Assembly (NCBI RefSeq): GCF_030551875.1
Contig: NZ_JAUOZU010000013.1
Location: 124,001 to 188,000 of the forward strand
Source: Fluviirhizobium alvei
GTDB taxonomy: Bacteria > Pseudomonadota > Alphaproteobacteria > Rhizobiales > Rhizobiaceae
Length of the DNA stretch: 64,000 bases
Reading direction: 5' to 3'
A model generated the notes under the pieces. It did no database searches. It worked only from the letters and a program-made list of their open reading frames with translations, and was not told the DNA's origin. The position numbers and the translations under genes are program-made. Below, piece by piece: positions 1 to 64,000 of the stretch (its first letter is position 1; every line of letters starts with the position of its first letter).

Positions 1-2
1 TG

Positions 3-389
3 TCAAACAGCATCTCGGTCGAAATGGCCTTGGCTTGCAGAATGCCACGCTATGTGGAAAAGGCGTCAGAAGCGGATGACGGCATGGTCGCGCTCATGAT
101 CGATAATGCCAGTCTCATTCTAAAGCCAGCGCTTGCGGTCATCCTTGCTGAATTGGCTCCGATGGAAATTCGACCCAAAGCGGGGATATTGGGGGATTGG
201 GCCTTATGGCACGGTGGCGGCAAAACTTCATGCCTGCCGCTTGAGGCTTTGACCATGCCAGGCAAAGCCCGCGATGACCTCTTGTTCATCCTTATTGGTC
301 GCGCCGTTCGTAGGTTCAAAGGGGCTTGCGCCTTGGCGGACTTCCATTCGCGGCTTGCGGACTTGTTCACGGTCGCGGACGCGGCTTAG
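3..389 (+). CDS. Hypothetical protein, N-terminus off the window
   Basis: The frame is open from the window edge to TAG at 387-389, giving at least 128 residues. It is followed 28 bases later by a good plus-strand terminator, which supports a real gene in this direction. The protein is alanine- and leucine-rich, with no motif I recognise. The first internal ATG is at 24, but the reading frame continues upstream of it. Confidence 0.35.
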   Translation, partial: SNSISVEMALACRMPRYVEKASEADDGMVALMIDNASLILKPALAVILAELAPMEIRPKAGILGDWALWHGGGKTSCLPLEALTMPGKARDDLLFILIGRAVRRFKGACALADFHSRLADLFTVADAA

Positions 390-417
390 GGAATTCGCTC
401 CACCCCCTATCATCAAG

Positions 418-445
418 CGCCCCACGTTGCCGCGTGGGGCGTTTT
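418..445 (+). terminator. Rho-independent terminator
   Basis: A perfect 9-bp stem (CGCCCCACG / CGTGGGGCG, 418-426 and 433-441) with a 6-base loop is followed by TTTT. The T-run is on the plus strand, so it serves the partial gene ending at 389. Confidence 0.8.
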
Positions 446-483
446 CGCGTTGGCTTCACAGCACCCGCTACCCGCACAAACAA

Positions 484-508
484 AAAGGCCGCCTTGCGTG
501 GCGGCCTC
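484..508 (-). terminator. Rho-independent terminator, minus strand
   Basis: An 8-bp stem (AGGCCGCC / GGCGGCCT, 486-493 and 500-507) is flanked on its left by A5, which reads as a T-run on the minus strand. It lies just beyond the stop of the small minus-strand gene 533-694. Confidence 0.75.
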
Positions 509-532
509 TTGCGATTAGTTCTGTGGGCGGAC

Positions 533-694
533 TTAGGCTTGATAGACTAGATGGACCGGCCCGAGGTCAACAAAGCGGCACCCGCCTTCCTCCCAGCGAT
601 CCACGCGCCAAAACGAAAACTTGCTCCAATTCATTTCCAGATAGGCGTCCTTGAAACCGAGTGCAGCCAGGACTTTTTCAGACCAAGTAAACAT
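533..694 (-). CDS. Small hypothetical protein (53 aa)
   Basis: A 53-residue protein starts MFTWSEKVLAALGFKDAYLE and is rich in Trp, Phe and basic residues. I chose the ATG at 694 because a good Shine-Dalgarno sequence (AAGGAAG, about 703-709) precedes it. A longer in-frame start at 730 lacks one. The minus-strand terminator at 484-508 follows. Function is unknown. It could be a small cargo or regulatory gene of the element. Confidence 0.5.
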   Translation of the reverse strand: MFTWSEKVLAALGFKDAYLEMNWSKFSFWRVDRWEEGGCRFVDLGPVHLVYQA

Positions 695-830
695 TGCGAA
701 CTTCCTTTCAACCTTTTGACCAATCGCCAACCTGCGATGAACAATCCTTATTGTATTCGAGACACAAAGTCAATGTTGATCGAAATTTTATCGATATATC
801 AAAAGCATATCCACTTTACACAAATAGAAT

Positions 831-913
831 AATGTGGCATTGATAAATAGTTACCACATTCCGCACATTCATCTAATCAACACTAAATCACTACCACATT
901 CCGAATATTGTGG
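831..913. repeat. Repeated TACCACATTCCG motif
   Basis: TACCACATTCCG occurs at 852-863 and exactly again at 892-903. Inverted partial copies (AATGTGG at 831-837, ATTGTGG at 907-913) flank them. The stretch is AT-rich and non-coding, between the divergent 53-aa gene and the serine recombinase. It looks like an operator or recombinase-binding region. The rest of the 695-1168 gap holds this array and the CGAAGC array, and no convincing gene. Confidence 0.45.
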
Positions 914-1034
914 AGTTGCCCAATGATATACTAAACAAAACGGGTGGATATTGGCAGAATACCTTGAGGCAACGGGACGGAAGACACCGGACCAACTGGC
1001 CGCGCAGCATACCCGCGAATTCCACCCAGTATGC

Positions 1035-1150
1035 GCTTCGATAAGGTATGCATGAAGCGAAGCGTGGTGGGGCCGCTACAGTAGCGCTTCGAAAAATGCC
1101 ATTGACCACCCATAGCGAAGCATGACATAACGAAGCACCTAAAACGAAGC
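1035..1150. promoter_or_regulatory. CGAAGC hexamer array, candidate res/operator site
   Basis: CGAAGC is found at 1058-1063, 1116-1121, 1131-1136 and 1145-1150, and its reverse complement GCTTCG at 1035-1040 and 1086-1091. That is six copies in 116 bp, directly before the serine recombinase gene. The last three are spaced 15 and 14 bp apart in the same orientation. Serine resolvases commonly act at repeat-containing res sites upstream of their own gene, so this is a reasonable candidate. That role is inference. Confidence 0.5.
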
Positions 1151-1168
1151 AAAGGAGCTTTGAATGCC

Positions 1169-1825
1169 ATGACTCTACTGCGAGCATACCTTCGAGCCAG
1201 TACCAAAGAGCAGGACGCGAGCCGTGCCCGATCCGACCTCGCCAAGTTTGCCCAAGAGCGAGGACTTAGGGTCGCGGGCTATTACGCGGAGAACGAAAGC
1301 GGTGCCTCACTCCAGCGGCCCGAACTGTTCCGCCTCCTCACCGACTCCGAACCTGGAGACATCCTCTTGGTCGAACAGGTGGACCGCCTCAGCCGACTTA
1401 ATGCCGACGACTGGGAGCGCCTCAAGGCCGAGATCAAGGCGAAGCAAGTCCGCGTGGTTGCCCTAGACCTGCCCACCTCCTGGATGCTCGCGACGGCGGA
1501 GCGGGATGATGTGCAATCGCGCATCCTAGAGGCCATCAACGGCATGATGCTGGACATGTTGGCGGCCATTGCGCGGAAAGACTACGAGGATCGGCGGCGG
1601 CGGCAAGCTCAGGGCATCGAGAGCGCCAAGGCACGGGGCGACTATAAAGGCAGGCCAGAGGATGAGGAGCGGAACGCGGCCATCATGAAACTCCTTGCAG
1701 GCGGCCAAAGCTGGCGTAGCATAGCGGCTGCAACGGGATGCTCGATGTCAACTCTCAGTCGGCTAGCAAAGCGTCTACGGGAGGCGGAAGCCAGCAAGGA
1801 GGGCCGCAATGTGGTCGAGGCTTAA
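1169..1825 (+). CDS. Serine recombinase (resolvase/invertase family)
   Basis: This 218-aa small serine recombinase begins MTLLRAYLRASTKEQD, with the catalytic serine at Ser11 in the usual Y-x-R-x-S context. The conserved EQVDRLSR segment of the catalytic domain lies near residue 70. The C-terminus (about 165-210) has a helix-turn-helix resembling resolvase DNA-binding domains. The ATG at 1169 has AAAGGAG at 1151-1157. An in-frame TTG at 1160 would be too close to it. The gene overlaps the next small gene by 17 bases. It probably resolves or inverts DNA at sites in the repeat-rich region just upstream. Degraded relatives of its 3' neighbourhood lie at 3289-3676. Confidence 0.88.
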   Translation: MTLLRAYLRASTKEQDASRARSDLAKFAQERGLRVAGYYAENESGASLQRPELFRLLTDSEPGDILLVEQVDRLSRLNADDWERLKAEIKAKQVRVVALDLPTSWMLATAERDDVQSRILEAINGMMLDMLAAIARKDYEDRRRRQAQGIESAKARGDYKGRPEDEERNAAIMKLLAGGQSWRSIAAATGCSMSTLSRLAKRLREAEASKEGRNVVEA

Positions 1826-2042
1826 GAAGCTGCTCATGGGGCTGGTAGAGGCAATTGATGGACCGCCCACTCCTCCTCTCCACCCACCATCCGGCCTCTC
1901 GACGGCAGAACAATGGGATCTCCTCCCGCCCATCAAGCGTGGCATGCAATGGGACAAGGAGGGGAGACTATGGGTCCACGAGATCAAGCGGTGCCCTGCG
2001 ACGGGACTTAGGGTCAGGATCACTCGGCAGGCCGCAGGGTGA
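1809..2042 (+). CDS. Conserved small protein of the element (77 aa)
   Basis: A 77-aa basic protein overlaps the recombinase 3' end by 17 bases, which suggests translational coupling. The central part is proline-rich (about 19-27) and the C-terminal half carries WDKEGRLWVHEIKRCP. A second copy at 3416-3676 shares most of this part and likewise follows a recombinase tail, so the gene is a conserved partner of the recombinase. After the TGA stop the same frame stays open for 28 codons, encoding a CxxC and CxC-containing stretch that ends with TAG at 2127-2129. Function is unknown. A recombination accessory factor is one possibility, but nothing proves it. Confidence 0.6.
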   Translation: MWSRLKKLLMGLVEAIDGPPTPPLHPPSGLSTAEQWDLLPPIKRGMQWDKEGRLWVHEIKRCPATGLRVRITRQAAG

Positions 2043-2141
2043 CTGGCACAGCAAAATGCTGTAGTATATTGCGACAACTGTAAACTTCTCGGGCACTACG
2101 TCGCATCGCGATGTGGCTGCGCAACCTAGGCAACGCTGCTG

Positions 2142-2927
2142 ATGTCAGAAACCAATGAACGCCTGAATATCAGCAATAACTGGATTGACTATACCGTAGC
2201 GGCTGGCCGAGGGGGAGCGGGATTCGTACCAGTTCTTGGTGGTGTAATAGGTGAGATAATTACTCAACTTGTTCCCAATCAACGAGTTGACCGTCTGGCG
2301 AAGTATCTAGGCATGCTTGACAATCGAGTTGAAGTAATGGAGCACCACATCAAGGAGTTTATCAAGAATGACCCGGAGAGTATTGCTTTGATAGAGGATG
2401 GAGCTTATGCCGCCGCAAGAGCAACCTCGCCCGACCGACTTGAAAAAATTGTAGCTTGCGTTGAATCAGGCCTGAAAGGGATGAGCGAAGAGGGATACTG
2501 GCGCCGGAGATTGCTATCCATTTATTGCGAGCTGAGTGACGAGGAAACCGCATTACTATATAAATTTTATCAATCATCCGTTATTCAAATAGGACCAAAG
2601 CCGCCATCCGATAATCAAAACAAAGACAACAATAAGCCAAAGGCAATCAAAAATGCGAAGGAGCGTTTGGAACTGTCTCAAAGCATAGAGGCCAGCTCCG
2701 CAAAACTTGAGCGAGTCGGTCTTTTATTCTTTGCAAATCAACTACAAAAAACCGAAAGATTCACAAGTGACCACACAAAGGTCTCACCACAATTACTTCC
2801 CATATTCGAATCAAGTGGCCGCCCAAAAGGAAAACGAAGAATTACATATCTTGGATTAAGATTATTACTGTCAATTGGCATGATATCCGATATTCCAATC
2901 GGAGCAGAAAGAATACCTGTGTCTTAG
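2142..2927 (+). CDS. Hypothetical cargo protein with hydrophobic segment (261 aa)
   Basis: The family is not recognised. Residues about 20-45 form a glycine-rich hydrophobic segment (GGAGFVPVLGGVIGEIITQL), followed by a largely helical, charged middle region and a low-complexity Gln/Asn/Lys stretch near 155-170. The gene is more AT-rich than its neighbours, especially in its 3' half, which fits horizontal acquisition. It sits in the cargo position between the small recombinase-linked ORF and the integrase remnant. A membrane-associated or defence role is possible but is inference. Confidence 0.6.
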   Translation: MSETNERLNISNNWIDYTVAAGRGGAGFVPVLGGVIGEIITQLVPNQRVDRLAKYLGMLDNRVEVMEHHIKEFIKNDPESIALIEDGAYAAARATSPDRLEKIVACVESGLKGMSEEGYWRRRLLSIYCELSDEETALLYKFYQSSVIQIGPKPPSDNQNKDNNKPKAIKNAKERLELSQSIEASSAKLERVGLLFFANQLQKTERFTSDHTKVSPQLLPIFESSGRPKGKRRITYLGLRLLLSIGMISDIPIGAERIPVS

Positions 2928-2993
2928 AGACACTGTTTAAAACTATAAATCAGCACGACAGTGGAAATAATACTTTGAACACTCTCCTATCGG

Positions 2994-3175
2994 CATAATC
3001 TTCTCCAGCTCCTCAGCGCAGCCCTTCAACATCACGTCCGACCTGCGGTATCCACGCGCCGAGCTGGCCGCTAGTTCCGCATGCTCCCTACCGGACGCCC
3101 TCCCCGAGATGTAATGAGCAGCCTCGGCGTCCACCCTGAAGCGGCGGCAAAGGCCCTCAAAGAGATGGCGAAAAG
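2994..3175 (-). pseudogene. Remnant of tyrosine integrase C-terminus
   Basis: The minus strand encodes about 60 residues almost identical to the last part of the intact integrase at 5146-6906: the FRHLFE box, AAHYISGRA and the SARGY segment with the presumed catalytic tyrosine. The nucleotide sequence matches about 5160-5340 closely. Upstream domains are absent, so only the 3' end of a second, related integrase survives. It marks the right end of the left-hand element copy. Confidence 0.85.
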
Positions 3176-3288
3176 GTGAAATACAGATGTCATCCTCAGT
3201 CAAGGGCGAGCTAACGTACCTACCCTGCGGAGCCTACTGGCGGGGTCTAGCACGAGATTACGCTCAACGGCGTGGTGCCCGCTAATAG

Positions 3289-3399
3289 GGCCTGACCAGA
3301 CAAACAGTCTACCGCATATTGGCCCACCCGATGATGGCCGAGAAGGCGCTGGTGGCCTGGGAAGGCAAGCGACAGGAGTTAGCAAAGCGCGATTCTTAG
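3289..3399 (+). pseudogene. Remnant of a serine recombinase C-terminal HTH
   Basis: After stop codons at 3283-3288 the frame reads GLTRQTVYRILAHPMMAEKA and continues to TAG at 3397-3399. RQTVYRI is typical of the C-terminal helix-turn-helix of resolvase-type serine recombinases. The catalytic domain is missing. The sequence differs from the C-terminus of the intact recombinase at 1169-1825, so it comes from another subfamily member. It is followed by the small-ORF relic, as the intact recombinase is followed by the intact small ORF. Confidence 0.6.
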
Positions 3400-3415
3400 A
3401 GTACTAGGGCGGGCC

Positions 3416-3676
3416 TTGCGCTGGGCCGAACCACTGATTGATGTGGATGCCCTTCCTCCTCCCCATCCACCATCCAGCCTCTCTACGGCAGAACAATTCG
3501 CTCACCTCCCGCCCATCAGGCTCGGCATCGAGTGGGACAAGCAAGGGCGGCTGTAGGCGCACGAGATCAAGCGGTGCCCTGTGACGGGGCTTAGGGTCAG
3601 GATCCCGCGGAAGTGCCTTGATGAGTCCCACAATTTTCAGTTGACGCAGAAACACTGCCACCAGAGAATAGAGTGA
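3416..3676 (+). pseudogene. Amber-interrupted copy of the 77-aa small protein
   Basis: The frame encodes LSTAEQFAHLPPIRLGIEWD then KQGRL, a TAG at 3554-3556, then AHEIKRCPVTGLRVRI. It aligns with the intact protein at 1809-2042 over most of its length. The amber codon falls exactly where the intact copy has the Trp of GRLWVHE. The frame stays open after the stop until TGA at 3674-3676. No convincing start with a ribosome site is present. I used the TTG at 3416. This is a recently inactivated duplicate, or a gene requiring amber suppression. Confidence 0.75.
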
Positions 3677-3707
3677 TGTGTTATGTCTGGACTAGGCTGG
3701 AGGAAAT

Positions 3708-4583
3708 ATGTCGAAGGAGGTCGCCTCAAACACAGCCAAGCGGTTTGATCGAAGCTGGATCATCGCATGGTCTTTGGTCGCTCTCTGGTTTCTAATTGTG
3801 TTTGCGCTGGTTATTCCACAGCTCCGGCACTGCGACAGCCTTACATACCCAGGGTTCTTGGAAAGGTTTCTTGCATGCAGGACGCCAATGGACCTGGGAG
3901 ACTTCCTTGCGGGTGCATTCGCGCCTCCGGCCTTTGTATTTCTAATTTTCACGGTATTCATCCAGTCGAAAGAGCTTAAGCTACAAAGAGAAGAGCTGCG
4001 CCTTACTCGGACTGAGGCTTCGGAATCCCGTCTTGCGCTTCAAGACCAGGCGCTGCAAATCACGGCGCAGACCGGTCTGCTACAGTTGGCAGAACAAGAG
4101 CGGAAATCCGCCGAACTCATTCGGAGGTTTGATGCCTTCGTTCTCCGTCTAGCAGGGCGTTTGAAAACAAGCAGGGAGGTATTTAGGCACCGCGACCGGT
4201 ATGGCCAAACGAGAGACATTGGAAACTTAGTGGACCTTGCGGGGAAGTTTGCCGACCAAAGCCTCGTACAGCACCTCGGGCTAGCTGTGTCGAGGACATA
4301 TACAACAAACGGGATCGAGTTTCCTTCAGAGTTAAGCCCCTATGAGTCGCACGACCCCTATGGATTTAAGAGAGTCTACCAGGCGCTTGAGGAACTGATA
4401 GCGCTCTATGACGAGCTGCCCCCTGAAGGAAAAATACGCGCAGATGCTTATGACCTGGTACCGCTTTTCTATGCGATGCAGGCGATGGCTATTAATTTGG
4501 ATAATATCGACATGGGAGTTGAGTTTGGCTCCCCTCCTCAGGGGTGGAAATTCGATTCCCAAGGAAAAACAATACGCGAGTAA
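3708..4583 (+). CDS. Two-TM, coiled-coil membrane protein, defence-like cargo (291 aa)
   Basis: A ribosome site (GGAGGA) lies just before the ATG. Residues about 18-40 and 65-87 are transmembrane helices separated by a short loop. A charged coiled coil (about 88-135, QSKELKLQREELRLTRTEAS) and a soluble C-terminal domain follow. The pattern GDFLAGAFAP before the second helix, then a coiled coil, recurs in membrane proteins annotated as putative phage abortive-infection or defence-island proteins. That resemblance is from memory and unverified. It occupies the cargo position of the right element copy, next to an intact integrase. Confidence 0.65.
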   Translation: MSKEVASNTAKRFDRSWIIAWSLVALWFLIVFALVIPQLRHCDSLTYPGFLERFLACRTPMDLGDFLAGAFAPPAFVFLIFTVFIQSKELKLQREELRLTRTEASESRLALQDQALQITAQTGLLQLAEQERKSAELIRRFDAFVLRLAGRLKTSREVFRHRDRYGQTRDIGNLVDLAGKFADQSLVQHLGLAVSRTYTTNGIEFPSELSPYESHDPYGFKRVYQALEELIALYDELPPEGKIRADAYDLVPLFYAMQAMAINLDNIDMGVEFGSPPQGWKFDSQGKTIRE

Positions 4584-4706
4584 AGGTTTAATCGCCAATC
4601 ACCGCTAGAGTCGTGCACATATGGCCCTGATCATCGGGTTAAGAAGCTCCCAGCAGCTCAAGGCATCGCCAGCAGGAATGTGCATCGCGGATCATGGAGG
4701 AATGAG

Positions 4707-5123
4707 GTGTTCACGCTATACGGGACCAAGCGTTCGGACGTACTGTACAGCCTCAAGCCCGTCGAAGTGTTTGCGGGCCGAGGTGATGATTGGCTGGGCG
4801 ACATCGGGAAGAGGCCCGACCGTCCGACTGCGGACATCTACCATGGTGGGGCCGGAGACGACTTCATTTTCACCTACAGCGGCAAAGACAAGGTGTTCGG
4901 GGACAGCGGGAATGACACCCTCGTGGCGAACACGTCGTCCTCTTTCAGCTATGATGGTGGGGAAGGCTTTGATGTCCTTGAGCTGAAGGTCAATGCTCCC
5001 GGTGGCTACCTCACAATGTGGGCAGGCGACGAGATAGTAGCCATCAAGGTTGGCGCTCAAATCGTATCATTGCACGATGTCGAGGCGGTTCTTATAAACA
5101 AGGACACCCTTCTTGAGCTATGA
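4707..5123 (+). CDS. Small RTX-like calcium-binding repeat protein
   Basis: A 138-aa protein is read from GTG at 4707, preceded by GGAGG at 4696-4700 with 6-base spacing. It contains nonapeptide-type motifs GGAGDDFIF, GDSGNDTLV and DGGEGFDVL (about 45-95), which bind Ca2+ in RTX proteins. There are only a few repeats, and no catalytic domain or clear signal peptide. RTX proteins usually leave by type I secretion through a C-terminal signal. It may be the tail of a once larger protein. It is followed 22 bases later by the convergent integrase stop. Confidence 0.55.
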   Translation: MFTLYGTKRSDVLYSLKPVEVFAGRGDDWLGDIGKRPDRPTADIYHGGAGDDFIFTYSGKDKVFGDSGNDTLVANTSSSFSYDGGEGFDVLELKVNAPGGYLTMWAGDEIVAIKVGAQIVSLHDVEAVLINKDTLLEL

Positions 5124-5145
5124 ATAGGACGGAGGAGGGTTCGGA

Positions 5146-6906
5146 TCAAACCTTGATCTGGACAATCTTCTCCAGCTCCTCAGCGTAGCCCTTCAACATC
5201 ACGTCTGACCCGCCGTATCCCCGCGCCGAGCTGGACGCCAGTTCCGCATGCTCCCTACCGAACGCCCTCCCCGAGATGTAATGAGCAGCCTCGGCGTCCA
5301 CCCTGTAGCGTCGGCAAAGGTCCTCAAAGAGATGGCGAAAAGCATGGCTGGCGGGAGGAAGATTGGCAACACCGGCAAAGACTGTCTCTGTGATCCACTC
5401 ATAAAGGTTCGCCTGGGTGCGTCTCGGAAACAGCGGACCAGATGCCGACGACTTGACGAATTCCAGGAGCCCCTCTTGGACCACGGCACTGTGGAGCGGA
5501 ACCTTGCGAGACTTGTGGGTCTTTGTGGTGCGGTCCCCGTCCGAGCGGACATGAGCGAACCAATGCCCCTCGATCTCCTCGAAGTCCTCCTTGGTGAGTT
5601 GGGCTGCCTCCCCCACCCTCATCCCCGAGTAGGCCAGCAGCCACGGGACCCAGCGTCTCTCCGCGAGCACCTCCTGCCGCGATGCCTTGAGGATCGTAGC
5701 CGCCTGTTCAAGGCTGTATGTGCGGGACCGACTGTCCACATCCTCGCGATCCGGGACGGCAAGCTCCTCCAGAGGGAGGCCAGAGGGGAAAAGCTGTCCG
5801 CTTGTCTGGCGTTGTCCCCAGTGAGTGACAGCTCTTATGGTGTTCGCTTTATCCCTCACCGTGGTCCGTGAGGCTCCGCCTTTGTGAAGGGCCTCCATCC
5901 AGCGCATGACCTCCGAAACTGTTACGGTGCTCGCCAGTTCGCTCTTCCTGAAGCGAGAGAACTCAAGCACTATTCGGCGGTACTTCTTGATGGTCGCTAT
6001 GGCCTTGCCGCGCCGAGAGGCCATCAGGGCAGTCTTGTCCTGTCCCCGCTTCTCCTCCTCGTCCACGATGTCCTCAAGGGTGAGCTTGAGGGTAGTCGGC
6101 GGGGCTGCCTTCTCCGAGGATGGTCTGGGACCTTCGTATGGGGGAATACGCTGAGCCCAGGCTGGCTCACTGTAGTCGCCCTCCTCCCAGCGAACCCTGA
6201 GACTACCAAGGGCGTCCAATAGTCGCTCCCCGCAGCGTTGGCGCAAGGAAGCCATTGTTTCAGCGTCCAGCCGCACACCCATCTGGCGGACAAGCTCATT
6301 CGCCCGCGCTACGCCCCAAATCTTGAGGATGTCTTCGGTCTGCCGATATAGCGACGCAAGGGCGCGGTGGCATGGAGTGCCTTTCGGTTCCTGTTCGAGG
6401 AGGCCCCGAATAGTGTCCAAGGCATCAAAGCGGTGGAGGAGCATAAGCCACTGCCCCAACTCAAAGAGCCGCTGTCTGTCAATGCTTGGACCAGGCTTGC
6501 AGTTAGATAGTTCGGCATCGATCTCATGTTTGACCAGCTCCTGCCAGATACGAAGCTCCCCCGGATCGGCCTCCTTGGCGCGAAGGAACGCAAGGGCGTC
6601 CTGACCGGCCAGCGCATGGATATCCTTGTGGGTTAGGCGCAGCGGGGCGTCATTAAGAAGCGACCGCCATCTTGCCCACATCTCCTCGACCTCAAGGCTG
6701 ACACGCTTGTAAGCCAGCGCAGCGGCCTTGGGGTCCCGAGTACCGAGCGAGCGCTGAACCTCGTGAGTCACCTTCAGCTTCATCGCCAGGAGTTTCTCGC
6801 GCTGATTCCACAGGTCGGTTGGGGTCACCTTCCTGAAATAAAACATCCCGGAGTTAGGATGCGGCCACGGGCCAGTCATGACCCATCTCCTTCGCCTGGT
6901 CGCCAT
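5146..6906 (-). CDS. Tyrosine-type site-specific integrase (586 aa)
   Basis: A long phage-type integrase. The N-terminal ~250 residues form an extended region typical of integrases of about 500-600 aa, followed by a SAM-like core-binding domain (about 290-390) and the catalytic domain (about 410-580). Catalytic features seen are SGMRVGEAAQL (Arg box), HAFRHLFEDLCRR (His-x-x-Arg) and Tyr564 in SARGYGG. The gene starts 77 bp from the tRNA-Val 3' end, so it most likely catalysed insertion there. A fragment of a near relative is at 2994-3175. The gene converges with the RTX-like gene. Confidence 0.92.
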   Translation of the reverse strand: MATRRRRWVMTGPWPHPNSGMFYFRKVTPTDLWNQREKLLAMKLKVTHEVQRSLGTRDPKAAALAYKRVSLEVEEMWARWRSLLNDAPLRLTHKDIHALAGQDALAFLRAKEADPGELRIWQELVKHEIDAELSNCKPGPSIDRQRLFELGQWLMLLHRFDALDTIRGLLEQEPKGTPCHRALASLYRQTEDILKIWGVARANELVRQMGVRLDAETMASLRQRCGERLLDALGSLRVRWEEGDYSEPAWAQRIPPYEGPRPSSEKAAPPTTLKLTLEDIVDEEEKRGQDKTALMASRRGKAIATIKKYRRIVLEFSRFRKSELASTVTVSEVMRWMEALHKGGASRTTVRDKANTIRAVTHWGQRQTSGQLFPSGLPLEELAVPDREDVDSRSRTYSLEQAATILKASRQEVLAERRWVPWLLAYSGMRVGEAAQLTKEDFEEIEGHWFAHVRSDGDRTTKTHKSRKVPLHSAVVQEGLLEFVKSSASGPLFPRRTQANLYEWITETVFAGVANLPPASHAFRHLFEDLCRRYRVDAEAAHYISGRAFGREHAELASSSARGYGGSDVMLKGYAEELEKIVQIKV

Positions 6907-6983
6907 ACGTGAACCTTTCTGTAGCAGTCCGTCTTGCGGAAAGCCAGCAAATCCAGTATGTTCATGAAGCTACAGGAAGAAAT

Positions 6984-7059
<76 letters not shown>

Positions 7060-7264
7060 TCAGGCGCGCTTGGCGCCGAGTGCGGTTCTGATAGTTCGAA
7101 AGCGCCCGTCGCGCAAGGTGGAAAATCGCCCCTGCCTGATTTTCTTGCCTTTTCCCAATCGAGCGCCGACCCTCGCCCCTGCCGGAGCACCAAAAGAGCC
7201 CGTCCCGCTGGTCCAATCCCCATTTCGGTCCGTATAAGCAGCACGAATTCAAGAGGATATTGCC

Positions 7265-7726
7265 ATGACCCGTTTGAAATCCGATTTTCTTTATCTCGGC
7301 CTGTTCCTGCTCGTAGTGCTGGCGGTCGGTTTCACGATCGGCTTCGTTTTCCGGCCGGGAGACTGGTATCTCGCCCTCAACAAACCCTTCTTCACGCCGC
7401 CCGGCTGGGTGTTCGGCCCGGTCTGGACGATTGTCTATATCCTTATTGCCGTTGCCGGCTGGAGAACCTTTGTGACCGAAGGCGCAAGCGCGCCCGCCTT
7501 CCGCCTTTGGCTCGTGCAGATGCTGCTGAACTGGGCCTGGACGCCCGTCTTCTTCGGCGCCCAGCTGATCCTGCCGGCGCTGGTGATCATCCTTGCGCTC
7601 CTGGCCACGACCGTTCTGTTCATGATCCGCTCGCGGGACCGGATCGCAACTGCCTGCTTTGCCCCCTATGCGCTCTGGCTCACCTTCGCTAGCAGCCTGA
7701 ACCTGGCGGTTGCCATTCTCAACTGA
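7265..7726 (+). CDS. tspO: TspO/MBR family membrane protein
   Basis: This 153-aa protein has five predicted transmembrane helices, the family's usual length and topology. Landmarks are LNKPFFTPPGWVFGPVWTIV near 38-60 and the Trp/Asn-rich LLNWAWTPVFFG near 88-100, both hallmarks of TspO tryptophan-rich sensory proteins. TspO binds porphyrins and related ligands in the membrane and modulates stress and tetrapyrrole responses. AAGAGGA lies before the ATG. The 205-bp gap between tRNA-Val and this gene shows nothing definite. Confidence 0.93.
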   Translation: MTRLKSDFLYLGLFLLVVLAVGFTIGFVFRPGDWYLALNKPFFTPPGWVFGPVWTIVYILIAVAGWRTFVTEGASAPAFRLWLVQMLLNWAWTPVFFGAQLILPALVIILALLATTVLFMIRSRDRIATACFAPYALWLTFASSLNLAVAILN

Positions 7727-7845
7727 ACGGATGGCGGTGATGCGGATGATCGCAACTGAAGAGCGCGCCTGTTGACAAAGGTTGTTTCGCGTGACCTTTT
7801 AGGCCTGTACATCGTGTTTTGAGGCCCGGCGAGCGGGCCAAATCA

Positions 7846-8130
7846 ATGTTCGGAAAACTCGGATTTGCATCGCTGGTGCGCGCTGTCTGTGCCGGTCATG
7901 GCTATTGCGGCAGCGTGCAGGATGGCCAATTCATGCATGTGACTGATTTCATTCCCAAGCATGGAACAGTCTCCGCAGATGACTTCGTCGACTGGCTGTT
8001 TCTGGCCGATGATGAAACCTTTATCGGCAGGATGAATGCAATGCGACGCCGCGAGACTTTGCGAAGCATGTTCATCGCGCATATGGGTTCGACCACCGTC
8101 AAAGCAAGCAGGCTCCGCTGGCAACGATGA
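7846..8130 (+). CDS. Small hypothetical protein coupled to ATP-grasp ligase (94 aa)
   Basis: The ATG at 7846 begins MFGKLGFASLVRAVCAGHGY. An upstream start at 7819 is possible but has no better ribosome site. The stop codon overlaps the ATG of the ATP-grasp gene (ATGA), indicating a two-gene operon. The protein is soluble, with no recognised domain. A possible -35 element (TTGACA, 7772-7777) lies upstream, with no good -10. It may be a substrate or partner of the ligase, an inference from coupling alone. Confidence 0.55.
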   Translation: MFGKLGFASLVRAVCAGHGYCGSVQDGQFMHVTDFIPKHGTVSADDFVDWLFLADDETFIGRMNAMRRRETLRSMFIAHMGSTTVKASRLRWQR

Positions 8131-8948
8131 CGGTCCAATGGCTACTCCAGGGCAACCACCCGCACCTGTCCTCCATCCGCGAGATCGAACAGATCTTGCG
8201 CGATCAGGGCAATGACGTCGCCGTTGTAGCGCTCAAGGGCAACTCAACGGACATTCCTTTGCCGGAAACCCTGGATTTGTCTCGCCCCACGGTGTGTTAC
8301 GGCCCCTCCTTCGTGCCGCGCGCCTTGGAATATCCTCGCCTTTCGCCCGGAATCTTCTTCGATCCTGCGACTTTCCGTTGGTCCGCCTTCCGTGATGGCT
8401 GGGGGGACCGGATGCTGAGCGCCGATGCTCTCGTCGCTAACCTGCCGGAAGCCATGGCGCGAATTGCTTCTGAATGCGCCTTCGTTCGCCCCGACGAGGA
8501 CAGCAAGGCGTTCGACGGCGGCCCCTATGACCGGAAGACACTGACGGCGGCTCTCGACCCGGCAATCTCAAAGGGTCGCATCAACGATCGCACGCAGATC
8601 ATCATCGCAAGGCCGATACAGGTCGACGCGGAATGGCGCACATTTATCGTCGGCGGAGAGGTCGTAGCGGCATCCTCCTATCGCTACAACGGCATTGGAA
8701 ACATGAACCTTCACGTCCCTCACCGAGCAATCGACTTGGCATTCGAGGCAGCCGAGCTTTGGGTGCCAGCGGATGTGTTTTGCCTTGATATAGCTCTCTC
8801 GGGCGAACGATATGGAATAGTCGAGGCCAATTGTTTTAACGCCGCGCGGTTCTACGGTGCGGACGCGGGCGTTATCCTCGAGTCCGTGGCGTCTTTCGTC
8901 GATCGCAAATACACAGCCGCTAACGATGCCCGGCTGACCACACTCTGA
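8127..8948 (+). CDS. ATP-grasp domain protein, R2K clade type
   Basis: A 273-aa protein with the FVRPDEDSKAFDGG segment near residues 117-130 and EWRTFIVGGEVVAAS near 172-187, followed by a metal-binding DIAL...GIVEANCFNAARFYG segment (about 223-250). These are the features I associate with R2K-clade ATP-grasp ligases, which probably form peptide or amide bonds. Family assignment rests on motif recognition. The substrate is unknown. It is translationally coupled to the 94-aa gene before it and ends 66 bp from the prophage left att site. Confidence 0.75.
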   Translation: MTVQWLLQGNHPHLSSIREIEQILRDQGNDVAVVALKGNSTDIPLPETLDLSRPTVCYGPSFVPRALEYPRLSPGIFFDPATFRWSAFRDGWGDRMLSADALVANLPEAMARIASECAFVRPDEDSKAFDGGPYDRKTLTAALDPAISKGRINDRTQIIIARPIQVDAEWRTFIVGGEVVAASSYRYNGIGNMNLHVPHRAIDLAFEAAELWVPADVFCLDIALSGERYGIVEANCFNAARFYGADAGVILESVASFVDRKYTAANDARLTTL

Positions 8949-9014
8949 CCCTGGCTCCGGGCGGCGAGTCCAGAAATCGTGGCGAGAATCCGGGGGAATC
9001 TGGCGAGGCATAAA

Positions 9015-9035
9015 TGGGTGGCGACCCCTGCAGGA
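9015..9035. other. attL of the prophage (21-bp core)
   Basis: It contains GGGTGGCGACCCCTGCAGGA preceded by T, identical to 25373-25393. This copy is not part of an intact tRNA gene, so it is the displaced 3'-end duplicate left by integration. Confidence 0.92.
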
Positions 9036-9186
9036 AAAGCATAAATAGCATTTTATTCAATGAATTCAATGGATAAAGCCCCCACACCAAAGCATTATCT
9101 TATCATTGAATTTGTTATATGATTTTATGATCCGCCCTCACCTTACAAGGTCACAGTAAGCGCTCTGGCCACCATTCATCAATCAC

Positions 9187-9303
9187 ATGGCTCATCGTGT
9201 CTTCGGGAATATCCGCATCACCTTCGCCGTCATCGTCATTCTGACGCTTGCCACCATCGCCGGGCTCGCCCTGCGCATTGCCGAGGCGATTGGCATATGG
9301 TGA
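9187..9303 (+). CDS. Small single-TM protein (38 aa)
   Basis: The frame from ATG 9187 encodes MAHRVFGNIRITFAVIVILT and continues through one hydrophobic helix (about 11-30) to IGIW and TGA at 9301-9303. The stop overlaps the ATG of the next gene at 9297, a tight coupling that supports translation. Function is unknown. The interval 9036-9186 before it is AT-rich and probably carries its promoter. Confidence 0.5.
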   Translation: MAHRVFGNIRITFAVIVILTLATIAGLALRIAEAIGIW

Positions 9304-9548
9304 AATATCCGATCACCATGGATACGCTGGGAAGCCTCATCGATCGAGGTTACGCCATCTACGCCCACTGCCAGGCGCAAGGCTGCGGACGGTCGAAGGA
9401 ATTGGATTTGCCAGCATTGGCCGAACGGCTTGGCCGCGATCACCCGGCACTGTCCGCCGGTCTCACGCCGAAGCTCAAATGCAGCGCGTGCGGCGGTCGC
9501 AAGATCAGCATCACCATTTCGCCGCCGCAACAGCCGATAGAGCCATAA
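9297..9548 (+). CDS. Small zinc-ribbon-like phage protein (83 aa)
   Basis: The protein has cysteines at CQAQGC (about 25-30) and CSACG (about 62-66), suggesting a two-knuckle zinc site. Between them is a LDLPALAERLGRDHP segment. Similar short proteins are common in rhizobial prophages, with no known function. The gene overlaps the 38-aa gene upstream and converges on the minus-strand operon that ends at 9600. Confidence 0.65.
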   Translation: MVKYPITMDTLGSLIDRGYAIYAHCQAQGCGRSKELDLPALAERLGRDHPALSAGLTPKLKCSACGGRKISITISPPQQPIEP

Positions 9549-9577
9549 AAAAACCGGCGGCATTCGCGCCACCGGTT
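9547..9577 (-). terminator. Rho-independent terminator of prophage late operon
   Basis: Stem AACCGG/CCGGTT with adjoining GGC/GCC pairs is followed on the minus strand by T7 (A-run 9547-9553). It lies just past the stop of the last minus-strand gene at 9600. Confidence 0.8.
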
Positions 9578-9599
9578 GCCCTCGCTCTAAACTGTCAAC

Positions 9600-9956
9600 C
9601 TATCGCATCGTCACCCAATGCCACCAGGCATAGATCTGGTCGCGCAAGGCGTAGATGCCGGCCGCGCCGCCAAGCAGCCAGCCTCCGATATACCACAAAG
9701 CACGCCCGAGCATTCCCGCCCCCTGTGCCTGCGCCTTTCGCTGGGCAAATTCCGAAAGCGTCGGTGCCGCGCTGTCCACGCTCTTTTCCACCGCCGCCAT
9801 CCGGTGGTCGAGCGCCACAAGCGTCAACCCCTGTTGCTCCAGTTTCTCATGCACCCGGCGCCGGCTTTCGCTGGCGTCGGCCTTGTCGGCGTCCATCCTC
9901 GTTTCGATCCGTCCGAGCCGATCGAGGATCAGCGCATATTGATGCCCCTCTTCCAT
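9600..9956 (-). CDS. DUF1515-like phage protein with C-terminal TM
   Basis: A 118-aa protein from ATG 9956. An N-terminal helical, coiled-coil-like region (LDRLGRIETRMDADKADASE, about 9-30, continuing to about 60) is followed by one transmembrane helix near 88-108. This architecture resembles DUF1515 proteins found beside lysis genes of rhizobial phages. It may act as a spanin- or holin-associated protein, which is inference from position next to a holin-like gene and endolysin. Confidence 0.6.
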   Translation of the reverse strand: MEEGHQYALILDRLGRIETRMDADKADASESRRRVHEKLEQQGLTLVALDHRMAAVEKSVDSAAPTLSEFAQRKAQAQGAGMLGRALWYIGGWLLGGAAGIYALRDQIYAWWHWVTMR

Positions 9957-9966
9957 CCCGGCCCCG

Positions 9967-10191
9967 CTATTTCTTGCGGCGGGTGGATCTGATCGGCGCG
10001 CTTGCCTGCGTCCGGCCATACATCACCAACAGGCCGGCCAGCAGCGTGCATGCCTGTTGCCAGATCTGATAGATGTTGCCGGAAAAATCGCCCGTTGCCG
10101 GGTCGAAATTGAGCGCGATGCCCGAGGCCGAAAGCCCCGCCGTGATGATGCCGCCCCAGATCGTGCGGCTCTGATACCAGCTTTTTTCCAT
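9967..10191 (-). CDS. Holin-like small membrane protein (74 aa)
   Basis: ATG 10191 follows AAAGGAAGAACC. The protein begins MEKSWYQSRTIWGGIITAGL. It has a hydrophobic segment at about 12-28, a second at about 48-62 and a basic tail (RSTRRKK). This size and topology fit phage holins, which permeabilise the inner membrane at lysis. It lies between a DUF6527-like gene and the DUF1515-like gene, downstream of the endolysin. Confidence 0.6.
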   Translation of the reverse strand: MEKSWYQSRTIWGGIITAGLSASGIALNFDPATGDFSGNIYQIWQQACTLLAGLLVMYGRTQASAPIRSTRRKK

Positions 10192-10202
10192 GGTTCTTCC
10201 TT

Positions 10203-10552
10203 TCAATCAAAATCGGGGAGATCGACGGTCTGCCCCGCCATGTCGTGAGTGCAGTCGTTGAGGAATTGGATGCGCCCATCCGTGACAAATGAGTGGCAGA
10301 CAAAGGTGATGGCATTTCCGGAAGCGTCTCGCTCCCAGTCCCCATCCCATTTTCCAGACTGGTCGCGGGTGATCTTTTTTCCCGTTACCAGAACGCTTGG
10401 TGTGAACGTCGGCTTGTCAGGATCACCGTTATAGCCCCAGCGCGGGCCTGACCCTTCACCGACCATGACTTATGCGCGCCATCACAGCCGGGACACCAGA
10501 ACAAAATGCCGCCGTTCGTCGCACCGCGGAGCTTTGCCGAGAGAGCGCCCAT
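10203..10552 (-). pseudogene. DUF6527-like phage protein with a frameshift
   Basis: From ATG 10552 the first 29 codons read MGALSAKLRGATNGGILFWC then PGCDGAHK. The rest of the expected protein (GPRWGYNGDPDKPTFTPSVL to AGQTVDLPDFD, ending 10203) is in a different frame entered near 10466. Family members I recall carry both halves in one chain, with CPGC-x-x-H early and the PTF-x-PSVL motif next. One base appears to be missing around 10466-10470. No obvious slippery heptamer is present, so mutation is likelier than programmed frameshifting. Confidence 0.6.
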
Positions 10553-10565
10553 GTCCGTTCCTTTC

Positions 10566-11405
10566 TCAAAAACCGGCCGCTTTCAGCGCAGCCTCGAATT
10601 TCAGGGCGTAGCCAGCAATCGCCGCCGCCTTGTCGGTTCCGTTGATGATGGGGCGTGACGCGCGATACTCCGCGAGATCGACAGCATCGCTCTCGTCCAC
10701 GCCATCGAGATAGTCGTCGAGCGTTCGTCCGGTGAACCAGCCCTCGTCCATGCCCCTGATCAGGATCACGGCGGCATGTTCCGGCACCATGGCGAGCGAA
10801 GGATCGCCGACAAAATCAATGCCGGTCTTTTCCGCCGCCTTCTGGTAGTTCGCCTTGTGCGTCAGCTGCACATAGCCACGGCCAAGCCAGGACTTCCCGT
10901 CCGCATCCTTGCGCCAATAGGGCTTGCGCACCCAGGGCAGGCGCCCACGCGCGAAGGCAAGATCAAGGATGCGGATCGCCTCATCGTCCGATGATGCCAG
11001 GGTTTCCCGCACCGGGTGCATCGTATAGGCGGTTTCGTGGTAGGCGGTCGCCAGCATATAGGCGGCGTGGTCGAGGGAAAGCGGCGTGCCATCGTCGCGG
11101 TCGGCCTCGAGCGCATTCAGAAGCACCTCGAACCCTTCGACCTGGTATTGCGTCAGCTTGCCGGCGAAGAGTGATGAGCGAACGGCAGCATAGAACACGC
11201 CCCGGTCCATCTTGTGCGCCTCGGCAGGCGGAAACAGGTCCGCAAGCGTCAGCGCATCAGGCTGGCCCGTCACAGGCAAGCCGTGCGCCCGTTGGTATTG
11301 AGAAAGCACGGCAGCCGTTTCCGCTCCCATGAAGCCGTCAGCGCCGAATTTCGGCAATCGATATCCAATCGCCAGCAGCCTCTGCTGGACGCTCTTGATG
11401 TCCAT
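10566..11405 (-). CDS. Phage endolysin: PG-binding domain plus GH19-like lysozyme
   Basis: A 279-aa protein from ATG 11405, after a ribosome site in GAAAGGAAACATC. Residues about 1-55 are a peptidoglycan-binding repeat (VQQRLLAIGYRLPKFGADGF). Residues about 70-270 are a chitinase/lysozyme-like catalytic domain, with AYHETAYTMHPV near 118-130 (candidate catalytic Glu) and LGRGYVQLTHKANYQ near 173-187. It hydrolyses the cell wall at lysis, together with the holin-like genes just downstream. A longer start at 11441 would fall inside the terminator stem. Confidence 0.88.
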   Translation of the reverse strand: MDIKSVQQRLLAIGYRLPKFGADGFMGAETAAVLSQYQRAHGLPVTGQPDALTLADLFPPAEAHKMDRGVFYAAVRSSLFAGKLTQYQVEGFEVLLNALEADRDDGTPLSLDHAAYMLATAYHETAYTMHPVRETLASSDDEAIRILDLAFARGRLPWVRKPYWRKDADGKSWLGRGYVQLTHKANYQKAAEKTGIDFVGDPSLAMVPEHAAVILIRGMDEGWFTGRTLDDYLDGVDESDAVDLAEYRASRPIINGTDKAAAIAGYALKFEAALKAAGF

Positions 11406-11424
11406 GATGTTTCCTTTCGATGGT

Positions 11425-11450
11425 ACGAAAAAACCCGCCAAAAGGCGGGT
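11425..11450 (-). terminator. Rho-independent terminator before endolysin
   Basis: Stem ACCCGCC/GGCGGGT (11433-11439, 11444-11450) with an AAAA loop. The minus strand continues with T6 (A-run 11428-11433). It ends transcripts of the 11509-11847 gene and so separates the lysis genes from the tail genes. Confidence 0.75.
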
Positions 11451-11508
11451 GATTTGGTCAATGCTGTCGGCTCGTTAACGCCCGGATGATCCAGGCCGCG
11501 CAGGAAGT

Positions 11509-11847
11509 TCAGTTCAGAACTTCATTTTCACCCGCAACCGGCGCTTCCCACCAGCCTGCCGGGTAAGGGTCTTCATCCAGCACCAGCACCGGTTCCCAGC
11601 CCAGGATCTGGCTCTTGAACAGAGTGAGCACCTTGCCGCGAAACGACATCATTGCGAACTTGTCGGAAGAAAGCGGGATCACCGTCTTGATGACAACAAT
11701 GCGAGTGGTGCCAGACTGGTCGAAATACTCCATCGCATAAAGCTGTGTCTGCGCCGATAGCGATGAAAAATCATGCTGGCCGCTCGTGATCTTCGAACCT
11801 GCGGAAACCACTTTCTTCTCAATCGCAAAAGCAACCATCGTCAGCAT
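11509..11847 (-). CDS. Hypothetical prophage protein (112 aa)
   Basis: The protein begins MLTMVAFAIEKKVVSAGSKI. An alternative start is at 11838. It appears to be mainly beta-strand, with no membrane segment and no recognised domain. The C-terminus is Trp/Pro/Glu-rich (GWWEAPVAGE). It is followed by a terminator and separated from the sulfotransferase by a 199-bp gap with no gene. Confidence 0.5.
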   Translation of the reverse strand: MLTMVAFAIEKKVVSAGSKITSGQHDFSSLSAQTQLYAMEYFDQSGTTRIVVIKTVIPLSSDKFAMMSFRGKVLTLFKSQILGWEPVLVLDEDPYPAGWWEAPVAGENEVLN

Positions 11848-12046
11848 CCTTCACATGTAAAGCACTGCAATTTCTGACAGTTCATGGTTAACCGTTGGTT
11901 AACGGTTGGAAGGTCTGTGACAAGAAATGGTAACATATTTCCGATGTGAGAGCCGGCATCTGGGCGGGCACATTCACCCGCCCGTGCGAGGTGCGCGGGA
12001 CGAAGCATGATCGAATTAGGTAAATATCATTGGCTGAACATGAAAT

Positions 12047-12847
12047 TTATAACGCGAGGTAATCAGGCTCCATCGTCCGGCGCAACTCTTCTGTCCTGGA
12101 TTTCAACGTATTGATCTGTTCGATATTCGCTGCCCGCTTTTGTGACAATGCAGCCGTATAGTCATAGAGCTTTTGGTCAATCCAAGTCATGGTCTTGATC
12201 TTTTCGATCGTCGCCCCATCGACCTCTGTCGCAGAAACGCGCTCCACGGACCGGTTTGCATTGATAAGTTTGAAGTCCGGCACCTGCTTCCCGAAAAAAT
12301 CGGCAAGCTGAAGGAGAAACTGCCAAGGCCGTTCGATCACACCAGCCACAACACAGGATTTCACATTGGCTTGGGCGATGCTCAGAAGTTCAACGGGATA
12401 GATTCCAGCAAGGCGCTCGCGCGTGGCGACATCGAGAGAAAAAGCAAGCTGCCACGTCTGCGCATTGTCGATGTTCATCCGAATATCTGGTCTATCACTT
12501 TCGATGAACTGCTCAAGCGTCATATCAGGTGGGATCGGATCACCAGGCGCCATGCGGCCACCCGGATTTTTCCAGTACGAATAGAGAGACAGGATGCGCT
12601 CGACAGGATCGCGTAGAACCGTCATGCAGTTGCCACCGGAGCCGCGGAAGAAGTTATAACCGAAATGGGAAATGTACAAATTCGGCTCATCTGCCGGCGG
12701 AACTTCGCGAAATAGCGGATACCCAAAAAGTTTCTCTCGCGGGTACCACTGGCTTTCGTCCACCAGTTCGAACAGCGTTTCAGTGATCGATGTTCCGCCG
12801 GCCTTGGGGACATGCACAAACACAAAGTTCTCGGTGATTCTCGCCAT
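12047..12847 (-). CDS. Sulfotransferase family protein in the prophage
   Basis: A 266-aa protein with the PAPS 5'-phosphosulfate motif VHVPKAGGTS at 11-20 and the 3'-phosphate-binding motif VLRDPVERILSLYSYW near 76-91, both diagnostic of the sulfotransferase fold. The C-terminal 60 residues are helical. It would transfer sulfate from PAPS to an acceptor, probably a polysaccharide or nodulation-type glycan. The gene lies directly downstream of the tail spike and is not a phage structural gene, so it probably alters the host surface (a moron). The acceptor is unknown. Confidence 0.8.
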   Translation of the reverse strand: MARITENFVFVHVPKAGGTSITETLFELVDESQWYPREKLFGYPLFREVPPADEPNLYISHFGYNFFRGSGGNCMTVLRDPVERILSLYSYWKNPGGRMAPGDPIPPDMTLEQFIESDRPDIRMNIDNAQTWQLAFSLDVATRERLAGIYPVELLSIAQANVKSCVVAGVIERPWQFLLQLADFFGKQVPDFKLINANRSVERVSATEVDGATIEKIKTMTWIDQKLYDYTAALSQKRAANIEQINTLKSRTEELRRTMEPDYLAL

Positions 12848-12908
12848 TTAAATGCTCCGCGATGAGATATTGCTCATTAGCAATAGCCCAGCGCTGGCGC
12901 AAGAAAGA

Positions 12909-14432
12909 CTATGCGAGCTCGCCGATTGCTTCCCACTGAACGGTATCGCTCGTTGTCGAGATCGTTGAAGATCCGCTCGTCAAGGAAAGTTTGTTGATTG
13001 TGAAGCCGGTAGTGGTGGGAGATGACACCCTAGCTTGGAATATGCGAGAGTTATCGGCACCACGCTCCTGAAGCGTTATTTCTGGGGCGCTTTTGAAAGT
13101 CACTCCAAAGTTGATGACCGTACCACTAGGTGAATTATCGACTCCCTTAACTCTAGCAAGTTCCTTTCCATCTTTTGAAAGAATAGACCCCATTCCTCTG
13201 ATCAGAGTAATGCGGTTTGGAGCTTCATTTGTTCCGGCGTTAATTTCGAAAAATGAAGTTTTTGATGTATCGATGCTTCCGATTAGGGTGGCAATCTCGC
13301 CGCCGATGATCAGGCTGCCTGCCTTCGCATTCGCCGTATCTTCGATATTACCGGCAGTGCGGCCAAGTGCCATGGTACACTCAAGGATAACGTACTTCCC
13401 GCCGTCGTTATAAATCTCACGCGTCGCTTCGGCGTTGTTTGGAAAGTGAACACCTTCCAGCAGCGAGGATCCAGCCTTGAGGACAAGTGCCGCGCGACCT
13501 TTGCAACTTTCGAACCATCCGCCGCGCATGGAAATCGCCCGTCCAAGACGATAAACACCTGAAAGATATCCGGCATTTGAATCAACAAGGATGCCACCGG
13601 TGTTCATGTCCCCAACGGTGCCGTTGTTTTCAATCTGGGTGCCTTCCAGAACAGTCTGAGTGCCGTTCAGAACCTTGATGCCCCAGCCACTGCAATCTTT
13701 ATACGCGCCCCCGACAACCGTGTTCAGGTTTGGATCTGAGTATGTGCTATCTTCAAATACGTGCTTGATAAGCGTAAGGCCATTTACCGCATTTGCACCA
13801 ATGCATCCGATGAGCGTGTTGGTCACGCAGTTGTTCAAAACAATGGCTGATGCACCATATCTGCAGCGGACGCCCTGCAGGATAGAATTCGTTAGACCCC
13901 AGAGATCCATGACGCGCTCACTGCCGCCATCAATACCTGACAGGGCAAAGTCGCGGAGCATTACAGAACCCTGAAACGTATTCGATCCACTGCTGCGCCC
14001 AATCTTGAAGAATGTCGCCCCGTCATTGACCCGCTTCTTTAGTAGCGATGCAACACCATCACCTTCGACAACGAGTTTTCCGGACCCGCCGGCCAGGTAT
14101 CCATAGTCGAAGCTGTCGGTCGAAAACGTGCCGCGCGGGATGAGCAGAGCACCACCACCAAGCGCTCTGATTTTCGCGATTGCGGAGGCGATGAATGGGG
14201 TGGCGTCCTCCGCCTCATCACCGCTGGCACCCTCGTGAACAATATTGATCGTTCTGATCTTCAAGAGCGCCGGCGTACCAAGATCATCAATTCCCAAAGA
14301 TCCTGCGCTGCCATTGGTCGAACTGGCCAGGTCCTCGAGCCGTAGGGCCGCACGTAAGGCCGTCGCCATCTGATCCTGCAAAGGCCCCGGCGCATCGAGC
14401 GAAAACTGTGGAATGTCGGATATATCAGTCAT
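12909..14432 (-). CDS. Tail spike/fibre with pectate-lyase-like beta-helix
   Basis: A 507-aa protein from ATG 14432, overlapping the upstream 54-aa gene by 8 bases. Residues about 55-130 (GASGDEAEDATPFIASAIAK, then GGGALLIPRGTF) are the start of a right-handed beta-helix typical of pectate_lyase_3 tail spikes. A parallel beta-helix continues to about 390, and a C-terminal beta domain follows (ITLQERGADNSRIFQARVS, about 455-475). Such spikes bind and often cleave capsule or LPS. I chose 14432 because longer starts overlap the preceding gene. Confidence 0.8.
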   Translation of the reverse strand: MTDISDIPQFSLDAPGPLQDQMATALRAALRLEDLASSTNGSAGSLGIDDLGTPALLKIRTINIVHEGASGDEAEDATPFIASAIAKIRALGGGALLIPRGTFSTDSFDYGYLAGGSGKLVVEGDGVASLLKKRVNDGATFFKIGRSSGSNTFQGSVMLRDFALSGIDGGSERVMDLWGLTNSILQGVRCRYGASAIVLNNCVTNTLIGCIGANAVNGLTLIKHVFEDSTYSDPNLNTVVGGAYKDCSGWGIKVLNGTQTVLEGTQIENNGTVGDMNTGGILVDSNAGYLSGVYRLGRAISMRGGWFESCKGRAALVLKAGSSLLEGVHFPNNAEATREIYNDGGKYVILECTMALGRTAGNIEDTANAKAGSLIIGGEIATLIGSIDTSKTSFFEINAGTNEAPNRITLIRGMGSILSKDGKELARVKGVDNSPSGTVINFGVTFKSAPEITLQERGADNSRIFQARVSSPTTTGFTINKLSLTSGSSTISTTSDTVQWEAIGELA

Positions 14433-14589
14433 CACTACGCTCCAATACCACAACCTTGCCATCCAGAACCAGCGTGAAACCAGCAAGCGTCAGCCGCACC
14501 ACCGGCACAGCGCTCACATCCTTCAGGCTAGCCGCAAGCGGCGCCCGGCCGCGCAGCGCAAAGCGCTCGCCCGTATTGCCGGTCCTCAT
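14425..14589 (-). CDS. Small tail-module protein (54 aa)
   Basis: ATG 14589 overlaps the preceding stop (ATGA), and its own stop overlaps the tail-spike start. The 54-aa product begins MRTGNTGERFALRGRAPLAA and has a beta-rich C-terminus (LTLAGFTLVLDGKVVVLERSDD at 33-54). It may be a tail-fibre accessory or connector protein. Tight overlaps at both ends support translation. Confidence 0.6.
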   Translation of the reverse strand: MRTGNTGERFALRGRAPLAASLKDVSAVPVVRLTLAGFTLVLDGKVVVLERSDD

Positions 14590-14858
14590 GGCGTGATCAC
14601 CTCCATTTTCTGAGCGATCGATCCTTCCGGCATGGCCCAGATCTTGTCGGACACCGAAAGATCGTTGAGGCTCTGCGGGCTCTTGGGCCGAATGGTCTTG
14701 TAGTCCTGCGTTGTGGGTTCGGGCGCATCCCCCTGCCCGATCACCCATTTCCCCACCGCCGTTTCCGAGCGCCATTCGAAGGCGATCGAAGAGACATTTT
14801 CGGCAAGCAGGGTCCACACACCAGGCTCACAGGTAATGCATGTCACGTTAGCGGCCAT
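14586..14858 (-). CDS. Phage tail-module hypothetical protein (90 aa)
   Basis: ATG 14858 follows GAGGTGGACC. The 90-aa protein begins MAANVTCITCEPGVWTLLAE, and its beta-rich N-terminal half resembles small tail or fibre-associated proteins. Translation is coupled to the next gene by ATGA. It lies 9 bases after the stop of the portal/tail chimera. Confidence 0.6.
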   Translation of the reverse strand: MAANVTCITCEPGVWTLLAENVSSIAFEWRSETAVGKWVIGQGDAPEPTTQDYKTIRPKSPQSLNDLSVSDKIWAMPEGSIAQKMEVITP

Positions 14859-14866
14859 GGTCCACC

Positions 14867-15715
14867 TCAGAATGCAGTTGCGAATACCACGAAACTCGCA
14901 GTTCCGTGGTTCAAGGTCGTGTCTTCGTAGTAGTATTCGAGCGCCGAAATATTGTAGCGCGACACCCCGTTTGCGGGGATGCGCGCGCCCACGGCCCGTG
15001 CCGTTCCGGCGCTTTCCGCTGTCACGCTGCCATCGGGCCCGGCATTGTTCGAGCGCCATTCCTGCATGGTGCAGGAGCTGATGCCCGGCGTTCTCCCCCA
15101 GTTGAGTGCCATTCCGCTGCCGGAGAGCGTGGTCCAGTCAAGCGCCGACATCAGCACGTCACGGCGGTTCACCTGCTTGATCAGCCGCGCCTTGTTGGAA
15201 AGATTGGTGATGGTCGCCACATTGGCGCCATTGGTCACCACTCGCGCCACCAGAATATCATCGAAAGCGGAATCGAATGCCGCATCGGTTTCGAGAGCAC
15301 TGGATGGATTATAGGCGAGGTCGGTCATGCTCTTGAGAACGAAGCCATCGGCCTCGGTGTAACGCAGGTGATAGGTGGTGTTGGCCACGGTGGCGAGGTC
15401 GGTCGCCTCTGTGATGTGATAGCCGAACCGGCTAAGATCCGGCTGATAGCTCATCGTCAGTTCGGTGCCGCAGCTGTCGACGATGATCTGGTCGACCACG
15501 CCGCGCAACCGGCCGGAATTCTGGATCATGTCCATCGCCAGCGCGCCGGCCCTGCGCCAGACGGCACGCACCTGGTCCCGGTGTTCGGATAGCGAGGCCG
15601 GGCGAGATGCGATCACGCCGGAACGCGTATCCCTCAGGTAGGAGGCCTGAGGCCGTGACACGGGTAAGCCGACAGACCGGCTGCCAGCCTGTACCCGCAC
15701 CCGTGGCTTCGTCAT
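14867..15715 (-). CDS. Chimera: portal N-terminus fused to tail-region protein
   Basis: ATG 15715 overlaps the large terminase stop (ATGA), the usual position of a lambda-type portal gene. Residues 1 to about 98 look like a lambda-family portal N-terminus (VIASRPASLSEHRDQVRAVW, then MDMIQNSGRLRG). From about residue 105 on (TYHLRYTEADGFVLKSMTDL and after) it changes to a protein type found just before tail fibres, and it is directly followed by tail genes. A normal portal is about 500 aa, and this product is 282. The fusion is in frame, with the junction near 15390-15425. Confidence 0.75.
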   Translation of the reverse strand: MTKPRVRVQAGSRSVGLPVSRPQASYLRDTRSGVIASRPASLSEHRDQVRAVWRRAGALAMDMIQNSGRLRGVVDQIIVDSCGTELTMSYQPDLSRFGYHITEATDLATVANTTYHLRYTEADGFVLKSMTDLAYNPSSALETDAAFDSAFDDILVARVVTNGANVATITNLSNKARLIKQVNRRDVLMSALDWTTLSGSGMALNWGRTPGISSCTMQEWRSNNAGPDGSVTAESAGTARAVGARIPANGVSRYNISALEYYYEDTTLNHGTASFVVFATAF

Positions 15716-17661
15716 TTTCGTTTCTTCCACCTGTTTTCGGTCGAACCGGTCTGTTTCTTCACGGCCGGCTTGCTGCCGGATCCGTCCATCTGGCCGAGCC
15801 CGAACAGACCATCCTCGAAATCGAGCTGCGCTTCCTGCGGTGGACAATCCCGTTCCGCTTCGAGCTGGTCCCAGATCTTGTCGGGCAGCCCGCGAACACC
15901 GAACAGGATCGCCGCCGTCTCAGCCTGGTTCATCGTATCAAGCATTTCGTTGGCCTGGTTCGGGTCCTTTTCCCAACGATAGTCGGTAAACCCGTCCTTG
16001 CGTCGCTTCGGAACCCGTCGTTCCGCCGTCAACTGCCGGAAATACTCATCATCAAGACCGCGCGGGAAAAACACATAGCCCCGCTCCAACGGGTCCTGTT
16101 TGGCGCAATTCCGATAGAGCGCCATCTTCAGGACCGAGCCGTTGAAGTTGTAAAACCGCTTGGCATATTTCAGGAGCTTGCCGGTCTTGTGGTTACGCTC
16201 CTTCTTGACCCTGGCGGTCAAGGGCGCCGTCTCTTCCTTCGCACCGCGCACCATCACCAGTTTTGACGCTGGGTGCCGGCGCGCCCATTCCCAGACTTCC
16301 TCGGTATAGGCGTTGCCGTCGATTGCTGCCTTGTCGATGCCGATCCGCCGCCCGTGCGCGTTCGGCCAGGTCTGCTCGAGGAGCCCGTCAAGCCGCCGCC
16401 GCGTTTCATCCTCTGAAATATGGCCGGGAATGATGCCGCAATCGATCACGAAGCGGCGGAAATCGCGCCCGAAGGCCACAGCCTGCCATTCGACCCGGTT
16501 GTCCTGGCAGTCGATCCCGAGCGTGACGATCAGTCCGCCGATGGCGATCGTGCCGCGCGGCACTTCCGAATTGGCTGCCCGATCCCGGAGCGTTTCCCAG
16601 GGCGGCGCTTCTCCTGCCGTGACATAGGCGCGGCCGACAGTATCGTTCAGGAACACCTGTTCCGAAGCCGGATCACCCTTGGCCGAGAGCCATTCGCGGG
16701 CGATGCGTTCCCAGCTCTGCAGCGGCGAATAGGCACTCCAGATATAGAAGGATCGGTGAAACCGCTTCTGCGAAGGGTTGTGTGCCCGCCATTCGAGCCC
16801 ATCCAGCATCTGCTGCCGGTGATATTCCTGTATCTCGGTCCCGCAATCGATGCAGGTAAAATGCGCCTTCTCCGGATGGTTTTCATCCAGGTTGGCAAGC
16901 ATGTTCTCCCACTCGAGCACCTGCATAAAGCCGCAATGCGGGCAAGGGACGTAGGGATATTCCTGGCTGCCATCCTCGAAATTCTTCGTGATACGGCAGC
17001 CTGGCATGACAAGCGGCGTGGAGATCTTGAAGATCTTCGCTTCCTCGATCCCGCGCGACCGGCTGTCGGCCTGTGTTTCCGGATCACCGGCGGAGTTGAT
17101 CTCCCATTTCGCCAGGTCATCATGCACCTGGCGCTTCATCGTCACCTGGTCGATCGGCGCATTGGCGCCCATGATCTGGATGGCGCCGCGCCCGTCGACG
17201 CGCTCCTTGTAGAGCAGGCTGTCGAGTCCATCGCGGCTCTTCATCGGAAAGAGCTTTGAAAGCGCTGTCGTTCCCCGAAGCATCGGAGCAAGCTTCATCT
17301 TGCTCCAGCTCTCGGCCTTGGTAACCGTCGGCTGTACATAGAGAAAAAACGACGGATCCATGTCCATGGAGCCGCAAGTAAAAATCGTGGCGATCACGGT
17401 CGCGCCGATCTGCGCCGATTTCGACATCGTCACGATGCGGCAAAGATCGTCCGGCGACAGCGCCATCAGGATTTCGTCGAAGTACCGGAACAGACGCCGG
17501 CTGTAGGGGCCCGGATAATCCGGGCTTTCCAGCTCCGAAAATACGATGTTGTTTTCAGCCCAGGCGAGATAGTCCACACGGGCCGGAGGATTCAGCACCT
17601 CGAACAGCGCCTGGCAGGCAACCTTTTCGGCATTGGCCACGTCGATGACGATCTGGTTCAT
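15712..17661 (-). CDS. Phage terminase large subunit, GpA family
   Basis: A 649-aa protein, the normal size for lambda GpA-type terminases. It has the adenine-motif region near 25-60, a Walker-A-like MSKSAQIGAT (79-88), two CxxC pairs (CPHCGF near 236 and CIDC near 262) and a C-terminal nuclease region with DCQD and DKAAIDG (about 373-440). It cuts concatemeric DNA at cos and drives packaging. The start codon overlaps the small-terminase stop, and the stop overlaps the portal start. Its coding frame looks intact, although the capsid genes are gone. Confidence 0.93.
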   Translation of the reverse strand: MNQIVIDVANAEKVACQALFEVLNPPARVDYLAWAENNIVFSELESPDYPGPYSRRLFRYFDEILMALSPDDLCRIVTMSKSAQIGATVIATIFTCGSMDMDPSFFLYVQPTVTKAESWSKMKLAPMLRGTTALSKLFPMKSRDGLDSLLYKERVDGRGAIQIMGANAPIDQVTMKRQVHDDLAKWEINSAGDPETQADSRSRGIEEAKIFKISTPLVMPGCRITKNFEDGSQEYPYVPCPHCGFMQVLEWENMLANLDENHPEKAHFTCIDCGTEIQEYHRQQMLDGLEWRAHNPSQKRFHRSFYIWSAYSPLQSWERIAREWLSAKGDPASEQVFLNDTVGRAYVTAGEAPPWETLRDRAANSEVPRGTIAIGGLIVTLGIDCQDNRVEWQAVAFGRDFRRFVIDCGIIPGHISEDETRRRLDGLLEQTWPNAHGRRIGIDKAAIDGNAYTEEVWEWARRHPASKLVMVRGAKEETAPLTARVKKERNHKTGKLLKYAKRFYNFNGSVLKMALYRNCAKQDPLERGYVFFPRGLDDEYFRQLTAERRVPKRRKDGFTDYRWEKDPNQANEMLDTMNQAETAAILFGVRGLPDKIWDQLEAERDCPPQEAQLDFEDGLFGLGQMDGSGSKPAVKKQTGSTENRWKKRK

Positions 17662-18302
17662 GTCACCGCCGTTTGATCGGTCTCCTCGGTCTCAATCGTC
17701 GTTGATGCCAGATCCGGCATCTCCGCACCGCGTTCGCGCGCCACCTTCGCGGCCCGCTCGCGCACGTCGCGAAATACGGTGCGCATCAGGTGTTTCACAT
17801 CGCGCTGCGGCAGTTCGAACTTGGCCGCGACAGCCATGGCCATATCGTTGATGCCGCCATCGAACACGTCCAGCATGCTCGCCGCGATCTTGATCATCTC
17901 AGCCTTGGCCGCCTGAGCATCTGTCAGCTGGCCGGCATCTCTGGCTTCCGCCACCGCCGCATTGCGGTTGGCGCGCTGGAGCTGCTCGAACTTCTGCTGC
18001 TTGATCTTGTGATCGATGCCGAGGATCGGTTCCGGGTCATAGACATTCGGAGCCGAGATCGGCGCCGCACCAGAGAGACCCGGATCGATATTGGTCGAGG
18101 CACCATTTCCGAGACGCTGGCTCACATCCAGTGTCAGTCGAAGGTCCGCCTTGGCGCGCTCGACATCGATCTTCGCCCGCTGGCCGCTGCCCACCATCGC
18201 CGCAGCGCTGATCTGCCCCGCCGCGATGAACTGCGAAACTCGTCCGGGCGAGACATTGATCATGGCCGCAAATTCGCCTTTGGAAACGAGTTGCGGGCCC
18301 AT
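17658..18302 (-). CDS. Terminase small subunit (Nu1-like)
   Basis: A 214-aa protein with an N-terminal winged-helix-like DNA-binding region (LVSKGEFAAMINVSPGRVSQ, about 5-24), a central coiled coil (IDHKIKQQKFEQLQRANRNA, about 96-115, extending further) and a C-terminal region that would contact the large subunit. It recognises cos and recruits GpA, to which it is coupled by ATGA. Four TAAAGG motifs lie immediately before its start codon. Confidence 0.85.
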   Translation of the reverse strand: MGPQLVSKGEFAAMINVSPGRVSQFIAAGQISAAAMVGSGQRAKIDVERAKADLRLTLDVSQRLGNGASTNIDPGLSGAAPISAPNVYDPEPILGIDHKIKQQKFEQLQRANRNAAVAEARDAGQLTDAQAAKAEMIKIAASMLDVFDGGINDMAMAVAAKFELPQRDVKHLMRTVFRDVRERAAKVARERGAEMPDLASTTIETEETDQTAVT

Positions 18303-18459
18303 GCTAAATCTCGACCTTTAATCCTTTAACGACCTTTAGAACCTTTAGGCTTCAGTTTTACCCTCAGACTGCCGGGAATTCGGGGTCCGCCGGGCCCGTT
18401 GGCTGGCTTTGCGGCATACGGTCCCTAACCCCGGGGGTGGGTCGCGCCCGCCCGGAGGG
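18303..18459. promoter_or_regulatory. Repeat-bearing region before terminase, candidate cos
   Basis: CCTTTA occurs at 18315, 18323, 18333 and 18342 (minus strand TAAAGG), spaced 8, 10 and 9 bp. A GC-rich non-coding segment extends to 18459 (CCCCGGGGGTGGGTCGCGCC). In lambda-like phages, cos and the terminase binding sites lie just upstream of the small terminase gene, so this is the place to expect cos here. The repeats could also affect translation, since AAAGG resembles a ribosome site. Confidence 0.4.
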
Positions 18460-18993
18460 TCAGCGCGGCAGCAGCCGGTCGATCTCGTGGATGACACGCG
18501 GCAGAATGTTCTGCTCGATGATCTCTTCCATCACGTCGAGATAGTCATCCGGGTTGTTGGTGATGTCATGCGCAGGGTTCGGGCCGAACAGTTCGCGGAT
18601 AGGTAACTGCTCCGAGCCGACCCGCCGCATCACGCCTTTATGACCCGACCCCATGGCCGCGATGAACGCATGCCGATACGATCCGCGCAACTTGACGGAC
18701 ACGCCTCGCCTCGTCTGGCTCGCACCGAGTTCGTATAGCGCAATCCAACCGGATCTTTCGACGACTTCGATCGTGCTACTTCCGGAATTGAAGTAAGCCG
18801 TTGCGCGTTCGCGAATATGTTTTTGCGGGATATCGATACGGTCCGAGCCGAGCCGGATGATCCGTGTCCTCGCCATATCGCGCATGCGGCTCATCGCCCG
18901 CGCCATGGCTTTGGCTTTGATCTCGCCAGGAAGATTGCGGAACGCCCGCCCGAGCTGTTCGAATTCGGAAGCGTCGAACCGGATCTCTGCCAC
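18460..18993 (-). CDS. Phage minor tail protein Z-like
   Basis: A 177-aa protein read from GTG 18993, preceded by AGGTGGG. A longer frame upstream passes through a terminator and is unlikely. Features are an amphipathic helical N-terminus (LGRAFRNLPGEIKAKAMARA, about 14-33) with repeated MSRMRDMARTRI, then a compact domain. The pattern resembles GpZ/HK97 gp10-type tail completion proteins. It is a structural gene left in an unusual position, upstream of the terminases. Confidence 0.65.
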   Translation of the reverse strand: MAEIRFDASEFEQLGRAFRNLPGEIKAKAMARAMSRMRDMARTRIIRLGSDRIDIPQKHIRERATAYFNSGSSTIEVVERSGWIALYELGASQTRRGVSVKLRGSYRHAFIAAMGSGHKGVMRRVGSEQLPIRELFGPNPAHDITNNPDDYLDVMEEIIEQNILPRVIHEIDRLLPR

Positions 18994-19013
18994 GTCGCAC
19001 CCACCTGAAATGC

Positions 19014-19045
19014 AAAACCCGCTGAAGCGTCTCCGCCAGCGGGTT
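19014..19045 (-). terminator. Rho-independent terminator
   Basis: A perfect stem AACCCGCTG/CAGCGGGTT (19016-19024, 19037-19045). The minus strand continues in a short T-run. It lies between the 251-aa gene and the GpZ-like gene. Confidence 0.65.
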
Positions 19046-19118
19046 CTGGATAAATTTCCACGCTTCAAGGCTATGTCAAGTTTCTGCCGCAGTGAAGCCC
19101 TGCAATGCGAATTTTTCT

Positions 19119-19874
19119 TCAAGCATTTTCAACAGCTTCACTCGCGGGAACAACAGTCCAGATTTCGGGATGCGGTTCAAAGCGCTCGACGCGATGGGCC
19201 ACAAGACCGGTCTGAAGGCGATTCGAGACCACTGCAACAGCCTTTGCCCAAAGATACCAGTCGATCCGCGACCGAACCGCCCCTTCATACGGTTCCGACA
19301 GTTCGAACTTGCGATAGGCACCCGGCTTTGGTCGATGGGTGCGCGCATCATAACCATCCACCTCGAGTGAGTTGCTGCGACCAAGACTATCCTTGAATGT
19401 CTCCTGCCGGAACCAGGCCGGCTTACCTCCACGCGTCACCATCCGGTATTTTGGCCACGCCACCCGCCATTCCGGCTCTCGCTGCATCACAGCATACCCA
19501 ATGACGGTCGCGATCAGATTGTTGGTGCTGGTCTCACGATCGCGGTTCGCCCGCTGTTTCAGCACCGTCGCGACCGTTTCGGCAATCAGCCCATGCGGAT
19601 CGTCAAATTCCGGCATCGGGTTCCAGCCTTCCGGCAGGTCGAACGTCTCAGCGGAAAGCAGCATCACCGCTTCGCTCGCCGCCACCGCGTCCGGATGCAC
19701 ATCGTCGATATCCGGCAATCCGCCGACGCCATATCCGGACCGGTCAATCACCGTCCCGAGCGCCGCATAGGAAGCCATCCGAGACCAGGCCGCACTCTCG
19801 TTGTTGGAGGCGAGATGCACCAGCTCCTCTGCAAAAGCCCATTTCATGAATTCCATAAAGCCAATGCGAAGCAT
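19119..19874 (-). CDS. Hypothetical prophage protein (251 aa)
   Basis: The protein starts MLRIGFMEFMKWAFAEELVH. The ribosome site AGGAGG is well placed. The product is soluble and acidic in its first half (PDIDDVHPDAV near 53-63) and Trp-rich near the centre. I do not recognise a domain. It follows the repeat-rich origin candidate and is followed by a terminator, so it is an independently transcribed gene, perhaps regulating replication or late genes. Confidence 0.6.
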   Translation of the reverse strand: MLRIGFMEFMKWAFAEELVHLASNNESAAWSRMASYAALGTVIDRSGYGVGGLPDIDDVHPDAVAASEAVMLLSAETFDLPEGWNPMPEFDDPHGLIAETVATVLKQRANRDRETSTNNLIATVIGYAVMQREPEWRVAWPKYRMVTRGGKPAWFRQETFKDSLGRSNSLEVDGYDARTHRPKPGAYRKFELSEPYEGAVRSRIDWYLWAKAVAVVSNRLQTGLVAHRVERFEPHPEIWTVVPASEAVENA

Positions 19875-19904
19875 CAGAACCTCCTGTCGGTGTCAAAAAC
19901 AGTC

Positions 19905-20222
19905 ATTTGGGACGCTAGGGACGATGAGAAAGAGAGTTTGGGACGCAAAATGGGACGGAAAATCCTGAATAAGCGAACAAAAACAAAGGTTGGGACGCTA
20001 GGGACGCAAAATCCCGCCTTTCGCACCACGCGCAACCTCTCGCCATTTTCGTTCACACTCATTGTGCATTCCCGTTTGCGCGTGCGCGCATCATGGAAGG
20101 TCGGAAACTTCCGTCCCTAGCGCCCCTAGCGTCCAAAGCCATTGTTTTCATTTCCATTTCCCCCAACCCTTCGTTTGATTTCCGTCCCAACCGTTTCGCA
20201 TTACCGTCCCTTGCGTCCCAAT
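19905..20222. repeat. Opposed GGGACG iteron clusters, candidate replication origin
   Basis: GGGACG occurs at 19909, 19918, 19940, 19952, 19992 and 20001 on the plus strand. The reverse complement CGTCCC occurs at 20112, 20183, 20205 and 20214, with near-copies at 20121 and 20129. The pairs at 19909/19918, 19992/20001 and 20205/20214 have exact 9-bp spacing. The clusters face each other across about 105 bp containing a GC-alternating stretch near 20078-20090. This fills a 430-bp gap in an otherwise compact prophage, next to the SF3 primase-helicase. Confidence 0.7.
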
Positions 20223-20307
20223 CCGAACCACCCCGGACCCTTTGAGATGGCGCAGGAGGGCCGCAACAGCCCTTTGCTGCCCGCGCGTCCCGGCCAAGGG
20301 TCCGGGA

Positions 20308-22299
20308 TCAGCGCATGTCATCCGGCCACGGCTCATCGCTGGGCGGCGGAAAGCGCTCGTCGCGCCCGCGCCCGCCAGCCTGCGGTTCGAAGTCCGGCAG
20401 AATGCGGATGCCGCAATAAACGGTGGTGCCGCTCTTGCCTTTCCAGAACTGGTGCAGGGCCTTGTCTGGTCCCAGCCAGTGCTTTCGGGTCTGGTCCGGC
20501 AATCGCTTGGTGAAGGTCGCCTGCTTGAATTCCGGCAAGCCCTCGCGCCTGGCATAGGCGCAGAAGGCCTCGAACAGCGAAAGCGGGCTCTGCCGGTCCT
20601 CCTCGCGCCCGGTGATCTCGCAGGCATTGCGCAGAAAAGCGCCGATCGGGTCGCTCTCCTCGCGATATTCGGCGGTTGCTGCCCGCACCTTGTCCGGCAC
20701 CCGCAAGCCGCCATTGAGATAATCGAGCGCGCCGGCCACCATCCAGGCAAACACGCCTTCGGCCTCGGCTCGCAGCTTTTTGGGAAGGTCCTGATCGACC
20801 TCCTCTTCGGGAATCTGGATCTCGAACGGCACCAGATGCACGCGCCGCCAGATGCCGTCGGAATCATCGCGGATCTGCGGCTTGTGGTTGCCCGAAAGCA
20901 CGATCTTGAAATGCGGCCTGAGCTCGAAGAAATCCTGGTTGAGCCGCCGCACCGGCATCTTTTCGCCGCCGGTCAGGGTCTTGATCAGGGCATCCTTGAG
21001 GTTGGTGCCCATTTCCGGCTCGCTTGCGGCCACCAGGCGCGCGCCCGGCAAGCGGGCAAGGTCTGGCGTTGCCTCGGCACCGGATCTGCGACTGTCGCCG
21101 GCAAAACTGTCGATCGACATCGACACCGCATAATCGCCGAGGATCTCGACCAGCAGATCCATGAGCGTCGATTTGCCGTTTCGCCCGGCGCCATAAAAGA
21201 ACACCATGCATTGCTCGAGCGTCACGCCCAGCAGGCAATAACCGAAATAGCGCTGCAGAAAGGCGCGAATATCGGGGTCTGGCTGGATCCGCATCAAAAA
21301 GCGCTTGAAGGCCGGTGCCGCCGCATCACGGCGAAAATCAACCTCCGCCAGCTTGGAAATGTAATCGCTGGCCTCATGGCCAGTTTCCATCACATTCCAG
21401 CGCCCGTCACGCCGCACGAAGCGCAGCGTGCCGCTCCGGCAATTGAGCGAATGGAGATCGCGGTTGAGATCTTCGACCGAGATCGAGAGATAAGGTGCGG
21501 CCTCGATGAGCATATTGTTGATGCGGCTGGTGCTCTGCGCCGCGCGGGCAAAATTATGCCGCGACGAAATCCGCCCTGCACGATCCTCTTCCACCTCTTC
21601 CATCCGATCGATATCGCGTTGCAGCCGTTCGTAATCCTTCAGCCGCTCCGGCGTCCAGCCCTGCCCTTCCTGGGCCCGCAAGCGCTTCTTGCGCGCGGCG
21701 GCACCAGCGGCGATCGCCTCACCGGCTGCGCGATAGGCCGCGTGTTTTTCCGCGTCCCAGTCCGCCTTCGGCCTGCCCATTTTCGTCTTGATCAGTTCGG
21801 CCTCGTCGCCCTCGGCAATCAGCCGGTCGAGCTCGTCGAGCGAGACCGATTCACCTGCTTTCGGCGGCTGCCCCATCTCCTGCAGGGCCGCTTTCGCCAG
21901 GCGCCCGGCCTCGATCTTCGCCCGCTCATCGTCGGAACATTCGAGCAGAATGGCCTCGTCATCGATCCATTGCGCAGTCTTGTGCGCCAGCCGGCGTGTA
22001 AAGGCGCCGGAATCATCTTCCTTCCAGCGCTTGCCATCAAACCCGTGCCAGCCAACATGCGTTACATGCCGGGCAATGGTGCCATAGCGAATGCGAAACC
22101 GGTCGCCTAAGCCCATGTCGGTTTCCGGTGCGGCGGCGCATTCTTCCAGCTTTTCGTCGTCAGACGGCTCAAGGGCCGGCTCCGGCAGATCCGCCTCAAG
22201 AACCGGCAAAGGGTCCGGGTTGGCGCCATAGGCCGCGCGTTGTTCGGCGGCAATCTGCGCCATGCGCAGCACCGCTTCCGGCAAACCGTTCGATGTCAT
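20308..22299 (-). CDS. D5-type primase-helicase (SF3)
   Basis: A 663-aa protein from ATG 22299, overlapping the upstream Toprim fragment stop. Walker A GAGRNGKST lies near 369-377. The adjacent SF3 features follow: AASEPEMG near 425, then KIVLSGNHKPQIRDDSDGIW (sensor and arginine-finger region). The D5 N-terminal domain is just before the ATPase. It would unwind the element's origin and load replication. Its start codon was chosen by ATGA-type coupling. Confidence 0.9.
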   Translation of the reverse strand: MTSNGLPEAVLRMAQIAAEQRAAYGANPDPLPVLEADLPEPALEPSDDEKLEECAAAPETDMGLGDRFRIRYGTIARHVTHVGWHGFDGKRWKEDDSGAFTRRLAHKTAQWIDDEAILLECSDDERAKIEAGRLAKAALQEMGQPPKAGESVSLDELDRLIAEGDEAELIKTKMGRPKADWDAEKHAAYRAAGEAIAAGAAARKKRLRAQEGQGWTPERLKDYERLQRDIDRMEEVEEDRAGRISSRHNFARAAQSTSRINNMLIEAAPYLSISVEDLNRDLHSLNCRSGTLRFVRRDGRWNVMETGHEASDYISKLAEVDFRRDAAAPAFKRFLMRIQPDPDIRAFLQRYFGYCLLGVTLEQCMVFFYGAGRNGKSTLMDLLVEILGDYAVSMSIDSFAGDSRRSGAEATPDLARLPGARLVAASEPEMGTNLKDALIKTLTGGEKMPVRRLNQDFFELRPHFKIVLSGNHKPQIRDDSDGIWRRVHLVPFEIQIPEEEVDQDLPKKLRAEAEGVFAWMVAGALDYLNGGLRVPDKVRAATAEYREESDPIGAFLRNACEITGREEDRQSPLSLFEAFCAYARREGLPEFKQATFTKRLPDQTRKHWLGPDKALHQFWKGKSGTTVYCGIRILPDFEPQAGGRGRDERFPPPSDEPWPDDMR

Positions 22300-22766
22300 T
22301 TCGCACCCCTGCTTAAATCCGCCCAATCCATCCCTTCGGGCGGCCACCATATGCTGACCGTGAGCCCGGGCCGGGCAAGGCGGGCCTCAGCCCGCGCCAT
22401 ATCCGAAAGGGTCCGCACCTTCTCGCAGTCGCCATCCGCACCGATGACGAGATCCGTCACATGCGCCGGTACCTGAAAACAGTCGCCTTCACTGCCCGGC
22501 TTCGGCACCGGTCCGCCCACCTTCACCCGCCGCGCGCGGCCGGCACTGTCCGGCTTGGTGAGGTTGGGATGGTAAAAGCTGCTGTCCGGGTCAGCCGGGC
22601 CGGATATGTTGCCCAGGCTGCCGGCGGCGAAATAGAATGTGTCATCGCGCCAGCCTTCCTGTGCGGCCAGCCAGCCGGTGGTCTCTATGCCTTCGCCGCA
22701 CAGCCAACGCCGCGCGGAAAGATCGCCCAGAAGCGGAATGATCGATCCCTTGAAATGCCCGCGCAT
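22296..22766 (-). pseudogene. Truncated Toprim (DUF7146-like) primase
   Basis: From the Met codon at 22766 the product reads MRGHFKGSIIPLLGDLSARR, then the Toprim box GEGIETTGWLAAQEG and the metal motif DLVIGADGDCE. Related phage proteins carry about 100 more N-terminal residues, including a zinc or CHP region. Here the frame upstream of about 22770 no longer resembles them and runs into the divergent rightward operon. The gene appears to have lost its 5' part. Its stop overlaps the helicase start. Confidence 0.6.
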
Positions 22767-22835
22767 CTTTTTCGTCTGCAGGATCTCATAGTATCCGGAG
22801 GCGATAACCACGGCGCTGATGGAACACCAGGATGG

Positions 22836-22976
22836 ATGAAAGCGCGTTGGCCTTGGGACATCAAATGGTGGAAGCCAACAGGCCGACGCCGCGACCTTGT
22901 TAAGGCCGGCGCACTGATCATCGCTGAAATTGAACGGCTGGACCGCGCCACCCTCAAGGGAGGCGACCATGAGTGA
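22836..22976 (+). CDS. Small phage protein (46 aa)
   Basis: The product starts MKARWPWDIKWWKPTGRRRD. Trp-rich and strongly basic at the N-terminus, it has a helical remainder. The stop overlaps the start of the next gene. It is the first gene of the rightward operon that ends with the integrase. Confidence 0.55.
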   Translation: MKARWPWDIKWWKPTGRRRDLVKAGALIIAEIERLDRATLKGGDHE

Positions 22977-23568
22977 CATCGTGGAACGGATATCTGAACT
23001 GCTACTGGCAAAAGCGAAGAGGAAGCGTGAAGCAATTGAAAGGGCAACTATGAAGCCATTGCAATGTGCTGATATAAATTCAGCGCTTGAATATGGCCGA
23101 ATACAGGGCATTGAGATGGCGGCAGAGGCGATGAAAGAGTCGCCATTTGTGATGATCAACAATGAATTTGGTGCGCTTCGCTCTCGCCTTGAGCAGGCGG
23201 AGAAAGAGCGGGACGAGCTTAGGGATCGCGTGAATTTTACGCTTACCGATCACCAAAGATTATTGCAAAGATCAGATATCGAATCCACATGCGACACGCC
23301 TGATCTTTGTTTTGCTGAAGGTGGACCAGTCCGCTGCGGTCCGTGTGCCATCATACAATCTCGCAATGAAGGGGTTGCTTGCTTTGATTGGCTTCCATTC
23401 TCCCCGGAGCAGTATCGATTAAAAAGACGCGCCGAAGCCGCAGAAAGAGCCCTTGCCGATGCCCGCAACGCTGCATTCGAGGAAGCGGCGCGTATCGTGC
23501 AAAACTCACCATTGTCTCATCACACGGACAGGATAGCTGCCGCTATCCGAGAAAGGGTCGCCCCATGA
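22969..23568 (+). CDS. Hypothetical phage protein with coiled coil (199 aa)
   Basis: The ATG at 22969 follows GGGAGG. Residues about 70-95 form a coiled coil (LRSRLEQAEKERDELRDRV), and another helical stretch occurs near 145-190. Cysteines cluster at CDTPDLC and CGPC (about 103-120), which may bind metal. This is a common type of rhizobial phage early protein with no assigned function. Overlaps at both ends indicate operon translation. Confidence 0.6.
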   Translation: MSDIVERISELLLAKAKRKREAIERATMKPLQCADINSALEYGRIQGIEMAAEAMKESPFVMINNEFGALRSRLEQAEKERDELRDRVNFTLTDHQRLLQRSDIESTCDTPDLCFAEGGPVRCGPCAIIQSRNEGVACFDWLPFSPEQYRLKRRAEAAERALADARNAAFEEAARIVQNSPLSHHTDRIAAAIRERVAP

Positions 23569-24077
23569 CCCTCCCCCGTCTCGCCCTATCCGTTCGCCAG
23601 CCATGGGCATGGGCCATCATTCATGCCGGCAAGAACATCGAAAACCGCTCATGGAACCGCCGCTATAAATCGGCCCATGGTGCGGCACTCGATTTTCGTG
23701 GCCGCGTTTGCATCCATGCCTCGAAGGGCATGACACGGCACGAATATGCGATGGCGATCGATGTTTTCCGCAGCGCCGGCGTTGTGCATCTGGCGCCATC
23801 ACCAGATAGGCTTTTGCGTGGCGGCATCATCGGCACCGTTGAGATCATCGATGTCGTGTCGCAATCCCATAGCCCGTGGTTCTTTGGCCCCAAGGGGCTG
23901 CTGTTGCGTGATCCGCAACCGGTTGAATTCATCCCCTGCCGTGGCGAGCTCGGCTATTTCGAATGGCACCGCGACGACGATGGCGTCGCCGATCCCCCCG
24001 CCAAATGGATGCTGCCGCCCGGCGCCAGGCCAGAGACAGCATCGGAAGCCGCCGACCGCCAATGGGCGCTGTTGTAG
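23565..24077 (+). CDS. ASCH-domain protein
   Basis: A 170-aa protein beginning MTLPRLALSVRQPWAWAIIH. The pattern LSVRQPWAxxIxxGxKxIENRxW at the N-terminus, with the later GGIIGTVEIIDV segment (about 84-95), is characteristic of ASCH domains. These adopt a PUA-like fold and probably bind RNA or modified nucleotides. The start overlaps the preceding stop. Such genes are frequent in phage early operons, and the precise role is unknown. Confidence 0.8.
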   Translation: MTLPRLALSVRQPWAWAIIHAGKNIENRSWNRRYKSAHGAALDFRGRVCIHASKGMTRHEYAMAIDVFRSAGVVHLAPSPDRLLRGGIIGTVEIIDVVSQSHSPWFFGPKGLLLRDPQPVEFIPCRGELGYFEWHRDDDGVADPPAKWMLPPGARPETASEAADRQWALL

Positions 24078-24088
24078 AGGAAACCGGA

Positions 24089-24271
24089 ATGGGCAGAAAA
24101 GCTGTTGCTGTCTCGCAGGATGCCATTGTCCGTGCGATATCCGCCGTTCAAAAGGCCGGCGTCGAGGTGAAATCCATCCGGGTTGAACCGAGCGGCGCGG
24201 TCATCATCAACGGGGATAACCCGCCAAAATCTGAAAAATCACTTGAAAAACCGATTCTGGATTACCTCTGA
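24089..24271 (+). CDS. Small protein upstream of integrase (60 aa)
   Basis: The product begins MGRKAVAVSQDAIVRAISAV. ATG 24089 is preceded by GAGGAAACC. The stop codon overlaps the integrase ATG (TGATG). Size and position are compatible with an excisionase-like or directionality factor, but there is no clear HTH, so that is speculative. Confidence 0.55.
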   Translation: MGRKAVAVSQDAIVRAISAVQKAGVEVKSIRVEPSGAVIINGDNPPKSEKSLEKPILDYL

Positions 24272-25353
24272 TGGAAGGCATGCCGAAACCGCGCCCGCTC
24301 TATGTGCAAAAGCATGTCACCAGACACGGAAAAATCGTCTGGTATTTTCGCATTGGCACCGGCCCGCGAACCAGAATGCCGGGTCAATATGGCGACAAGG
24401 AATTCATGGAAGCGCACCGCAGGCTTCTGGCCGGCGAGACGATAGCGCCCAAAAGGCCGGCCGGGAAAATGACGCTTCAATGGCTGGTCGATCAGTACCA
24501 GGAATCAGCGGCGTTCAAGCAACTGTCTCCGGCCACCCAGTCTGTCAGGCGCAACATGTACAAGAACGTCTGCAAGGGTGATGCTGGATCCGCACTCCTG
24601 TCGCAAATCGGGCGCGCCACGATCGCCGGCGGCCGCGACAAGCGCGCCGATACACCTTTCGCTGCAATCAGCTTCATGAAGATGATGAGCTATCTGTTCG
24701 AATGGGGTGTCGATGCCGGTTACATGGACGAAAACCCCTGCAAGGGGGTAAAGCGCCCGAAGGTCAAGACCGACGGCCATAAACCATGGTCCGAAGAGGA
24801 CATCATTGCCTTCTACCGAAAGCATCCCGCCGGAAGCCAGGCCAGGCTTGCAATGGAGCTGCTCATGTTCACCGGGCTTCGCCGATCGGACGTCTACAGA
24901 ATCGGGCCGCAACATATCCGTGGCGATGTCATCGAATACCGGGCAACCAAGAACGGCGAAGATCTCTATATCGCGCTACATCCAATCCTCAAGGCATCCC
25001 TTGCCGCTGTAAAGACCGGGCATATGGCCTATCTGGTGACGCCCATCCACGGGCGCCCGTTCAAGTCCGCAGCATCATTCGGCAACTGGTTCGGTGAAAT
25101 GTGCCGCGAAGCCGGGGTTTCGGTTCGGGCTCATGGCATCCGCAAATCTGTCGCGCAAAAGCTGGCAGAACTGGGTGGCAGCAACAGCGAACTGAAGGCG
25201 CTCTTCGGCTGGAATTCGGACGCCATGGCGTCTCTCTACACCCGAAAAGCAGACCGCCGCCGGATGGCCTTGTCAGCCGCCGAGAAACTAAATGAGAACA
25301 TCCTATCCCCACACCTCGAAACAGGTGTGGGCGAAAATCAAAAAAACGATTGA
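24271..25353 (+). CDS. Prophage tyrosine integrase
   Basis: A 360-aa phage integrase. A SAM-like core-binding domain (about 65-160) is followed by the catalytic domain. Active-site residues are Arg204 (TGLRRSD), His288 and Arg291 (HGIRKS) and nucleophile Tyr323 (SLYTRKA). The stop is 20 bp from the att core in tRNA-Arg, so it catalyses insertion at that tRNA. It is the last gene of the rightward operon. Confidence 0.94.
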   Translation: MEGMPKPRPLYVQKHVTRHGKIVWYFRIGTGPRTRMPGQYGDKEFMEAHRRLLAGETIAPKRPAGKMTLQWLVDQYQESAAFKQLSPATQSVRRNMYKNVCKGDAGSALLSQIGRATIAGGRDKRADTPFAAISFMKMMSYLFEWGVDAGYMDENPCKGVKRPKVKTDGHKPWSEEDIIAFYRKHPAGSQARLAMELLMFTGLRRSDVYRIGPQHIRGDVIEYRATKNGEDLYIALHPILKASLAAVKTGHMAYLVTPIHGRPFKSAASFGNWFGEMCREAGVSVRAHGIRKSVAQKLAELGGSNSELKALFGWNSDAMASLYTRKADRRRMALSAAEKLNENILSPHLETGVGENQKND

Positions 25354-25376
25354 TTTTCAATTACTTAAAAAGTGGG

Positions 25377-25453
<77 letters not shown>

Positions 25454-25483
25454 ATCAGCCGCCGTTGACCGGCGGCAGGGACT

Positions 25484-25789
25484 TTAATGAGTCCAGGGCT
25501 GCATGCGGTTGAAACGGAAGTTATCCGTGTAAGAAACGTTCTTGCGCGTCGCTTCCTTGGGCTCGATCACCCGATAGGCAATACCGTGACGTTCGGCATA
25601 GGCCTTGGCGAGCTCGCAGCTTTCGAAATTCAGGCGAACCTGCTGCTTCATCTCGCTGCTGCCGGTATATCCGGTAAGCGAATCGATCGTCTTCGGCTTT
25701 TCCTGATCGAATTCCAGCACCCAGAGATGGGTCTTGGCTTTTCCTGACTGCATCGCCGTCTTGGCGGGGCGGTAGATCTTCGCCGACAT
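25484..25789 (-). CDS. NADH-ubiquinone oxidoreductase accessory subunit, NDUFS4-like
   Basis: A 101-aa protein starting MSAKIYRPAKTAMQSGKAKT, with QVRLNFESCELAKAYAERHG near 51-70. This matches the ETC complex I conserved region (NDUFS4/18-kDa) found as a short protein in alphaproteobacteria. It stabilises the peripheral arm of complex I on the cytoplasmic face of the inner membrane. It is a single gene between tRNA-Arg and tRNA-Pro. Confidence 0.88.
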   Translation of the reverse strand: MSAKIYRPAKTAMQSGKAKTHLWVLEFDQEKPKTIDSLTGYTGSSEMKQQVRLNFESCELAKAYAERHGIAYRVIEPKEATRKNVSYTDNFRFNRMQPWTH

Positions 25790-26013
25790 GCTCTTTTCCT
25801 CATCGACTGCGCGGACTTGCTTGCCCCTTCTGCCACAGATTCACCCGTTTGTGAACGACATCGAAGGCAAATTCCAACAGACCTCGCAAGCCGGAATTGG
25901 CGATATCCGCCGCGCTGGCCCACCGATCTGACGATCAGGCAATGACAAGTCGCCGGCCGCAAGTCAAGCCACTTGTCCGGCCGCAATCCCGAGCGATTTT
26001 CAGGCTGTTGAAA

Positions 26014-26090
<77 letters not shown>

Positions 26091-26166
26091 ACTGTCGAAA
26101 CGCTGGCTGGATTACACGGTTCATACCGGCACCGCAACCCCCATTTCCACTTTCACACCCTTCCGT

Positions 26167-26646
26167 TCAAGGGTTGGACGTGGTGGCCGCAATTGCGGGG
26201 GCAATGACCCTGTCGCCCTCTTTCAAATGGCGCCGATCCGCCTCGCCCGCATTCACCTCCAGCACGTAGAGCGTCATGATGTGCGAATCGATGATCGTCT
26301 CCGACAGCGGCTCAGCGTTGCGATGGATATGGCCGATGCGGCCATCGGTGCCGATAAAGATCATGTCGAGCGGGATATAGGTGTTGCGCATCCACATATA
26401 GACACGCCGTGGCGTGCCGAAATCGAACAGCATGCCGGCGCCGGCATCGAGCGCCTGCCGGTCCATCAGCCCCTTCATCCGCTCGTCGGATGTGCTTGCC
26501 AGTTCGACCTGGTAGCGCGCCTTGACGCCACCCTCGCCTTCGATGCGAAGCGCCTGCCGCTCGAGCGCCCAGACGCTCTGAACGAGACCTAAAAACACAA
26601 AAAGCGCCGAAACGGCGCTTGTGATGGTTTTGCCGCCCACTCGCAT
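26167..26646 (-). CDS. DUF192 family exported protein
   Basis: A 159-aa protein from ATG 26646, overlapping the stop of the cold-shock gene upstream (TGATG). An N-terminal signal peptide (about 1-28, MRVGGKTITSAVSALFVFLG) is followed by the DUF192 domain, with ERMKGLMDR near 57 and MLFDFG...VYMWMRNTYIPLDM near 75-97. The family forms a small beta-barrel of unknown function, usually periplasmic. Confidence 0.88.
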   Translation of the reverse strand: MRVGGKTITSAVSALFVFLGLVQSVWALERQALRIEGEGGVKARYQVELASTSDERMKGLMDRQALDAGAGMLFDFGTPRRVYMWMRNTYIPLDMIFIGTDGRIGHIHRNAEPLSETIIDSHIMTLYVLEVNAGEADRRHLKEGDRVIAPAIAATTSNP

Positions 26647-27224
26647 CAATGGGCCCGGTTGGTCGGCACAGCCATATCGGGATGGATTTCGGCCGCCATG
26701 AGCCCCTTGTCGCCATCGCCGAACCGCACCAGAACGCTCTGGCCCGGCCTGAGTTCGGTAATACCGTAGCGCCGCAGCGTTTCCATATGCACGAAGATGT
26801 CCTCGGTGCCCTCGCCGCGTGTCAGGAAGCCAAACCCCTTGGTGCGGTTGAACCATTTGACGATCACCCGCTCAAGCCCGCTCGACGGGGTCACCTGAAC
26901 ATGGGTCCGGACCGGCGGCATCTGCGACGGATGCACGGCCGTCGATGTATCCATCGAGAGAATGCGGAAGGCCTGGAAGCCGCGATCACGCCGCTGGATC
27001 AGAGCCACAACGCGCGTACCCTCCAGAATGGTCTGGTATCCATCGCGTCTCAGGCAGGTGACGTGAAGAAGAACATCTGCCATGCCATTATCAGGAATGA
27101 TGAAGCCAAACCCCTTGGCAACATCGAACCACTTGATGACGCCGGTGATTTCGACGAGATCGACCGGATCCTGGACGATATCCCCGAAGAGCGAGGAATC
27201 TTTGGAAGAAATCCTATCCGCCAT
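26646..27224 (-). CDS. Double cold-shock domain protein
   Basis: A 192-aa protein with two cold-shock domains: GVIKWFDVAKGFGFIIPDNG at about 28-47 and VKWFNRTKGFGFLTRGEGTE at about 122-141, each with the RNP1-like KGFGF core. Duplicated CSD proteins of this type are typical of Rhizobiales. They bind single-stranded RNA or DNA and may act as chaperones or antiterminators. The ATG at 27224 is used. A longer upstream start lacks support. Confidence 0.9.
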   Translation of the reverse strand: MADRISSKDSSLFGDIVQDPVDLVEITGVIKWFDVAKGFGFIIPDNGMADVLLHVTCLRRDGYQTILEGTRVVALIQRRDRGFQAFRILSMDTSTAVHPSQMPPVRTHVQVTPSSGLERVIVKWFNRTKGFGFLTRGEGTEDIFVHMETLRRYGITELRPGQSVLVRFGDGDKGLMAAEIHPDMAVPTNRAH

Positions 27225-27414
27225 ATTGTCTTGCCCCTCGTTACGCACGCTACCGGTTAATTGATTCTTCACCACCGTGATTAACATCCCGAAATGATAC
27301 AGATGCAAGTCCCGGCTGTTGAAAACCCACGTCGATAGCTCGCACAAAAGGCTTGCCTCAAACTGGCTTTCTGGAGAAGCTTGCCGGACTTTGTGACTGG
27401 AGCGAGAAAATACA

Positions 27415-27855
27415 ATGCGTTATCTGCACACCATGGTGCGCGTCACCAATATCGAGGAATCGCTGGACTTCTATTGCAACAAGTTCGGAATGACCGAGAT
27501 TCGCCGGATGGAGAACGAGGCCGGCCGTTTCACGCTCGTCTTCCTGGCGGCGTCGGAGGATATCGATTCCGGCCGTGCCGAATCGGCACCGCTTCTCGAA
27601 CTCACCTATAACTGGGACCCGGAAGCCTATACTGGCGGCCGCAACTTCGGCCATCTCGCCTACGAAGTCGACGATATCTATGCAACCTGCCAGCGACTGA
27701 TGGATATGGGCGTTACTATCAACCGGCCGCCGCGCGATGGCCGCATGGCCTTCGTCCGTTCGCCGGATGGAATCTCGATCGAAATCCTCCAGAAGGGAGC
27801 CGCCCTTCCCTCTAGCGAACCCTGGGCTTCGATGCCGAATACAGGCGTCTGGTAA
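27415..27855 (+). CDS. gloA: Lactoylglutathione lyase (glyoxalase I)
   Basis: A 146-aa metalloenzyme of the VOC fold that converts the hemithioacetal of methylglyoxal and glutathione to S-lactoylglutathione. The start [10 protein letters not shown] and the metal ligands His5, Glu62, His80 and Glu123 match glyoxalase I. Usual length is about 135-145. It is monocistronic, divergent from the cold-shock gene. Confidence 0.95.
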
Positions 27856-27952
27856 TCCGTCTTCATAGGACGGAACTCCTGGCGCAAGGTTGACGCCATA
27901 GATCCGGCCATTCAAGCGTGGGTCATCCTGCCCGCGCCCCGTCTCGCGATCA

Positions 27953-27980
27953 CGGAATGTTTACTTCAGTTTACATTCCG
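27953..27980. promoter_or_regulatory. Interrupted palindrome upstream of M15 lipoprotein gene
   Basis: CGGAATGT (27953-27960) and ACATTCCG (27973-27980) form a perfect 8-bp inverted repeat around a 12-bp spacer. GTTTAC repeats occur within it. It lies 58 bp before the presumed TTG start of the next gene. It could be an operator or a hairpin. It has no T-run. Confidence 0.4.
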
Positions 27981-28037
27981 CGATTTCTTGGTTACATGTT
28001 GACGCGCGACGGCGAAGTGTAGAGTTGGAGCCTATTA

Positions 28038-29354
28038 TTGCAGAACCAGCGAACAACAACGTTCGGAGCCGGCAAATCACTGAAGTTTGCCCTTTTCGCT
28101 GCGACGATGCTCGGGCTTGGTGGATGCATGTCGTCAACCACCGATCAGCTGGAATCCATCAGCACCACCAAACCGCAGACGCTCGCAGCCGCCAACGCAC
28201 CGGTTGTTGCCGATACGTCGGCTGAAAATCCGCCTTCTGACATCGCCTCGCAGGCAGCGCAGGATGCGGAAATGCTCAATGAGAATCCGAACGCGACCGA
28301 AAACGCCATCGTTCCCGGTCGCAAGAATGTCGCGGCAACCAAGACCAGCCTGTTTTCGACCCAGCCTGTCCCTGTGGAAACAGCCGACCGTCCGCTGACC
28401 GAGACGATCGATCCGGTCACGGGCAAGCCTGTTAGCGCCGCCATGAATGCGACGCAGAACAGCATCTATGCCGGGGCGACGGCTCCGGTCGTCACCAGCG
28501 AAACGGTGCCGCTGCCGAATGCCGAAACGGTGGCACAGGCGCAGGACATGGCGCTTGCGGGTCTCGTGCCGCCGGATGAAGCGCCGCTTGCTGCCGAAAT
28601 CAATCCGGATGCGGCGGTAAACCAGCCGGTCGAACAGGTGGCCATGGTCAATCCCGCGGTGCTAACCCCTGAAGTGGTGCAACAGACGGAGGAGCCGAAG
28701 GAGAAACCGGTTCGCAAAGCCCGCACGCTCGCAGATTTCTTCGGCAATGCCGATGACGAAGAGGATGAAGAGAATTTCGATTCGTCCCGTTTCGGCGATT
28801 CGTCGCGCAAGCGTCTGAGCACATCGTCGATTCCCAACATGCGCACAGCTGCACTGCCGAATGCCGCCCTGCCCGGCGTCACCACAAATGCCATGTTCCC
28901 GCAGGCCCAGCCGCTCGATCAGGGCGACGAGGATGATGGCGAGCCTGTGGGGCTCATGAAGCTCGCATCTCTGCCCAGCATGACGCGGATGGCTTCGAAC
29001 GGCATCTGGACCCAGACGCCGGAAGTGGAAGTCTCCTGCCTTCGCCCCGAACTCGTCAACGTGATCAAATTTGTCGAGGATCATTACAAACGGCCGGTCG
29101 TGGTAACCTCAGGCTATCGGGATCCGCGGCATAACCGTCGCGCCGGCGGGGTGCGTCATTCGCTCCACACGCTTTGCGCAGCGGCCGATATCCAGGTTCA
29201 GGGCGTTTCCAAATGGGCGCTGGCCGATTACCTGCGCTCCATCCCCGGACGCGGCGGCGTCGGCACCTACTGCCACACCAACTCGGTCCATATCGATGTC
29301 GGCGGCGAACGCGACTGGAATTGGCGATGCCGGCGCAGCAAACGGCGGGGTTGA
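28038..29354 (+). CDS. Lipoprotein with M15-type (D-Ala-D-Ala peptidase-like) domain
   Basis: A 438-aa protein. A TTG at 28038 is the likely start, with GGAG 7 bases before it, and gives a signal peptide ending in lipobox LGLGGC (Cys30). A long Pro/Ala-rich, partly acidic linker (about 31-330, DDEEDEENFD near 240) leads to the C-terminal peptidase_M15_3 domain with HSLHTLCAAADIQV and NSVHIDVGG (about 374-425), the zinc-binding elements. It probably trims or binds peptidoglycan. A terminator follows. Confidence 0.85.
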   Translation: MQNQRTTTFGAGKSLKFALFAATMLGLGGCMSSTTDQLESISTTKPQTLAAANAPVVADTSAENPPSDIASQAAQDAEMLNENPNATENAIVPGRKNVAATKTSLFSTQPVPVETADRPLTETIDPVTGKPVSAAMNATQNSIYAGATAPVVTSETVPLPNAETVAQAQDMALAGLVPPDEAPLAAEINPDAAVNQPVEQVAMVNPAVLTPEVVQQTEEPKEKPVRKARTLADFFGNADDEEDEENFDSSRFGDSSRKRLSTSSIPNMRTAALPNAALPGVTTNAMFPQAQPLDQGDEDDGEPVGLMKLASLPSMTRMASNGIWTQTPEVEVSCLRPELVNVIKFVEDHYKRPVVVTSGYRDPRHNRRAGGVRHSLHTLCAAADIQVQGVSKWALADYLRSIPGRGGVGTYCHTNSVHIDVGGERDWNWRCRRSKRRG

Positions 29355-29358
29355 GATC

Positions 29359-29387
29359 AACAGGCGCGTAAGCGCCTGTTTTGTTTT
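29359..29387 (+). terminator. Rho-independent terminator
   Basis: Perfect stem AACAGGCGC/GCGCCTGTT (29359-29367, 29372-29380), GTAA loop, then TTGTTTTG. It follows the M15 lipoprotein gene. Confidence 0.85.
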
Positions 29388-29500
29388 GTGAAACGCATTT
29401 TTTACGCTCGTGCTTTTTTCTACATTTTTTTGTCATTTTCCGCTTTTTTGCGCTTGCGGGAATCTCCATGCCTGACTATAAGGGCGCCACCACGAAGGAA

Positions 29501-29575
29501 GCGCCCTTCGTCTATCGGTTAGGACACCAGATTTTCATTCTGGGAAGAGGGGTTCGACTCCCCTAGGGCGTGCCA
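29501..29575 (+). tRNA. tRNA-Glu (TTC), copy 1
   Basis: It begins GCGCCCTTCGTCTATCGGTT. The anticodon stem CCAGA/TCTGG encloses TTTTCAT, giving anticodon TTC. The T arm is AGGGGTTCGACTCCCCT, and CCA is encoded. Confidence 0.95.
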
Positions 29576-29750
29576 TCATCTCCACAAGCATTGTCGAATT
29601 GAAACGCAAACAGAATGGCTTGCGCTATTTTCCTAATGTTTTGCCCGAATAAAATTCCCTCAAAGATTTTCTCGATTTTCTGCAAAAAAATGCAAACTGG
29701 CGCTTGCGGGAATCTCCGTGCCTGACTATAAGGGCGCCACCACGAAGGAA

Positions 29751-29825
29751 GCGCCCTTCGTCTATCGGTTAGGACACCAGATTTTCATTCTGGGAAGAGG
29801 GGTTCGACTCCCCTAGGGCGTGCCA
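29751..29825 (+). tRNA. tRNA-Glu (TTC), copy 2
   Basis: It is identical to copy 1 at 29501-29575 over its whole 75 bases, including the encoded CCA. Confidence 0.95.
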
Positions 29826-29925
29826 CTTCTTTGATTTCCCCGAAAATATGGACCAGCAAACGCTTCCCAGCGCTGTAGCCTGTCATTGTGTCTTCCGGAC
29901 CATCCGAAGGACCAGGAGCTTGACA

Positions 29926-31728
29926 TCAGTGGGCTTTGGCCGCGTCGAGAATGCGGAACTGGATCCGGCGGCTTCCCTGCCAGTGATCGGCACCGAGCGT
30001 CCCGGCGACATGGATCTGGTCTCCCCGCCCGGAAAGCAGCAGGCGTCCCAGATCGGTTTCCGCCGCCCGGAAGGCGATCGCATCGATCCGGCTACCATCC
30101 AATCCCTGCATCGTCACCTTGACATGGTTCGTGCCAATGTAGCGGCTATCGATCACACGATGCGCCGGCAGCACGAAAACCGGTTGCGGGTGGCCCGAAC
30201 CATAGGGCCCAGCCTTCTCCAGCTGATCCACCAGATCAAAACTCGCACCGGCAGCCCCAAGCGCGCCATCGATTTTCAACACCTCGTTGGCGACAAGTTC
30301 GGATACGGTGCGCTGTGCCTGTTCATCGAAAAAGCCGCGCAGGCGGCCAAGCTGGGCGCGCTCCACCGTCAGGCCTGCTGCCATCGCGTGCCCTCCACCC
30401 TTGACGAGCAAACCGGATTCGACCGCCGCGCGCACCATGCGGCCCATGTCGAAGCCGTTGATCGAGCGACCGGAACCGGTTCCCTTTCCGGACGGGTCGA
30501 AGGCGATCGCAAAAGCCGGTCGGCGGAATTTTTCCTTCAGGCGCGCAGCAAGCAGCCCGACGATGCCGGGATGCCAGCGATCGCTGGCGGTGACGATCAC
30601 CGATGCCTTTTCCCCAGTCCCATATTCGGCAAGCGCTTCGGCCTCCGCTTCCGCCAGCATCGCCGCCTCCATAGCCTGACGCTCCTTGTTGAGCTCGTCG
30701 AGCCGGCTGGCGATCTCGGCGGCGCGTCCGGCATCGTCTTCCATCAGAAGCCGCGCGCCCAGCGCCGCATCGCCGATGCGACCGCCGGCATTGATGCGCG
30801 GACCGATCAGGAAGCCAAGATGATAGGGCGTGACCGGTCCGCCGATGCCGGCCTTGACCAGGAGTGCCGTCAGCCCGGGATTCTGCATATGGCGGGCCGC
30901 CACCAGTCCCTTGACGACATAGGCGCGATTGAGCCCCTTCAGTGGCACCACATCGCAGACCGTCGCCAGAGCAACGAGATCGAGCATAGCCAGTAGGTCG
31001 ATCGCCGCCGCCCTCTCATCGCCCTGCTGGCGTAGATGCCGCTGCACAGCCACCAGCACCAGGAAAACCACGCCGGCCGCACAAAGATGCCCCTGCCCGG
31101 ACAGATCGTCTTCCCGGTTGGGATTGACGAGGGCATGGCAGGCCGGAAGATCATGGGTCACCTGATGATGATCGATGACAACGACATCGATCCCGCGCTC
31201 CTCAGCCACCTTGAGCGATTCATGGCTGGTGGAACCGCAATCGACCGTCACGATCAGTTGCGCACCGCCATCGATCAGCTGGTTGATCGCGGCGGGATTG
31301 GGTCCATAACCCTCGAAAATCCGGTCGGGAATATAGATTTCGCAGTCAATGCCGAAATGATGGAGAAACCGCCCTATCAGGGCTGAGGACGATGCGCCGT
31401 CGACATCGTAGTCGCCGAAGATCGCAATCCGCTGACGACGCCTTATGGCAAGCGCAATCCGCTCGGCCGCCTTCTGACAATCCGTCAGTGTATGGGGGTC
31501 CGGCATCAGCGACCGGATGGTCGGGTCGAGAAAGGCAAGCGCTTCGGCAACCCCGACGCCGCGCCCGGCCAATACCCGCGCCGTCAGCTCCGGCAGGCCA
31601 TGCTGCTGGGCCATCGCCAGCGCCCGGTTCTGGCCGGCCTGATCGATACGCGAAACCCATCGCTGGCCGAGCACCGAGCGTTCGACATTGAGAAAGGCTC
31701 GTTCAACGGGATCGGCGCGTTCTTCCAT
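29926..31728 (-). CDS. recJ: Single-stranded-DNA-specific exonuclease RecJ
   Basis: A 600-aa DHH-family 5'-3' exonuclease for recombination and mismatch repair. The DHH domain has DYDVDG at 106-111 and DHH at 186-188. The DHHA1 domain follows (GRSINGFDMGRMVRA, then KGGGHAMAAG near 470-495), with an OB domain at the C-terminus. Length is usual. It is downstream of hom on the same strand, with a 65-bp gap. Confidence 0.95.
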   Translation of the reverse strand: MEERADPVERAFLNVERSVLGQRWVSRIDQAGQNRALAMAQQHGLPELTARVLAGRGVGVAEALAFLDPTIRSLMPDPHTLTDCQKAAERIALAIRRRQRIAIFGDYDVDGASSSALIGRFLHHFGIDCEIYIPDRIFEGYGPNPAAINQLIDGGAQLIVTVDCGSTSHESLKVAEERGIDVVVIDHHQVTHDLPACHALVNPNREDDLSGQGHLCAAGVVFLVLVAVQRHLRQQGDERAAAIDLLAMLDLVALATVCDVVPLKGLNRAYVVKGLVAARHMQNPGLTALLVKAGIGGPVTPYHLGFLIGPRINAGGRIGDAALGARLLMEDDAGRAAEIASRLDELNKERQAMEAAMLAEAEAEALAEYGTGEKASVIVTASDRWHPGIVGLLAARLKEKFRRPAFAIAFDPSGKGTGSGRSINGFDMGRMVRAAVESGLLVKGGGHAMAAGLTVERAQLGRLRGFFDEQAQRTVSELVANEVLKIDGALGAAGASFDLVDQLEKAGPYGSGHPQPVFVLPAHRVIDSRYIGTNHVKVTMQGLDGSRIDAIAFRAAETDLGRLLLSGRGDQIHVAGTLGADHWQGSRRIQFRILDAAKAH

Positions 31729-31793
31729 TCACTGACCTTTATTGCCAGAGCCGAACCGCAGCAACCCCGCTGAGACAATCACCCCGCCACCAT

Positions 31794-33116
31794 TCACCCC
31801 GCTTTAGGGCGCTCGATGCGGATGACCTGCGGTTCGCCCGACAGATAGCCTTCCGACTTGATCGCGGCAACCGCCTTGCGCACGGCATGTTCCGCCGTCG
31901 CATGCGTGACCAGGATCACGGTCTTGCGTGCCAGTTCGTCGGCGGTTTCGCTGGGCCGCTGCACGATGGATTCGAGCGAGATGCCGTTGTCCGCCATGTT
32001 CTTGGCAATGCTCGCGAAAACGCCGATCCGGTCCTCGACCGTCAGGCGAATAAAATAGCCGCCCTCATGCGCCTGGATTTCACCGCGCACGAATGGTTCG
32101 AGCTGCAGGGCCGGTCGTCCGAGGCTCGGCACGAGCTGGGCACCGGGGCGGCTCTTGGCGATATCCGCAATGTCACCGAGCACGGCCGAAGCCGTGGCAT
32201 TGCCACCGGCACCGGGGCCAACCATCAGCAATTCGCCGAGAATATCGCTTTCGATCGCCACCGCATTGGTGACGCCATCCACCTGAGCGATGACTGAATC
32301 CACCGGGACCATGGTGGGATGCACGCGCTGTTCGATGCCGGTTGCGGTTTTCTGCGCCACGCCGAGCAGCTTGATCTTGTAGCCGAGTTCGCCGGCAGCC
32401 CGAATATCCTCAAGCGAGATATTGGTGATGCCTTCGAGATAGATGTCATCGGCGGCAATCCGGGTTCCGAAAGCAAGCGTGGTCAGGATCGACAGCTTGT
32501 GGGCCGTATCATTGCCCTCGATATCGAAGGCGGGATCAGCTTCGGCATAACCGAGACGCTGCGCTTCCTTGAGGCAGGCCTCGAACGACATTGCCTCTTT
32601 CTCCATCCGGGTCAGGATGTAGTTGCAGGTGCCGTTCATGATGCCATAGACGCGGCTGACCGTATTGCCGGTCAAAGATTCCCTGAGCGCCTTGATGACC
32701 GGAATACCACCGGCAACCGCAGCCTCGAAATTGAGAATGGCGCCTTTCTCTTCGGCAAGTGCGGCCAGATCGACGCCATGGGCGGCAAGAAGCGCCTTGT
32801 TGGCTGTCACCACATGGAGACCGCGCCCAAGCGCTGCCTTAACAGCCGCGTGCGCCGCACCCGAAGCACCGCCCATCAGTTCGATGAAGACATCGATCCC
32901 GGCTTCCGATGCCATGGCCACCGGATCATCGTACCAGGCAACCCCAGACATATCGATCCCGCGGTCACGGTTGCGGTCACGGGCCGAAACGGCGACGATC
33001 TCGATCTTGCGGCCGCATGTGATGGCCAGCATGTTCTGCCGCGTTTCAATGATCTTGAAAAGCGCAGAGCCAACGGTTCCCAACCCCGCAATACCGATCT
33101 TGAGGGCCTCAGCCAT
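31794..33116 (-). CDS. hom: Homoserine dehydrogenase
   Basis: A 440-aa enzyme reducing aspartate semialdehyde to homoserine in Thr/Met/Ile synthesis. It has the NAD(P)-binding GLGTVGSALF near 11-20, the homoserine DH catalytic domain (MNGTCNYILTRMEKE near 165, AYEAD-type AEADPAFDIEGNDTAHKL near 195) and a C-terminal ACT domain (about 355-430). I chose ATG 33116, with AGGA upstream, over the TTG two codons earlier. Confidence 0.95.
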   Translation of the reverse strand: MAEALKIGIAGLGTVGSALFKIIETRQNMLAITCGRKIEIVAVSARDRNRDRGIDMSGVAWYDDPVAMASEAGIDVFIELMGGASGAAHAAVKAALGRGLHVVTANKALLAAHGVDLAALAEEKGAILNFEAAVAGGIPVIKALRESLTGNTVSRVYGIMNGTCNYILTRMEKEAMSFEACLKEAQRLGYAEADPAFDIEGNDTAHKLSILTTLAFGTRIAADDIYLEGITNISLEDIRAAGELGYKIKLLGVAQKTATGIEQRVHPTMVPVDSVIAQVDGVTNAVAIESDILGELLMVGPGAGGNATASAVLGDIADIAKSRPGAQLVPSLGRPALQLEPFVRGEIQAHEGGYFIRLTVEDRIGVFASIAKNMADNGISLESIVQRPSETADELARKTVILVTHATAEHAVRKAVAAIKSEGYLSGEPQVIRIERPKAG

Positions 33117-33143
33117 ATCCAAATCCTGTCTTCAATTAAAACT

Positions 33144-34367
33144 TCAACGCGCCGATTTCAGCGCGACGACATTGTGGAGGTTTTCATCGGCGGTGGAGAA
33201 GAAGCGCTTGATGTTGCGCGCCGCCTGACGGATGCGATGTTCGTTCTCGACGAGTGCGATACGGACATAATCGTCGCCATGTTCCCCGAACCCGATGCCC
33301 GGTGCGACGGCAACGTCGGCCTTTTCGATCAGGAGCTTGGAGAATTCGAGACTGCCGAGATGACGGAACTTTTCCGGCACCGGAACCCAGGCGAACATCG
33401 AGGCCTTCGGCGCCGGAATGTCCCAGCCGGAACGGCCGAAACTGTCGACCAGCACGTCGCGGCGACGCTTGTAGACCTGACGCACCTCATCGATATGCTT
33501 GTCCGCATCCGGATCATTGAGCGCAGCACTCGCGGCCACCTGAATGGGCGTGAAGGCACCATAATCGAGATAGGATTTCACACGCGTCAGCGCCGAAATC
33601 AGCCGGTCGTTGCCGACGGCAAAACCCATGCGCCAGCCGGCCATGGAAAATGTCTTCGACATCGAGGTGAATTCGACGGCAACATCGATGGCGCCCGGAA
33701 CCTGCAGGACCGACGGCGGCGGATTGCCGTCGAAATAGATTTCGGAATAAGCAAGGTCCGACAGCACGAAGATGCCATGCTTCTTGGCGAAGGCGACCAC
33801 ATCCTTGTAGAAATCGAGCTCGACCACGGAAGCAGTCGGGTTCGACGGATAGCAGAGGATCATCGCGATCGGCTTCGGAATCGAATGGACGACGGCGCGT
33901 TCCAGCGCCCGGAAGAATTCCGCATCCGGTTCGATCGGGATCGAGCGAATGACGCCGCCGACCATCAGGAAGCCGAAAGCATGGATCGGATAGGACGGGT
34001 TCGGGCACAGAACCACATCGCCCGGCGCGGTAATGGCCTGCGCCATATTGGCGAAGCCTTCCTTCGAACCGAGCGTCGCAACGATTTGCGTATCGGGATT
34101 GAGCTTCACGCCGAAACGGCGTTCATAATAGGCAGCCTGGGCACGACGCAGGCCCGGAATGCCCTTCGAGCTCGAATAACCATGCGTATCCGGCCGCTGC
34201 ACGGATTCGATCAGCTTGTCGACGATGAACTTGTTGGTCGGCAGATCGGGATTGCCCATGCCGAGATCCACGATGTCGGCGCCACCGGCTCGCGCGGCCG
34301 CCTTCAGACGGTTGACCTGCTCGAACACATAAGGCGGAAGGCGCCGGACCTTGTGAAACTCTTCCAT
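33144..34367 (-). CDS. PLP-dependent class I/II aminotransferase, AlaC-like
   Basis: A 407-aa fold-type I aminotransferase. The PLP-lysine motif SMSKTFSMAGWRMG is near 233-246, preceded by CYPSNPTASV (about 175). It resembles the LL-DAP/alanine aminotransferase (AlaC) group that precedes hom in many rhizobia. The likely reaction is transamination of alanine, glutamate or a related amino acid. It is 27 bp upstream of hom and probably cotranscribed. Confidence 0.85.
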   Translation of the reverse strand: MEEFHKVRRLPPYVFEQVNRLKAAARAGGADIVDLGMGNPDLPTNKFIVDKLIESVQRPDTHGYSSSKGIPGLRRAQAAYYERRFGVKLNPDTQIVATLGSKEGFANMAQAITAPGDVVLCPNPSYPIHAFGFLMVGGVIRSIPIEPDAEFFRALERAVVHSIPKPIAMILCYPSNPTASVVELDFYKDVVAFAKKHGIFVLSDLAYSEIYFDGNPPPSVLQVPGAIDVAVEFTSMSKTFSMAGWRMGFAVGNDRLISALTRVKSYLDYGAFTPIQVAASAALNDPDADKHIDEVRQVYKRRRDVLVDSFGRSGWDIPAPKASMFAWVPVPEKFRHLGSLEFSKLLIEKADVAVAPGIGFGEHGDDYVRIALVENEHRIRQAARNIKRFFSTADENLHNVVALKSAR

Positions 34368-34502
34368 GGGAACCTCGTGGCTTCAAAGCGGCACAAACCT
34401 GCCGCAAATCACGCTTTGCTTCCAAAAGTCGAGAAAGGCAAGCGCAAATTGGCGTCCGGACGATCGAAGCGCCGAAACAGAGGACGTTGGCGCCCATCGT
34501 GC

Positions 34503-34808
34503 CTATTCGGCGTTGCTTCCCGCCAGTGCCTGCATCTCGCGAACGCGACGCCAGTATTCGGCTTCAGAAATCGTCCCATCGCGGCGGCCCTGCGCCAGGG
34601 CAGAGAGATCCTTGGACATTTTTGCCGCTTCTGCATCGCTCATTTGCGGCATCGCTGTTGTCAGCGGCTTGGAAAATTCCGAATGGTTGGCTCCAGCCAC
34701 CGGATTGAGCGCATCATTCGCATTCCCGCTCGAATTGCACGAGGAAAGCAAGCCAGACAGACCTCCGGCGAGGAGAAGGAGGAAAGCGATTCTGATCACG
34801 ACTGTCAT
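34503..34808 (-). CDS. Small putative lipoprotein (101 aa)
   Basis: From ATG 34808 the protein has a signal peptide (MTVVIRIAFLLLLAGGLSGL) with lipobox LLSSC near residue 24. The mature part is helical, with QMSDAEAAKMSKDLSALAQG and EAEYWRRVREMQALA. No domain is recognised. It is divergent from phaC. Confidence 0.65.
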   Translation of the reverse strand: MTVVIRIAFLLLLAGGLSGLLSSCNSSGNANDALNPVAGANHSEFSKPLTTAMPQMSDAEAAKMSKDLSALAQGRRDGTISEAEYWRRVREMQALAGSNAE

Positions 34809-34947
34809 ATCCGGCCCTGCGCATGCGCTCTGGAGGTAAATCTCCGAACCGGACCCTACCATTTATCGATATGACAAAGCTAGAATTGCAGACAGGTTTC
34901 GTGCAAACTAAATGTATAAAGACAATAAGAATTCTGGGAGCGAGGAC

Positions 34948-36789
34948 ATGAGCAATACGAAGGCCGAAGCCGGAGGGGCAGCACCGCCACCGCAATTCGA
35001 TCCGAAAATGATCGAACCGTTTCTGGTGAAGAATCCGGAGGCTCTGTCCGTCAATATCGCCCGATCGCTTGAAAATCTCGGCAAGGCGGCCTCGGAATGG
35101 TTGCAACCGCGTGAAAGCGGCGAAAAGGTCGATATCGTCATCGAGCCCGTGACAGATATCGTCAAGACGCTCTCGAGCGTGGTCGAATACTGGATCAAGG
35201 ATCCCCAGCGCACGCTCGAAGCGCAGACCTACCTCATGTCCGCCTATTTCAACATCTGGATGCAGACGCTTGCTGCCACAGCGGGGCAGTCGGAGAAGGC
35301 GGCCGTTGCTGTTCGCGACGACAAGCGCTTCAGCGATCCCGACTGGAAGGCGACACCCTTCTTCGATTTTCTCCGTCAGGTCTATACGGTCACGGCTGAC
35401 TGGGTCGAAACCCTGACCGCCAAGGCCGAAGGCCTTGATGACCACACCCGCCACAAGGCGCAGTTCTATGTCCGGCAGCTGACCTCGGCCCTTTCACCGG
35501 CCAATTTTGTGCTGACGAACCCGGTTCTCTACAAGGAGACTGTGGCCCAGAACGGCGCCAACCTTGTCGAAGGTATGAAAAAGCTCGCCGAAGACATCAA
35601 AGCCGGAAAGGGCGACCTCCGCATCCGGCAGACCGATGCGAGCAAGTTCAAGGTCGGCGAGAACATGGCCGTGACGCCGGGCAAGGTGATCGCGGAAAAC
35701 GAGATCTGCCAGATCATCCAGTATGAGGCGGCCACCGAGGAGGTGCTGAAGCGCCCTCTCCTCATCTGCCCGCCCTGGATCAACAAGTTCTATGTGCTCG
35801 ATCTCAATCCGCAAAAGAGCTTCATCAAATGGTGCGTCGAACAGGGCCATACCGTGTTCGTGATTTCCTGGGTCAATCCGGATGAGCGCCATGCGGAGAA
35901 GGACTGGGTTGATTATTCGCGCGACGGCATCAATTTCGCCCTCGACACGATCACCAAGGCCACCGGCGAAGAGAAGGTCAACGCGATCGGTTACTGCGTC
36001 GGCGGCACGCTTCTGGCCGCAACCCTTGCCCTGCATGCACGCGAGGGCGACAAACGCATAAAGACCGCCACCCTGTTCACGACCCAGGTGGATTTCACCC
36101 ATGCCGGCGATCTGAAGGTGTTTGCCGACGAAGCCCAGTTGCAGAACATCGAAAAGATGATGGAGGCGGACGGCTATCTCGACGGATCGAAGATGGCGCT
36201 CGCCTTCAACATGCTGCGGGCTTCGGAACTGATCTGGCCCTATTTCGTCAACAACTACCTGAAGGGCCAGGATCCGATGCCCTTCGACCTTCTCTACTGG
36301 AATTCGGACAGCACCCGAATGCCGAAGGCCAATCATTCCTATTATCTGCGCAACTGCTATCTCGACAATACATTGGCGCAGGGCCGCATGGAGCTCGCCG
36401 GCCAGACATTGTCGCTCCATGACATCAAGATCCCGATCTACAATCTCGCGGCCCGAGAGGACCATATCGCTCCGGCGAAATCGGTCTATATCGGCTCGAA
36501 ACTGTTCGGCGGCGAAGTCACCTATGTCATGTCCGGTTCTGGTCATATTGCGGGTGTCGTCAACCCGCCGGACAAGGTGAAATACCAATACTGGACCGAT
36601 CCGTCGCTCGATGGCGAATTCGAAGACTGGACCAAACGTGCCAAGGAAACGCCGGGGTCCTGGTGGCCGCACTGGCATGGCTGGATCCTTGAACATCATT
36701 CCAAGACGGTTCCGGCACGGCGCCCGGGTGGCGATCAGCTCAATCCGATCGAGGAAGCGCCGGGTTCCTATGTGCGCGTGCGGGTCTAG
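34948..36789 (+). CDS. phaC: Class I poly(3-hydroxyalkanoate) synthase
   Basis: A 613-aa alpha/beta-hydrolase-type polymerase that makes PHA granules from 3-hydroxyacyl-CoA. The lipase-like box GYCVGGT has nucleophile Cys350. The PhaC N-terminal domain (about 90-260) and the C-terminal His region (GSGHIAGVVNPP near 532-543) are present. ATG 34948 follows GAGCGAGGAC. An in-frame ATG at 34912 would add 12 residues. Class I size is about 600. Confidence 0.95.
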   Translation: MSNTKAEAGGAAPPPQFDPKMIEPFLVKNPEALSVNIARSLENLGKAASEWLQPRESGEKVDIVIEPVTDIVKTLSSVVEYWIKDPQRTLEAQTYLMSAYFNIWMQTLAATAGQSEKAAVAVRDDKRFSDPDWKATPFFDFLRQVYTVTADWVETLTAKAEGLDDHTRHKAQFYVRQLTSALSPANFVLTNPVLYKETVAQNGANLVEGMKKLAEDIKAGKGDLRIRQTDASKFKVGENMAVTPGKVIAENEICQIIQYEAATEEVLKRPLLICPPWINKFYVLDLNPQKSFIKWCVEQGHTVFVISWVNPDERHAEKDWVDYSRDGINFALDTITKATGEEKVNAIGYCVGGTLLAATLALHAREGDKRIKTATLFTTQVDFTHAGDLKVFADEAQLQNIEKMMEADGYLDGSKMALAFNMLRASELIWPYFVNNYLKGQDPMPFDLLYWNSDSTRMPKANHSYYLRNCYLDNTLAQGRMELAGQTLSLHDIKIPIYNLAAREDHIAPAKSVYIGSKLFGGEVTYVMSGSGHIAGVVNPPDKVKYQYWTDPSLDGEFEDWTKRAKETPGSWWPHWHGWILEHHSKTVPARRPGGDQLNPIEEAPGSYVRVRV

Positions 36790-36868
36790 CCCCGTCAAAG
36801 AGCTTGATTGCACGGGATGAACCCGGCATACAGGTTCGAATGGAGAATATTGCCGGGAATTGCGTGAA

Positions 36869-37696
36869 ATGGTCACCTATATCGATGCGATGACAGCGCC
36901 GATGAAAAACACCGGAGCGATCCGGATCTACGGCGCTGACGCGTTCGAAGGCATGCGCAAGGCATGCCAGCTGACAGCGCGCTGCCTCGATGCGATCTGG
37001 CCGCTGGTCAAGCCGGGCGTCACAACCGATGCGATCGACAAGTTCGTTCTCGAATTCGGCCTTGACCACGGAGCCCTGCCGGCGACGCTGAATTATCGCG
37101 GCTACCGCAAGGCCTCCTGCACCTCGATCAACCATGTTGTCTGCCACGGCATTCCGGACGACAAGCCGCTGCGCGAAGGCGATATCGTCAATGTCGACGT
37201 AACCTTCATCGTCGACGGCTGGCACGGTGATTCTAGCCGCATGTATCCGGTCGGCGAAGTGAAGCGCGCGGCCGAACGGCTGATGGAAGTGACCTACCGA
37301 TCGCTGATGCTCGGCATCCAGGCGGTCAAGCCCGGCGCCCGCACCGGTGCCATCGGCCATGCGATCCAGACCTATGCCGAAGCGGAACGCTGTTCGGTGG
37401 TGCGTGATTTCTGCGGCCATGGCCTTGGCCAACTTTTCCACGACGCTCCGAACATCCTTCATTACGGCCAACCGAATGACGGGCCGGAACTGCGCGAAGG
37501 CATGATCTTCACCATCGAACCGATGATCAATCTCGGTCGGCCGCATGTCAAAGTGCTTTCGGATGGCTGGACGGCTGTGACGCGGGATCGTTCGCTGTCG
37601 GCACAATATGAACATGCCATCGGCGTCACCGCGACCGGTTGCGAAATCTTCACGCTTTCACCCGGCGGTCTCGATACGCCGGGCCTGACCATGTGA
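36869..37696 (+). CDS. map: Methionine aminopeptidase, type I
   Basis: A 275-aa dinuclear metalloprotease removing N-terminal Met. It has HGIPDDKPLREGDIVNVDVT near 93-112, the HGDSSRMY metal site, FCGHGLGQLFHDAP near 178-191 and FTIEPMINLG near 212-221. Start ATG 36869 follows GGGAATTGCGTGAA. It is followed by radC 6 bp later. Confidence 0.94.
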   Translation: MVTYIDAMTAPMKNTGAIRIYGADAFEGMRKACQLTARCLDAIWPLVKPGVTTDAIDKFVLEFGLDHGALPATLNYRGYRKASCTSINHVVCHGIPDDKPLREGDIVNVDVTFIVDGWHGDSSRMYPVGEVKRAAERLMEVTYRSLMLGIQAVKPGARTGAIGHAIQTYAEAERCSVVRDFCGHGLGQLFHDAPNILHYGQPNDGPELREGMIFTIEPMINLGRPHVKVLSDGWTAVTRDRSLSAQYEHAIGVTATGCEIFTLSPGGLDTPGLTM

Positions 37697-37702
37697 GGCA
37701 TC

Positions 37703-38533
37703 ATGGCAACGACGCCCGAAAGCCGGAACGATCCGATCGAACAGGCTGAAGACGGGCAGAACGAAGCCATCGACGAACGCGGTTTTTTCTTCGAGCCTGT
37801 GACAGGTCGTTCCGGCCTGAAAAAAGCCAAGCCGGTCAAGGACGGTCAGTCGCAACAGCCTGCCGAACATTATCACGGCCACCGTGAGCGCCTGCGCTCA
37901 CGCTTCCGCGAACAGGGCGATGGCAGTCTGGCGGATTATGAATTGCTGGAACTGATGCTGTTTCGGCTGATTCCCCGCCGCGACACCAAGCCGGTCGCCA
38001 AGGCCCTCCTCGATCGGTTCGGAACCCTGGCCGGGGTTTTCGGGGCACCACATCACCTGCTTTGCGAGATCAAGGGTGTCGGCGAAGCCGTCGCCACCGA
38101 TCTCAAGCTGGTCGCGGCCATCGGCCACCGCACGCTGAAGAGTGAGATCCGGGGCAAGACGGTGCTCGGCTCCTGGTCTTCGGTGATCGAATATTGCCAT
38201 GCCGCCATGGCGCATGAAACGACCGAGCAGTTCCGCATTCTCTTTCTCGACAAACGCAACCAGCTGATCGCCGATGAGGTACAGCAGCGCGGCACAGTGG
38301 ATCATACCCCGGTCTATCCGCGAGAGGTGGTCAAACGCGCGCTCGAACTCTCGGCGACCGCCATCATCCTTGTCCACAACCATCCGTCCGGCGATCCGAC
38401 GCCTTCGCGTGCCGATATCGACATGACGGCCCTCATCGTCTCCACCGCAAAGCCTCTGGGCATTACCGTTCATGATCACATCATCATCGGCAAGGATGGC
38501 CATGCCAGCCTCAAGGGCCTGCGGTTGATCTGA
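37703..38533 (+). CDS. radC: RadC family (JAMM) protein
   Basis: A 276-aa protein with an N-terminal helix-hairpin-helix ([17 protein letters not shown], about 117-133) and the JAMM metal motif [14 protein letters not shown] near 225-238. Historically called a DNA repair protein, its biochemical role is not settled. A disordered N-terminal 50 residues is usual in rhizobia. It is cotranscribed with map. Confidence 0.92.
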
Positions 38534-38649
38534 CCGAGATGCCGCTGGCGACTATGATCGCGCAGCAACGTGCTAACCTGCATCTTGAAACATCCCTGCC
38601 GACTTGCCACATCCCGCGTCCCACGCATGATCTCCCCGAAAGGCAATCC

Positions 38650-39789
38650 ATGTCTGCTTTGTTTTCTCCCTTTACCTTACGTAAGCTAACGTTACGGAAC
38701 AGAACGGTCGTCTCGCCGATGTGCCAATATTCGGCCAAGCATGGCCTGGCCAATGACTGGCATTTTGCCCATCTTTCGCGGTTCGGTCTTGGCGGCTTCG
38801 GTGCCGTTGTCGTCGAAGCGACGGCAGTCGTTCCGGAGGGCCGCATCACTTATGCCGATCTCGGCCTGTGGTCGGATGAACAGATTGCGCCGCTGGCCCG
38901 TATTGTGGATTTTCTTCATACCCAGTCGACTGCCGCGGCAATCCAGATCGGACATGCCGGTCGAAAGGCTGCAACACCGCTCTGGTGGCGCGGCGGCTTC
39001 ACGGAAACCGAAGCGGAAAAGCCTGAGGTCGGCTTTGAAGATTGGCAACCGGTGGCACCGAGCGCAATCCCGCATGCATCGTCACCGGATTACAAGATCC
39101 CGCGCGAACTGACAGTCGATGAGATCGCTTCACTTCGGCAGGCCTTCGTCGACGCCGCACGCCGGGCCGATCGCGCCGGCTTCGATATCGTTGAAATCCA
39201 CGGCGCCCATGGTTACCTGATCAACGAATTCCTGTCCCCGATCGCCAACAAGCGCACCGATGCCTATGGTGGGTCGGACGAAAACCGCATGCGCTTCCTG
39301 CTCGAAATCGCCGAATCCGTGCGCGCGGCCTGGCCGGAAGACAAGCCGCTCTTCGTCCGGCTTTCGGCCTCCGACAATCATCAGGACGGCAATGGTGTCG
39401 ATTTTTCCATCCGGCTGGCAGCCAAACTCAAGGCCCTGGGCGTGGACCTTGTCGATTGTTCATCCGGCGGTTTCGATGGTGCCCGCTTCGATCCGGCCCC
39501 CAACTATCAGGTTCCCCTTGCTGCTGCCCTCCGTGAAGGCGCTAGCATTCCCACCATGGCAGTCGGCCTGATTACGGATCCGAACGATGCCGAAGACATC
39601 ATCGCCTCAGGCAAGGCGGATCTGGTCGCGCTCGGTCGCGGCGCCCTCGACGAACCGAACTGGCCCCTGCATGCCCGCCTGTCGCTCGAACCGTCCCGAA
39701 CGGCTTACGGCGATTGGCCGAAGCAGGCAGGCTTTGCCGTCAGCGCCATGGACCGCTCGCTCAAGCAGCGCGGTTTTTCCAGTCGTTGA
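38650..39789 (+). CDS. NADH:flavin oxidoreductase (old yellow enzyme, YqjM-like)
   Basis: A 379-aa TIM barrel, FMN-dependent ene-reductase. The N-terminus has LRNRTVVSPMCQYSAKHGLA (about 15-34), typical of the thermophilic-like/YqjM subgroup with its active-site Cys. GHAGRKAA is near 104 and HGAHGYLINEFLSP near 181-194. It reduces activated double bonds with NADPH. ATG 38650 follows GAAAGGCAATCC. Confidence 0.92.
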   Translation: MSALFSPFTLRKLTLRNRTVVSPMCQYSAKHGLANDWHFAHLSRFGLGGFGAVVVEATAVVPEGRITYADLGLWSDEQIAPLARIVDFLHTQSTAAAIQIGHAGRKAATPLWWRGGFTETEAEKPEVGFEDWQPVAPSAIPHASSPDYKIPRELTVDEIASLRQAFVDAARRADRAGFDIVEIHGAHGYLINEFLSPIANKRTDAYGGSDENRMRFLLEIAESVRAAWPEDKPLFVRLSASDNHQDGNGVDFSIRLAAKLKALGVDLVDCSSGGFDGARFDPAPNYQVPLAAALREGASIPTMAVGLITDPNDAEDIIASGKADLVALGRGALDEPNWPLHARLSLEPSRTAYGDWPKQAGFAVSAMDRSLKQRGFSSR

Positions 39790-39878
39790 GCTCTCATGAA
39801 TCAGCTACTCAGTGAGCAACGATCACGGCAATGCGCCAGTCTGCTATGCCGTGACCAAGAGGAAGCTGGGAGTATGCA

Positions 39879-41054
39879 ATGAGCTACAAGGATATCGCTG
39901 CTGCGATCAATATAGATGAGGATTTCTCGGCTGCTGATAAAAAGGCAATTCTCGCCGTGATCAAGGAGGCCTATTCGGAATCCTCGATCGCCCGCGCGAT
40001 GTTTGATCATTGGGTCATCGATAAGGGACGCGACATCGATTTCATCTACAACAAAGGTGATTTCAGCGCCTGGAATGGCGAAGTCTATCTCGACATGCGC
40101 GAACTCGACAATGCGAGCTATATCGATCGCCATGGCAATGCCGTTCAGGATTTTCCCTTTACAGCCATTATCCACGAACTTGGCCATGCGCTAACCGCAC
40201 GCTTGGACGATTGGACGGCAGCCGAGCCCGCAGGCAGCAACCAGGCCTTCGTCAATCGGATCTACCGTCAGGCCGGCTATATCGAACAGCTCTCCTACAT
40301 GGGCTATGATGCCAGCGGCACCATCATCGAGCGAGGAATGGACTATACGAATGGCCAGCGTATCGACAATGCCTGGGTGCACAAATGGGCGGACTTACCG
40401 GAAGATCACGATACGACTGTCGATGTCGACGGCAGCAGATTCTGGAAACCCTATCGTGACCTTGTGATCGGAAGCAACAATGCGAATGTTTTGAAAACCG
40501 GCGCCGGCAATGATTTTCTCTACGGCTTGAAGGCGGATGACACCTTGGTCGGAGGCAACGGCAACGACTATCTCGTCGGCGGGAGGGGCTCCGACGAGCT
40601 TTTTGGCGGCGATGGCTATGACATCGCCAGTTACAAGATGGCCAGCGAAGGGATCGTCGCCAGACTGGACAAGCCGGCCGAAAACGGTGGTGAAGCCGCT
40701 GGCGATACATACAGGTCGATCGAAGGCTTGGTTGGGTCCGCTTTCGCAGACACATTGTTCGGCAACGCACGCAGCAACATTCTCCAGGGTGGAGACGGTA
40801 ACGACCAGTTCGTGAGCCGAAGCGGCAATGACAGGCTGGATGGCGGACATGGCTTCGACCGCGCCTTCTATGCCTATGGCTATTCGGCCTACGTTTTTGA
40901 TCAGGATGCCAACACCATCCGCTTGCTTGGTGGTGGGACTGATCATCTCGAGAATATAGAGCGAGCCTGGTTTGCTGATGGCAAACTCAACCTTTTGACC
41001 GGAGAATTCACGCCGGATGCCGGCCTTGCGTCCGGATGGGATATGCTTGTGTAA
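39879..41054 (+). CDS. RTX-type protein with HELGH metallopeptidase motif
   Basis: A 391-aa protein. The N-terminal half (about 1-190) contains IIHELGHALTA (about 97-107), an HExxH zinc motif without the third His spacing of serralysins. The C-terminal half has at least three RTX nonapeptide blocks (GAGNDFLYG, GGNGNDYLVGG, GGRGSDELFGGDGYD) and a later GGDGNDQF pair, all Ca2+ sites. There is no N-terminal signal, which fits type I secretion. The substrate is unknown. Confidence 0.75.
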   Translation: MSYKDIAAAINIDEDFSAADKKAILAVIKEAYSESSIARAMFDHWVIDKGRDIDFIYNKGDFSAWNGEVYLDMRELDNASYIDRHGNAVQDFPFTAIIHELGHALTARLDDWTAAEPAGSNQAFVNRIYRQAGYIEQLSYMGYDASGTIIERGMDYTNGQRIDNAWVHKWADLPEDHDTTVDVDGSRFWKPYRDLVIGSNNANVLKTGAGNDFLYGLKADDTLVGGNGNDYLVGGRGSDELFGGDGYDIASYKMASEGIVARLDKPAENGGEAAGDTYRSIEGLVGSAFADTLFGNARSNILQGGDGNDQFVSRSGNDRLDGGHGFDRAFYAYGYSAYVFDQDANTIRLLGGGTDHLENIERAWFADGKLNLLTGEFTPDAGLASGWDMLV

Positions 41055-41065
41055 CGCTGTTATTG

Positions 41066-41094
41066 CCGGCGGGTATCCTGATCTGCCGGCAAAT
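41066..41094 (+). terminator. Stem-loop after RTX gene
   Basis: TTGCCGGC/GCCGGCAA inverted repeat with a 14-base loop, 12 bp after the stop. The U-run is poor (AATTCTT), so termination is only possible. The rest of 41095-41293 shows no gene. Confidence 0.4.
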
Positions 41095-41293
41095 TCTTGC
41101 TCATCAAAAGTCTCTACGGTTTGCCAGGCTGCTCACAAGAATACAGACGCGGTCATGTCGTGACGAAAAATGCGGTCTTTACTCACGAAATCGAGTGATT
41201 TGTTCGAGATTTTCAGCGTCTTCGCATCAAGACTCTAACCACTTCTTCACCTGTTTTCGCTAGCAATGGGCTATTGGTGATGAGGGTAGTGCG

Positions 41294-42094
41294 TTGTTTG
41301 AATCGCTGCAGACGATCTCAAGGAAGGGCAAGATCAAACTTGCTGCCTGGACCATATTCGGCACGCTGGGCTGCATTGCGGTTTCAGTCACCTATAATGT
41401 CACCGCGTTCTGGGATCTTGGGCGGGCTGCGTTCATTCAGTCGATCATCAGCGCGATAGTATTGCCGATCATCATCGCCGGCCCGATGTTCTTCTATCTG
41501 ACCGTCAAGTTACGCGAAACGGCGATCCTGAACCACAAGCTCAAGGATTTCGCATCGATCGATGGCCTGACCGGCTGTCTTAACCGGGCGGCCTTCACCC
41601 ATCGTGTTCACACGTGGTTCCAGCGCGCCAACAGCCAGGGCGCCACAAGCCCCAGTGCCTTTCTGCTGATCGATGTCGACCATTTCAAGAAGGTCAACGA
41701 CACGCATGGCCACATCACCGGCGATGAAGCCTTGCAGCTGGTCGCAGGCATCATCCGTAGCACCGTGCGCAAGACGGATCTGGTCGGGCGCATGGGCGGC
41801 GAAGAATTCGCGATCTTCCTTCCCGACACCGACCGCGAGACGGCACCGAAAAAAGCCGAAGAAATCCGCCTGGCCATTCAGCGAACCGAACTGCAACCGA
41901 GTTATGGTAACAGCAAGTTGCGGCTGACCGTCAGCATCGGCTGTGTTACCTGTTCATCCGGCAGCCTTTTCGAAGATGTCTATCGCACCGCCGACAGCCT
42001 GCTCTACAAGGCGAAGACCGGTGGCCGCAATCAGGTTGTCACCTCGGAAGGCGAAAAGCTCAAGGTCGCCAACGACGACAGGCTTGCTGTATAA
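41294..42094 (+). CDS. GGDEF diguanylate cyclase, membrane-bound
   Basis: A 266-aa protein from TTG 41294. Two transmembrane helices (about 15-36 and 47-72) precede a short linker and a GGDEF domain (about 90-250) with the active site MGGEEF near 166-171. It should make c-di-GMP, consistent with the PilZ protein in the same window. There is no clear I-site RxxD just upstream of GGEEF (RKTD lies there, a possible match). A terminator follows directly. Confidence 0.9.
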   Translation: MFESLQTISRKGKIKLAAWTIFGTLGCIAVSVTYNVTAFWDLGRAAFIQSIISAIVLPIIIAGPMFFYLTVKLRETAILNHKLKDFASIDGLTGCLNRAAFTHRVHTWFQRANSQGATSPSAFLLIDVDHFKKVNDTHGHITGDEALQLVAGIIRSTVRKTDLVGRMGGEEFAIFLPDTDRETAPKKAEEIRLAIQRTELQPSYGNSKLRLTVSIGCVTCSSGSLFEDVYRTADSLLYKAKTGGRNQVVTSEGEKLKVANDDRLAV

Positions 42095-42118
42095 AAAACG
42101 CGGCCATGGCCGCGTTTT
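42095..42118. terminator. Bidirectional terminator palindrome
   Basis: A perfect 24-bp palindrome AAAACGCGGCCATGGCCGCGTTTT right after the diguanylate cyclase stop. Its T-run overlaps the left terminal repeat of the element at 42116-42470. Confidence 0.85.
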
Positions 42119-42470
42119 AGAGCGTAGATCGGCCTGATTGAATCATTCTGCGACAAGGAATTTTTGTTAGGATCAAGGACTTTGTCGAGAGCGTACCTAT
42201 AGGCACGGTCGACGACAAAGACCGTAGAGATTGACAAAAATTCATGTCGCCCATCGGGCGGCCGCTTCGCTCTTGCGAAGCGAAAGCACGCCCGACTTTC
42301 ATAATGCGCAGATTTACGTAAGCAAATCTGCGGTGGGTTGGCTGAAACTGGCTCTCCGCAACGTCGAGCGGCTTGGCTGTACGCGACGGCTACAGCTCGC
42401 GCCGCTCTCCTCGCGGAAAACCAGTTTGAGCCAACAGAATTGGTTCAATAAGGCCGATCTACGCTCTAAA
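42116..42470. mobile_element. 355-bp palindrome-rich MITE-like element
   Basis: The ends are a perfect 20-bp inverted repeat: TTTAGAGCGTAGATCGGCCT at 42116-42135 and its complement at 42451-42470. Inside are more inverted repeats: 42158-42167/42234-42243, 42255-42260/42289-42294 enclosing 42263-42270/42275-42282, 42307-42315/42324-42332, and a 23-bp imperfect pair 42337-42359/42413-42435 enclosing 42366-42372/42401-42407. It contains no gene I believe. Inserted between a terminator and the pyrG 3' end, it looks like a non-autonomous element able to fold strongly as RNA. Confidence 0.7.
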
Positions 42471-42494
42471 TGGTCATTCGATTTCCTGATGCGA

Positions 42495-44264
<1,770 letters not shown>

Positions 44265-44789
44265 TTATTGGGCCGGCGTCGAATTGTTCTCGGTCTTCGG
44301 AGCGGCATCTGCCGGCTTCGTGGCTGTCGCATCCGCAGGTTTGGCAGCATCAGCAGGTGCTGCCGCGTCTGCAGGCTTCGCAGCATCCGCCGGCTTGGCG
44401 GCATCCGCAGGTGCAGCAGGCTGGGTGTTATCACCATCGGTCGGAATGGCATTCGGGTCAGCCGCCACCGGCGCTTCCGGCTTCTTTTCATTGCCGCCGA
44501 GCGCATCAAGAAGACCATTGTCGCCCGATGTCGTCGTCGGCAGCTTGTCGAGAATGTCGGTCGGCTTGGCCTGATAGCGGGCAAGGATGCCGAGGCTGAG
44601 CGAGGTGATGAAGAACAGCGTCGCGAGAATGGCCGTCGTCCGCGTCAAGGCGTTGGCAGCACCGCGCGCGCTCATGAAACCGGAACCGCCACCGATGCCC
44701 AGACCACCGCCCTCGGAACGCTGGATGAGCACGACGCCAACCAGCGCCAGAACGATCATCAGATGGATAACGATCAATACCGTCTGCAT
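44265..44789 (-). CDS. secG: Preprotein translocase subunit SecG
   Basis: The first ~80 residues are canonical SecG with two transmembrane helices (about 3-22 and 54-72) and the GGGLGIGGGSGFMSARGAAN segment near 28-47. A 95-residue C-terminal extension of Pro-Ala-Asp-Ala/Lys repeats follows (174 aa in all, against about 75-110 in model bacteria). SecG assists SecYEG translocation. The extension is low-complexity. Confidence 0.93.
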   Translation of the reverse strand: MQTVLIVIHLMIVLALVGVVLIQRSEGGGLGIGGGSGFMSARGAANALTRTTAILATLFFITSLSLGILARYQAKPTDILDKLPTTTSGDNGLLDALGGNEKKPEAPVAADPNAIPTDGDNTQPAAPADAAKPADAAKPADAAAPADAAKPADATATKPADAAPKTENNSTPAQ

Positions 44790-44911
44790 ATGTCCAATCC
44801 TGTCCGGAAGTTCCGAACCTAAATGTGTTTGGCGCGCTCTTACACGAGGCCCGCCCGCTTGGAAAGCCCCTCGCCTCGCCTTTCAAGCGCACGAACTGTT
44901 CTCACTGAGCC

Positions 44912-45673
44912 TTAAAGCGCTTCGTAGACCTTGGATATGGCAAGGAAGTCGGCTGCTTTCAAGCTCGCCCCACCGATCAGGGCACCATCGACATTGGCGA
45001 TCGCCATCAGTTCGGCTGCATTCGACGGTTTGACGGAACCGCCATAGAGAATGCGCACCTTCTTGCCCTCGGCGCCGAAGCGCGCCACGAGTTCCGAGCG
45101 CATGAAGGCATGTGCCTCCTCGACATCGGCGGCCGTCGGCGTCAGGCCGGTGCCGATCGCCCAGACCGGTTCATAGGCAATGACGGTATTGGCAGCGGTG
45201 GCGGCATCCGGCACCGAGCCGGCCAACTGGCGCTTCAGCACATCGAGCGTTTCACCGCCCTTGCGCTCGGCTTCGGTCTCGCCGATGCAGACGATGGCCA
45301 CCAGTTCGGCGGCATGGGCGGCCTCGGCCTTGGCACGCACCAGCGCATCGCTTTCGCCATGCAGCGTACGGCGTTCCGAGTGGCCGACGATCACAAAGGT
45401 ACCGAAGCAATCGGCAATCATCGTAGCGGAGATGTCGCCGGTGAAAGCACCCGACTGGGCCGTATGGCAATCCTGGGCGCCGATCTTCAACGGACTGTCG
45501 GTGCAAAGCGCCGTCGCCACATAGAGAAGCGTTGCCGGCGGGCAGATGAGCGTATCGATCTTGCCAGCAAGCGGCGCGACACCTTCAGCCATCGCCTTGA
45601 GCTCGTTGAGCTGCTCGCGGGTTCCGTTCATCTTCCAGTTTCCGGCAACGAGCGGCTTGATTTCCGGCGTCAT
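44912..45673 (-). CDS. tpiA: Triosephosphate isomerase
   Basis: A 253-aa TIM-barrel enzyme interconverting DHAP and GAP. Lys14 is in VAGNWKMNG, the catalytic His lies in [10 protein letters not shown] (about 95-104), the catalytic Glu in [11 protein letters not shown] (about 168-178), and the phosphate loop YGGSV is near 213. ATG 45673 follows GAGGAGATCG. Longer frames upstream are unsupported. Confidence 0.97.
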
Positions 45674-45860
45674 ATCGATCTCCTCACGTAAAAATCCTGT
45701 CGTTGCCCTAGCAGAAAGGCGGAAAAAGCCGCAAGCTAAACTTCCGTCGATCGGAGCCGGAAGAATTGACACAATGGAATGCGTGAATAAAACCGGAAGA
45801 TGAGCCGTTACGCGGATGGCTGAAAGCAACTTGAGAAGCCCACGAGCGAAAGCTGGAAAC

Positions 45861-47387
45861 ATGAAGAGAACAGCGCGCATATCGGCGGCAGTCCTTTGCC
45901 TGTTGTTCCTCTCGCTATCGGTCCTTGTTCCGGGCACCGCCAATGCCGCAGCGCCTCGCGTGGCGCTCGTGATCGGCATGGCGCGCTATGCCAACATTCC
46001 CGCACTTGCCAACACCGAAAACGACGCGCGCGAAATCTCGAAAACGCTGCGAGCGCTCGGCTTCCAGGTTGAAACCGCGATCGATCTGCCGCTCAAGGAT
46101 CTGGTCGAAACGGTCAACCGATTTTCCGTCACGGCGGAAACGGCCGATATCGCCATGATCTATTATGCCGGTCATGGCGTCGAACTGAGCGGCGAGAATT
46201 TTCTGATCCCGGTCGATGTGAATATCCGGAAACCGGAAGATATCGGCTCGCAGGCGATTACGCTGCGCAATCTCCTCGAAGCGGTCGAAAATGCCCGCAA
46301 GCTGCGCGTGGTCATCCTTGATTCCTGCCGCAACAATCCCTTCGCCACATGGCCGGTCCAGGAAGTGGCCAAGGCTGGCGATGCCACTTATGTCACGGGG
46401 GTTGCCGGGGAACTGCGCAAGGGCGGTCTTGCGGCCCCCTCGCCCGACAAGGGCATGCTGGTCGTTTATGCCGCCAAGGAAGGCGAAGTCGCGCTTGATG
46501 GCGAAGGCGGCCACAGCCCGTTTGCCCGCGCACTCATCAGCGAATTGCCGACGCCGAATGTCGAGATCGGCATGGTGTTTCGTCGCGTGCGCGATGCAGT
46601 TTTGATCGCCACCAAGAACAAGCAGGAGCCACACTTCTACGGCTCCCTCTCTGGCATCCCCTATTTCCTCGGCGGTTCCGACATCAATGTTGCGGCTCTT
46701 TCGGATCGTACCAAGGCCTGGAGCGCACTGGCGGCAGACCAGGAAATGCAGCTGGCCTCGCTTGCCGAAGACGGCAATGTCCGCGCCATGCTTGGATTGG
46801 GTTATATGTCGCTCAATCCGGAAAAATCCCGCTTCAAGCCAGAACGCGCCGTCGCCATGTTCTCCGCCGCTGCAAAAAATGGCGAGCCCGAAGCGATGTT
46901 CGAGCTTGCCAAGCTCTATGAAAAGGGCATCGGCACGCCGCAAAACCTCGACGAAGCGCTCCGGCTCTATCAGAAATCGGCCGAACTTGGTTTTGCCGAC
47001 GCGATCAACGATCTCGGCTTTCTGTACTATCAGGGCGGCATCGGCCTGAAACGCGACCCGCAGAAGGCCGTCGACCTGTTCTTGAAAGCGGCTGACCTTC
47101 GGCATCCGCAGGCCATGTTCAATGCCGCCGCCTTGATCGATGATGGCGTCGTCGCCGGAAAGGGTCCGGAAGATGCGGCCCGCTATCTTTATGCGGCCCT
47201 TCGTTCCGGGGTGAAGGATGTTCTCGAACAGCTGACGAACCGCCCGAACCAGTTCAAGCCGGAAACGCGCAAGGCGCTGCAGGCCGAACTGGCCAAGAAC
47301 AATTTCTACAAAGGCAGCATCGACGGCGCCTTCGGCCAGGGCACCCAGCGAAGCATGCGGATCGCCTATGGCGAGACCACTGATTGA
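45861..47387 (+). CDS. Secreted caspase-like peptidase with Sel1 repeats
   Basis: A 508-aa protein from ATG 45861. The signal peptide (about 1-30, VPGTANAAA) is followed by a caspase (C14) domain with catalytic His105 (YYAGHG) and Cys156 (LDSCRNNP). Sel1-like repeats lie at about 300-430 ([20 protein letters not shown]), and a C-terminal peptidoglycan-binding-like end carries [17 protein letters not shown] (about 478-494). Both catalytic residues are present, so it may be active in the periplasm. It is divergent from tpiA, with an 18-bp gap to the next gene. Confidence 0.88.
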
Positions 47388-47404
47388 GGAGAGGTATTCC
47401 ACCT

Positions 47405-48088
47405 ATGACGATGCGTCCATTGTTGAAAGGCATGTCACTTGTCGTTGCAGGGAGCCTCAGCCTCGTCGGCAGCCCCTCCTTCGCCGCGATTCCTCATCTG
47501 GTGCCGAACGCGCCCGTTCGGGACGTGGACAGCCTGATTCTCGCAGCCATGAACATGTCGCCGCCGCACCAGACCGTCGACACACCAGACAACGAGACCT
47601 ACGGGAACGACGGCCCGGGGCTGGAATACAATGCGCTCAACCGGATGACGACGCGCAAGATCGTCCTCGATCTGCGGGCGGTGGTGGGTGAATGCTCGAC
47701 CTATGACGACGTCTACCGGATCGACTGCCTGCGCCAGGGCCTGGACCTGATTGCCGACAGCCTGCCGAAAAACAGCGAATATGTCGAAACCGAGCGCGTG
47801 CTCCGACAGGCCAGCCGCAAGCTGGCGGCAATCGTCTCCGAAAATGCGGATAGGTCAAAACCGAAGTTGCAAGCGCAGAAGAACGCCAATCCGCGCTTCA
47901 AGAAAACCCGCAGCTATACGGCCATTCGCAAGGATGCCGTCCCCCGCGCCATGGAACAGGCAACTGCGGTGATCGAAGAGGCAAAGACGACGCTCTTACG
48001 TGCCAGCGAGAATTCCGAACGCCGCTATCTTCACTATCAGCAGATCTCGACGGCGGTCGATTCGACGAAGGTGCTCCTGCGATCGTGA
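47405..48088 (+). CDS. Exported hypothetical protein (227 aa)
   Basis: ATG 47405 follows GAGGAGAGG. A signal peptide (MTMRPLLKGMSLVVAGSLSL, cleavage near SFAA) precedes a helical protein with two cysteines (GECSTYDD and RIDCLRQ, about 99-115) that could form a disulfide. No domain is recognised. It is probably cotranscribed with the caspase-Sel1 gene 17 bp upstream. Confidence 0.65.
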   Translation: MTMRPLLKGMSLVVAGSLSLVGSPSFAAIPHLVPNAPVRDVDSLILAAMNMSPPHQTVDTPDNETYGNDGPGLEYNALNRMTTRKIVLDLRAVVGECSTYDDVYRIDCLRQGLDLIADSLPKNSEYVETERVLRQASRKLAAIVSENADRSKPKLQAQKNANPRFKKTRSYTAIRKDAVPRAMEQATAVIEEAKTTLLRASENSERRYLHYQQISTAVDSTKVLLRS

Positions 48089-48094
48089 TCGCGT

Positions 48095-48976
48095 TCAGCG
48101 CGCCTCGAACAGCCAGTTGAGACTGTCACGCCAATCCGTCATCCGGATCGGGGTTCCGTGCGATCCGGTTTCGAACAGAACGAACCGCGTCGGATATTTC
48201 TCCTTGGAGAGACTTTCGTAGAGCGCAATCTGGTCCGCTGCCGGATAGACGCTGTCGGACGATCCATGGCTGAAAAACATCGGCAGCCTTGCTGCATAGG
48301 CGGCCGTCTTGCGGAAATCGGGATCCGTGACGCCGCCCATGATCATCATGCCCGCAAGTTGGCCTGCCACATCCTTGTCGCGCGCGATCGACCAGCAGAC
48401 GAAGCTGCCCATCGATGCACAGGAAAGAACGATCCTGGCGCCCGGCGCATTGGCCCGGATATGCCGGATCAGCATGGCGATATCGGCGGCACCTTCCGCA
48501 TCGAAGGTCCGTACGCTCGGCGCGAAATAGACCCCGGCATTCTGCATGGCGAGGTTCTTGAGCCGGTTGAAATTGCCGCCGAACGAATAGTCGTTGGCAC
48601 CCAGCCGGCGGTCGCCACCGCGACCATGCAGGAAAATGACGGCGAATGCGGCATTTTCGACATTGCCGACACGCATGACATCGAGCCTGCGCCCGTCAGC
48701 GCTTAACGTTTCGTTTTCCTGCGCCGACTTCGGCTTGAGCGAAACGTAACGCCCCCTCACCCGCCGCTCCGGCACTTCGTCGCGCTCGTTGATGTCACGC
48801 AGTTCCTGGTAATCGACCTTGAGGAAATTTCCGCCGTCACGCGTTTCGAGGATTGCCGGATAGGCGAACAGCTCGTCCTTGTAGGGCTTGAGTTCGGCTG
48901 TAGCAGAGGCGACCGCGCCGAAAACCAGCAAAATGGGAAGGGCGACAATGGCGCGAGGCCAACGAACTGTGGACAT
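48095..48976 (-). CDS. Exported alpha/beta hydrolase-like protein
   Basis: A 293-aa protein with a signal peptide (about 1-26), an oxyanion-hole HGRGGDRR near 116-123, a nucleophile-elbow-like CASMGSF near 188-194 and the late His in GSHGTP near 270. This fits an esterase/phospholipase-carboxylesterase type hydrolase. It converges with the 227-aa gene and is divergent from parE. Confidence 0.75.
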   Translation of the reverse strand: MSTVRWPRAIVALPILLVFGAVASATAELKPYKDELFAYPAILETRDGGNFLKVDYQELRDINERDEVPERRVRGRYVSLKPKSAQENETLSADGRRLDVMRVGNVENAAFAVIFLHGRGGDRRLGANDYSFGGNFNRLKNLAMQNAGVYFAPSVRTFDAEGAADIAMLIRHIRANAPGARIVLSCASMGSFVCWSIARDKDVAGQLAGMMIMGGVTDPDFRKTAAYAARLPMFFSHGSSDSVYPAADQIALYESLSKEKYPTRFVLFETGSHGTPIRMTDWRDSLNWLFEAR

Positions 48977-49118
48977 CCTGTGCGTTCCGGGAAGTTACGA
49001 CCCCAGCGCCTTGCCATCCCGGCGACGAGAAAGCAATCCTCCTCGCATTCGCGAAATGAGGCGCATTCTGGCAGAATCGGCTGATTCGCCTCCCTCCGAC
49101 GCTTGTGAAACGAGACCC

Positions 49119-51170
49119 ATGACTGACGGCAACGACCTTTTTTCTGCCATCCCTGACATGCCCCGTGTCGAAAAGCCGGCGGCAGCCGAACCGATTGCGC
49201 CAGAACCCACACGCGCAGCCGCTGTTCCGCAGGCACCGCAGAAGAGCGATGATTACGATGCCTCTGCCATTCGCGTGCTCGAAGGGCTCGAACCGGTGCG
49301 CATGCGCCCGGGCATGTATATCGGCGGTACCGACGAAAAGGCGCTCCACCATCTCTTTGCCGAAGTCATCGACAATTCGATGGACGAGGCGGTCGCGGGC
49401 CATGCGAATTTCATCGACGTCAATCTCGATGCCAACGGCTATCTCACCGTCACCGACAATGGCCGCGGCATTCCGGTCGAGCTGCATCCGCAGGTTCCCG
49501 GAAAATCGACCCTCGAAGTCATCATGACCAAGTTACATGCTGGCGGCAAATTCGATGGCAAGGCCTATGAAACATCGGGCGGTCTGCACGGCGTCGGTAT
49601 CTCGGTGGTCAATGCGCTTTCCGATTTCGTCGAAGTCGAAGTGGCCCGCAACAAGCGGCTCTATCGCCAGCGTTTTTCGCGCGGCATTCCGCAAGGCCCG
49701 CTCGAGGATCTCGGCGAGATCCACAATCGCCGCGGCACGCGCGTCCGTTTCCATCCCGATGCGCAGATTTTCGGCAATCACGCCAAATTCGATCCCGGCC
49801 GCCTCTTCCGCATGTCGCGCTCGAAGGCCTATCTTTTTGGCGGCGTCGAAATTCGCTGGTCCTGCGCGCCCGAACTGGTGACGGGGACCGAAATCCCGGA
49901 AAAGGCGGTCTTCCACTTCCCGGGCGGGCTCAAGGATTATCTGGCGGCCCAGATCGGCAAGGACTTTACCGTCACCCGCGATATCTTCTCCGGCAAGACC
50001 GAACGGCCCGGTGGTCACGGTTCGGTCGAATGGGCCGTGACCTGGTATGGCGGCGACATGATGCTGCATTCCTATTGCAACACGATCCCGACCCCGGAAG
50101 GCGGCACCCATGAAGCCGGCTTGCGCATCGCGCTCACCAAGGGGCTGAAAGCCTATGCCGAACTCAAGGGCAACAAGCGCGCGGCCGGCATCACCACCGA
50201 TGACGTGATGATCTCGGTCGCCGGCATGCTGTCGGTCTTCATCCGCGAACCCGAATTCGTCGGCCAGACCAAGGACAAGCTCGCCAGTGCCGAAGCCCAG
50301 CGTATCGTCGAAAACGTCATCCGCGATCCGTTCGACCATTATCTGACGGATAATCCTTCCGAAGCCGACAAGCTGCTCGAATGGGTGATCGAGCGCTCCG
50401 AAGAGCGCATGCGCCGGCGCAAGGAAAAGGAAGTCAACCGCAAGACGGCAGTCCGCAAGCTGCGACTGCCCGGAAAGCTCGCCGATTGTTCGCAGAACAC
50501 GGCCGAGGGCGCGGAACTCTTCATCGTCGAAGGCGATTCGGCCGGCGGCTCCGCCAAACAGGCGCGCAACCGTTCCAACCAGGCCATTCTGCCGTTGCGC
50601 GGCAAGATCCTCAACGTTGCCAGTGCCGGTCGCGACAAGCTTTCGGCCAACCAGTTGATTGCCGACCTCATCCAGGCGCTCGGCTGTGGCACAAGATCGA
50701 AATATCGCGAAGACGAACTGCGCTACGAACGCATCATCATCATGACCGATGCCGACGTCGACGGCGCCCATATCGCCTCGCTCCTGATCACCTTCTTCTA
50801 TCAGGAAATGCCGGAACTGGTCCGCAAGGGGCACCTCTTCCTCGCCGTGCCGCCGCTTTATCGCATCAGCCAGGGCGCCAAGACGCTCTATGCGCGCGAT
50901 GACCGCCATCGCCAGGAACTGATGGAAACCGTCTTCAAGGGCAAGAAGGTCGAAATCGGTCGTTTCAAGGGACTGGGCGAAATGATGCCGGCGCAGCTCA
51001 AGGAAACGACCATGGATCCGAAGACGCGGACCTTGCTGCGGGTCGAGATTGACGAAATCGATTACGAGGGCACGCGCGAAGCAGTCGACAACCTGATGGG
51101 AACCAAGCCCGAGGCCCGTTTCCGCTTCATCCAGGAGCGATCCGCCTTTGCCGAGAATCTCGACATCTGA
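49119..51170 (+). CDS. parE: DNA topoisomerase IV subunit B
   Basis: A 683-aa type IIA topoisomerase ATPase subunit. A 40-residue variable N-terminus precedes the GHKL ATPase domain, with RMRPGMYIGGTDEKALHHLF near 62-81 and DNGRGIPV near 107. The transducer follows, then the Toprim region (VEGDSAGGSAKQARNRSNQA near 469-488, TDADVDGAHI near 543-552). It decatenates daughter chromosomes with ParC. PDADVDGAHI-type and QLRP-like regions fit ParE rather than GyrB. Confidence 0.95.
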   Translation: MTDGNDLFSAIPDMPRVEKPAAAEPIAPEPTRAAAVPQAPQKSDDYDASAIRVLEGLEPVRMRPGMYIGGTDEKALHHLFAEVIDNSMDEAVAGHANFIDVNLDANGYLTVTDNGRGIPVELHPQVPGKSTLEVIMTKLHAGGKFDGKAYETSGGLHGVGISVVNALSDFVEVEVARNKRLYRQRFSRGIPQGPLEDLGEIHNRRGTRVRFHPDAQIFGNHAKFDPGRLFRMSRSKAYLFGGVEIRWSCAPELVTGTEIPEKAVFHFPGGLKDYLAAQIGKDFTVTRDIFSGKTERPGGHGSVEWAVTWYGGDMMLHSYCNTIPTPEGGTHEAGLRIALTKGLKAYAELKGNKRAAGITTDDVMISVAGMLSVFIREPEFVGQTKDKLASAEAQRIVENVIRDPFDHYLTDNPSEADKLLEWVIERSEERMRRRKEKEVNRKTAVRKLRLPGKLADCSQNTAEGAELFIVEGDSAGGSAKQARNRSNQAILPLRGKILNVASAGRDKLSANQLIADLIQALGCGTRSKYREDELRYERIIIMTDADVDGAHIASLLITFFYQEMPELVRKGHLFLAVPPLYRISQGAKTLYARDDRHRQELMETVFKGKKVEIGRFKGLGEMMPAQLKETTMDPKTRTLLRVEIDEIDYEGTREAVDNLMGTKPEARFRFIQERSAFAENLDI

Positions 51171-51263
51171 TCCCGGAAGCGAACAAAGTTGGACGATTTT
51201 GATTCCAAAAACCCTATGTTAACTGGAGTGGCTTAGTCTGGGGGACGGAGAATAAAGGTCCTC

Positions 51264-51875
51264 ATGATGTATTCAGCAATGCCATCCGATCCTCGAGCAG
51301 CCTTTCAGGCCAGCGACCAGGGCAACGGACTTGTGTCCGTGAAGCTGCCCGGTCGACTGATGCGTTCGGATTTTTCAGAACATGATTGCCGTGCGATCGA
51401 AATGTCGCCGAACGAAGTTCATTTCCATTGCAATGCCTTCCCGAATGTCGGCGAACGCATTGTCGCCTATATCGAACATCTGGGACGTCTCGAAGGCACG
51501 GTTACAGGCCATATCGAGCATGGCTTCGTCATTCGCCTGATCGCAACCGATCGCAAGCGCGACAAGCTTGCCGCCCAACTGAACTGGATGGCCAACAAGA
51601 CGGCTCTCGGCCTGCCGGAGGATCGTCGCCACGAGCGCCTGATGCCACGTAATACGCGCAGCGAAATCGGGCTGGATGACGGTCGCGTCTTTCCCTGCAA
51701 GATCATCGACCTGTCGCTTTCCGGCGCCGCCGTGGAAATCGATTTCAGGCCCGCAATCGGCACTCCGGTTCGGCTTGGCCATATGCGCGGCCGGATCGTC
51801 CGTCATTTCCAGGAAGGCGTGGCGGTCGAGTTCTCGGTCATGCTGTCGCGCGAAAGCCTCGAAAAGTACATCTGA
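51264..51875 (+). CDS. PilZ-domain protein
   Basis: A 203-aa protein with an N-terminal YcgR-like or degenerate PilZ half (about 25-100) and a C-terminal PilZ domain (about 115-200). The c-di-GMP signature is RRHERLMPR near 119-127 plus the later DLSLSGAAVE (D/NxSxxG). It probably binds c-di-GMP and affects motility, polysaccharide or the cell cycle. It is followed by a terminator. Confidence 0.88.
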   Translation: MMYSAMPSDPRAAFQASDQGNGLVSVKLPGRLMRSDFSEHDCRAIEMSPNEVHFHCNAFPNVGERIVAYIEHLGRLEGTVTGHIEHGFVIRLIATDRKRDKLAAQLNWMANKTALGLPEDRRHERLMPRNTRSEIGLDDGRVFPCKIIDLSLSGAAVEIDFRPAIGTPVRLGHMRGRIVRHFQEGVAVEFSVMLSRESLEKYI

Positions 51876-51919
51876 TCAAGACCGGGCGAACCGGCCGCAT
51901 AACTCTACCATAATATTTG

Positions 51920-51950
51920 AGGCCGGGCGTCCATGAGACCTCGGCCTTTT
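51920..51950 (+). terminator. Rho-independent terminator
   Basis: Stem AGGCCG/CGGCCT (51920-51925, 51942-51947) then TTTT, 45 bp after the PilZ stop. Confidence 0.7.
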
Positions 51951-52562
51951 GCTTGGGCAAGCCCATTCTTCGCGTCAGCCAAACCTAAAATGCCAACACG
52001 GAACGTTGTTAAACATTCCCTGTTTCAAAGGCCTGATAAACGCCTTCGGCGCCCCATCTCACCGCGAAACGGCATCGCTTTCAGTTCCTGATCCTATTTT
52101 CGCCCGGATTTTGCCGCTTTTTCCGCCCTCACTCAAAAAAAGTCGTGCCATTTTGAAAATAATTCCGGGCTGTTTTGACCCCGATTTGTCCTGTTTTGGC
52201 GCTGAAACAGCTCGTGTTACGATCCCGCTACAGAATTAAGCAGCATTGGGCAGCGCCTGCTCCGCGCGACGTCCGAGCGTCGCTAGCGGGTTCAAGCGTC
52301 TTCGTTCGATCAAAAACCATCAATCAAATCAGACCGTTCGCGCAAACCGGCTGCAATTTGAAGCAAATTTCGCGACAATTTTCCTCAATAATGCATCTTG
52401 TTTTATTTCAATTCTCGTATTGTTTTAAGATATTTTTACTAAAGTAATGATCGAGCTTTATATTCAATATACTCAAATCAATACTTTATTTTACTTCGGA
52501 ATTTCGCGACCGATAAAATAGTGCCTGCCATAGTTTCCCCATCTCAGACGGGGAGACGAAAA
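51951..52562. other. Non-coding interval, AT-rich in its right half
   Basis: No ORF with a ribosome site or family resemblance was found. The last 200 bp (about 52370-52540) are clearly AT-rich (TTTTATTTCAATTCTC, TTTATATTCAATATAC) and probably hold the promoter of the transglutaminase-like gene, perhaps with binding sites for a regulator. I see no IS ends or hairpin of note. Confidence 0.5.
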
Positions 52563-53159
52563 ATGAAAAACAAAGTCGCATGGAAGGGCATTCTCGCAAT
52601 CCTGGCCGCCACGATCAGCACCGTGACATTCGCGGCCTCACCCAACATGAACACGGCCGGCAAGACCAATCCGCCGATCGGCCATTATGAATATTGCATG
52701 ATCAACGGCAATGAATGTGGCTCGAACGGCTCCGACAGCGGTCCGCTGCAACTGACCGAGAAATTGTGGAAGACCATTCTCAAGGTCAACTACGATGCCA
52801 ACTCTAAGATCGAGCCGCTAACCGATCAGGAGATCTTCGGCAAGGAAGAGGTCTGGGCCATGCCAACCTCGGTTGGCGATTGCGAGGACTATGTTCTTCT
52901 CAAGCGCAAGATGCTGATGGATCGCGGCGTGTCTCCGGCCAATCTTCTGATCACCGTGGTGTTGCAGCCAAATGGTGATGGCCATGCTGTACTCACGGTT
53001 CGAACCGACCGCGGCGACTTCGTTCTCGACAATATGCGCAACAAGGTCCTTCTGTGGTCGGACACCGAATATACATTCCTCAAGCGCCAATCGACCAGGA
53101 ATGCCGGTCAGTGGGTGAAGATCGACGATGACCATTCGCCAGCCCTTGGCGCCATGTAA
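52563..53159 (+). CDS. Transglutaminase-like cysteine peptidase (BTLCP)
   Basis: A 198-aa exported protein. The signal peptide is about 1-24 (TVTFAASP). The catalytic Cys is in VGDCEDYVLLKR (about 117-128), with His in DGHAVLTVRT (about 151-160) and Asp in FVLDNMR (about 164-170). This matches the bacterial transglutaminase-like cysteine proteinase family (PF06035), often linked to cell-surface adhesin control such as LapG. No LapD partner is seen here. ATG 52563 was chosen for the signal peptide. Confidence 0.88.
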   Translation: MKNKVAWKGILAILAATISTVTFAASPNMNTAGKTNPPIGHYEYCMINGNECGSNGSDSGPLQLTEKLWKTILKVNYDANSKIEPLTDQEIFGKEEVWAMPTSVGDCEDYVLLKRKMLMDRGVSPANLLITVVLQPNGDGHAVLTVRTDRGDFVLDNMRNKVLLWSDTEYTFLKRQSTRNAGQWVKIDDDHSPALGAM

Positions 53160-53259
53160 TTCTGGCACCAACTGCACCGGTCGCCCGGAGCAGTTGAGCC
53201 AATCATAGACAGAGTTCCGGCCGGATCAGTCCAATCCCCGTCCCCCAGATCCGGTCGTT

Positions 53260-53296
53260 GCCGGCCCCGTTGTCCCCGGGGCCGGCTCTTTTTTTG
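53260..53296 (+). terminator. Rho-independent terminator
   Basis: A 9-bp stem GCCGGCCCC/GGGGCCGGC (53260-53268, 53278-53286) followed by TCTTTTTTT. It serves the transglutaminase-like gene. Confidence 0.85.
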
Positions 53297-53309
53297 GATG
53301 CTGCCGAGC

Positions 53310-53627
53310 CTAGAGAAGTTCGATTTTGCGAACAAATCCCAGAACGACGAGCCCGTAGATCCACGCCCAGCCGAATGCGACAATGACGCCACAGGCAAGA
53401 TCCTGGCGGCTCACCTTGCCTTCACGCCAGACTTCGGCCAGACGATCGACCAGAAAGCCCGGTCCGGCAATGAGCGCCAGAAACCAGACGACAAATCGGC
53501 GCTCCAGTTGAATGCTGTTGCTCTGAACCGGCAGACGCTGGTCCAACAGGGCCTTGGCAAGATCGGCTATGGCAAGCGGTACCGCAAAGCCGACAACCAG
53601 GGAAACAAACACATCACCTGAATTCAT
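53310..53627 (-). CDS. Small integral membrane protein (105 aa)
   Basis: From ATG 53627 the protein has three predicted transmembrane helices (about 6-24, 38-56 and 74-98). No motif is recognised. It converges with the transglutaminase-like gene and is divergent from the 251-aa gene. Confidence 0.65.
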   Translation of the reverse strand: MNSGDVFVSLVVGFAVPLAIADLAKALLDQRLPVQSNSIQLERRFVVWFLALIAGPGFLVDRLAEVWREGKVSRQDLACGVIVAFGWAWIYGLVVLGFVRKIELL

Positions 53628-53743
53628 GCTCTCCAAGCCTATCCGTTCAAGGTTTTTACAAGCTTCGCCCAGCAAGCTTCGTGCCACCCGTGCATGCTCC
53701 AGTCTGGCACAGGATTGAGACCGTTTAGTCGTGCCAAGCATCG

Positions 53744-54499
53744 ATGAAAGGCAAGGAGCCGGAGGATGATCGTGTGACCAGCGACCATATTCTGTCCAAC
53801 AGGCTGCTGGTCAGAATTCTCATCGCAATTTCGCTCATGGCGCTGCTGATGATCGGGATGACCATTGGCGGCCATATGCTGGGCAAAACGCTGGCACGCG
53901 AGGATTTCACCGACGAGACGTCGCCTCTTCACCTGATCGTGGGTCAGGATGTGCTGAAACTGCCGGCAAACATGCTACGCTTTGCCTCCGAACGCCAATC
54001 GGGTCGCCAAGATGCAGTCCATCTCGCGCTCGTCTGGCCGGGATTGCAAGGCTATAGCCAGGAAAATGCGGCACTCTTCACCGACAAGAACAGCACCGAC
54101 AGCGTCATATTCGCTGAATTTAGTCAGAGCATCATGTCACGCGACATGTCGGGACGCCTTGAGCCGATTTATAAACGTCTGTTTACCGGCAAGGAAAGCC
54201 CTGGCCCTGGCGGCTTGACCATCCATGAACTCGATCCGAAAAGCGGCTATGGCAGCGAACAGATCCTGACGGCAGAGCGCAAGGGCGAACGGCCCTATGT
54301 TGTGCGCTGCATCCTGCCGCGCGACGGGGCGCCGTCCAGTTCCGCCGACTGCCAGCGCGATATCCATGTTGGCCGAGATCTGACCCTGCTTTACCGGTTT
54401 TCTTCCCGTCTTCTCGATCATTGGGCGGACATCGACAAGGCGATGGTCGCTTTCGCAGACCGGGCAATCGAGTCCGGCAATGGCACACAGGTGCCCTGA
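53744..54499 (+). CDS. Hypothetical membrane-anchored protein (251 aa)
   Basis: An N-terminal transmembrane helix (about 22-45, LLVRILIAISLMALLMIGMT) is followed by a soluble, probably periplasmic domain of about 200 residues with no recognised motif. Two cysteines (VRCILPRDG and ADCQRDI) may form a disulfide. Such single-anchor proteins are conserved in Rhizobiaceae, with no known function. It precedes the DacA-type gene by about 200 bp. Confidence 0.6.
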   Translation: MKGKEPEDDRVTSDHILSNRLLVRILIAISLMALLMIGMTIGGHMLGKTLAREDFTDETSPLHLIVGQDVLKLPANMLRFASERQSGRQDAVHLALVWPGLQGYSQENAALFTDKNSTDSVIFAEFSQSIMSRDMSGRLEPIYKRLFTGKESPGPGGLTIHELDPKSGYGSEQILTAERKGERPYVVRCILPRDGAPSSSADCQRDIHVGRDLTLLYRFSSRLLDHWADIDKAMVAFADRAIESGNGTQVP

Positions 54500-54700
54500 A
54501 ACGTCACGGCCGGCTGGCCGAAAAGTTTCTCGCAATTGCACATATTCAGGATTCTGCATGCATTCATAAACCGATTGGTAACGCTATCGGGGTTACATCT
54601 TTTTACTAAGTTCTGCCGGACCTTGCCCCGGAAGTTGCAACATAAATTGTCGAGTATCGTTGTGCCTCAATCCAAGCTTCTGTTTCCCGCCCTTAAGGGA

Positions 54701-56104
54701 ATGTGCCGCTCCTTCGCAAAAATCGTTACTCCTATCGCGATGGCAGCTGTTCTTGTGATGTCGCCGACCCATCAGGCTGAAGCTGGCCCGAAACCGGCCA
54801 GCATCGTCGTTGATGCCCGCACGGGCAAGGTCATGTTCCAGGAAGATCCCGATGGCCTGCGCTATCCGGCATCGCTCACGAAGATGATGACACTCTACAT
54901 GGTCTTTGATGCTCTGGAATCCGGACGGATTTCGCTTCGGACCCCGGTCCCGGTTTCCAAACATGCCGCTGCGCAAGCCCCCTCCAAGCTCGGGGTTCGT
55001 TCCGGACAGACGTTCACCGTCGAACAGGGAATCCTGGCGCTCGTGACGCGCTCGGCCAACGATTGCGCCACGGCTTTCGCAGAATTCCTTGGCGGCACCG
55101 AGCCGCGCTTCGGCAAGATGATGACGGCCAAGGCGCGCGCGCTCGGCATGACGCGCACCGTCTATCACAATGCCAACGGTCTTCCCGATGCACGTCAGGT
55201 CACCACGGCGCGCGATCAGGCCAAGCTCAGCGCCGCGCTGCGCAAGCATTTCCCGCAGTATTACGGCTATTTCTCCACCCGCAGCTTCAAATATGGCCGT
55301 CAGGTCATCGGCAACCACAACCGTCTGCTCGGCGCTGTGAAGGGTGTCGATGGCATCAAGACCGGCTTCACCCGCGCAGCTGGCTTCAACCTGGCCACCT
55401 CGGCGCAGATCGATGGCCGCTCGATTGTCGCCGTCGTTCTTGGAAGCCCCTCGGGTGCCGCCCGTAACGCCAAGATGACGCGGCTCGTGCAGGCCTATCT
55501 GCCGAAGGCCAGCCGTCGCGGTGGCGATGCAGATGCGTTCGTGGCCTCTGAAAGACCGGTTTCTGAAAAAGTTCTCGCCTATGCCGAACCCGTGAAGCAG
55601 GACGATGTCGAAGTCGCCAGCGCCACCCGTGCGATCGAACTGCCGACCAATGGCCCGGTTCCGGATGTTCGCTACGAAGAGGAAGTGGTGATCAAGAAAT
55701 CGGCCCGCGAAACGAAGGTTGCGTCGATCGCCGAAACCAGCGCCATTGAACTGCCGAAGACGACCGCAGTGGAAGACGCGCCGATCCCGGCCACCCCGGT
55801 CGCCAATGACAACAACAAGGTCGATGAACTGACGACTGCCTCCACCGACAATGGCTCCAAGGGCTGGGTAATCCAGGTTGGCGCCGCGCCGGGCAAGAAG
55901 GAGGCCATGGCACTCCTGCAGAAAGCGCAGGATAAAGGCGGAAAGGTATTGCGTTCCGCCACCCCATTCACCGTTGCCTATGTGAAGGGCAATGAGCAGG
56001 TCTACCGCGCCCGTTTCGGCGGCTTCTCCGGGCAGGATGCAGCAGTCAATGCCTGCAAGGCCCTGAAGCGCAAGGGCATCGGCTGCTGGGCAAGCCTGCA
56101 GTGA
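54701..56104 (+). CDS. D-alanyl-D-alanine carboxypeptidase (PBP5/6 type) with SPOR domain
   Basis: A 467-aa S11 serine peptidase. The signal peptide is about 1-28. Active-site motifs are Ser58-x-x-Lys61 (SLTKM), SAN in SANDC (about 115) and KTG (about 219). A long Pro/Ala/Glu-rich linker (about 290-385) leads to a C-terminal SPOR peptidoglycan-binding domain (about 390-467). It trims D-Ala from peptidoglycan and is probably septum-targeted by SPOR. The start is uncertain: ATG 54701 is used, but GTG 54662 or ATG 54536 are possible. Confidence 0.9.
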   Translation: MCRSFAKIVTPIAMAAVLVMSPTHQAEAGPKPASIVVDARTGKVMFQEDPDGLRYPASLTKMMTLYMVFDALESGRISLRTPVPVSKHAAAQAPSKLGVRSGQTFTVEQGILALVTRSANDCATAFAEFLGGTEPRFGKMMTAKARALGMTRTVYHNANGLPDARQVTTARDQAKLSAALRKHFPQYYGYFSTRSFKYGRQVIGNHNRLLGAVKGVDGIKTGFTRAAGFNLATSAQIDGRSIVAVVLGSPSGAARNAKMTRLVQAYLPKASRRGGDADAFVASERPVSEKVLAYAEPVKQDDVEVASATRAIELPTNGPVPDVRYEEEVVIKKSARETKVASIAETSAIELPKTTAVEDAPIPATPVANDNNKVDELTTASTDNGSKGWVIQVGAAPGKKEAMALLQKAQDKGGKVLRSATPFTVAYVKGNEQVYRARFGGFSGQDAAVNACKALKRKGIGCWASLQ

Positions 56105-56113
56105 TTTGGAGAG

Positions 56114-56139
56114 CGGCCGGCACGATGTCGGCCGTTTTT
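56114..56139 (+). terminator. Rho-independent terminator
   Basis: Stem CGGCCG/CGGCCG (56114-56119, 56129-56134) then TTTTT, just after the DacA-type gene. Confidence 0.7.
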
Positions 56140-56225
56140 CGTTGGACGGAAGTGATGTAACCGGTCGGTCTTCGTCTTGGCTGACTGAAATGTGATCCTC
56201 GATTGTTTTGCGTACGAGGTTGATG

Positions 56226-56495
56226 ATGGCCCAGAACGAAAATACCAACCTGCCCCCGGAAGCCGGCAACGCCCGCAAGGCAGCGCGCAACACAGGCCTG
56301 CATCCGTTGCACGAGGCCGCTCTCCGGATCGCCAGCCTCGGACGCGGCAAACCATCGGCCAAGACGCGCGATCTCGTCGCCATGCTCATGGGTCATGGCG
56401 CCCGCGCCTGGCGTCTCACGCAACCACGCGCCAGCCTGCATCTGCATGTCCGGACACCCTCGGGCAAACATCCGCTCAGGCTTCGCATTCGCTGA
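56226..56495 (+). CDS. Small basic hypothetical protein (89 aa)
   Basis: From ATG 56226, after GAGG, the protein begins MAQNENTNLPPEAGNARKAA. It is rich in Arg, Ala and His, and may be helical around 30-60. It lacks a recognised domain. It converges with the DUF1489 gene. Confidence 0.45.
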   Translation: MAQNENTNLPPEAGNARKAARNTGLHPLHEAALRIASLGRGKPSAKTRDLVAMLMGHGARAWRLTQPRASLHLHVRTPSGKHPLRLRIR

Positions 56496-56553
56496 TCGAG
56501 AATGGCGCTGATCGAGAATTGGCTTGAAAACGACGGTCGACCGTTGCGACCGC

Positions 56554-56985
56554 TCAGAGCAAGCCGAGTTGCGCCAGTTCGCGCTTGAGATCGGCCGGCA
56601 TATCGCCAGCGCCGGCTCCAAAAAGGTCCGCCGGTGCATCCTTGGTCTCGAGATAACGCCAGCCCTGAAAGGGCCGCTTGGGTTGCGGCAGCGTTTCGAT
56701 AACTTCTGGCCCCAGCACCAGATGGCAACGACCGATACCGTCATCGCCGGTGAATTCGACGATATCGAGCAGCCTTTGCCGGGCCGCCACCTGCCCCTTG
56801 ATCACCCAGTAGAGCGAACCGCCGGCGAGCAAATCGTCCTTCCGCTTGGGCACCATGCGCGTGGTGTGCGATGAATGTGGCTCCAGGCCGTTGGCAAGAG
56901 CATGGAGCGAGCGCTCGTTTACCCACTCCCTGAGATCGTCAAGGGAGTCAGCGCCGACACAAAGTTTGATCAGGTTGAGGGCCAT
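56554..56985 (-). CDS. DUF1489 family protein
   Basis: A 143-aa protein with the family pattern MALNLIKLCVGADSLDDLRE at the start and TRMVPKRKDDLLAGGSLYWV near 42-61. It is conserved in alphaproteobacteria and of unknown function. It is downstream of nothing obvious and lies just after sdaA on the same strand direction. Confidence 0.9.
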   Translation of the reverse strand: MALNLIKLCVGADSLDDLREWVNERSLHALANGLEPHSSHTTRMVPKRKDDLLAGGSLYWVIKGQVAARQRLLDIVEFTGDDGIGRCHLVLGPEVIETLPQPKRPFQGWRYLETKDAPADLFGAGAGDMPADLKRELAQLGLL

Positions 56986-57035
56986 GCCCTTCCATTCCCG
57001 ATCCGGTTCCTCACGTCAACAGCCAATAAGCGCTA

Positions 57036-58433
57036 TCAACATTCCACCACATTGACGGCCAAACCACCGGTCGACGTTTCCTTGTATTTCTCGCTCATGT
57101 CGTGGCCGGTCTGCCGCATGGTCTCGATACAGGCATCGAGTGGCACGAAGTGGGTGCCATCGCCCTTGAGCGCCAGCGAGGCTGCCGTCACCGCCTTGAC
57201 CGCGCCGAGCGCATTGCGCTCGATACAGGGGACCTGGACGAGCCCGGCGACCGGATCACAAGTCATGCCGAGATGGTGTTCGAGGGCGATTTCGGCGGCA
57301 TTTTCGATCTGCTCGGGAGTTCCGCCCATGACGGCGGCAAGACCGGCCGCAGCCATGGCAGCAGCCGAACCCACCTCGCCCTGGCACCCCACTTCCGCAC
57401 CGGAAATCGAGGCATTGTGCTTGATGATGCCACCGACCGCTGCTGCCGTCAGCAGATAATCACGGATGCCATCCTGATCCCAATCCTCATGGAAATGCTC
57501 GTAATAGCGGATTGTCGCCGGAATGACGCCGGCGGCACCATTGGTGGGCGCCGTGACGATGCGGCCTCCAGCGGCGTTTTCTTCATTCACCGCCATGGCA
57601 TAGACGGACAGCCAGTCATTGGCGAGCAACGGATTGGCCTTGTTGGAGCGCCACTCTTCATTGAGCTTGTCATGGATCTGCTTGGCGCGGCGGCGAACCT
57701 TCAATCCGCCCGGCATGATGCCCTCGACAGCAAGACCGCGATCGATACAGCTGCGCATCACATCCCAGATCTTGTCGAGCTTGGCGTCGAGAGCCTCGCG
57801 GCCCATCGTCGCCTCCTCGTTGGCGCGTTTCATCTGCGCGATCGTCAGGCCGGAGCGGCGCGCCATGTCCAGCATCTGCTGGGCCGTGGCAAAGGGATAG
57901 GGAACCTTCTGGCTCTCCTTGTCCTTGGCTGCCCGCATCTTTTCCAGTTCGGTGTCGGTGACAACGAAACCACCGCCGATCGAATAGTAGATCTGCTTGA
58001 GCAGCAGCCGGCCCGAAGCATCGAAGGCACTGAACGTCATGCCGTTGGCATGGCCCGGCAACGGGTTCTTCTTGTCGAGCAGCAGATCGTCCTTCGGCCG
58101 GAACCGGTATCCGGGGTGACCATCCGGGTTGATACGGCCCGACCTTTCGACCGAGGCGACCATCTCGTCCATCGCATCGGGGTCGATCGTTTCCGCTGTC
58201 TGGCCCATCAGTCCGAGAATGACGGCGCGGTCGGATGCATGCCCGATGCCGGTATGGGCCAGGGATCCGTGCAGGCTCGCCTTGATATGCGCAATCTGGG
58301 CGCCGACCGGGCGCGGCCAGTCTGATGACAGGATGAGTTTCAGAAAAAGATTCGCCGCCGTCATCGGTCCCATCGTATGGGAGCTTGACGGGCCGATGCC
58401 GATCTTGAACACATCAAACACGGAAAGAAACAT
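57036..58433 (-). CDS. sdaA: L-serine ammonia-lyase
   Basis: A 465-aa iron-sulfur serine dehydratase converting L-serine to pyruvate and ammonia. The beta domain starts [20 protein letters not shown]. The alpha domain has the [4Fe-4S] cysteines, including [20 protein letters not shown] near 344 and a GMTCDPV (about 384) segment. Single-chain type, normal length. Confidence 0.94.
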
Positions 58434-58601
58434 GCTATCCCCTCTTCGGTCGAACCGAGGCATTATGAATCGTCAAATTAGCATCCTGTCATCAGAATGT
58501 GGTAGCGGAACTCCGGCACGCACTGCCACGCGGGCGACATGGGACCTGCGACAGCGCTTGCGCCCCTGAACGACCGATGACAACCGGACTCAGAGAGAAA
58601 C

Positions 58602-59300
58602 ATGAGCGTACTGGACTATTGCGCACTCGTCGTCTTCATCACACTCTGGTGGGCCTTCAACTGGCTCACCGATGGAAAGCGCAATTTCAAGCGCATGAGC
58701 CTGACCCGCGGCATGGCGATCCATCGCGAACGCTGGATCCGCAATTCGCTGACCCGCGACCTCAAGATGATCGATACACAGATCATCGCTGGCCTGCAGA
58801 ACGGCACCGCCTTTTTCGCTTCCACCGCAATCTTCGCGCTCGGTGGCTGTTTTGCACTTCTGGGCGCAACCGAACAGGTCCAGGCGATCTTCTCCGACCT
58901 GCCTTACGTTTTTCACGGCGGCCGGACCGCCTATGAGCTGAAGGTCGGCGGCCTCGCCGCAATCTTCGGCTATTCCTATTTCAAGTTCGGCTGGGCTTAC
59001 CGGCTCTTCAACTATTGCTCGATCCTGTTTGGCGCCATTCCGATGACGGGCGACGCAAGACGCGACGAGATCGCCACAAAAATGGCCGCCGACCGTGTCA
59101 TCGACATCAACATCATCGCCGCAAAAAACTTCAATGCCGGCCTGCGCGCCACATTCCTGTCGATCGGCTATCTCGGATGGTTCATCAATGCCTGGGTTTT
59201 CATGGCCGTGACCGCCTTCGTGATCCTGATCCTTTTGCGCCGTCAGTTTTTCTCCGACGCCCGCGACGTGATCATTCGCGATCTTGAGCCGACAAAGTGA
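58602..59300 (+). CDS. DUF599 membrane protein
   Basis: A 232-aa protein with about four transmembrane helices (about 4-22, 72-92, 116-138 and 188-212) and conserved HRERWIRNSLTRDLKMID after the first helix. This pattern is that of DUF599. Function is unknown. It is 4 bp from the DUF1624 gene and probably cotranscribed. Confidence 0.85.
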   Translation: MSVLDYCALVVFITLWWAFNWLTDGKRNFKRMSLTRGMAIHRERWIRNSLTRDLKMIDTQIIAGLQNGTAFFASTAIFALGGCFALLGATEQVQAIFSDLPYVFHGGRTAYELKVGGLAAIFGYSYFKFGWAYRLFNYCSILFGAIPMTGDARRDEIATKMAADRVIDINIIAAKNFNAGLRATFLSIGYLGWFINAWVFMAVTAFVILILLRRQFFSDARDVIIRDLEPTK

Positions 59301-59304
59301 TTTA

Positions 59305-60282
59305 ATGACCGAACAGACCACGACCGTTGAGGCGGCCCCCAAGCGCCGCATTCTGCTCCTCGACATCCTGCGCGGCACAGCGCTCATTGCCATGGCGAGC
59401 TACCATTTCCTCTGGGATCTCGGGGATTTTGGCTATCTCGATCCCTCCTACCCGGCCACCGGCTGGCCGAAGATCTATGCGCGATGCATCGCCTCGACCT
59501 TCCTCTTTCTCGCCGGCCTGTCGATGGTGCTCGGGCATGAACAGGGCTTTCGCGCCCGCGCCTACCTCATTCGCCTCGGCAAAATCGTTGCTGCAGCTGC
59601 CCTTGTCAGTCTGGCGAGTGCTCTGGCGATGCCGCAGGGATTGATCTTTTTCGGAATCCTGCACGCCATTGCCGCCATGAGCGTCATCGGGCTTCTGGCT
59701 CTCCGGCTTCCGGCCTGGTTCAACGTGATCCTTGCCGCGCTCGCCTTTCTGGCGCCGCGTTATTTTGCATCAGAGAGCTTCAACACGCCCTGGCTCTGGT
59801 GGGTCGGCCTTTCCACCGAAACGAGACTGTCGTTCGACTATGTGCCGATCCTGCCCTGGCTCTGCCCGTTCCTTCTCGGCATGGCGCTCGGCCAGAGTTC
59901 CACGGCTACGGCGGCCCTGCGGCATTTTGCACAAGGGATAAGTGGCAAGAATCCTGTGAGTCGTCTGCTTGTCTTTTTCGGCCGCCACAGTCTGACCTTA
60001 TATCTGGTTCACCAGCCGGTGCTGATCGCTCTTCTCTGGATGTTTTCGCAGATCGTGCCCGCACCGCAGGCAGATCCGGTCGCATCCTATCTGGAAAGCT
60101 GCGTGGCGGGCTGCAGCAAGGAACAGGACAAGGCGCTTTGTCGGGTCTTTTGCCAATGCACGCTGGAAGAACTGCAGGCGCAAAATCTTTTTTCAGCATT
60201 CCAGTCCGGGGCAATCTCGGCAGAGCATGATGAGAGGATCAAGGCCATTGCCGTTCAATGCTCTGTACCAGCCCTCGAATGA
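59305..60282 (+). CDS. DUF1624 / heparan-alpha-glucosaminide acetyltransferase-like membrane protein
   Basis: A 325-aa polytopic protein (about 8 helices). The N-terminus RILLLDILRGTALIAMASYH and the later FFGRHSLTLYLVHQPVLIAL (about 222-241) are typical of the DUF1624 acyltransferase family. A Cys-rich loop (CVAGCSKEQDKALCRVFCQC near 266-285) follows the last helix. It may move acyl groups across the membrane. The substrate is unknown. Confidence 0.85.
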   Translation: MTEQTTTVEAAPKRRILLLDILRGTALIAMASYHFLWDLGDFGYLDPSYPATGWPKIYARCIASTFLFLAGLSMVLGHEQGFRARAYLIRLGKIVAAAALVSLASALAMPQGLIFFGILHAIAAMSVIGLLALRLPAWFNVILAALAFLAPRYFASESFNTPWLWWVGLSTETRLSFDYVPILPWLCPFLLGMALGQSSTATAALRHFAQGISGKNPVSRLLVFFGRHSLTLYLVHQPVLIALLWMFSQIVPAPQADPVASYLESCVAGCSKEQDKALCRVFCQCTLEELQAQNLFSAFQSGAISAEHDERIKAIAVQCSVPALE

Positions 60283-60308
60283 GGGCTGCCTCCGGAAGGA
60301 CTGATTGC

Positions 60309-60773
60309 ATGAATGCCTACCGCGCAAGACCCCTGAATTTCCCCTGGCCACCGCTCGTCTATGTTGGCGCCGCTTTCGGCGGATTGGCCCTGCAGCTAGT
60401 CTATCCGCTGCTGATTGCAGGCTCGACCTATCGTCTGGTCGGCATCCTGTTCTTTGTCGCCGGCATTTCGCTCGATCTCTGGGCTCTGTTCACCCTCTAT
60501 CGTCGCGGCACGACGATGTTGCCGAACCGCTGCGCCAGCCATCTGGTCACCTGTGGTCCGTTCCAGTTTTCCCGTAATCCGACCTATCTCGGCTATACGC
60601 TGGCGGTCATCGGGGTGGGACTGTTCTACAAGAATCTCTGGATTGTCTCAGCAGCGCTCGCAGCCGCCGCCTTTACCCATCTCATCGTCATCCGGCGCGA
60701 AGAAATGCATCTTCATGCGCGCTTCGGCTACGAGTTCGAACGCTATCGCCGCCGCGTTCGCGCCTGGCTGTAA
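60309..60773 (+). CDS. Isoprenylcysteine/phospholipid methyltransferase-like protein
   Basis: A 154-aa protein with four predicted helices. The C-terminal PEMT/ICMT signature is RNPTYLGYTL near 97-106 and REEMHLHARFGYEFERYRRR near 130-149, the region that binds SAM. It methylates an unknown small molecule or lipid in the membrane. It is 26 bp downstream of the DUF1624 gene. Confidence 0.82.
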   Translation: MNAYRARPLNFPWPPLVYVGAAFGGLALQLVYPLLIAGSTYRLVGILFFVAGISLDLWALFTLYRRGTTMLPNRCASHLVTCGPFQFSRNPTYLGYTLAVIGVGLFYKNLWIVSAALAAAAFTHLIVIRREEMHLHARFGYEFERYRRRVRAWL

Positions 60774-60793
60774 CCGGCGCGAAGCAGGTTCGA

Positions 60794-61180
60794 TCAGGTG
60801 GAAACGCCGATTTCCGCCAGACGGTTGAGACAGGCTTCCTCGATATTGTCGAGTTCGCCGATCGTCTCGTCGATGTCCTTGCGCTTCTGGCGCAATCCGT
60901 CGCGCTTTTCTTCGACCTTGGCCAGAAGAAGACGCAACTGACCCGCCTCGCCCGGCGGCGCATTATAGACCTGAATGATCTCGCGGATTTCGGCAATCGT
61001 GAAACCGATACGGCGACCGCGCAGGATCTGCTGGATCAGGTGGCGATCGGCAACCCTGTAGAGACGGGTTCGTCCCCGCCGTTCGGGATGGATAAGACCT
61101 TCGTCCTCATAGAATCGGAGCGTGCGCGTCGAAATATCAAATTCGCGCGTCAGCTCGGTAATGCTGTAGTACTTGGTCAC
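60794..61180 (-). CDS. MerR family regulator, LiuR-like
   Basis: A 128-aa protein from GTG 61180, after GGTGG. The HTH begins MTKYYSITELTREFDISTRT, with FYEDEGLIHPERRGRTRLYR, then a coiled coil dimerisation helix (about 80-115). It resembles LiuR, the regulator of branched-chain amino-acid (isovalerate) breakdown, but no liu genes are in this window. A palindromic site lies in its own promoter spacer. Confidence 0.82.
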   Translation of the reverse strand: MTKYYSITELTREFDISTRTLRFYEDEGLIHPERRGRTRLYRVADRHLIQQILRGRRIGFTIAEIREIIQVYNAPPGEAGQLRLLLAKVEEKRDGLRQKRKDIDETIGELDNIEEACLNRLAEIGVST

Positions 61181-61213
61181 TTGCGGTTCCACCCATTTCG
61201 GTTCAGGGAGGGC

Positions 61214-61250
61214 ATTATATTAACTCTTACGTAAAAGTCAATTTACGTCA
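61214..61250 (-). promoter_or_regulatory. Promoter and MerR-type operator of the LiuR-like gene
   Basis: On the minus strand a -35 TTGACT (61236-61241) and -10 TATAAT (61214-61219) are spaced 16 bp. TTACGTAA (61227-61234) lies in the spacer, and a related TTACGTCA (61243-61250) lies just upstream. An operator inside the -35/-10 spacer is the standard layout for MerR-family control, so the gene is probably autoregulated. Confidence 0.65.
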
Positions 61251-61257
61251 ATTGCGG

Positions 61258-62685
61258 CTAGTGCAGGCCGAACCAGAGGGTCGCAAGACCGAGGAAACCG
61301 AAAAAGCCGGTCAGGTCCGTCACCATCGTCACGAAGACCGATGACGCGACTGCCGGATCCGCTCCGAAGCGGTTGAGGAGCAGCGGCACCAGATTTCCGG
61401 CCATCGCAGCGGCGATGAAGTTGATGAACAACGCAATGCCGATCACGACGCCTAGCTGCACATCATGATACATCAGCCCTGCCGCCAGTCCGACCATGAT
61501 CGCGAACATTAGACCGTTGCTGGATCCGACGCCAAGCTCGCGCCGGATGATACGACCGGCATTGTAGATATCGAGATCACGCGTCGCGAGCGCCCGCACG
61601 GTCACCGTCATGGTCTGGGTCCCGGCATTGCCACCCATGGAAGCGACGATCGGCATCAGCACCGCAAGCGCCACCATCTGCTCGATCGTGGCATCGAACA
61701 GGCCGATCACCGATGAAGAGAGAAAGGCCGTACCGAGATTGATGAACAGCCACAGGAAGCGCGAACGAACGGTCGAAAGCACATTGTCCGACAGCTCTTC
61801 GTCACCCACGCCGGCCAGACGCTTGATGTCCTCTTCCGCCTCTTCATGGATGACGTCAACCACGTCGTCGATGGTCAGAACGCCGACAAGCCGGCCGTTT
61901 TCATCAACGACGGCGGCAGACAGAAGGTCATACTGCTGGAAGAGCTGCGCTGCTTCTTCCTGGTCCATCTCAGCGGGGATGGAATGGTTCATCTCGCGCA
62001 TGACGTCTTCGATCTTGGTGGATCGCTGGCTGCGCAGAATACGGTCGAGATCGACGTTGCCGAGCAGCTTGAACGTCGGATCGATGACGAAAATCTGCGT
62101 GAAGGTTTCGGGCAGATCCTCGTCTTCCCGCATGTAGTCGATACACTGGCCGACCGTCCAGAACGGCGGCACCGCGACGAACTCGGACTGCATGCGGCGG
62201 CCGGCCGAGCTTTCCGGATAATCCAGCGCCCGCCTCAGCCGCACCCGTTCCGTGAAGGGAAGCTTTGCGAGAATGTCCTCGCGGTCCTCCTGGTCGAGGT
62301 CTTCGAGAATGTAGACGGCATCGTCCGAATCAAGCTCGCCGATCGCCGCTGCGATCGCCTCGTTGGGAATCTGTTCGACGATCTCGAGACGGATCGCCTC
62401 GTCCACTTCCGTGAGCGCTGCAAGGTCGAATTCGTCGCCCAGGAGATTGATGAGCGCGATGCGCTGCTCGGGCAGGATTGCCTCGAGCACGTCGCCAAGT
62501 TCGGAGATATGCAGGCGGCCGACATTGTTGCGCAGGAAGATCACGTCGCGATCAGCTATCGCTGCGCCGACCATCATCAGGAAGTCATGCCGGACCGACC
62601 CGTCCTCGGTATAGATGTCCGAGAGTTCAGGCCTGTTATCAGGCGTAGGGGCCATTTCGAGTTCGTCTACGCTATCCTCTTGCAT
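61258..62685 (-). CDS. mgtE: Magnesium transporter MgtE
   Basis: A 475-aa Mg2+ channel/transporter of the inner membrane. An N-domain (about 50-150) and a CBS pair (about 155-275, EEAAQLFQQYDLLSAAVVDE) act as Mg2+ sensors. Five C-terminal helices (about 310-475) form the pore, with AVLMPIVASMGGNAGTQT near 337-354 as the conserved selectivity region. A large hairpin lies in its leader. Confidence 0.95.
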   Translation of the reverse strand: MQEDSVDELEMAPTPDNRPELSDIYTEDGSVRHDFLMMVGAAIADRDVIFLRNNVGRLHISELGDVLEAILPEQRIALINLLGDEFDLAALTEVDEAIRLEIVEQIPNEAIAAAIGELDSDDAVYILEDLDQEDREDILAKLPFTERVRLRRALDYPESSAGRRMQSEFVAVPPFWTVGQCIDYMREDEDLPETFTQIFVIDPTFKLLGNVDLDRILRSQRSTKIEDVMREMNHSIPAEMDQEEAAQLFQQYDLLSAAVVDENGRLVGVLTIDDVVDVIHEEAEEDIKRLAGVGDEELSDNVLSTVRSRFLWLFINLGTAFLSSSVIGLFDATIEQMVALAVLMPIVASMGGNAGTQTMTVTVRALATRDLDIYNAGRIIRRELGVGSSNGLMFAIMVGLAAGLMYHDVQLGVVIGIALFINFIAAAMAGNLVPLLLNRFGADPAVASSVFVTMVTDLTGFFGFLGLATLWFGLH

Positions 62686-62711
62686 AGCTTAGCCCCTCTT
62701 CCGATTGTTCT

Positions 62712-62747
62712 GCAGGTCTGCACGAGGCTTGGCCTCTGTCGACCTGC
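62712..62747 (-). promoter_or_regulatory. Large hairpin in mgtE 5' leader
   Basis: Outer stem GCAGGTC/GACCTGC (62712-62718, 62741-62747) encloses inner stem GAGGC/GCCTC (62724-62728, 62732-62736) with a 3-base loop. It ends about 27 bases before the mgtE ATG on the transcript. It could regulate translation in response to Mg2+, an inference from position alone. The rest of 62686-63017 is the divergent control region to the CpxP-like gene. Confidence 0.45.
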
Positions 62748-63017
62748 TTTCTGCTTACATGTTGTTTCTCTTCACGGACGTTTACGTGCCTGTGTCGTGC
62801 TAACCCAAAAACCCTCAACGGTCTATGAAAAAACGCGCCATCCGCGACGCATTTTGCGAAGTAATACAATAATGAAATCAAACTCATGGCAGAACATATC
62901 ACGCCCCATCCCCCGGTCCTGCCAGGATTTACAAAACTTTACCGCAGCGAAACGGACGTGAAACAGGGGCTTCCTATTTTAAGGTCATAGAAATTCCGAA
63001 ACAGGAAAGGAAACACC

Positions 63018-63530
63018 ATGACCGACCAACAGGAACAGCCCGCAGTTCCACAGGCAGCCCCTGCCCCCAGGAAGCGTCGCGGCCTTGTTATCGGCTCCAT
63101 TGCAGCCGTTGCTCTTCTGGGCGCCGGCGCCGCCGCCTTTGCCGGCGCAGGACATTTCGGCCATCGCGGCATGATGCGCGATTTCATCGAATACCGCACC
63201 GATCGCGTCCTGACGGATATCGGCGCCTCCGATGAACAGAAGGCCAAATTGAAGACCCTCGTCAGCGCGACGATCGATGAGGTCCGACCGGAACGCAGTG
63301 AACGCCGGGCCATGCGCGATGAAGCCCTGAAGCTTCTGGAAGCACCCACCATCGATCGTGCCGCGATCGAGGCCCTGCGCGTCAAACATGTCGCCGAAAT
63401 GGATGCACGTTCGAAAGTGATTGCCAAGGCTATCGGCGATGCTGCAGAGATCCTGACACCGGACCAGCGCAAGAAGCTGGCCGATGAACTTGAGGATTTC
63501 GGTCCGGGCGATGGTCCCGGCCGCTGGTAA
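63018..63530 (+). CDS. CpxP/Spy-like periplasmic protein
   Basis: A 170-aa protein with an N-terminal transmembrane/signal anchor (about 22-45, GLVIGSIAAVALLGAGAAAF). The helical periplasmic domain carries ILTPDQRKKLADELE (about 148-162), the LTxxQ signature of Spy/CpxP chaperones. It is followed 23 bp later by an OmpR-type regulator, as CpxP-like genes often accompany two-component systems. It probably buffers envelope stress or metal exposure. Confidence 0.78.
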   Translation: MTDQQEQPAVPQAAPAPRKRRGLVIGSIAAVALLGAGAAAFAGAGHFGHRGMMRDFIEYRTDRVLTDIGASDEQKAKLKTLVSATIDEVRPERSERRAMRDEALKLLEAPTIDRAAIEALRVKHVAEMDARSKVIAKAIGDAAEILTPDQRKKLADELEDFGPGDGPGRW

Positions 63531-63553
63531 CGTTCGGCAGGAAGGAAGAGAGC

Positions 63554-64000
63554 ATGGCGGAAGTCCTGATCATTGACGATGACACGCGTCTTTCCGCCAT
63601 GCTGGCCGATTATCTGCAATCGGCAGGTTTCAAGACCAGAACGGCTGCGACCGGCGACCTTGGCCTCCAGGAAATCGCCCGGCGATCCCCCGACGCCGTT
63701 ATCCTCGACGTGATGCTCCCCGATCACGACGGATTCGAAATCTGCCGTCGCATCCGCGCCGGGTCTAGCCTACCCATCCTGATGCTTACCGCCAAAGGTG
63801 AGGAAACCGACAGGATCGTTGGGCTGGAACTCGGCGCGGATGACTATGTGCCCAAACCCTTCAGCCCGCGAGAGCTGGCTGCCCGTCTGAAGGCCGTGCT
63901 CCGCCGCAGCAATCCGCAGGACAGCCAGAGCCCACAGGATATTCTGCGGTTTGGCCGTCTCGAAATCGATCGCGGCCAGCGCGTCGTCCGCGTCAATGGC
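63554..64000 (+). CDS. OmpR-family response regulator, C-terminus off the window
   Basis: At least 149 residues. The receiver domain has acidic pocket DDD at 8-10, phosphoacceptor Asp52 (VILDVMLP) and Lys in KPFSP (about 103). The winged-helix domain starts at about 130 (FGRLEIDRGQRVVRVNG) and is cut by the edge. It is preceded by GGAAGGAAGAG and the CpxP-like gene. A sensor kinase gene is expected just beyond the window. Confidence 0.93.
   Translation, partial: MAEVLIIDDDTRLSAMLADYLQSAGFKTRTAATGDLGLQEIARRSPDAVILDVMLPDHDGFEICRRIRAGSSLPILMLTAKGEETDRIVGLELGADDYVPKPFSPRELAARLKAVLRRSNPQDSQSPQDILRFGRLEIDRGQRVVRVNG

What the first reader, a model, noticed from the sequence alone, without database searches (positions are those of the whole stretch)
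1035..6984. Tandem modules of recombinase, small ORF, variable cargo and integrase at tRNA-Val
Left copy: intact serine recombinase (1169-1825), intact small ORF (1809-2042), cargo (2142-2927), integrase remnant (2994-3175). Right copy: recombinase tail (3289-3399), amber-broken small ORF (3416-3676), cargo (3708-5123), intact integrase (5146-6906). Order and orientation match, and the decay is complementary. This suggests one family of small cargo-carrying elements that stack at the same tRNA, perhaps with two recombinases doing different jobs: integration by the Tyr enzyme, resolution or exchange by the Ser enzyme. I know of no named element with this layout.
Basis: partly seen in the sequence, partly recalled or inferred. 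Interest (0 to 1): 0.78.

Follow-up and report, generated by a model that had tools for sequence, protein, structure and literature searches.

The report
Fused double cargo in satellite-like element
Next to a valine tRNA gene of a rhizobium-type bacterium sits a 15-kb mobile element that looks like two related elements that landed side by side and fused by a deletion, keeping both sets of cargo; its relatives in other alphaproteobacteria suggest it may travel inside phage particles.

Summary
Two modules (serine recombinase, small ORF, cargo, integrase 3' end) lie in the same order with complementary decay; the repeats are 187 nt at 93% and 177 nt at 80%. They are not free-standing elements. 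They form the right half of one 15.3-kb element bounded by a 26-bp repeat of the tRNA-Val 3' end, its left end 8.3 kb outside the window. Its core encodes a Pol I/T7-type polymerase fold, a T7-type tail nozzle and part of a T7-type internal virion protein. Relatives with one module occur at tRNA-Val (Rhizobium sp. FKL33) and tRNA-Arg. Homology stops at the small ORF's end and the integrase's end, so the cargo slot is real. Best history: two elements in tandem at one tRNA, fused by a deletion; tandems exist in relatives. The serine enzyme resembles plasmid resolvases and has a res-like array upstream. Polymerase-bearing relatives are mostly alphaproteobacterial; att-bounded ones span 7-18 kb, some with known defence genes. 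Phage satellite is the likeliest lifestyle, not shown. The small ORF travels with the serine recombinase, not with this integrase.

The parts
1..7009 (.). Right part of a 15.3-kb integrative element; the left 8.3 kb lies outside the window (G000:C5:115703 to window start)
   Evidence: 26-bp direct repeat (25/26; 23 bp exact) of the tRNA-Val 3' end at both ends
1034..1150 (+). res-like array of CTTCG/CGAAG half-sites upstream of the serine recombinase, with a TTGACC -35-like box (my reading of the sequence)
   Evidence: Conserved in G002 and G003 while flanks diverge; the motif recurs upstream of homologous recombinases of G290, G276, G062 and plasmid X9; in G334, G159, pMOC3 and pAU20f a similar layout with other half-site letters is seen by eye only
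1169..1825 (+). Serine recombinase (resolvase type), copy A
   Evidence: PF00239; closest solved chains Tn552 bin3, Tn3 and gamma-delta resolvases; dN/dS 0.07 vs G002
1809..2042 (+). 77-aa small ORF (sm77), copy A; its 3' end is the left border of the cargo slot
   Evidence: 69% aa in G002, 68% in G003, dN/dS 0.14 and 0.21; homology of G000 with G002 and G003 stops at 2029-2030
2142..2927 (+). Cargo A, 261-aa protein of unknown family
   Evidence: No Pfam, NCBIfam or PADLOC match; relative in 1 other of 377 genomes of the order
2989..3175 (-). 3' remnant of integrase A
   Evidence: 187 nt, 93% identical to 5156-5342
3289..3399 (+). C-terminal remnant of a serine recombinase B, apparently of another subtype than copy A
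   Evidence: Weak matches (E 0.0007-0.004; 0.005 and above) to serine recombinases of polymerase-bearing loci and of some plasmids
3416..3676 (+). sm77 copy B, interrupted by TAG
   Evidence: 80% over 177 nt to copy A; one TAG inside
3708..4583 (+). Cargo B1, 291 aa, unknown family
   Evidence: ORF; no Pfam or PADLOC family at the cut-offs used; only weak sub-threshold matches
4680..5123 (+). Cargo B2, 147-aa ORF with RTX calcium-binding repeats
   Evidence: PF00353 E 2e-11
5146..6906 (-). Intact tyrosine integrase (DUF6538 + SAM-like + catalytic domains); its 3' end is the right border of the cargo slot
   Evidence: PF20172, PF02899, PF00589; 81% aa to G002, dN/dS 0.06
6984..7059 (-). tRNA-Val(TAC); 6984-7009 is the att copy
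   Evidence: ARAGORN; repeat

Best explanation
The region is the right half of one 15.3-kb integrative element at tRNA-Val. Two related elements once sat in tandem at this tRNA. A deletion from integrase A through the middle att and the core of B into recombinase B fused them into one unit: core and cargo A, plus cargo B, integrase B and the outer att sites. How it works: the tyrosine integrase integrates and excises the element; its own Pol I/T7-type polymerase replicates or primes the excised circle; the serine enzyme resolves multimers at the upstream res-like site; the slot between sm77 and the integrase takes changing genes, in some relatives anti-phage genes. Transfer is most likely as a phage satellite of T7-like podoviruses; the nozzle and gp16-like internal virion proteins would enter helper particles and promote ejection of satellite DNA. 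Shown by sequence: att repeats, slot borders, shared layout, purifying selection, the array upstream of the recombinase, polymerase fold by prediction. Inferred: tandem-plus-deletion history, resolvase role, replication role, satellite lifestyle, ejection role.
Against: No packaging, induction or transfer was observed and no helper is known. A gp16-like gene was found in only 6 of 74 named polymerase loci, 3 of the 38 with full flanks, so it is not general. In this genome only the last ~239 residues of it remain. The cargoes here and in G002 match no known defence family convincingly. The two integrase copies are 93% identical but the sm copies 80%, so rates or donors were unequal. G062 is a metagenome-assembled genome, and its second element has no polymerase hit; no outer att was found for the second element of G300. 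The fold comparison does not separate DNA from RNA polymerases.
Confidence: 0.6

Rival explanations
1. Decayed T7-like prophage at tRNA-Val, its virion genes being leftovers.
For: Nozzle is full length and matches T7-like phages; the virion protein here is truncated.
Against: 15-18 kb relatives with overlapping small sets of virion genes; the 7 left-half ORFs scanned by PHROGs show no capsid, portal or terminase; purifying selection; gp16-like proteins of 10 elements separate from the 7 phages sampled.
Confidence: 0.12
2. Integrative mobilizable element or integrated plasmid moved by conjugation, its resolvase and polymerase being plasmid maintenance genes.
For: The resolvase is 65-75% identical to those of several rhizobial and methylobacterial plasmids; some share the upstream array.
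Against: No relaxase among the 25 of 51 Pfam families shown for 76 accessory ORFs of 10 polymerase-bearing elements (the list is cut, so inconclusive); T7-type virion proteins have no known role in conjugation (recalled).
Confidence: 0.25
3. In-place duplication of the right end followed by cargo replacement, or uptake of cargo with flanks by homologous recombination from a relative, without tandem integration.
For: Flanks of the slot are homologous in the copies compared, so homologous recombination could deliver cargo.
Against: The second copy carries what looks like a recombinase end of another subtype and 20% diverged sm77, so it came from a different element; tandems are seen in relatives.
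Confidence: 0.2

Closest known systems
PICMI satellites of virulent vibriophages (PMC10803314; abstract, introduction and the Results sections on excision/replication and on distribution read)
   Same: Small integrated element with its own integrase and replication protein, no capsid remodelling genes, defence cargo, a small gene overlapping a recombinase gene; [quoted passage not shown]
   Different: PICMIs average 6.7 kb, sit next to fis in Vibrionaceae and use int, alpA and prim; here tRNA genes, a Pol I/T7-type polymerase, a serine resolvase and, in some members, T7-type virion proteins
Tycheposons and VEIMEs (named in passages of PMC11389934 and in the introduction of PMC10803314; the original VEIME paper is not held; tycheposon paper not read)
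   Same: Integrative elements proposed as satellites; further details recalled only
   Different: Marine; gene content could not be compared
CIME/IME tandem accretion (PMC5704250, passages read)
   Same: Elements integrate in tandem at a shared att site, decay, and form composites
   Different: Those depend on conjugation; here the composite looks fused by an internal deletion that keeps both cargoes and the outer att sites
Plasmid resolvase-res systems (plasmids X9, pMOC3, pAU20f)
   Same: 66-70% identical recombinase; an upstream array, by motif in X9 and by eye in the other two
   Different: Here inside a tRNA-integrated element with a tyrosine integrase
tRNA hot spots of phage-related sequences in Sinorhizobium meliloti (PMC11476347, passages read)
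   Same: Rhizobial elements with tyrosine integrases at tRNA genes
   Different: The passages seen mention no polymerase/resolvase element; the words polymerase and resolvase do not occur in its text

Membership tests
Phage satellite | Integrated at a specific site with own integrase and att repeats | tested here: met
Phage satellite | Lacks a full set of virion genes | tested here: met
   15.3 kb between att sites; no capsid, portal or terminase among the 7 left-half ORFs scanned by PHROGs; some small ORFs left unscanned
Phage satellite | Packaged in helper particles, induced by a helper | not testable with these tools
   Needs infection experiments
PICMI | Integration next to fis in Vibrionaceae | tested here: not met
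   tRNA-Val in a genome whose relatives are rhizobial
PICMI | int + alpA + prim | tested here: inconclusive
   Integrase yes; a Pol I/T7-type polymerase instead of a recognised primase; no AlpA family among the matches seen (the last list cut)
T7-like prophage (Autographiviridae) | Capsid, portal, terminase and T7-type RNA polymerase genes | tested here: not met
   Not among the 7 left-half ORFs scanned by sequence; 15.3 kb against 37.6-46.2 kb of the seven related phage records fetched. Caveat: the polymerase fold is tied with T7 RNA polymerase
Integrative mobilizable element | Relaxase and/or oriT | tested here: inconclusive
   No relaxase in the 25 of 51 families shown for 76 ORFs; oriT not tested
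Serine resolvase | Resolvase N-terminal domain and HTH | tested here: met
   PF00239 and HTH_23, solved resolvase chains
Serine resolvase | res site upstream with several dimer sites | tested here: inconclusive
   Conserved array of half-sites; binding and recombination not tested
Pol I/T7-type (family A) polymerase | Palm/fingers fold with conserved acidic motifs | tested here: met
Pol I/T7-type (family A) polymerase | DNA rather than RNA polymerase | tested here: inconclusive

The most novel reading that the evidence does not exclude
A family of integrative satellites parasitises T7-like podoviruses of Alphaproteobacteria. A branch of it captured the phage's gp16-type DNA-ejection protein once and has kept it as a satellite gene, so that particles built by the helper deliver satellite DNA with the satellite's own ejection protein (and, in two known members, its own tail nozzle). 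Members gain cargo by stacking at a shared tRNA att site and fusing by deletion, with the resolvase keeping the replicating circle monomeric.
Probability: 0.35. Interest if true: 0.82.

Novelty: new variant of a known kind. Interest (0 to 1): 0.64.

Why it matters
If right, it adds a widespread satellite-like family (26 of 109 sampled genera of this bacterial family hold a polymerase relative at E <= 1e-10) with an unusual way to exploit a phage, supplying the ejection protein instead of remodelling the capsid, and a readable fossil of how such elements gain cargo. The cargo is also an address for new anti-phage genes: some relatives hold type I and type IIG restriction, TIR, OLD-like and McrB-like genes between their att sites, so the unknown proteins at 2142-2927 and 3708-4583 are testable candidates.

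Tried and rejected
Small ORF linked to this integrase: rejected, G003 has sm77 with a distant integrase at another tRNA. Recombinase tail as a second copy of the left recombinase: rejected, no DNA repeat, weak matches to other recombinases (the plasmid hits include Pseudochrobactrum and Methylobacterium plasmids, so the tail is not proof of a sister element). Cargo as known defence genes: PADLOC gave nothing for the window's three cargo ORFs and, of three G002 cargo proteins, only a weak match for one. In relatives I scanned 10 large accessory proteins chosen by size: 5 gave strong defence matches, 1 a weak one, 4 none. sm77 structure: two-sequence model, pLDDT 70, pTM 0.52, not used. sm77 in plasmids: none. 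Polymerase profile against PDB sequences: nothing relevant; only the fold comparison placed it. Shinella PSBB067: its resolvase lacks the array, against universality. Literature: searches returned no paper; others returned papers, none of which, in the listings or passages seen, describes this element. That speaks for this open-access library only.

Limits: the HMMs for recombinase, integrase and polymerase were built from these loci, while background for serine recombinases used Pfam (the total of 65 and about 92 Mb are my sums). My own control of 309 kb gave 1 recombinase hit, in the G212 region, and no integrase or polymerase hit. The phage tree used 7 of 66 matching phage records; the phage rows are long branches, the root is by midpoint, and six rows have unusual composition. 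Several dS values are near saturation. Foldseek TM-scores for the polymerase are low (0.21-0.33); its first ~160 residues are barely tested. For one search I gave 76 of the 109 accessory ORFs, leaving out G258, G011 and six small ORFs. One search lists one integrase with two tRNAs.
Full report
Observation. The two repeats, integrase 3' end (187 nt, 93%) and small ORF (177 nt, 80%), cannot be chance (E 3e-75 and 1e-42). The second cargo is two ORFs. The recombinase tail at 3289-3399 looks real but belongs to another recombinase subtype.

Relatives. G002, whose contig has the length of and matches Rhizobium sp. FKL33, has a colinear 15.5-kb element at tRNA-Val with one module: polymerase 92%, recombinase 89%, sm77 68%, integrase 81%, a full-length gp16-like protein (1225 aa), no nozzle hit. 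G003 has an 18.1-kb element at tRNA-Arg with sm77, recombinase, nozzle, gp16-like protein and polymerase (several of them split over reading frames in this assembly), but a distant integrase (29%) and another module order, plus a 1.9-kb remnant at tRNA-Val. G002 and G003 share the gp16 region at 92% and the orf141-res-recombinase-sm77 block at 86% while their integrases and slots differ: these elements are mosaics. The eight genes compared between G000 and G002 show dN/dS 0.04-0.19, sm77 vs G003 0.21, with some dS near saturation.

The cargo slot. In the pairs G000/G002 and G000/G003 the left homology block ends at window 2029-2030, the last codons of sm77; in G002/G003 it also ends at sm77; in G000/G002 the right block begins at 5154, the last codons of the integrase. 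The internal repeats have the same borders. G002's slot holds three large ORFs (288, 411 and 252 aa); G003's is 0.74 kb. In G159 the gap between serine recombinase and integrase holds a TIR protein, in G015 an McrB-like domain. Elsewhere between the att repeats of relatives lie a type I restriction system (G334), type IIG restriction and UzuA (G300) and an OLD-like ATPase (G146). Of 10 large accessory proteins chosen by size, 5 had strong PADLOC matches, 1 a weak one, 4 none. The window's own cargoes match no PADLOC family.

How two modules arose. In a tandem the order towards the tRNA is core A, cargo A, integrase A, att, core B, cargo B, integrase B, tRNA. A deletion from within integrase A into recombinase B leaves exactly what is seen. 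In line with it: the surviving B recombinase end differs from A and resembles recombinases of polymerase-bearing loci (L160, G146/L174, L208; E 0.0007-0.004) and one on a Neorhizobium galegae replicon where a polymerase homologue lies about 3 kb away, though such short weak matches also go to ordinary plasmids. Tandems exist: G062 (a metagenome-assembled genome) has att copies at 7402, 20964 and 34611 with two integrases and two serine recombinases, the second element without a polymerase hit; G300 has a second integrase beside the far att. Tandem accretion is known for conjugative and mobilizable islands (PMC5704250, passages read). No sister strain with the intact array was seen.

The serine recombinase. 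It resembles resolvases (that 2r0q is Sin is recalled) and plasmid enzymes at 61-75% in the 15 rows listed. Upstream lies an array of CTTCG/CGAAG half-sites, conserved in G002 and G003. The same motif lies upstream of the homologues in G290, G276, G062 and plasmid X9; in G334, G159, pMOC3 and pAU20f a similar layout with other half-site letters is my reading by eye; the Shinella copy lacks it. Multimer resolution is the likely job (inference). sm77 overlaps it by 17 nt; its role is unknown (in PICMI115 a small gene overlapping int is needed for excision, PMC10803314 section on distribution).

Breadth. Polymerase relatives at E <= 1e-10 occur in 38 of 394 genomes of the family. A scan of named genomes gave 74 loci, 67 of them alphaproteobacterial by title. 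Of the 74, 51 have a serine recombinase, 53 a tyrosine integrase, 42 both; of the 38 with full flanks 32, 35 and 31; in 23 of 38 the integrase abuts a tRNA. Among my 25 unnamed-genome regions with the polymerase, 22 have a serine recombinase. Background: 65 PF00239 matches in 21 genomes, about 92 Mb, so about 0.6 expected in 38 loci. In the 42 loci with both, the recombinase lies between polymerase and integrase in 18, on the other side in 23, and the integrase lies between in 1: the window's order is common but not fixed. Of 34 tRNA-integrase pairs (33 loci), 21 show the att repeat inside held DNA, 7.0-15.5 kb away.

Satellite or not. The gp16-like proteins of 10 elements lie on one side of a 100/100 branch from 7 Autographiviridae phages (7 of 66 matching records, long phage branches, midpoint root). 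They are 36-53% identical to the FKL33 protein (96% for the near-copy in G003) against 24-27% for the phages. Mostly full-length and diverse, they look like a gene kept by the elements rather than leftovers of separate prophages. The seven related phages fetched are Autographiviridae of 37.6-46.2 kb; the elements are about a third of that, as typical for satellites (PMC10803314 introduction). The role of T7 gp16 in DNA ejection is recalled. But only 6 of 74 named polymerase loci show this gene, so the wider family may use other helpers or another route, and this genome's copy is truncated.

Verdict. Observation confirmed; interpretation partly right. A fused double-cargo element of a widespread family for which the papers searched gave no description; satellite lifestyle likely but unproven.

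Noticed in passing
G011:C1:204049-221710 (L116, L106): 17.6-kb element at tRNA-Val with a related integrase (41%) but with a phage portal gene (PF04860) and no hit to this polymerase: another element class at the same tRNA.
   Followed up: partly
G003:C1:173211-175235 (L044): 1.9-kb remnant of a tRNA-Val element (orf207 and about the first 55 residues of the gp16-like protein), while G003 has a larger element at tRNA-Arg.
   Followed up: partly
G241:C1 (L088:11879-14836): 985-aa protein with phage lysozyme and endolysin matches beside the gp16-like gene; similar proteins in the AAP43 and Peteryoungia aggregata loci at tRNA-Phe.
   Followed up: partly
window 4680-5123: RTX calcium-binding ORF as cargo, 147 aa, possibly a fragment of a larger gene.
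   Followed up: no
G002:C13 tRNA-Pro (about 57604): Another integrase (43%) beside tRNA-Pro with att copies 17.8 and 19.6 kb away, perhaps a second stacked array.
   Followed up: no
G194:C37 (L109): Polymerase locus flanked by a 61-nt duplication of tRNA-Val(CAC), so that two tRNA-like copies lie 7.9 kb apart.
   Followed up: no
IMGVR_UViG_2928595623_000001 (L054, L215): IMG/VR holds a 31.7-kb predicted virus with this element's polymerase and cargo A at 100%, so a virus caller flagged the region.
   Followed up: no
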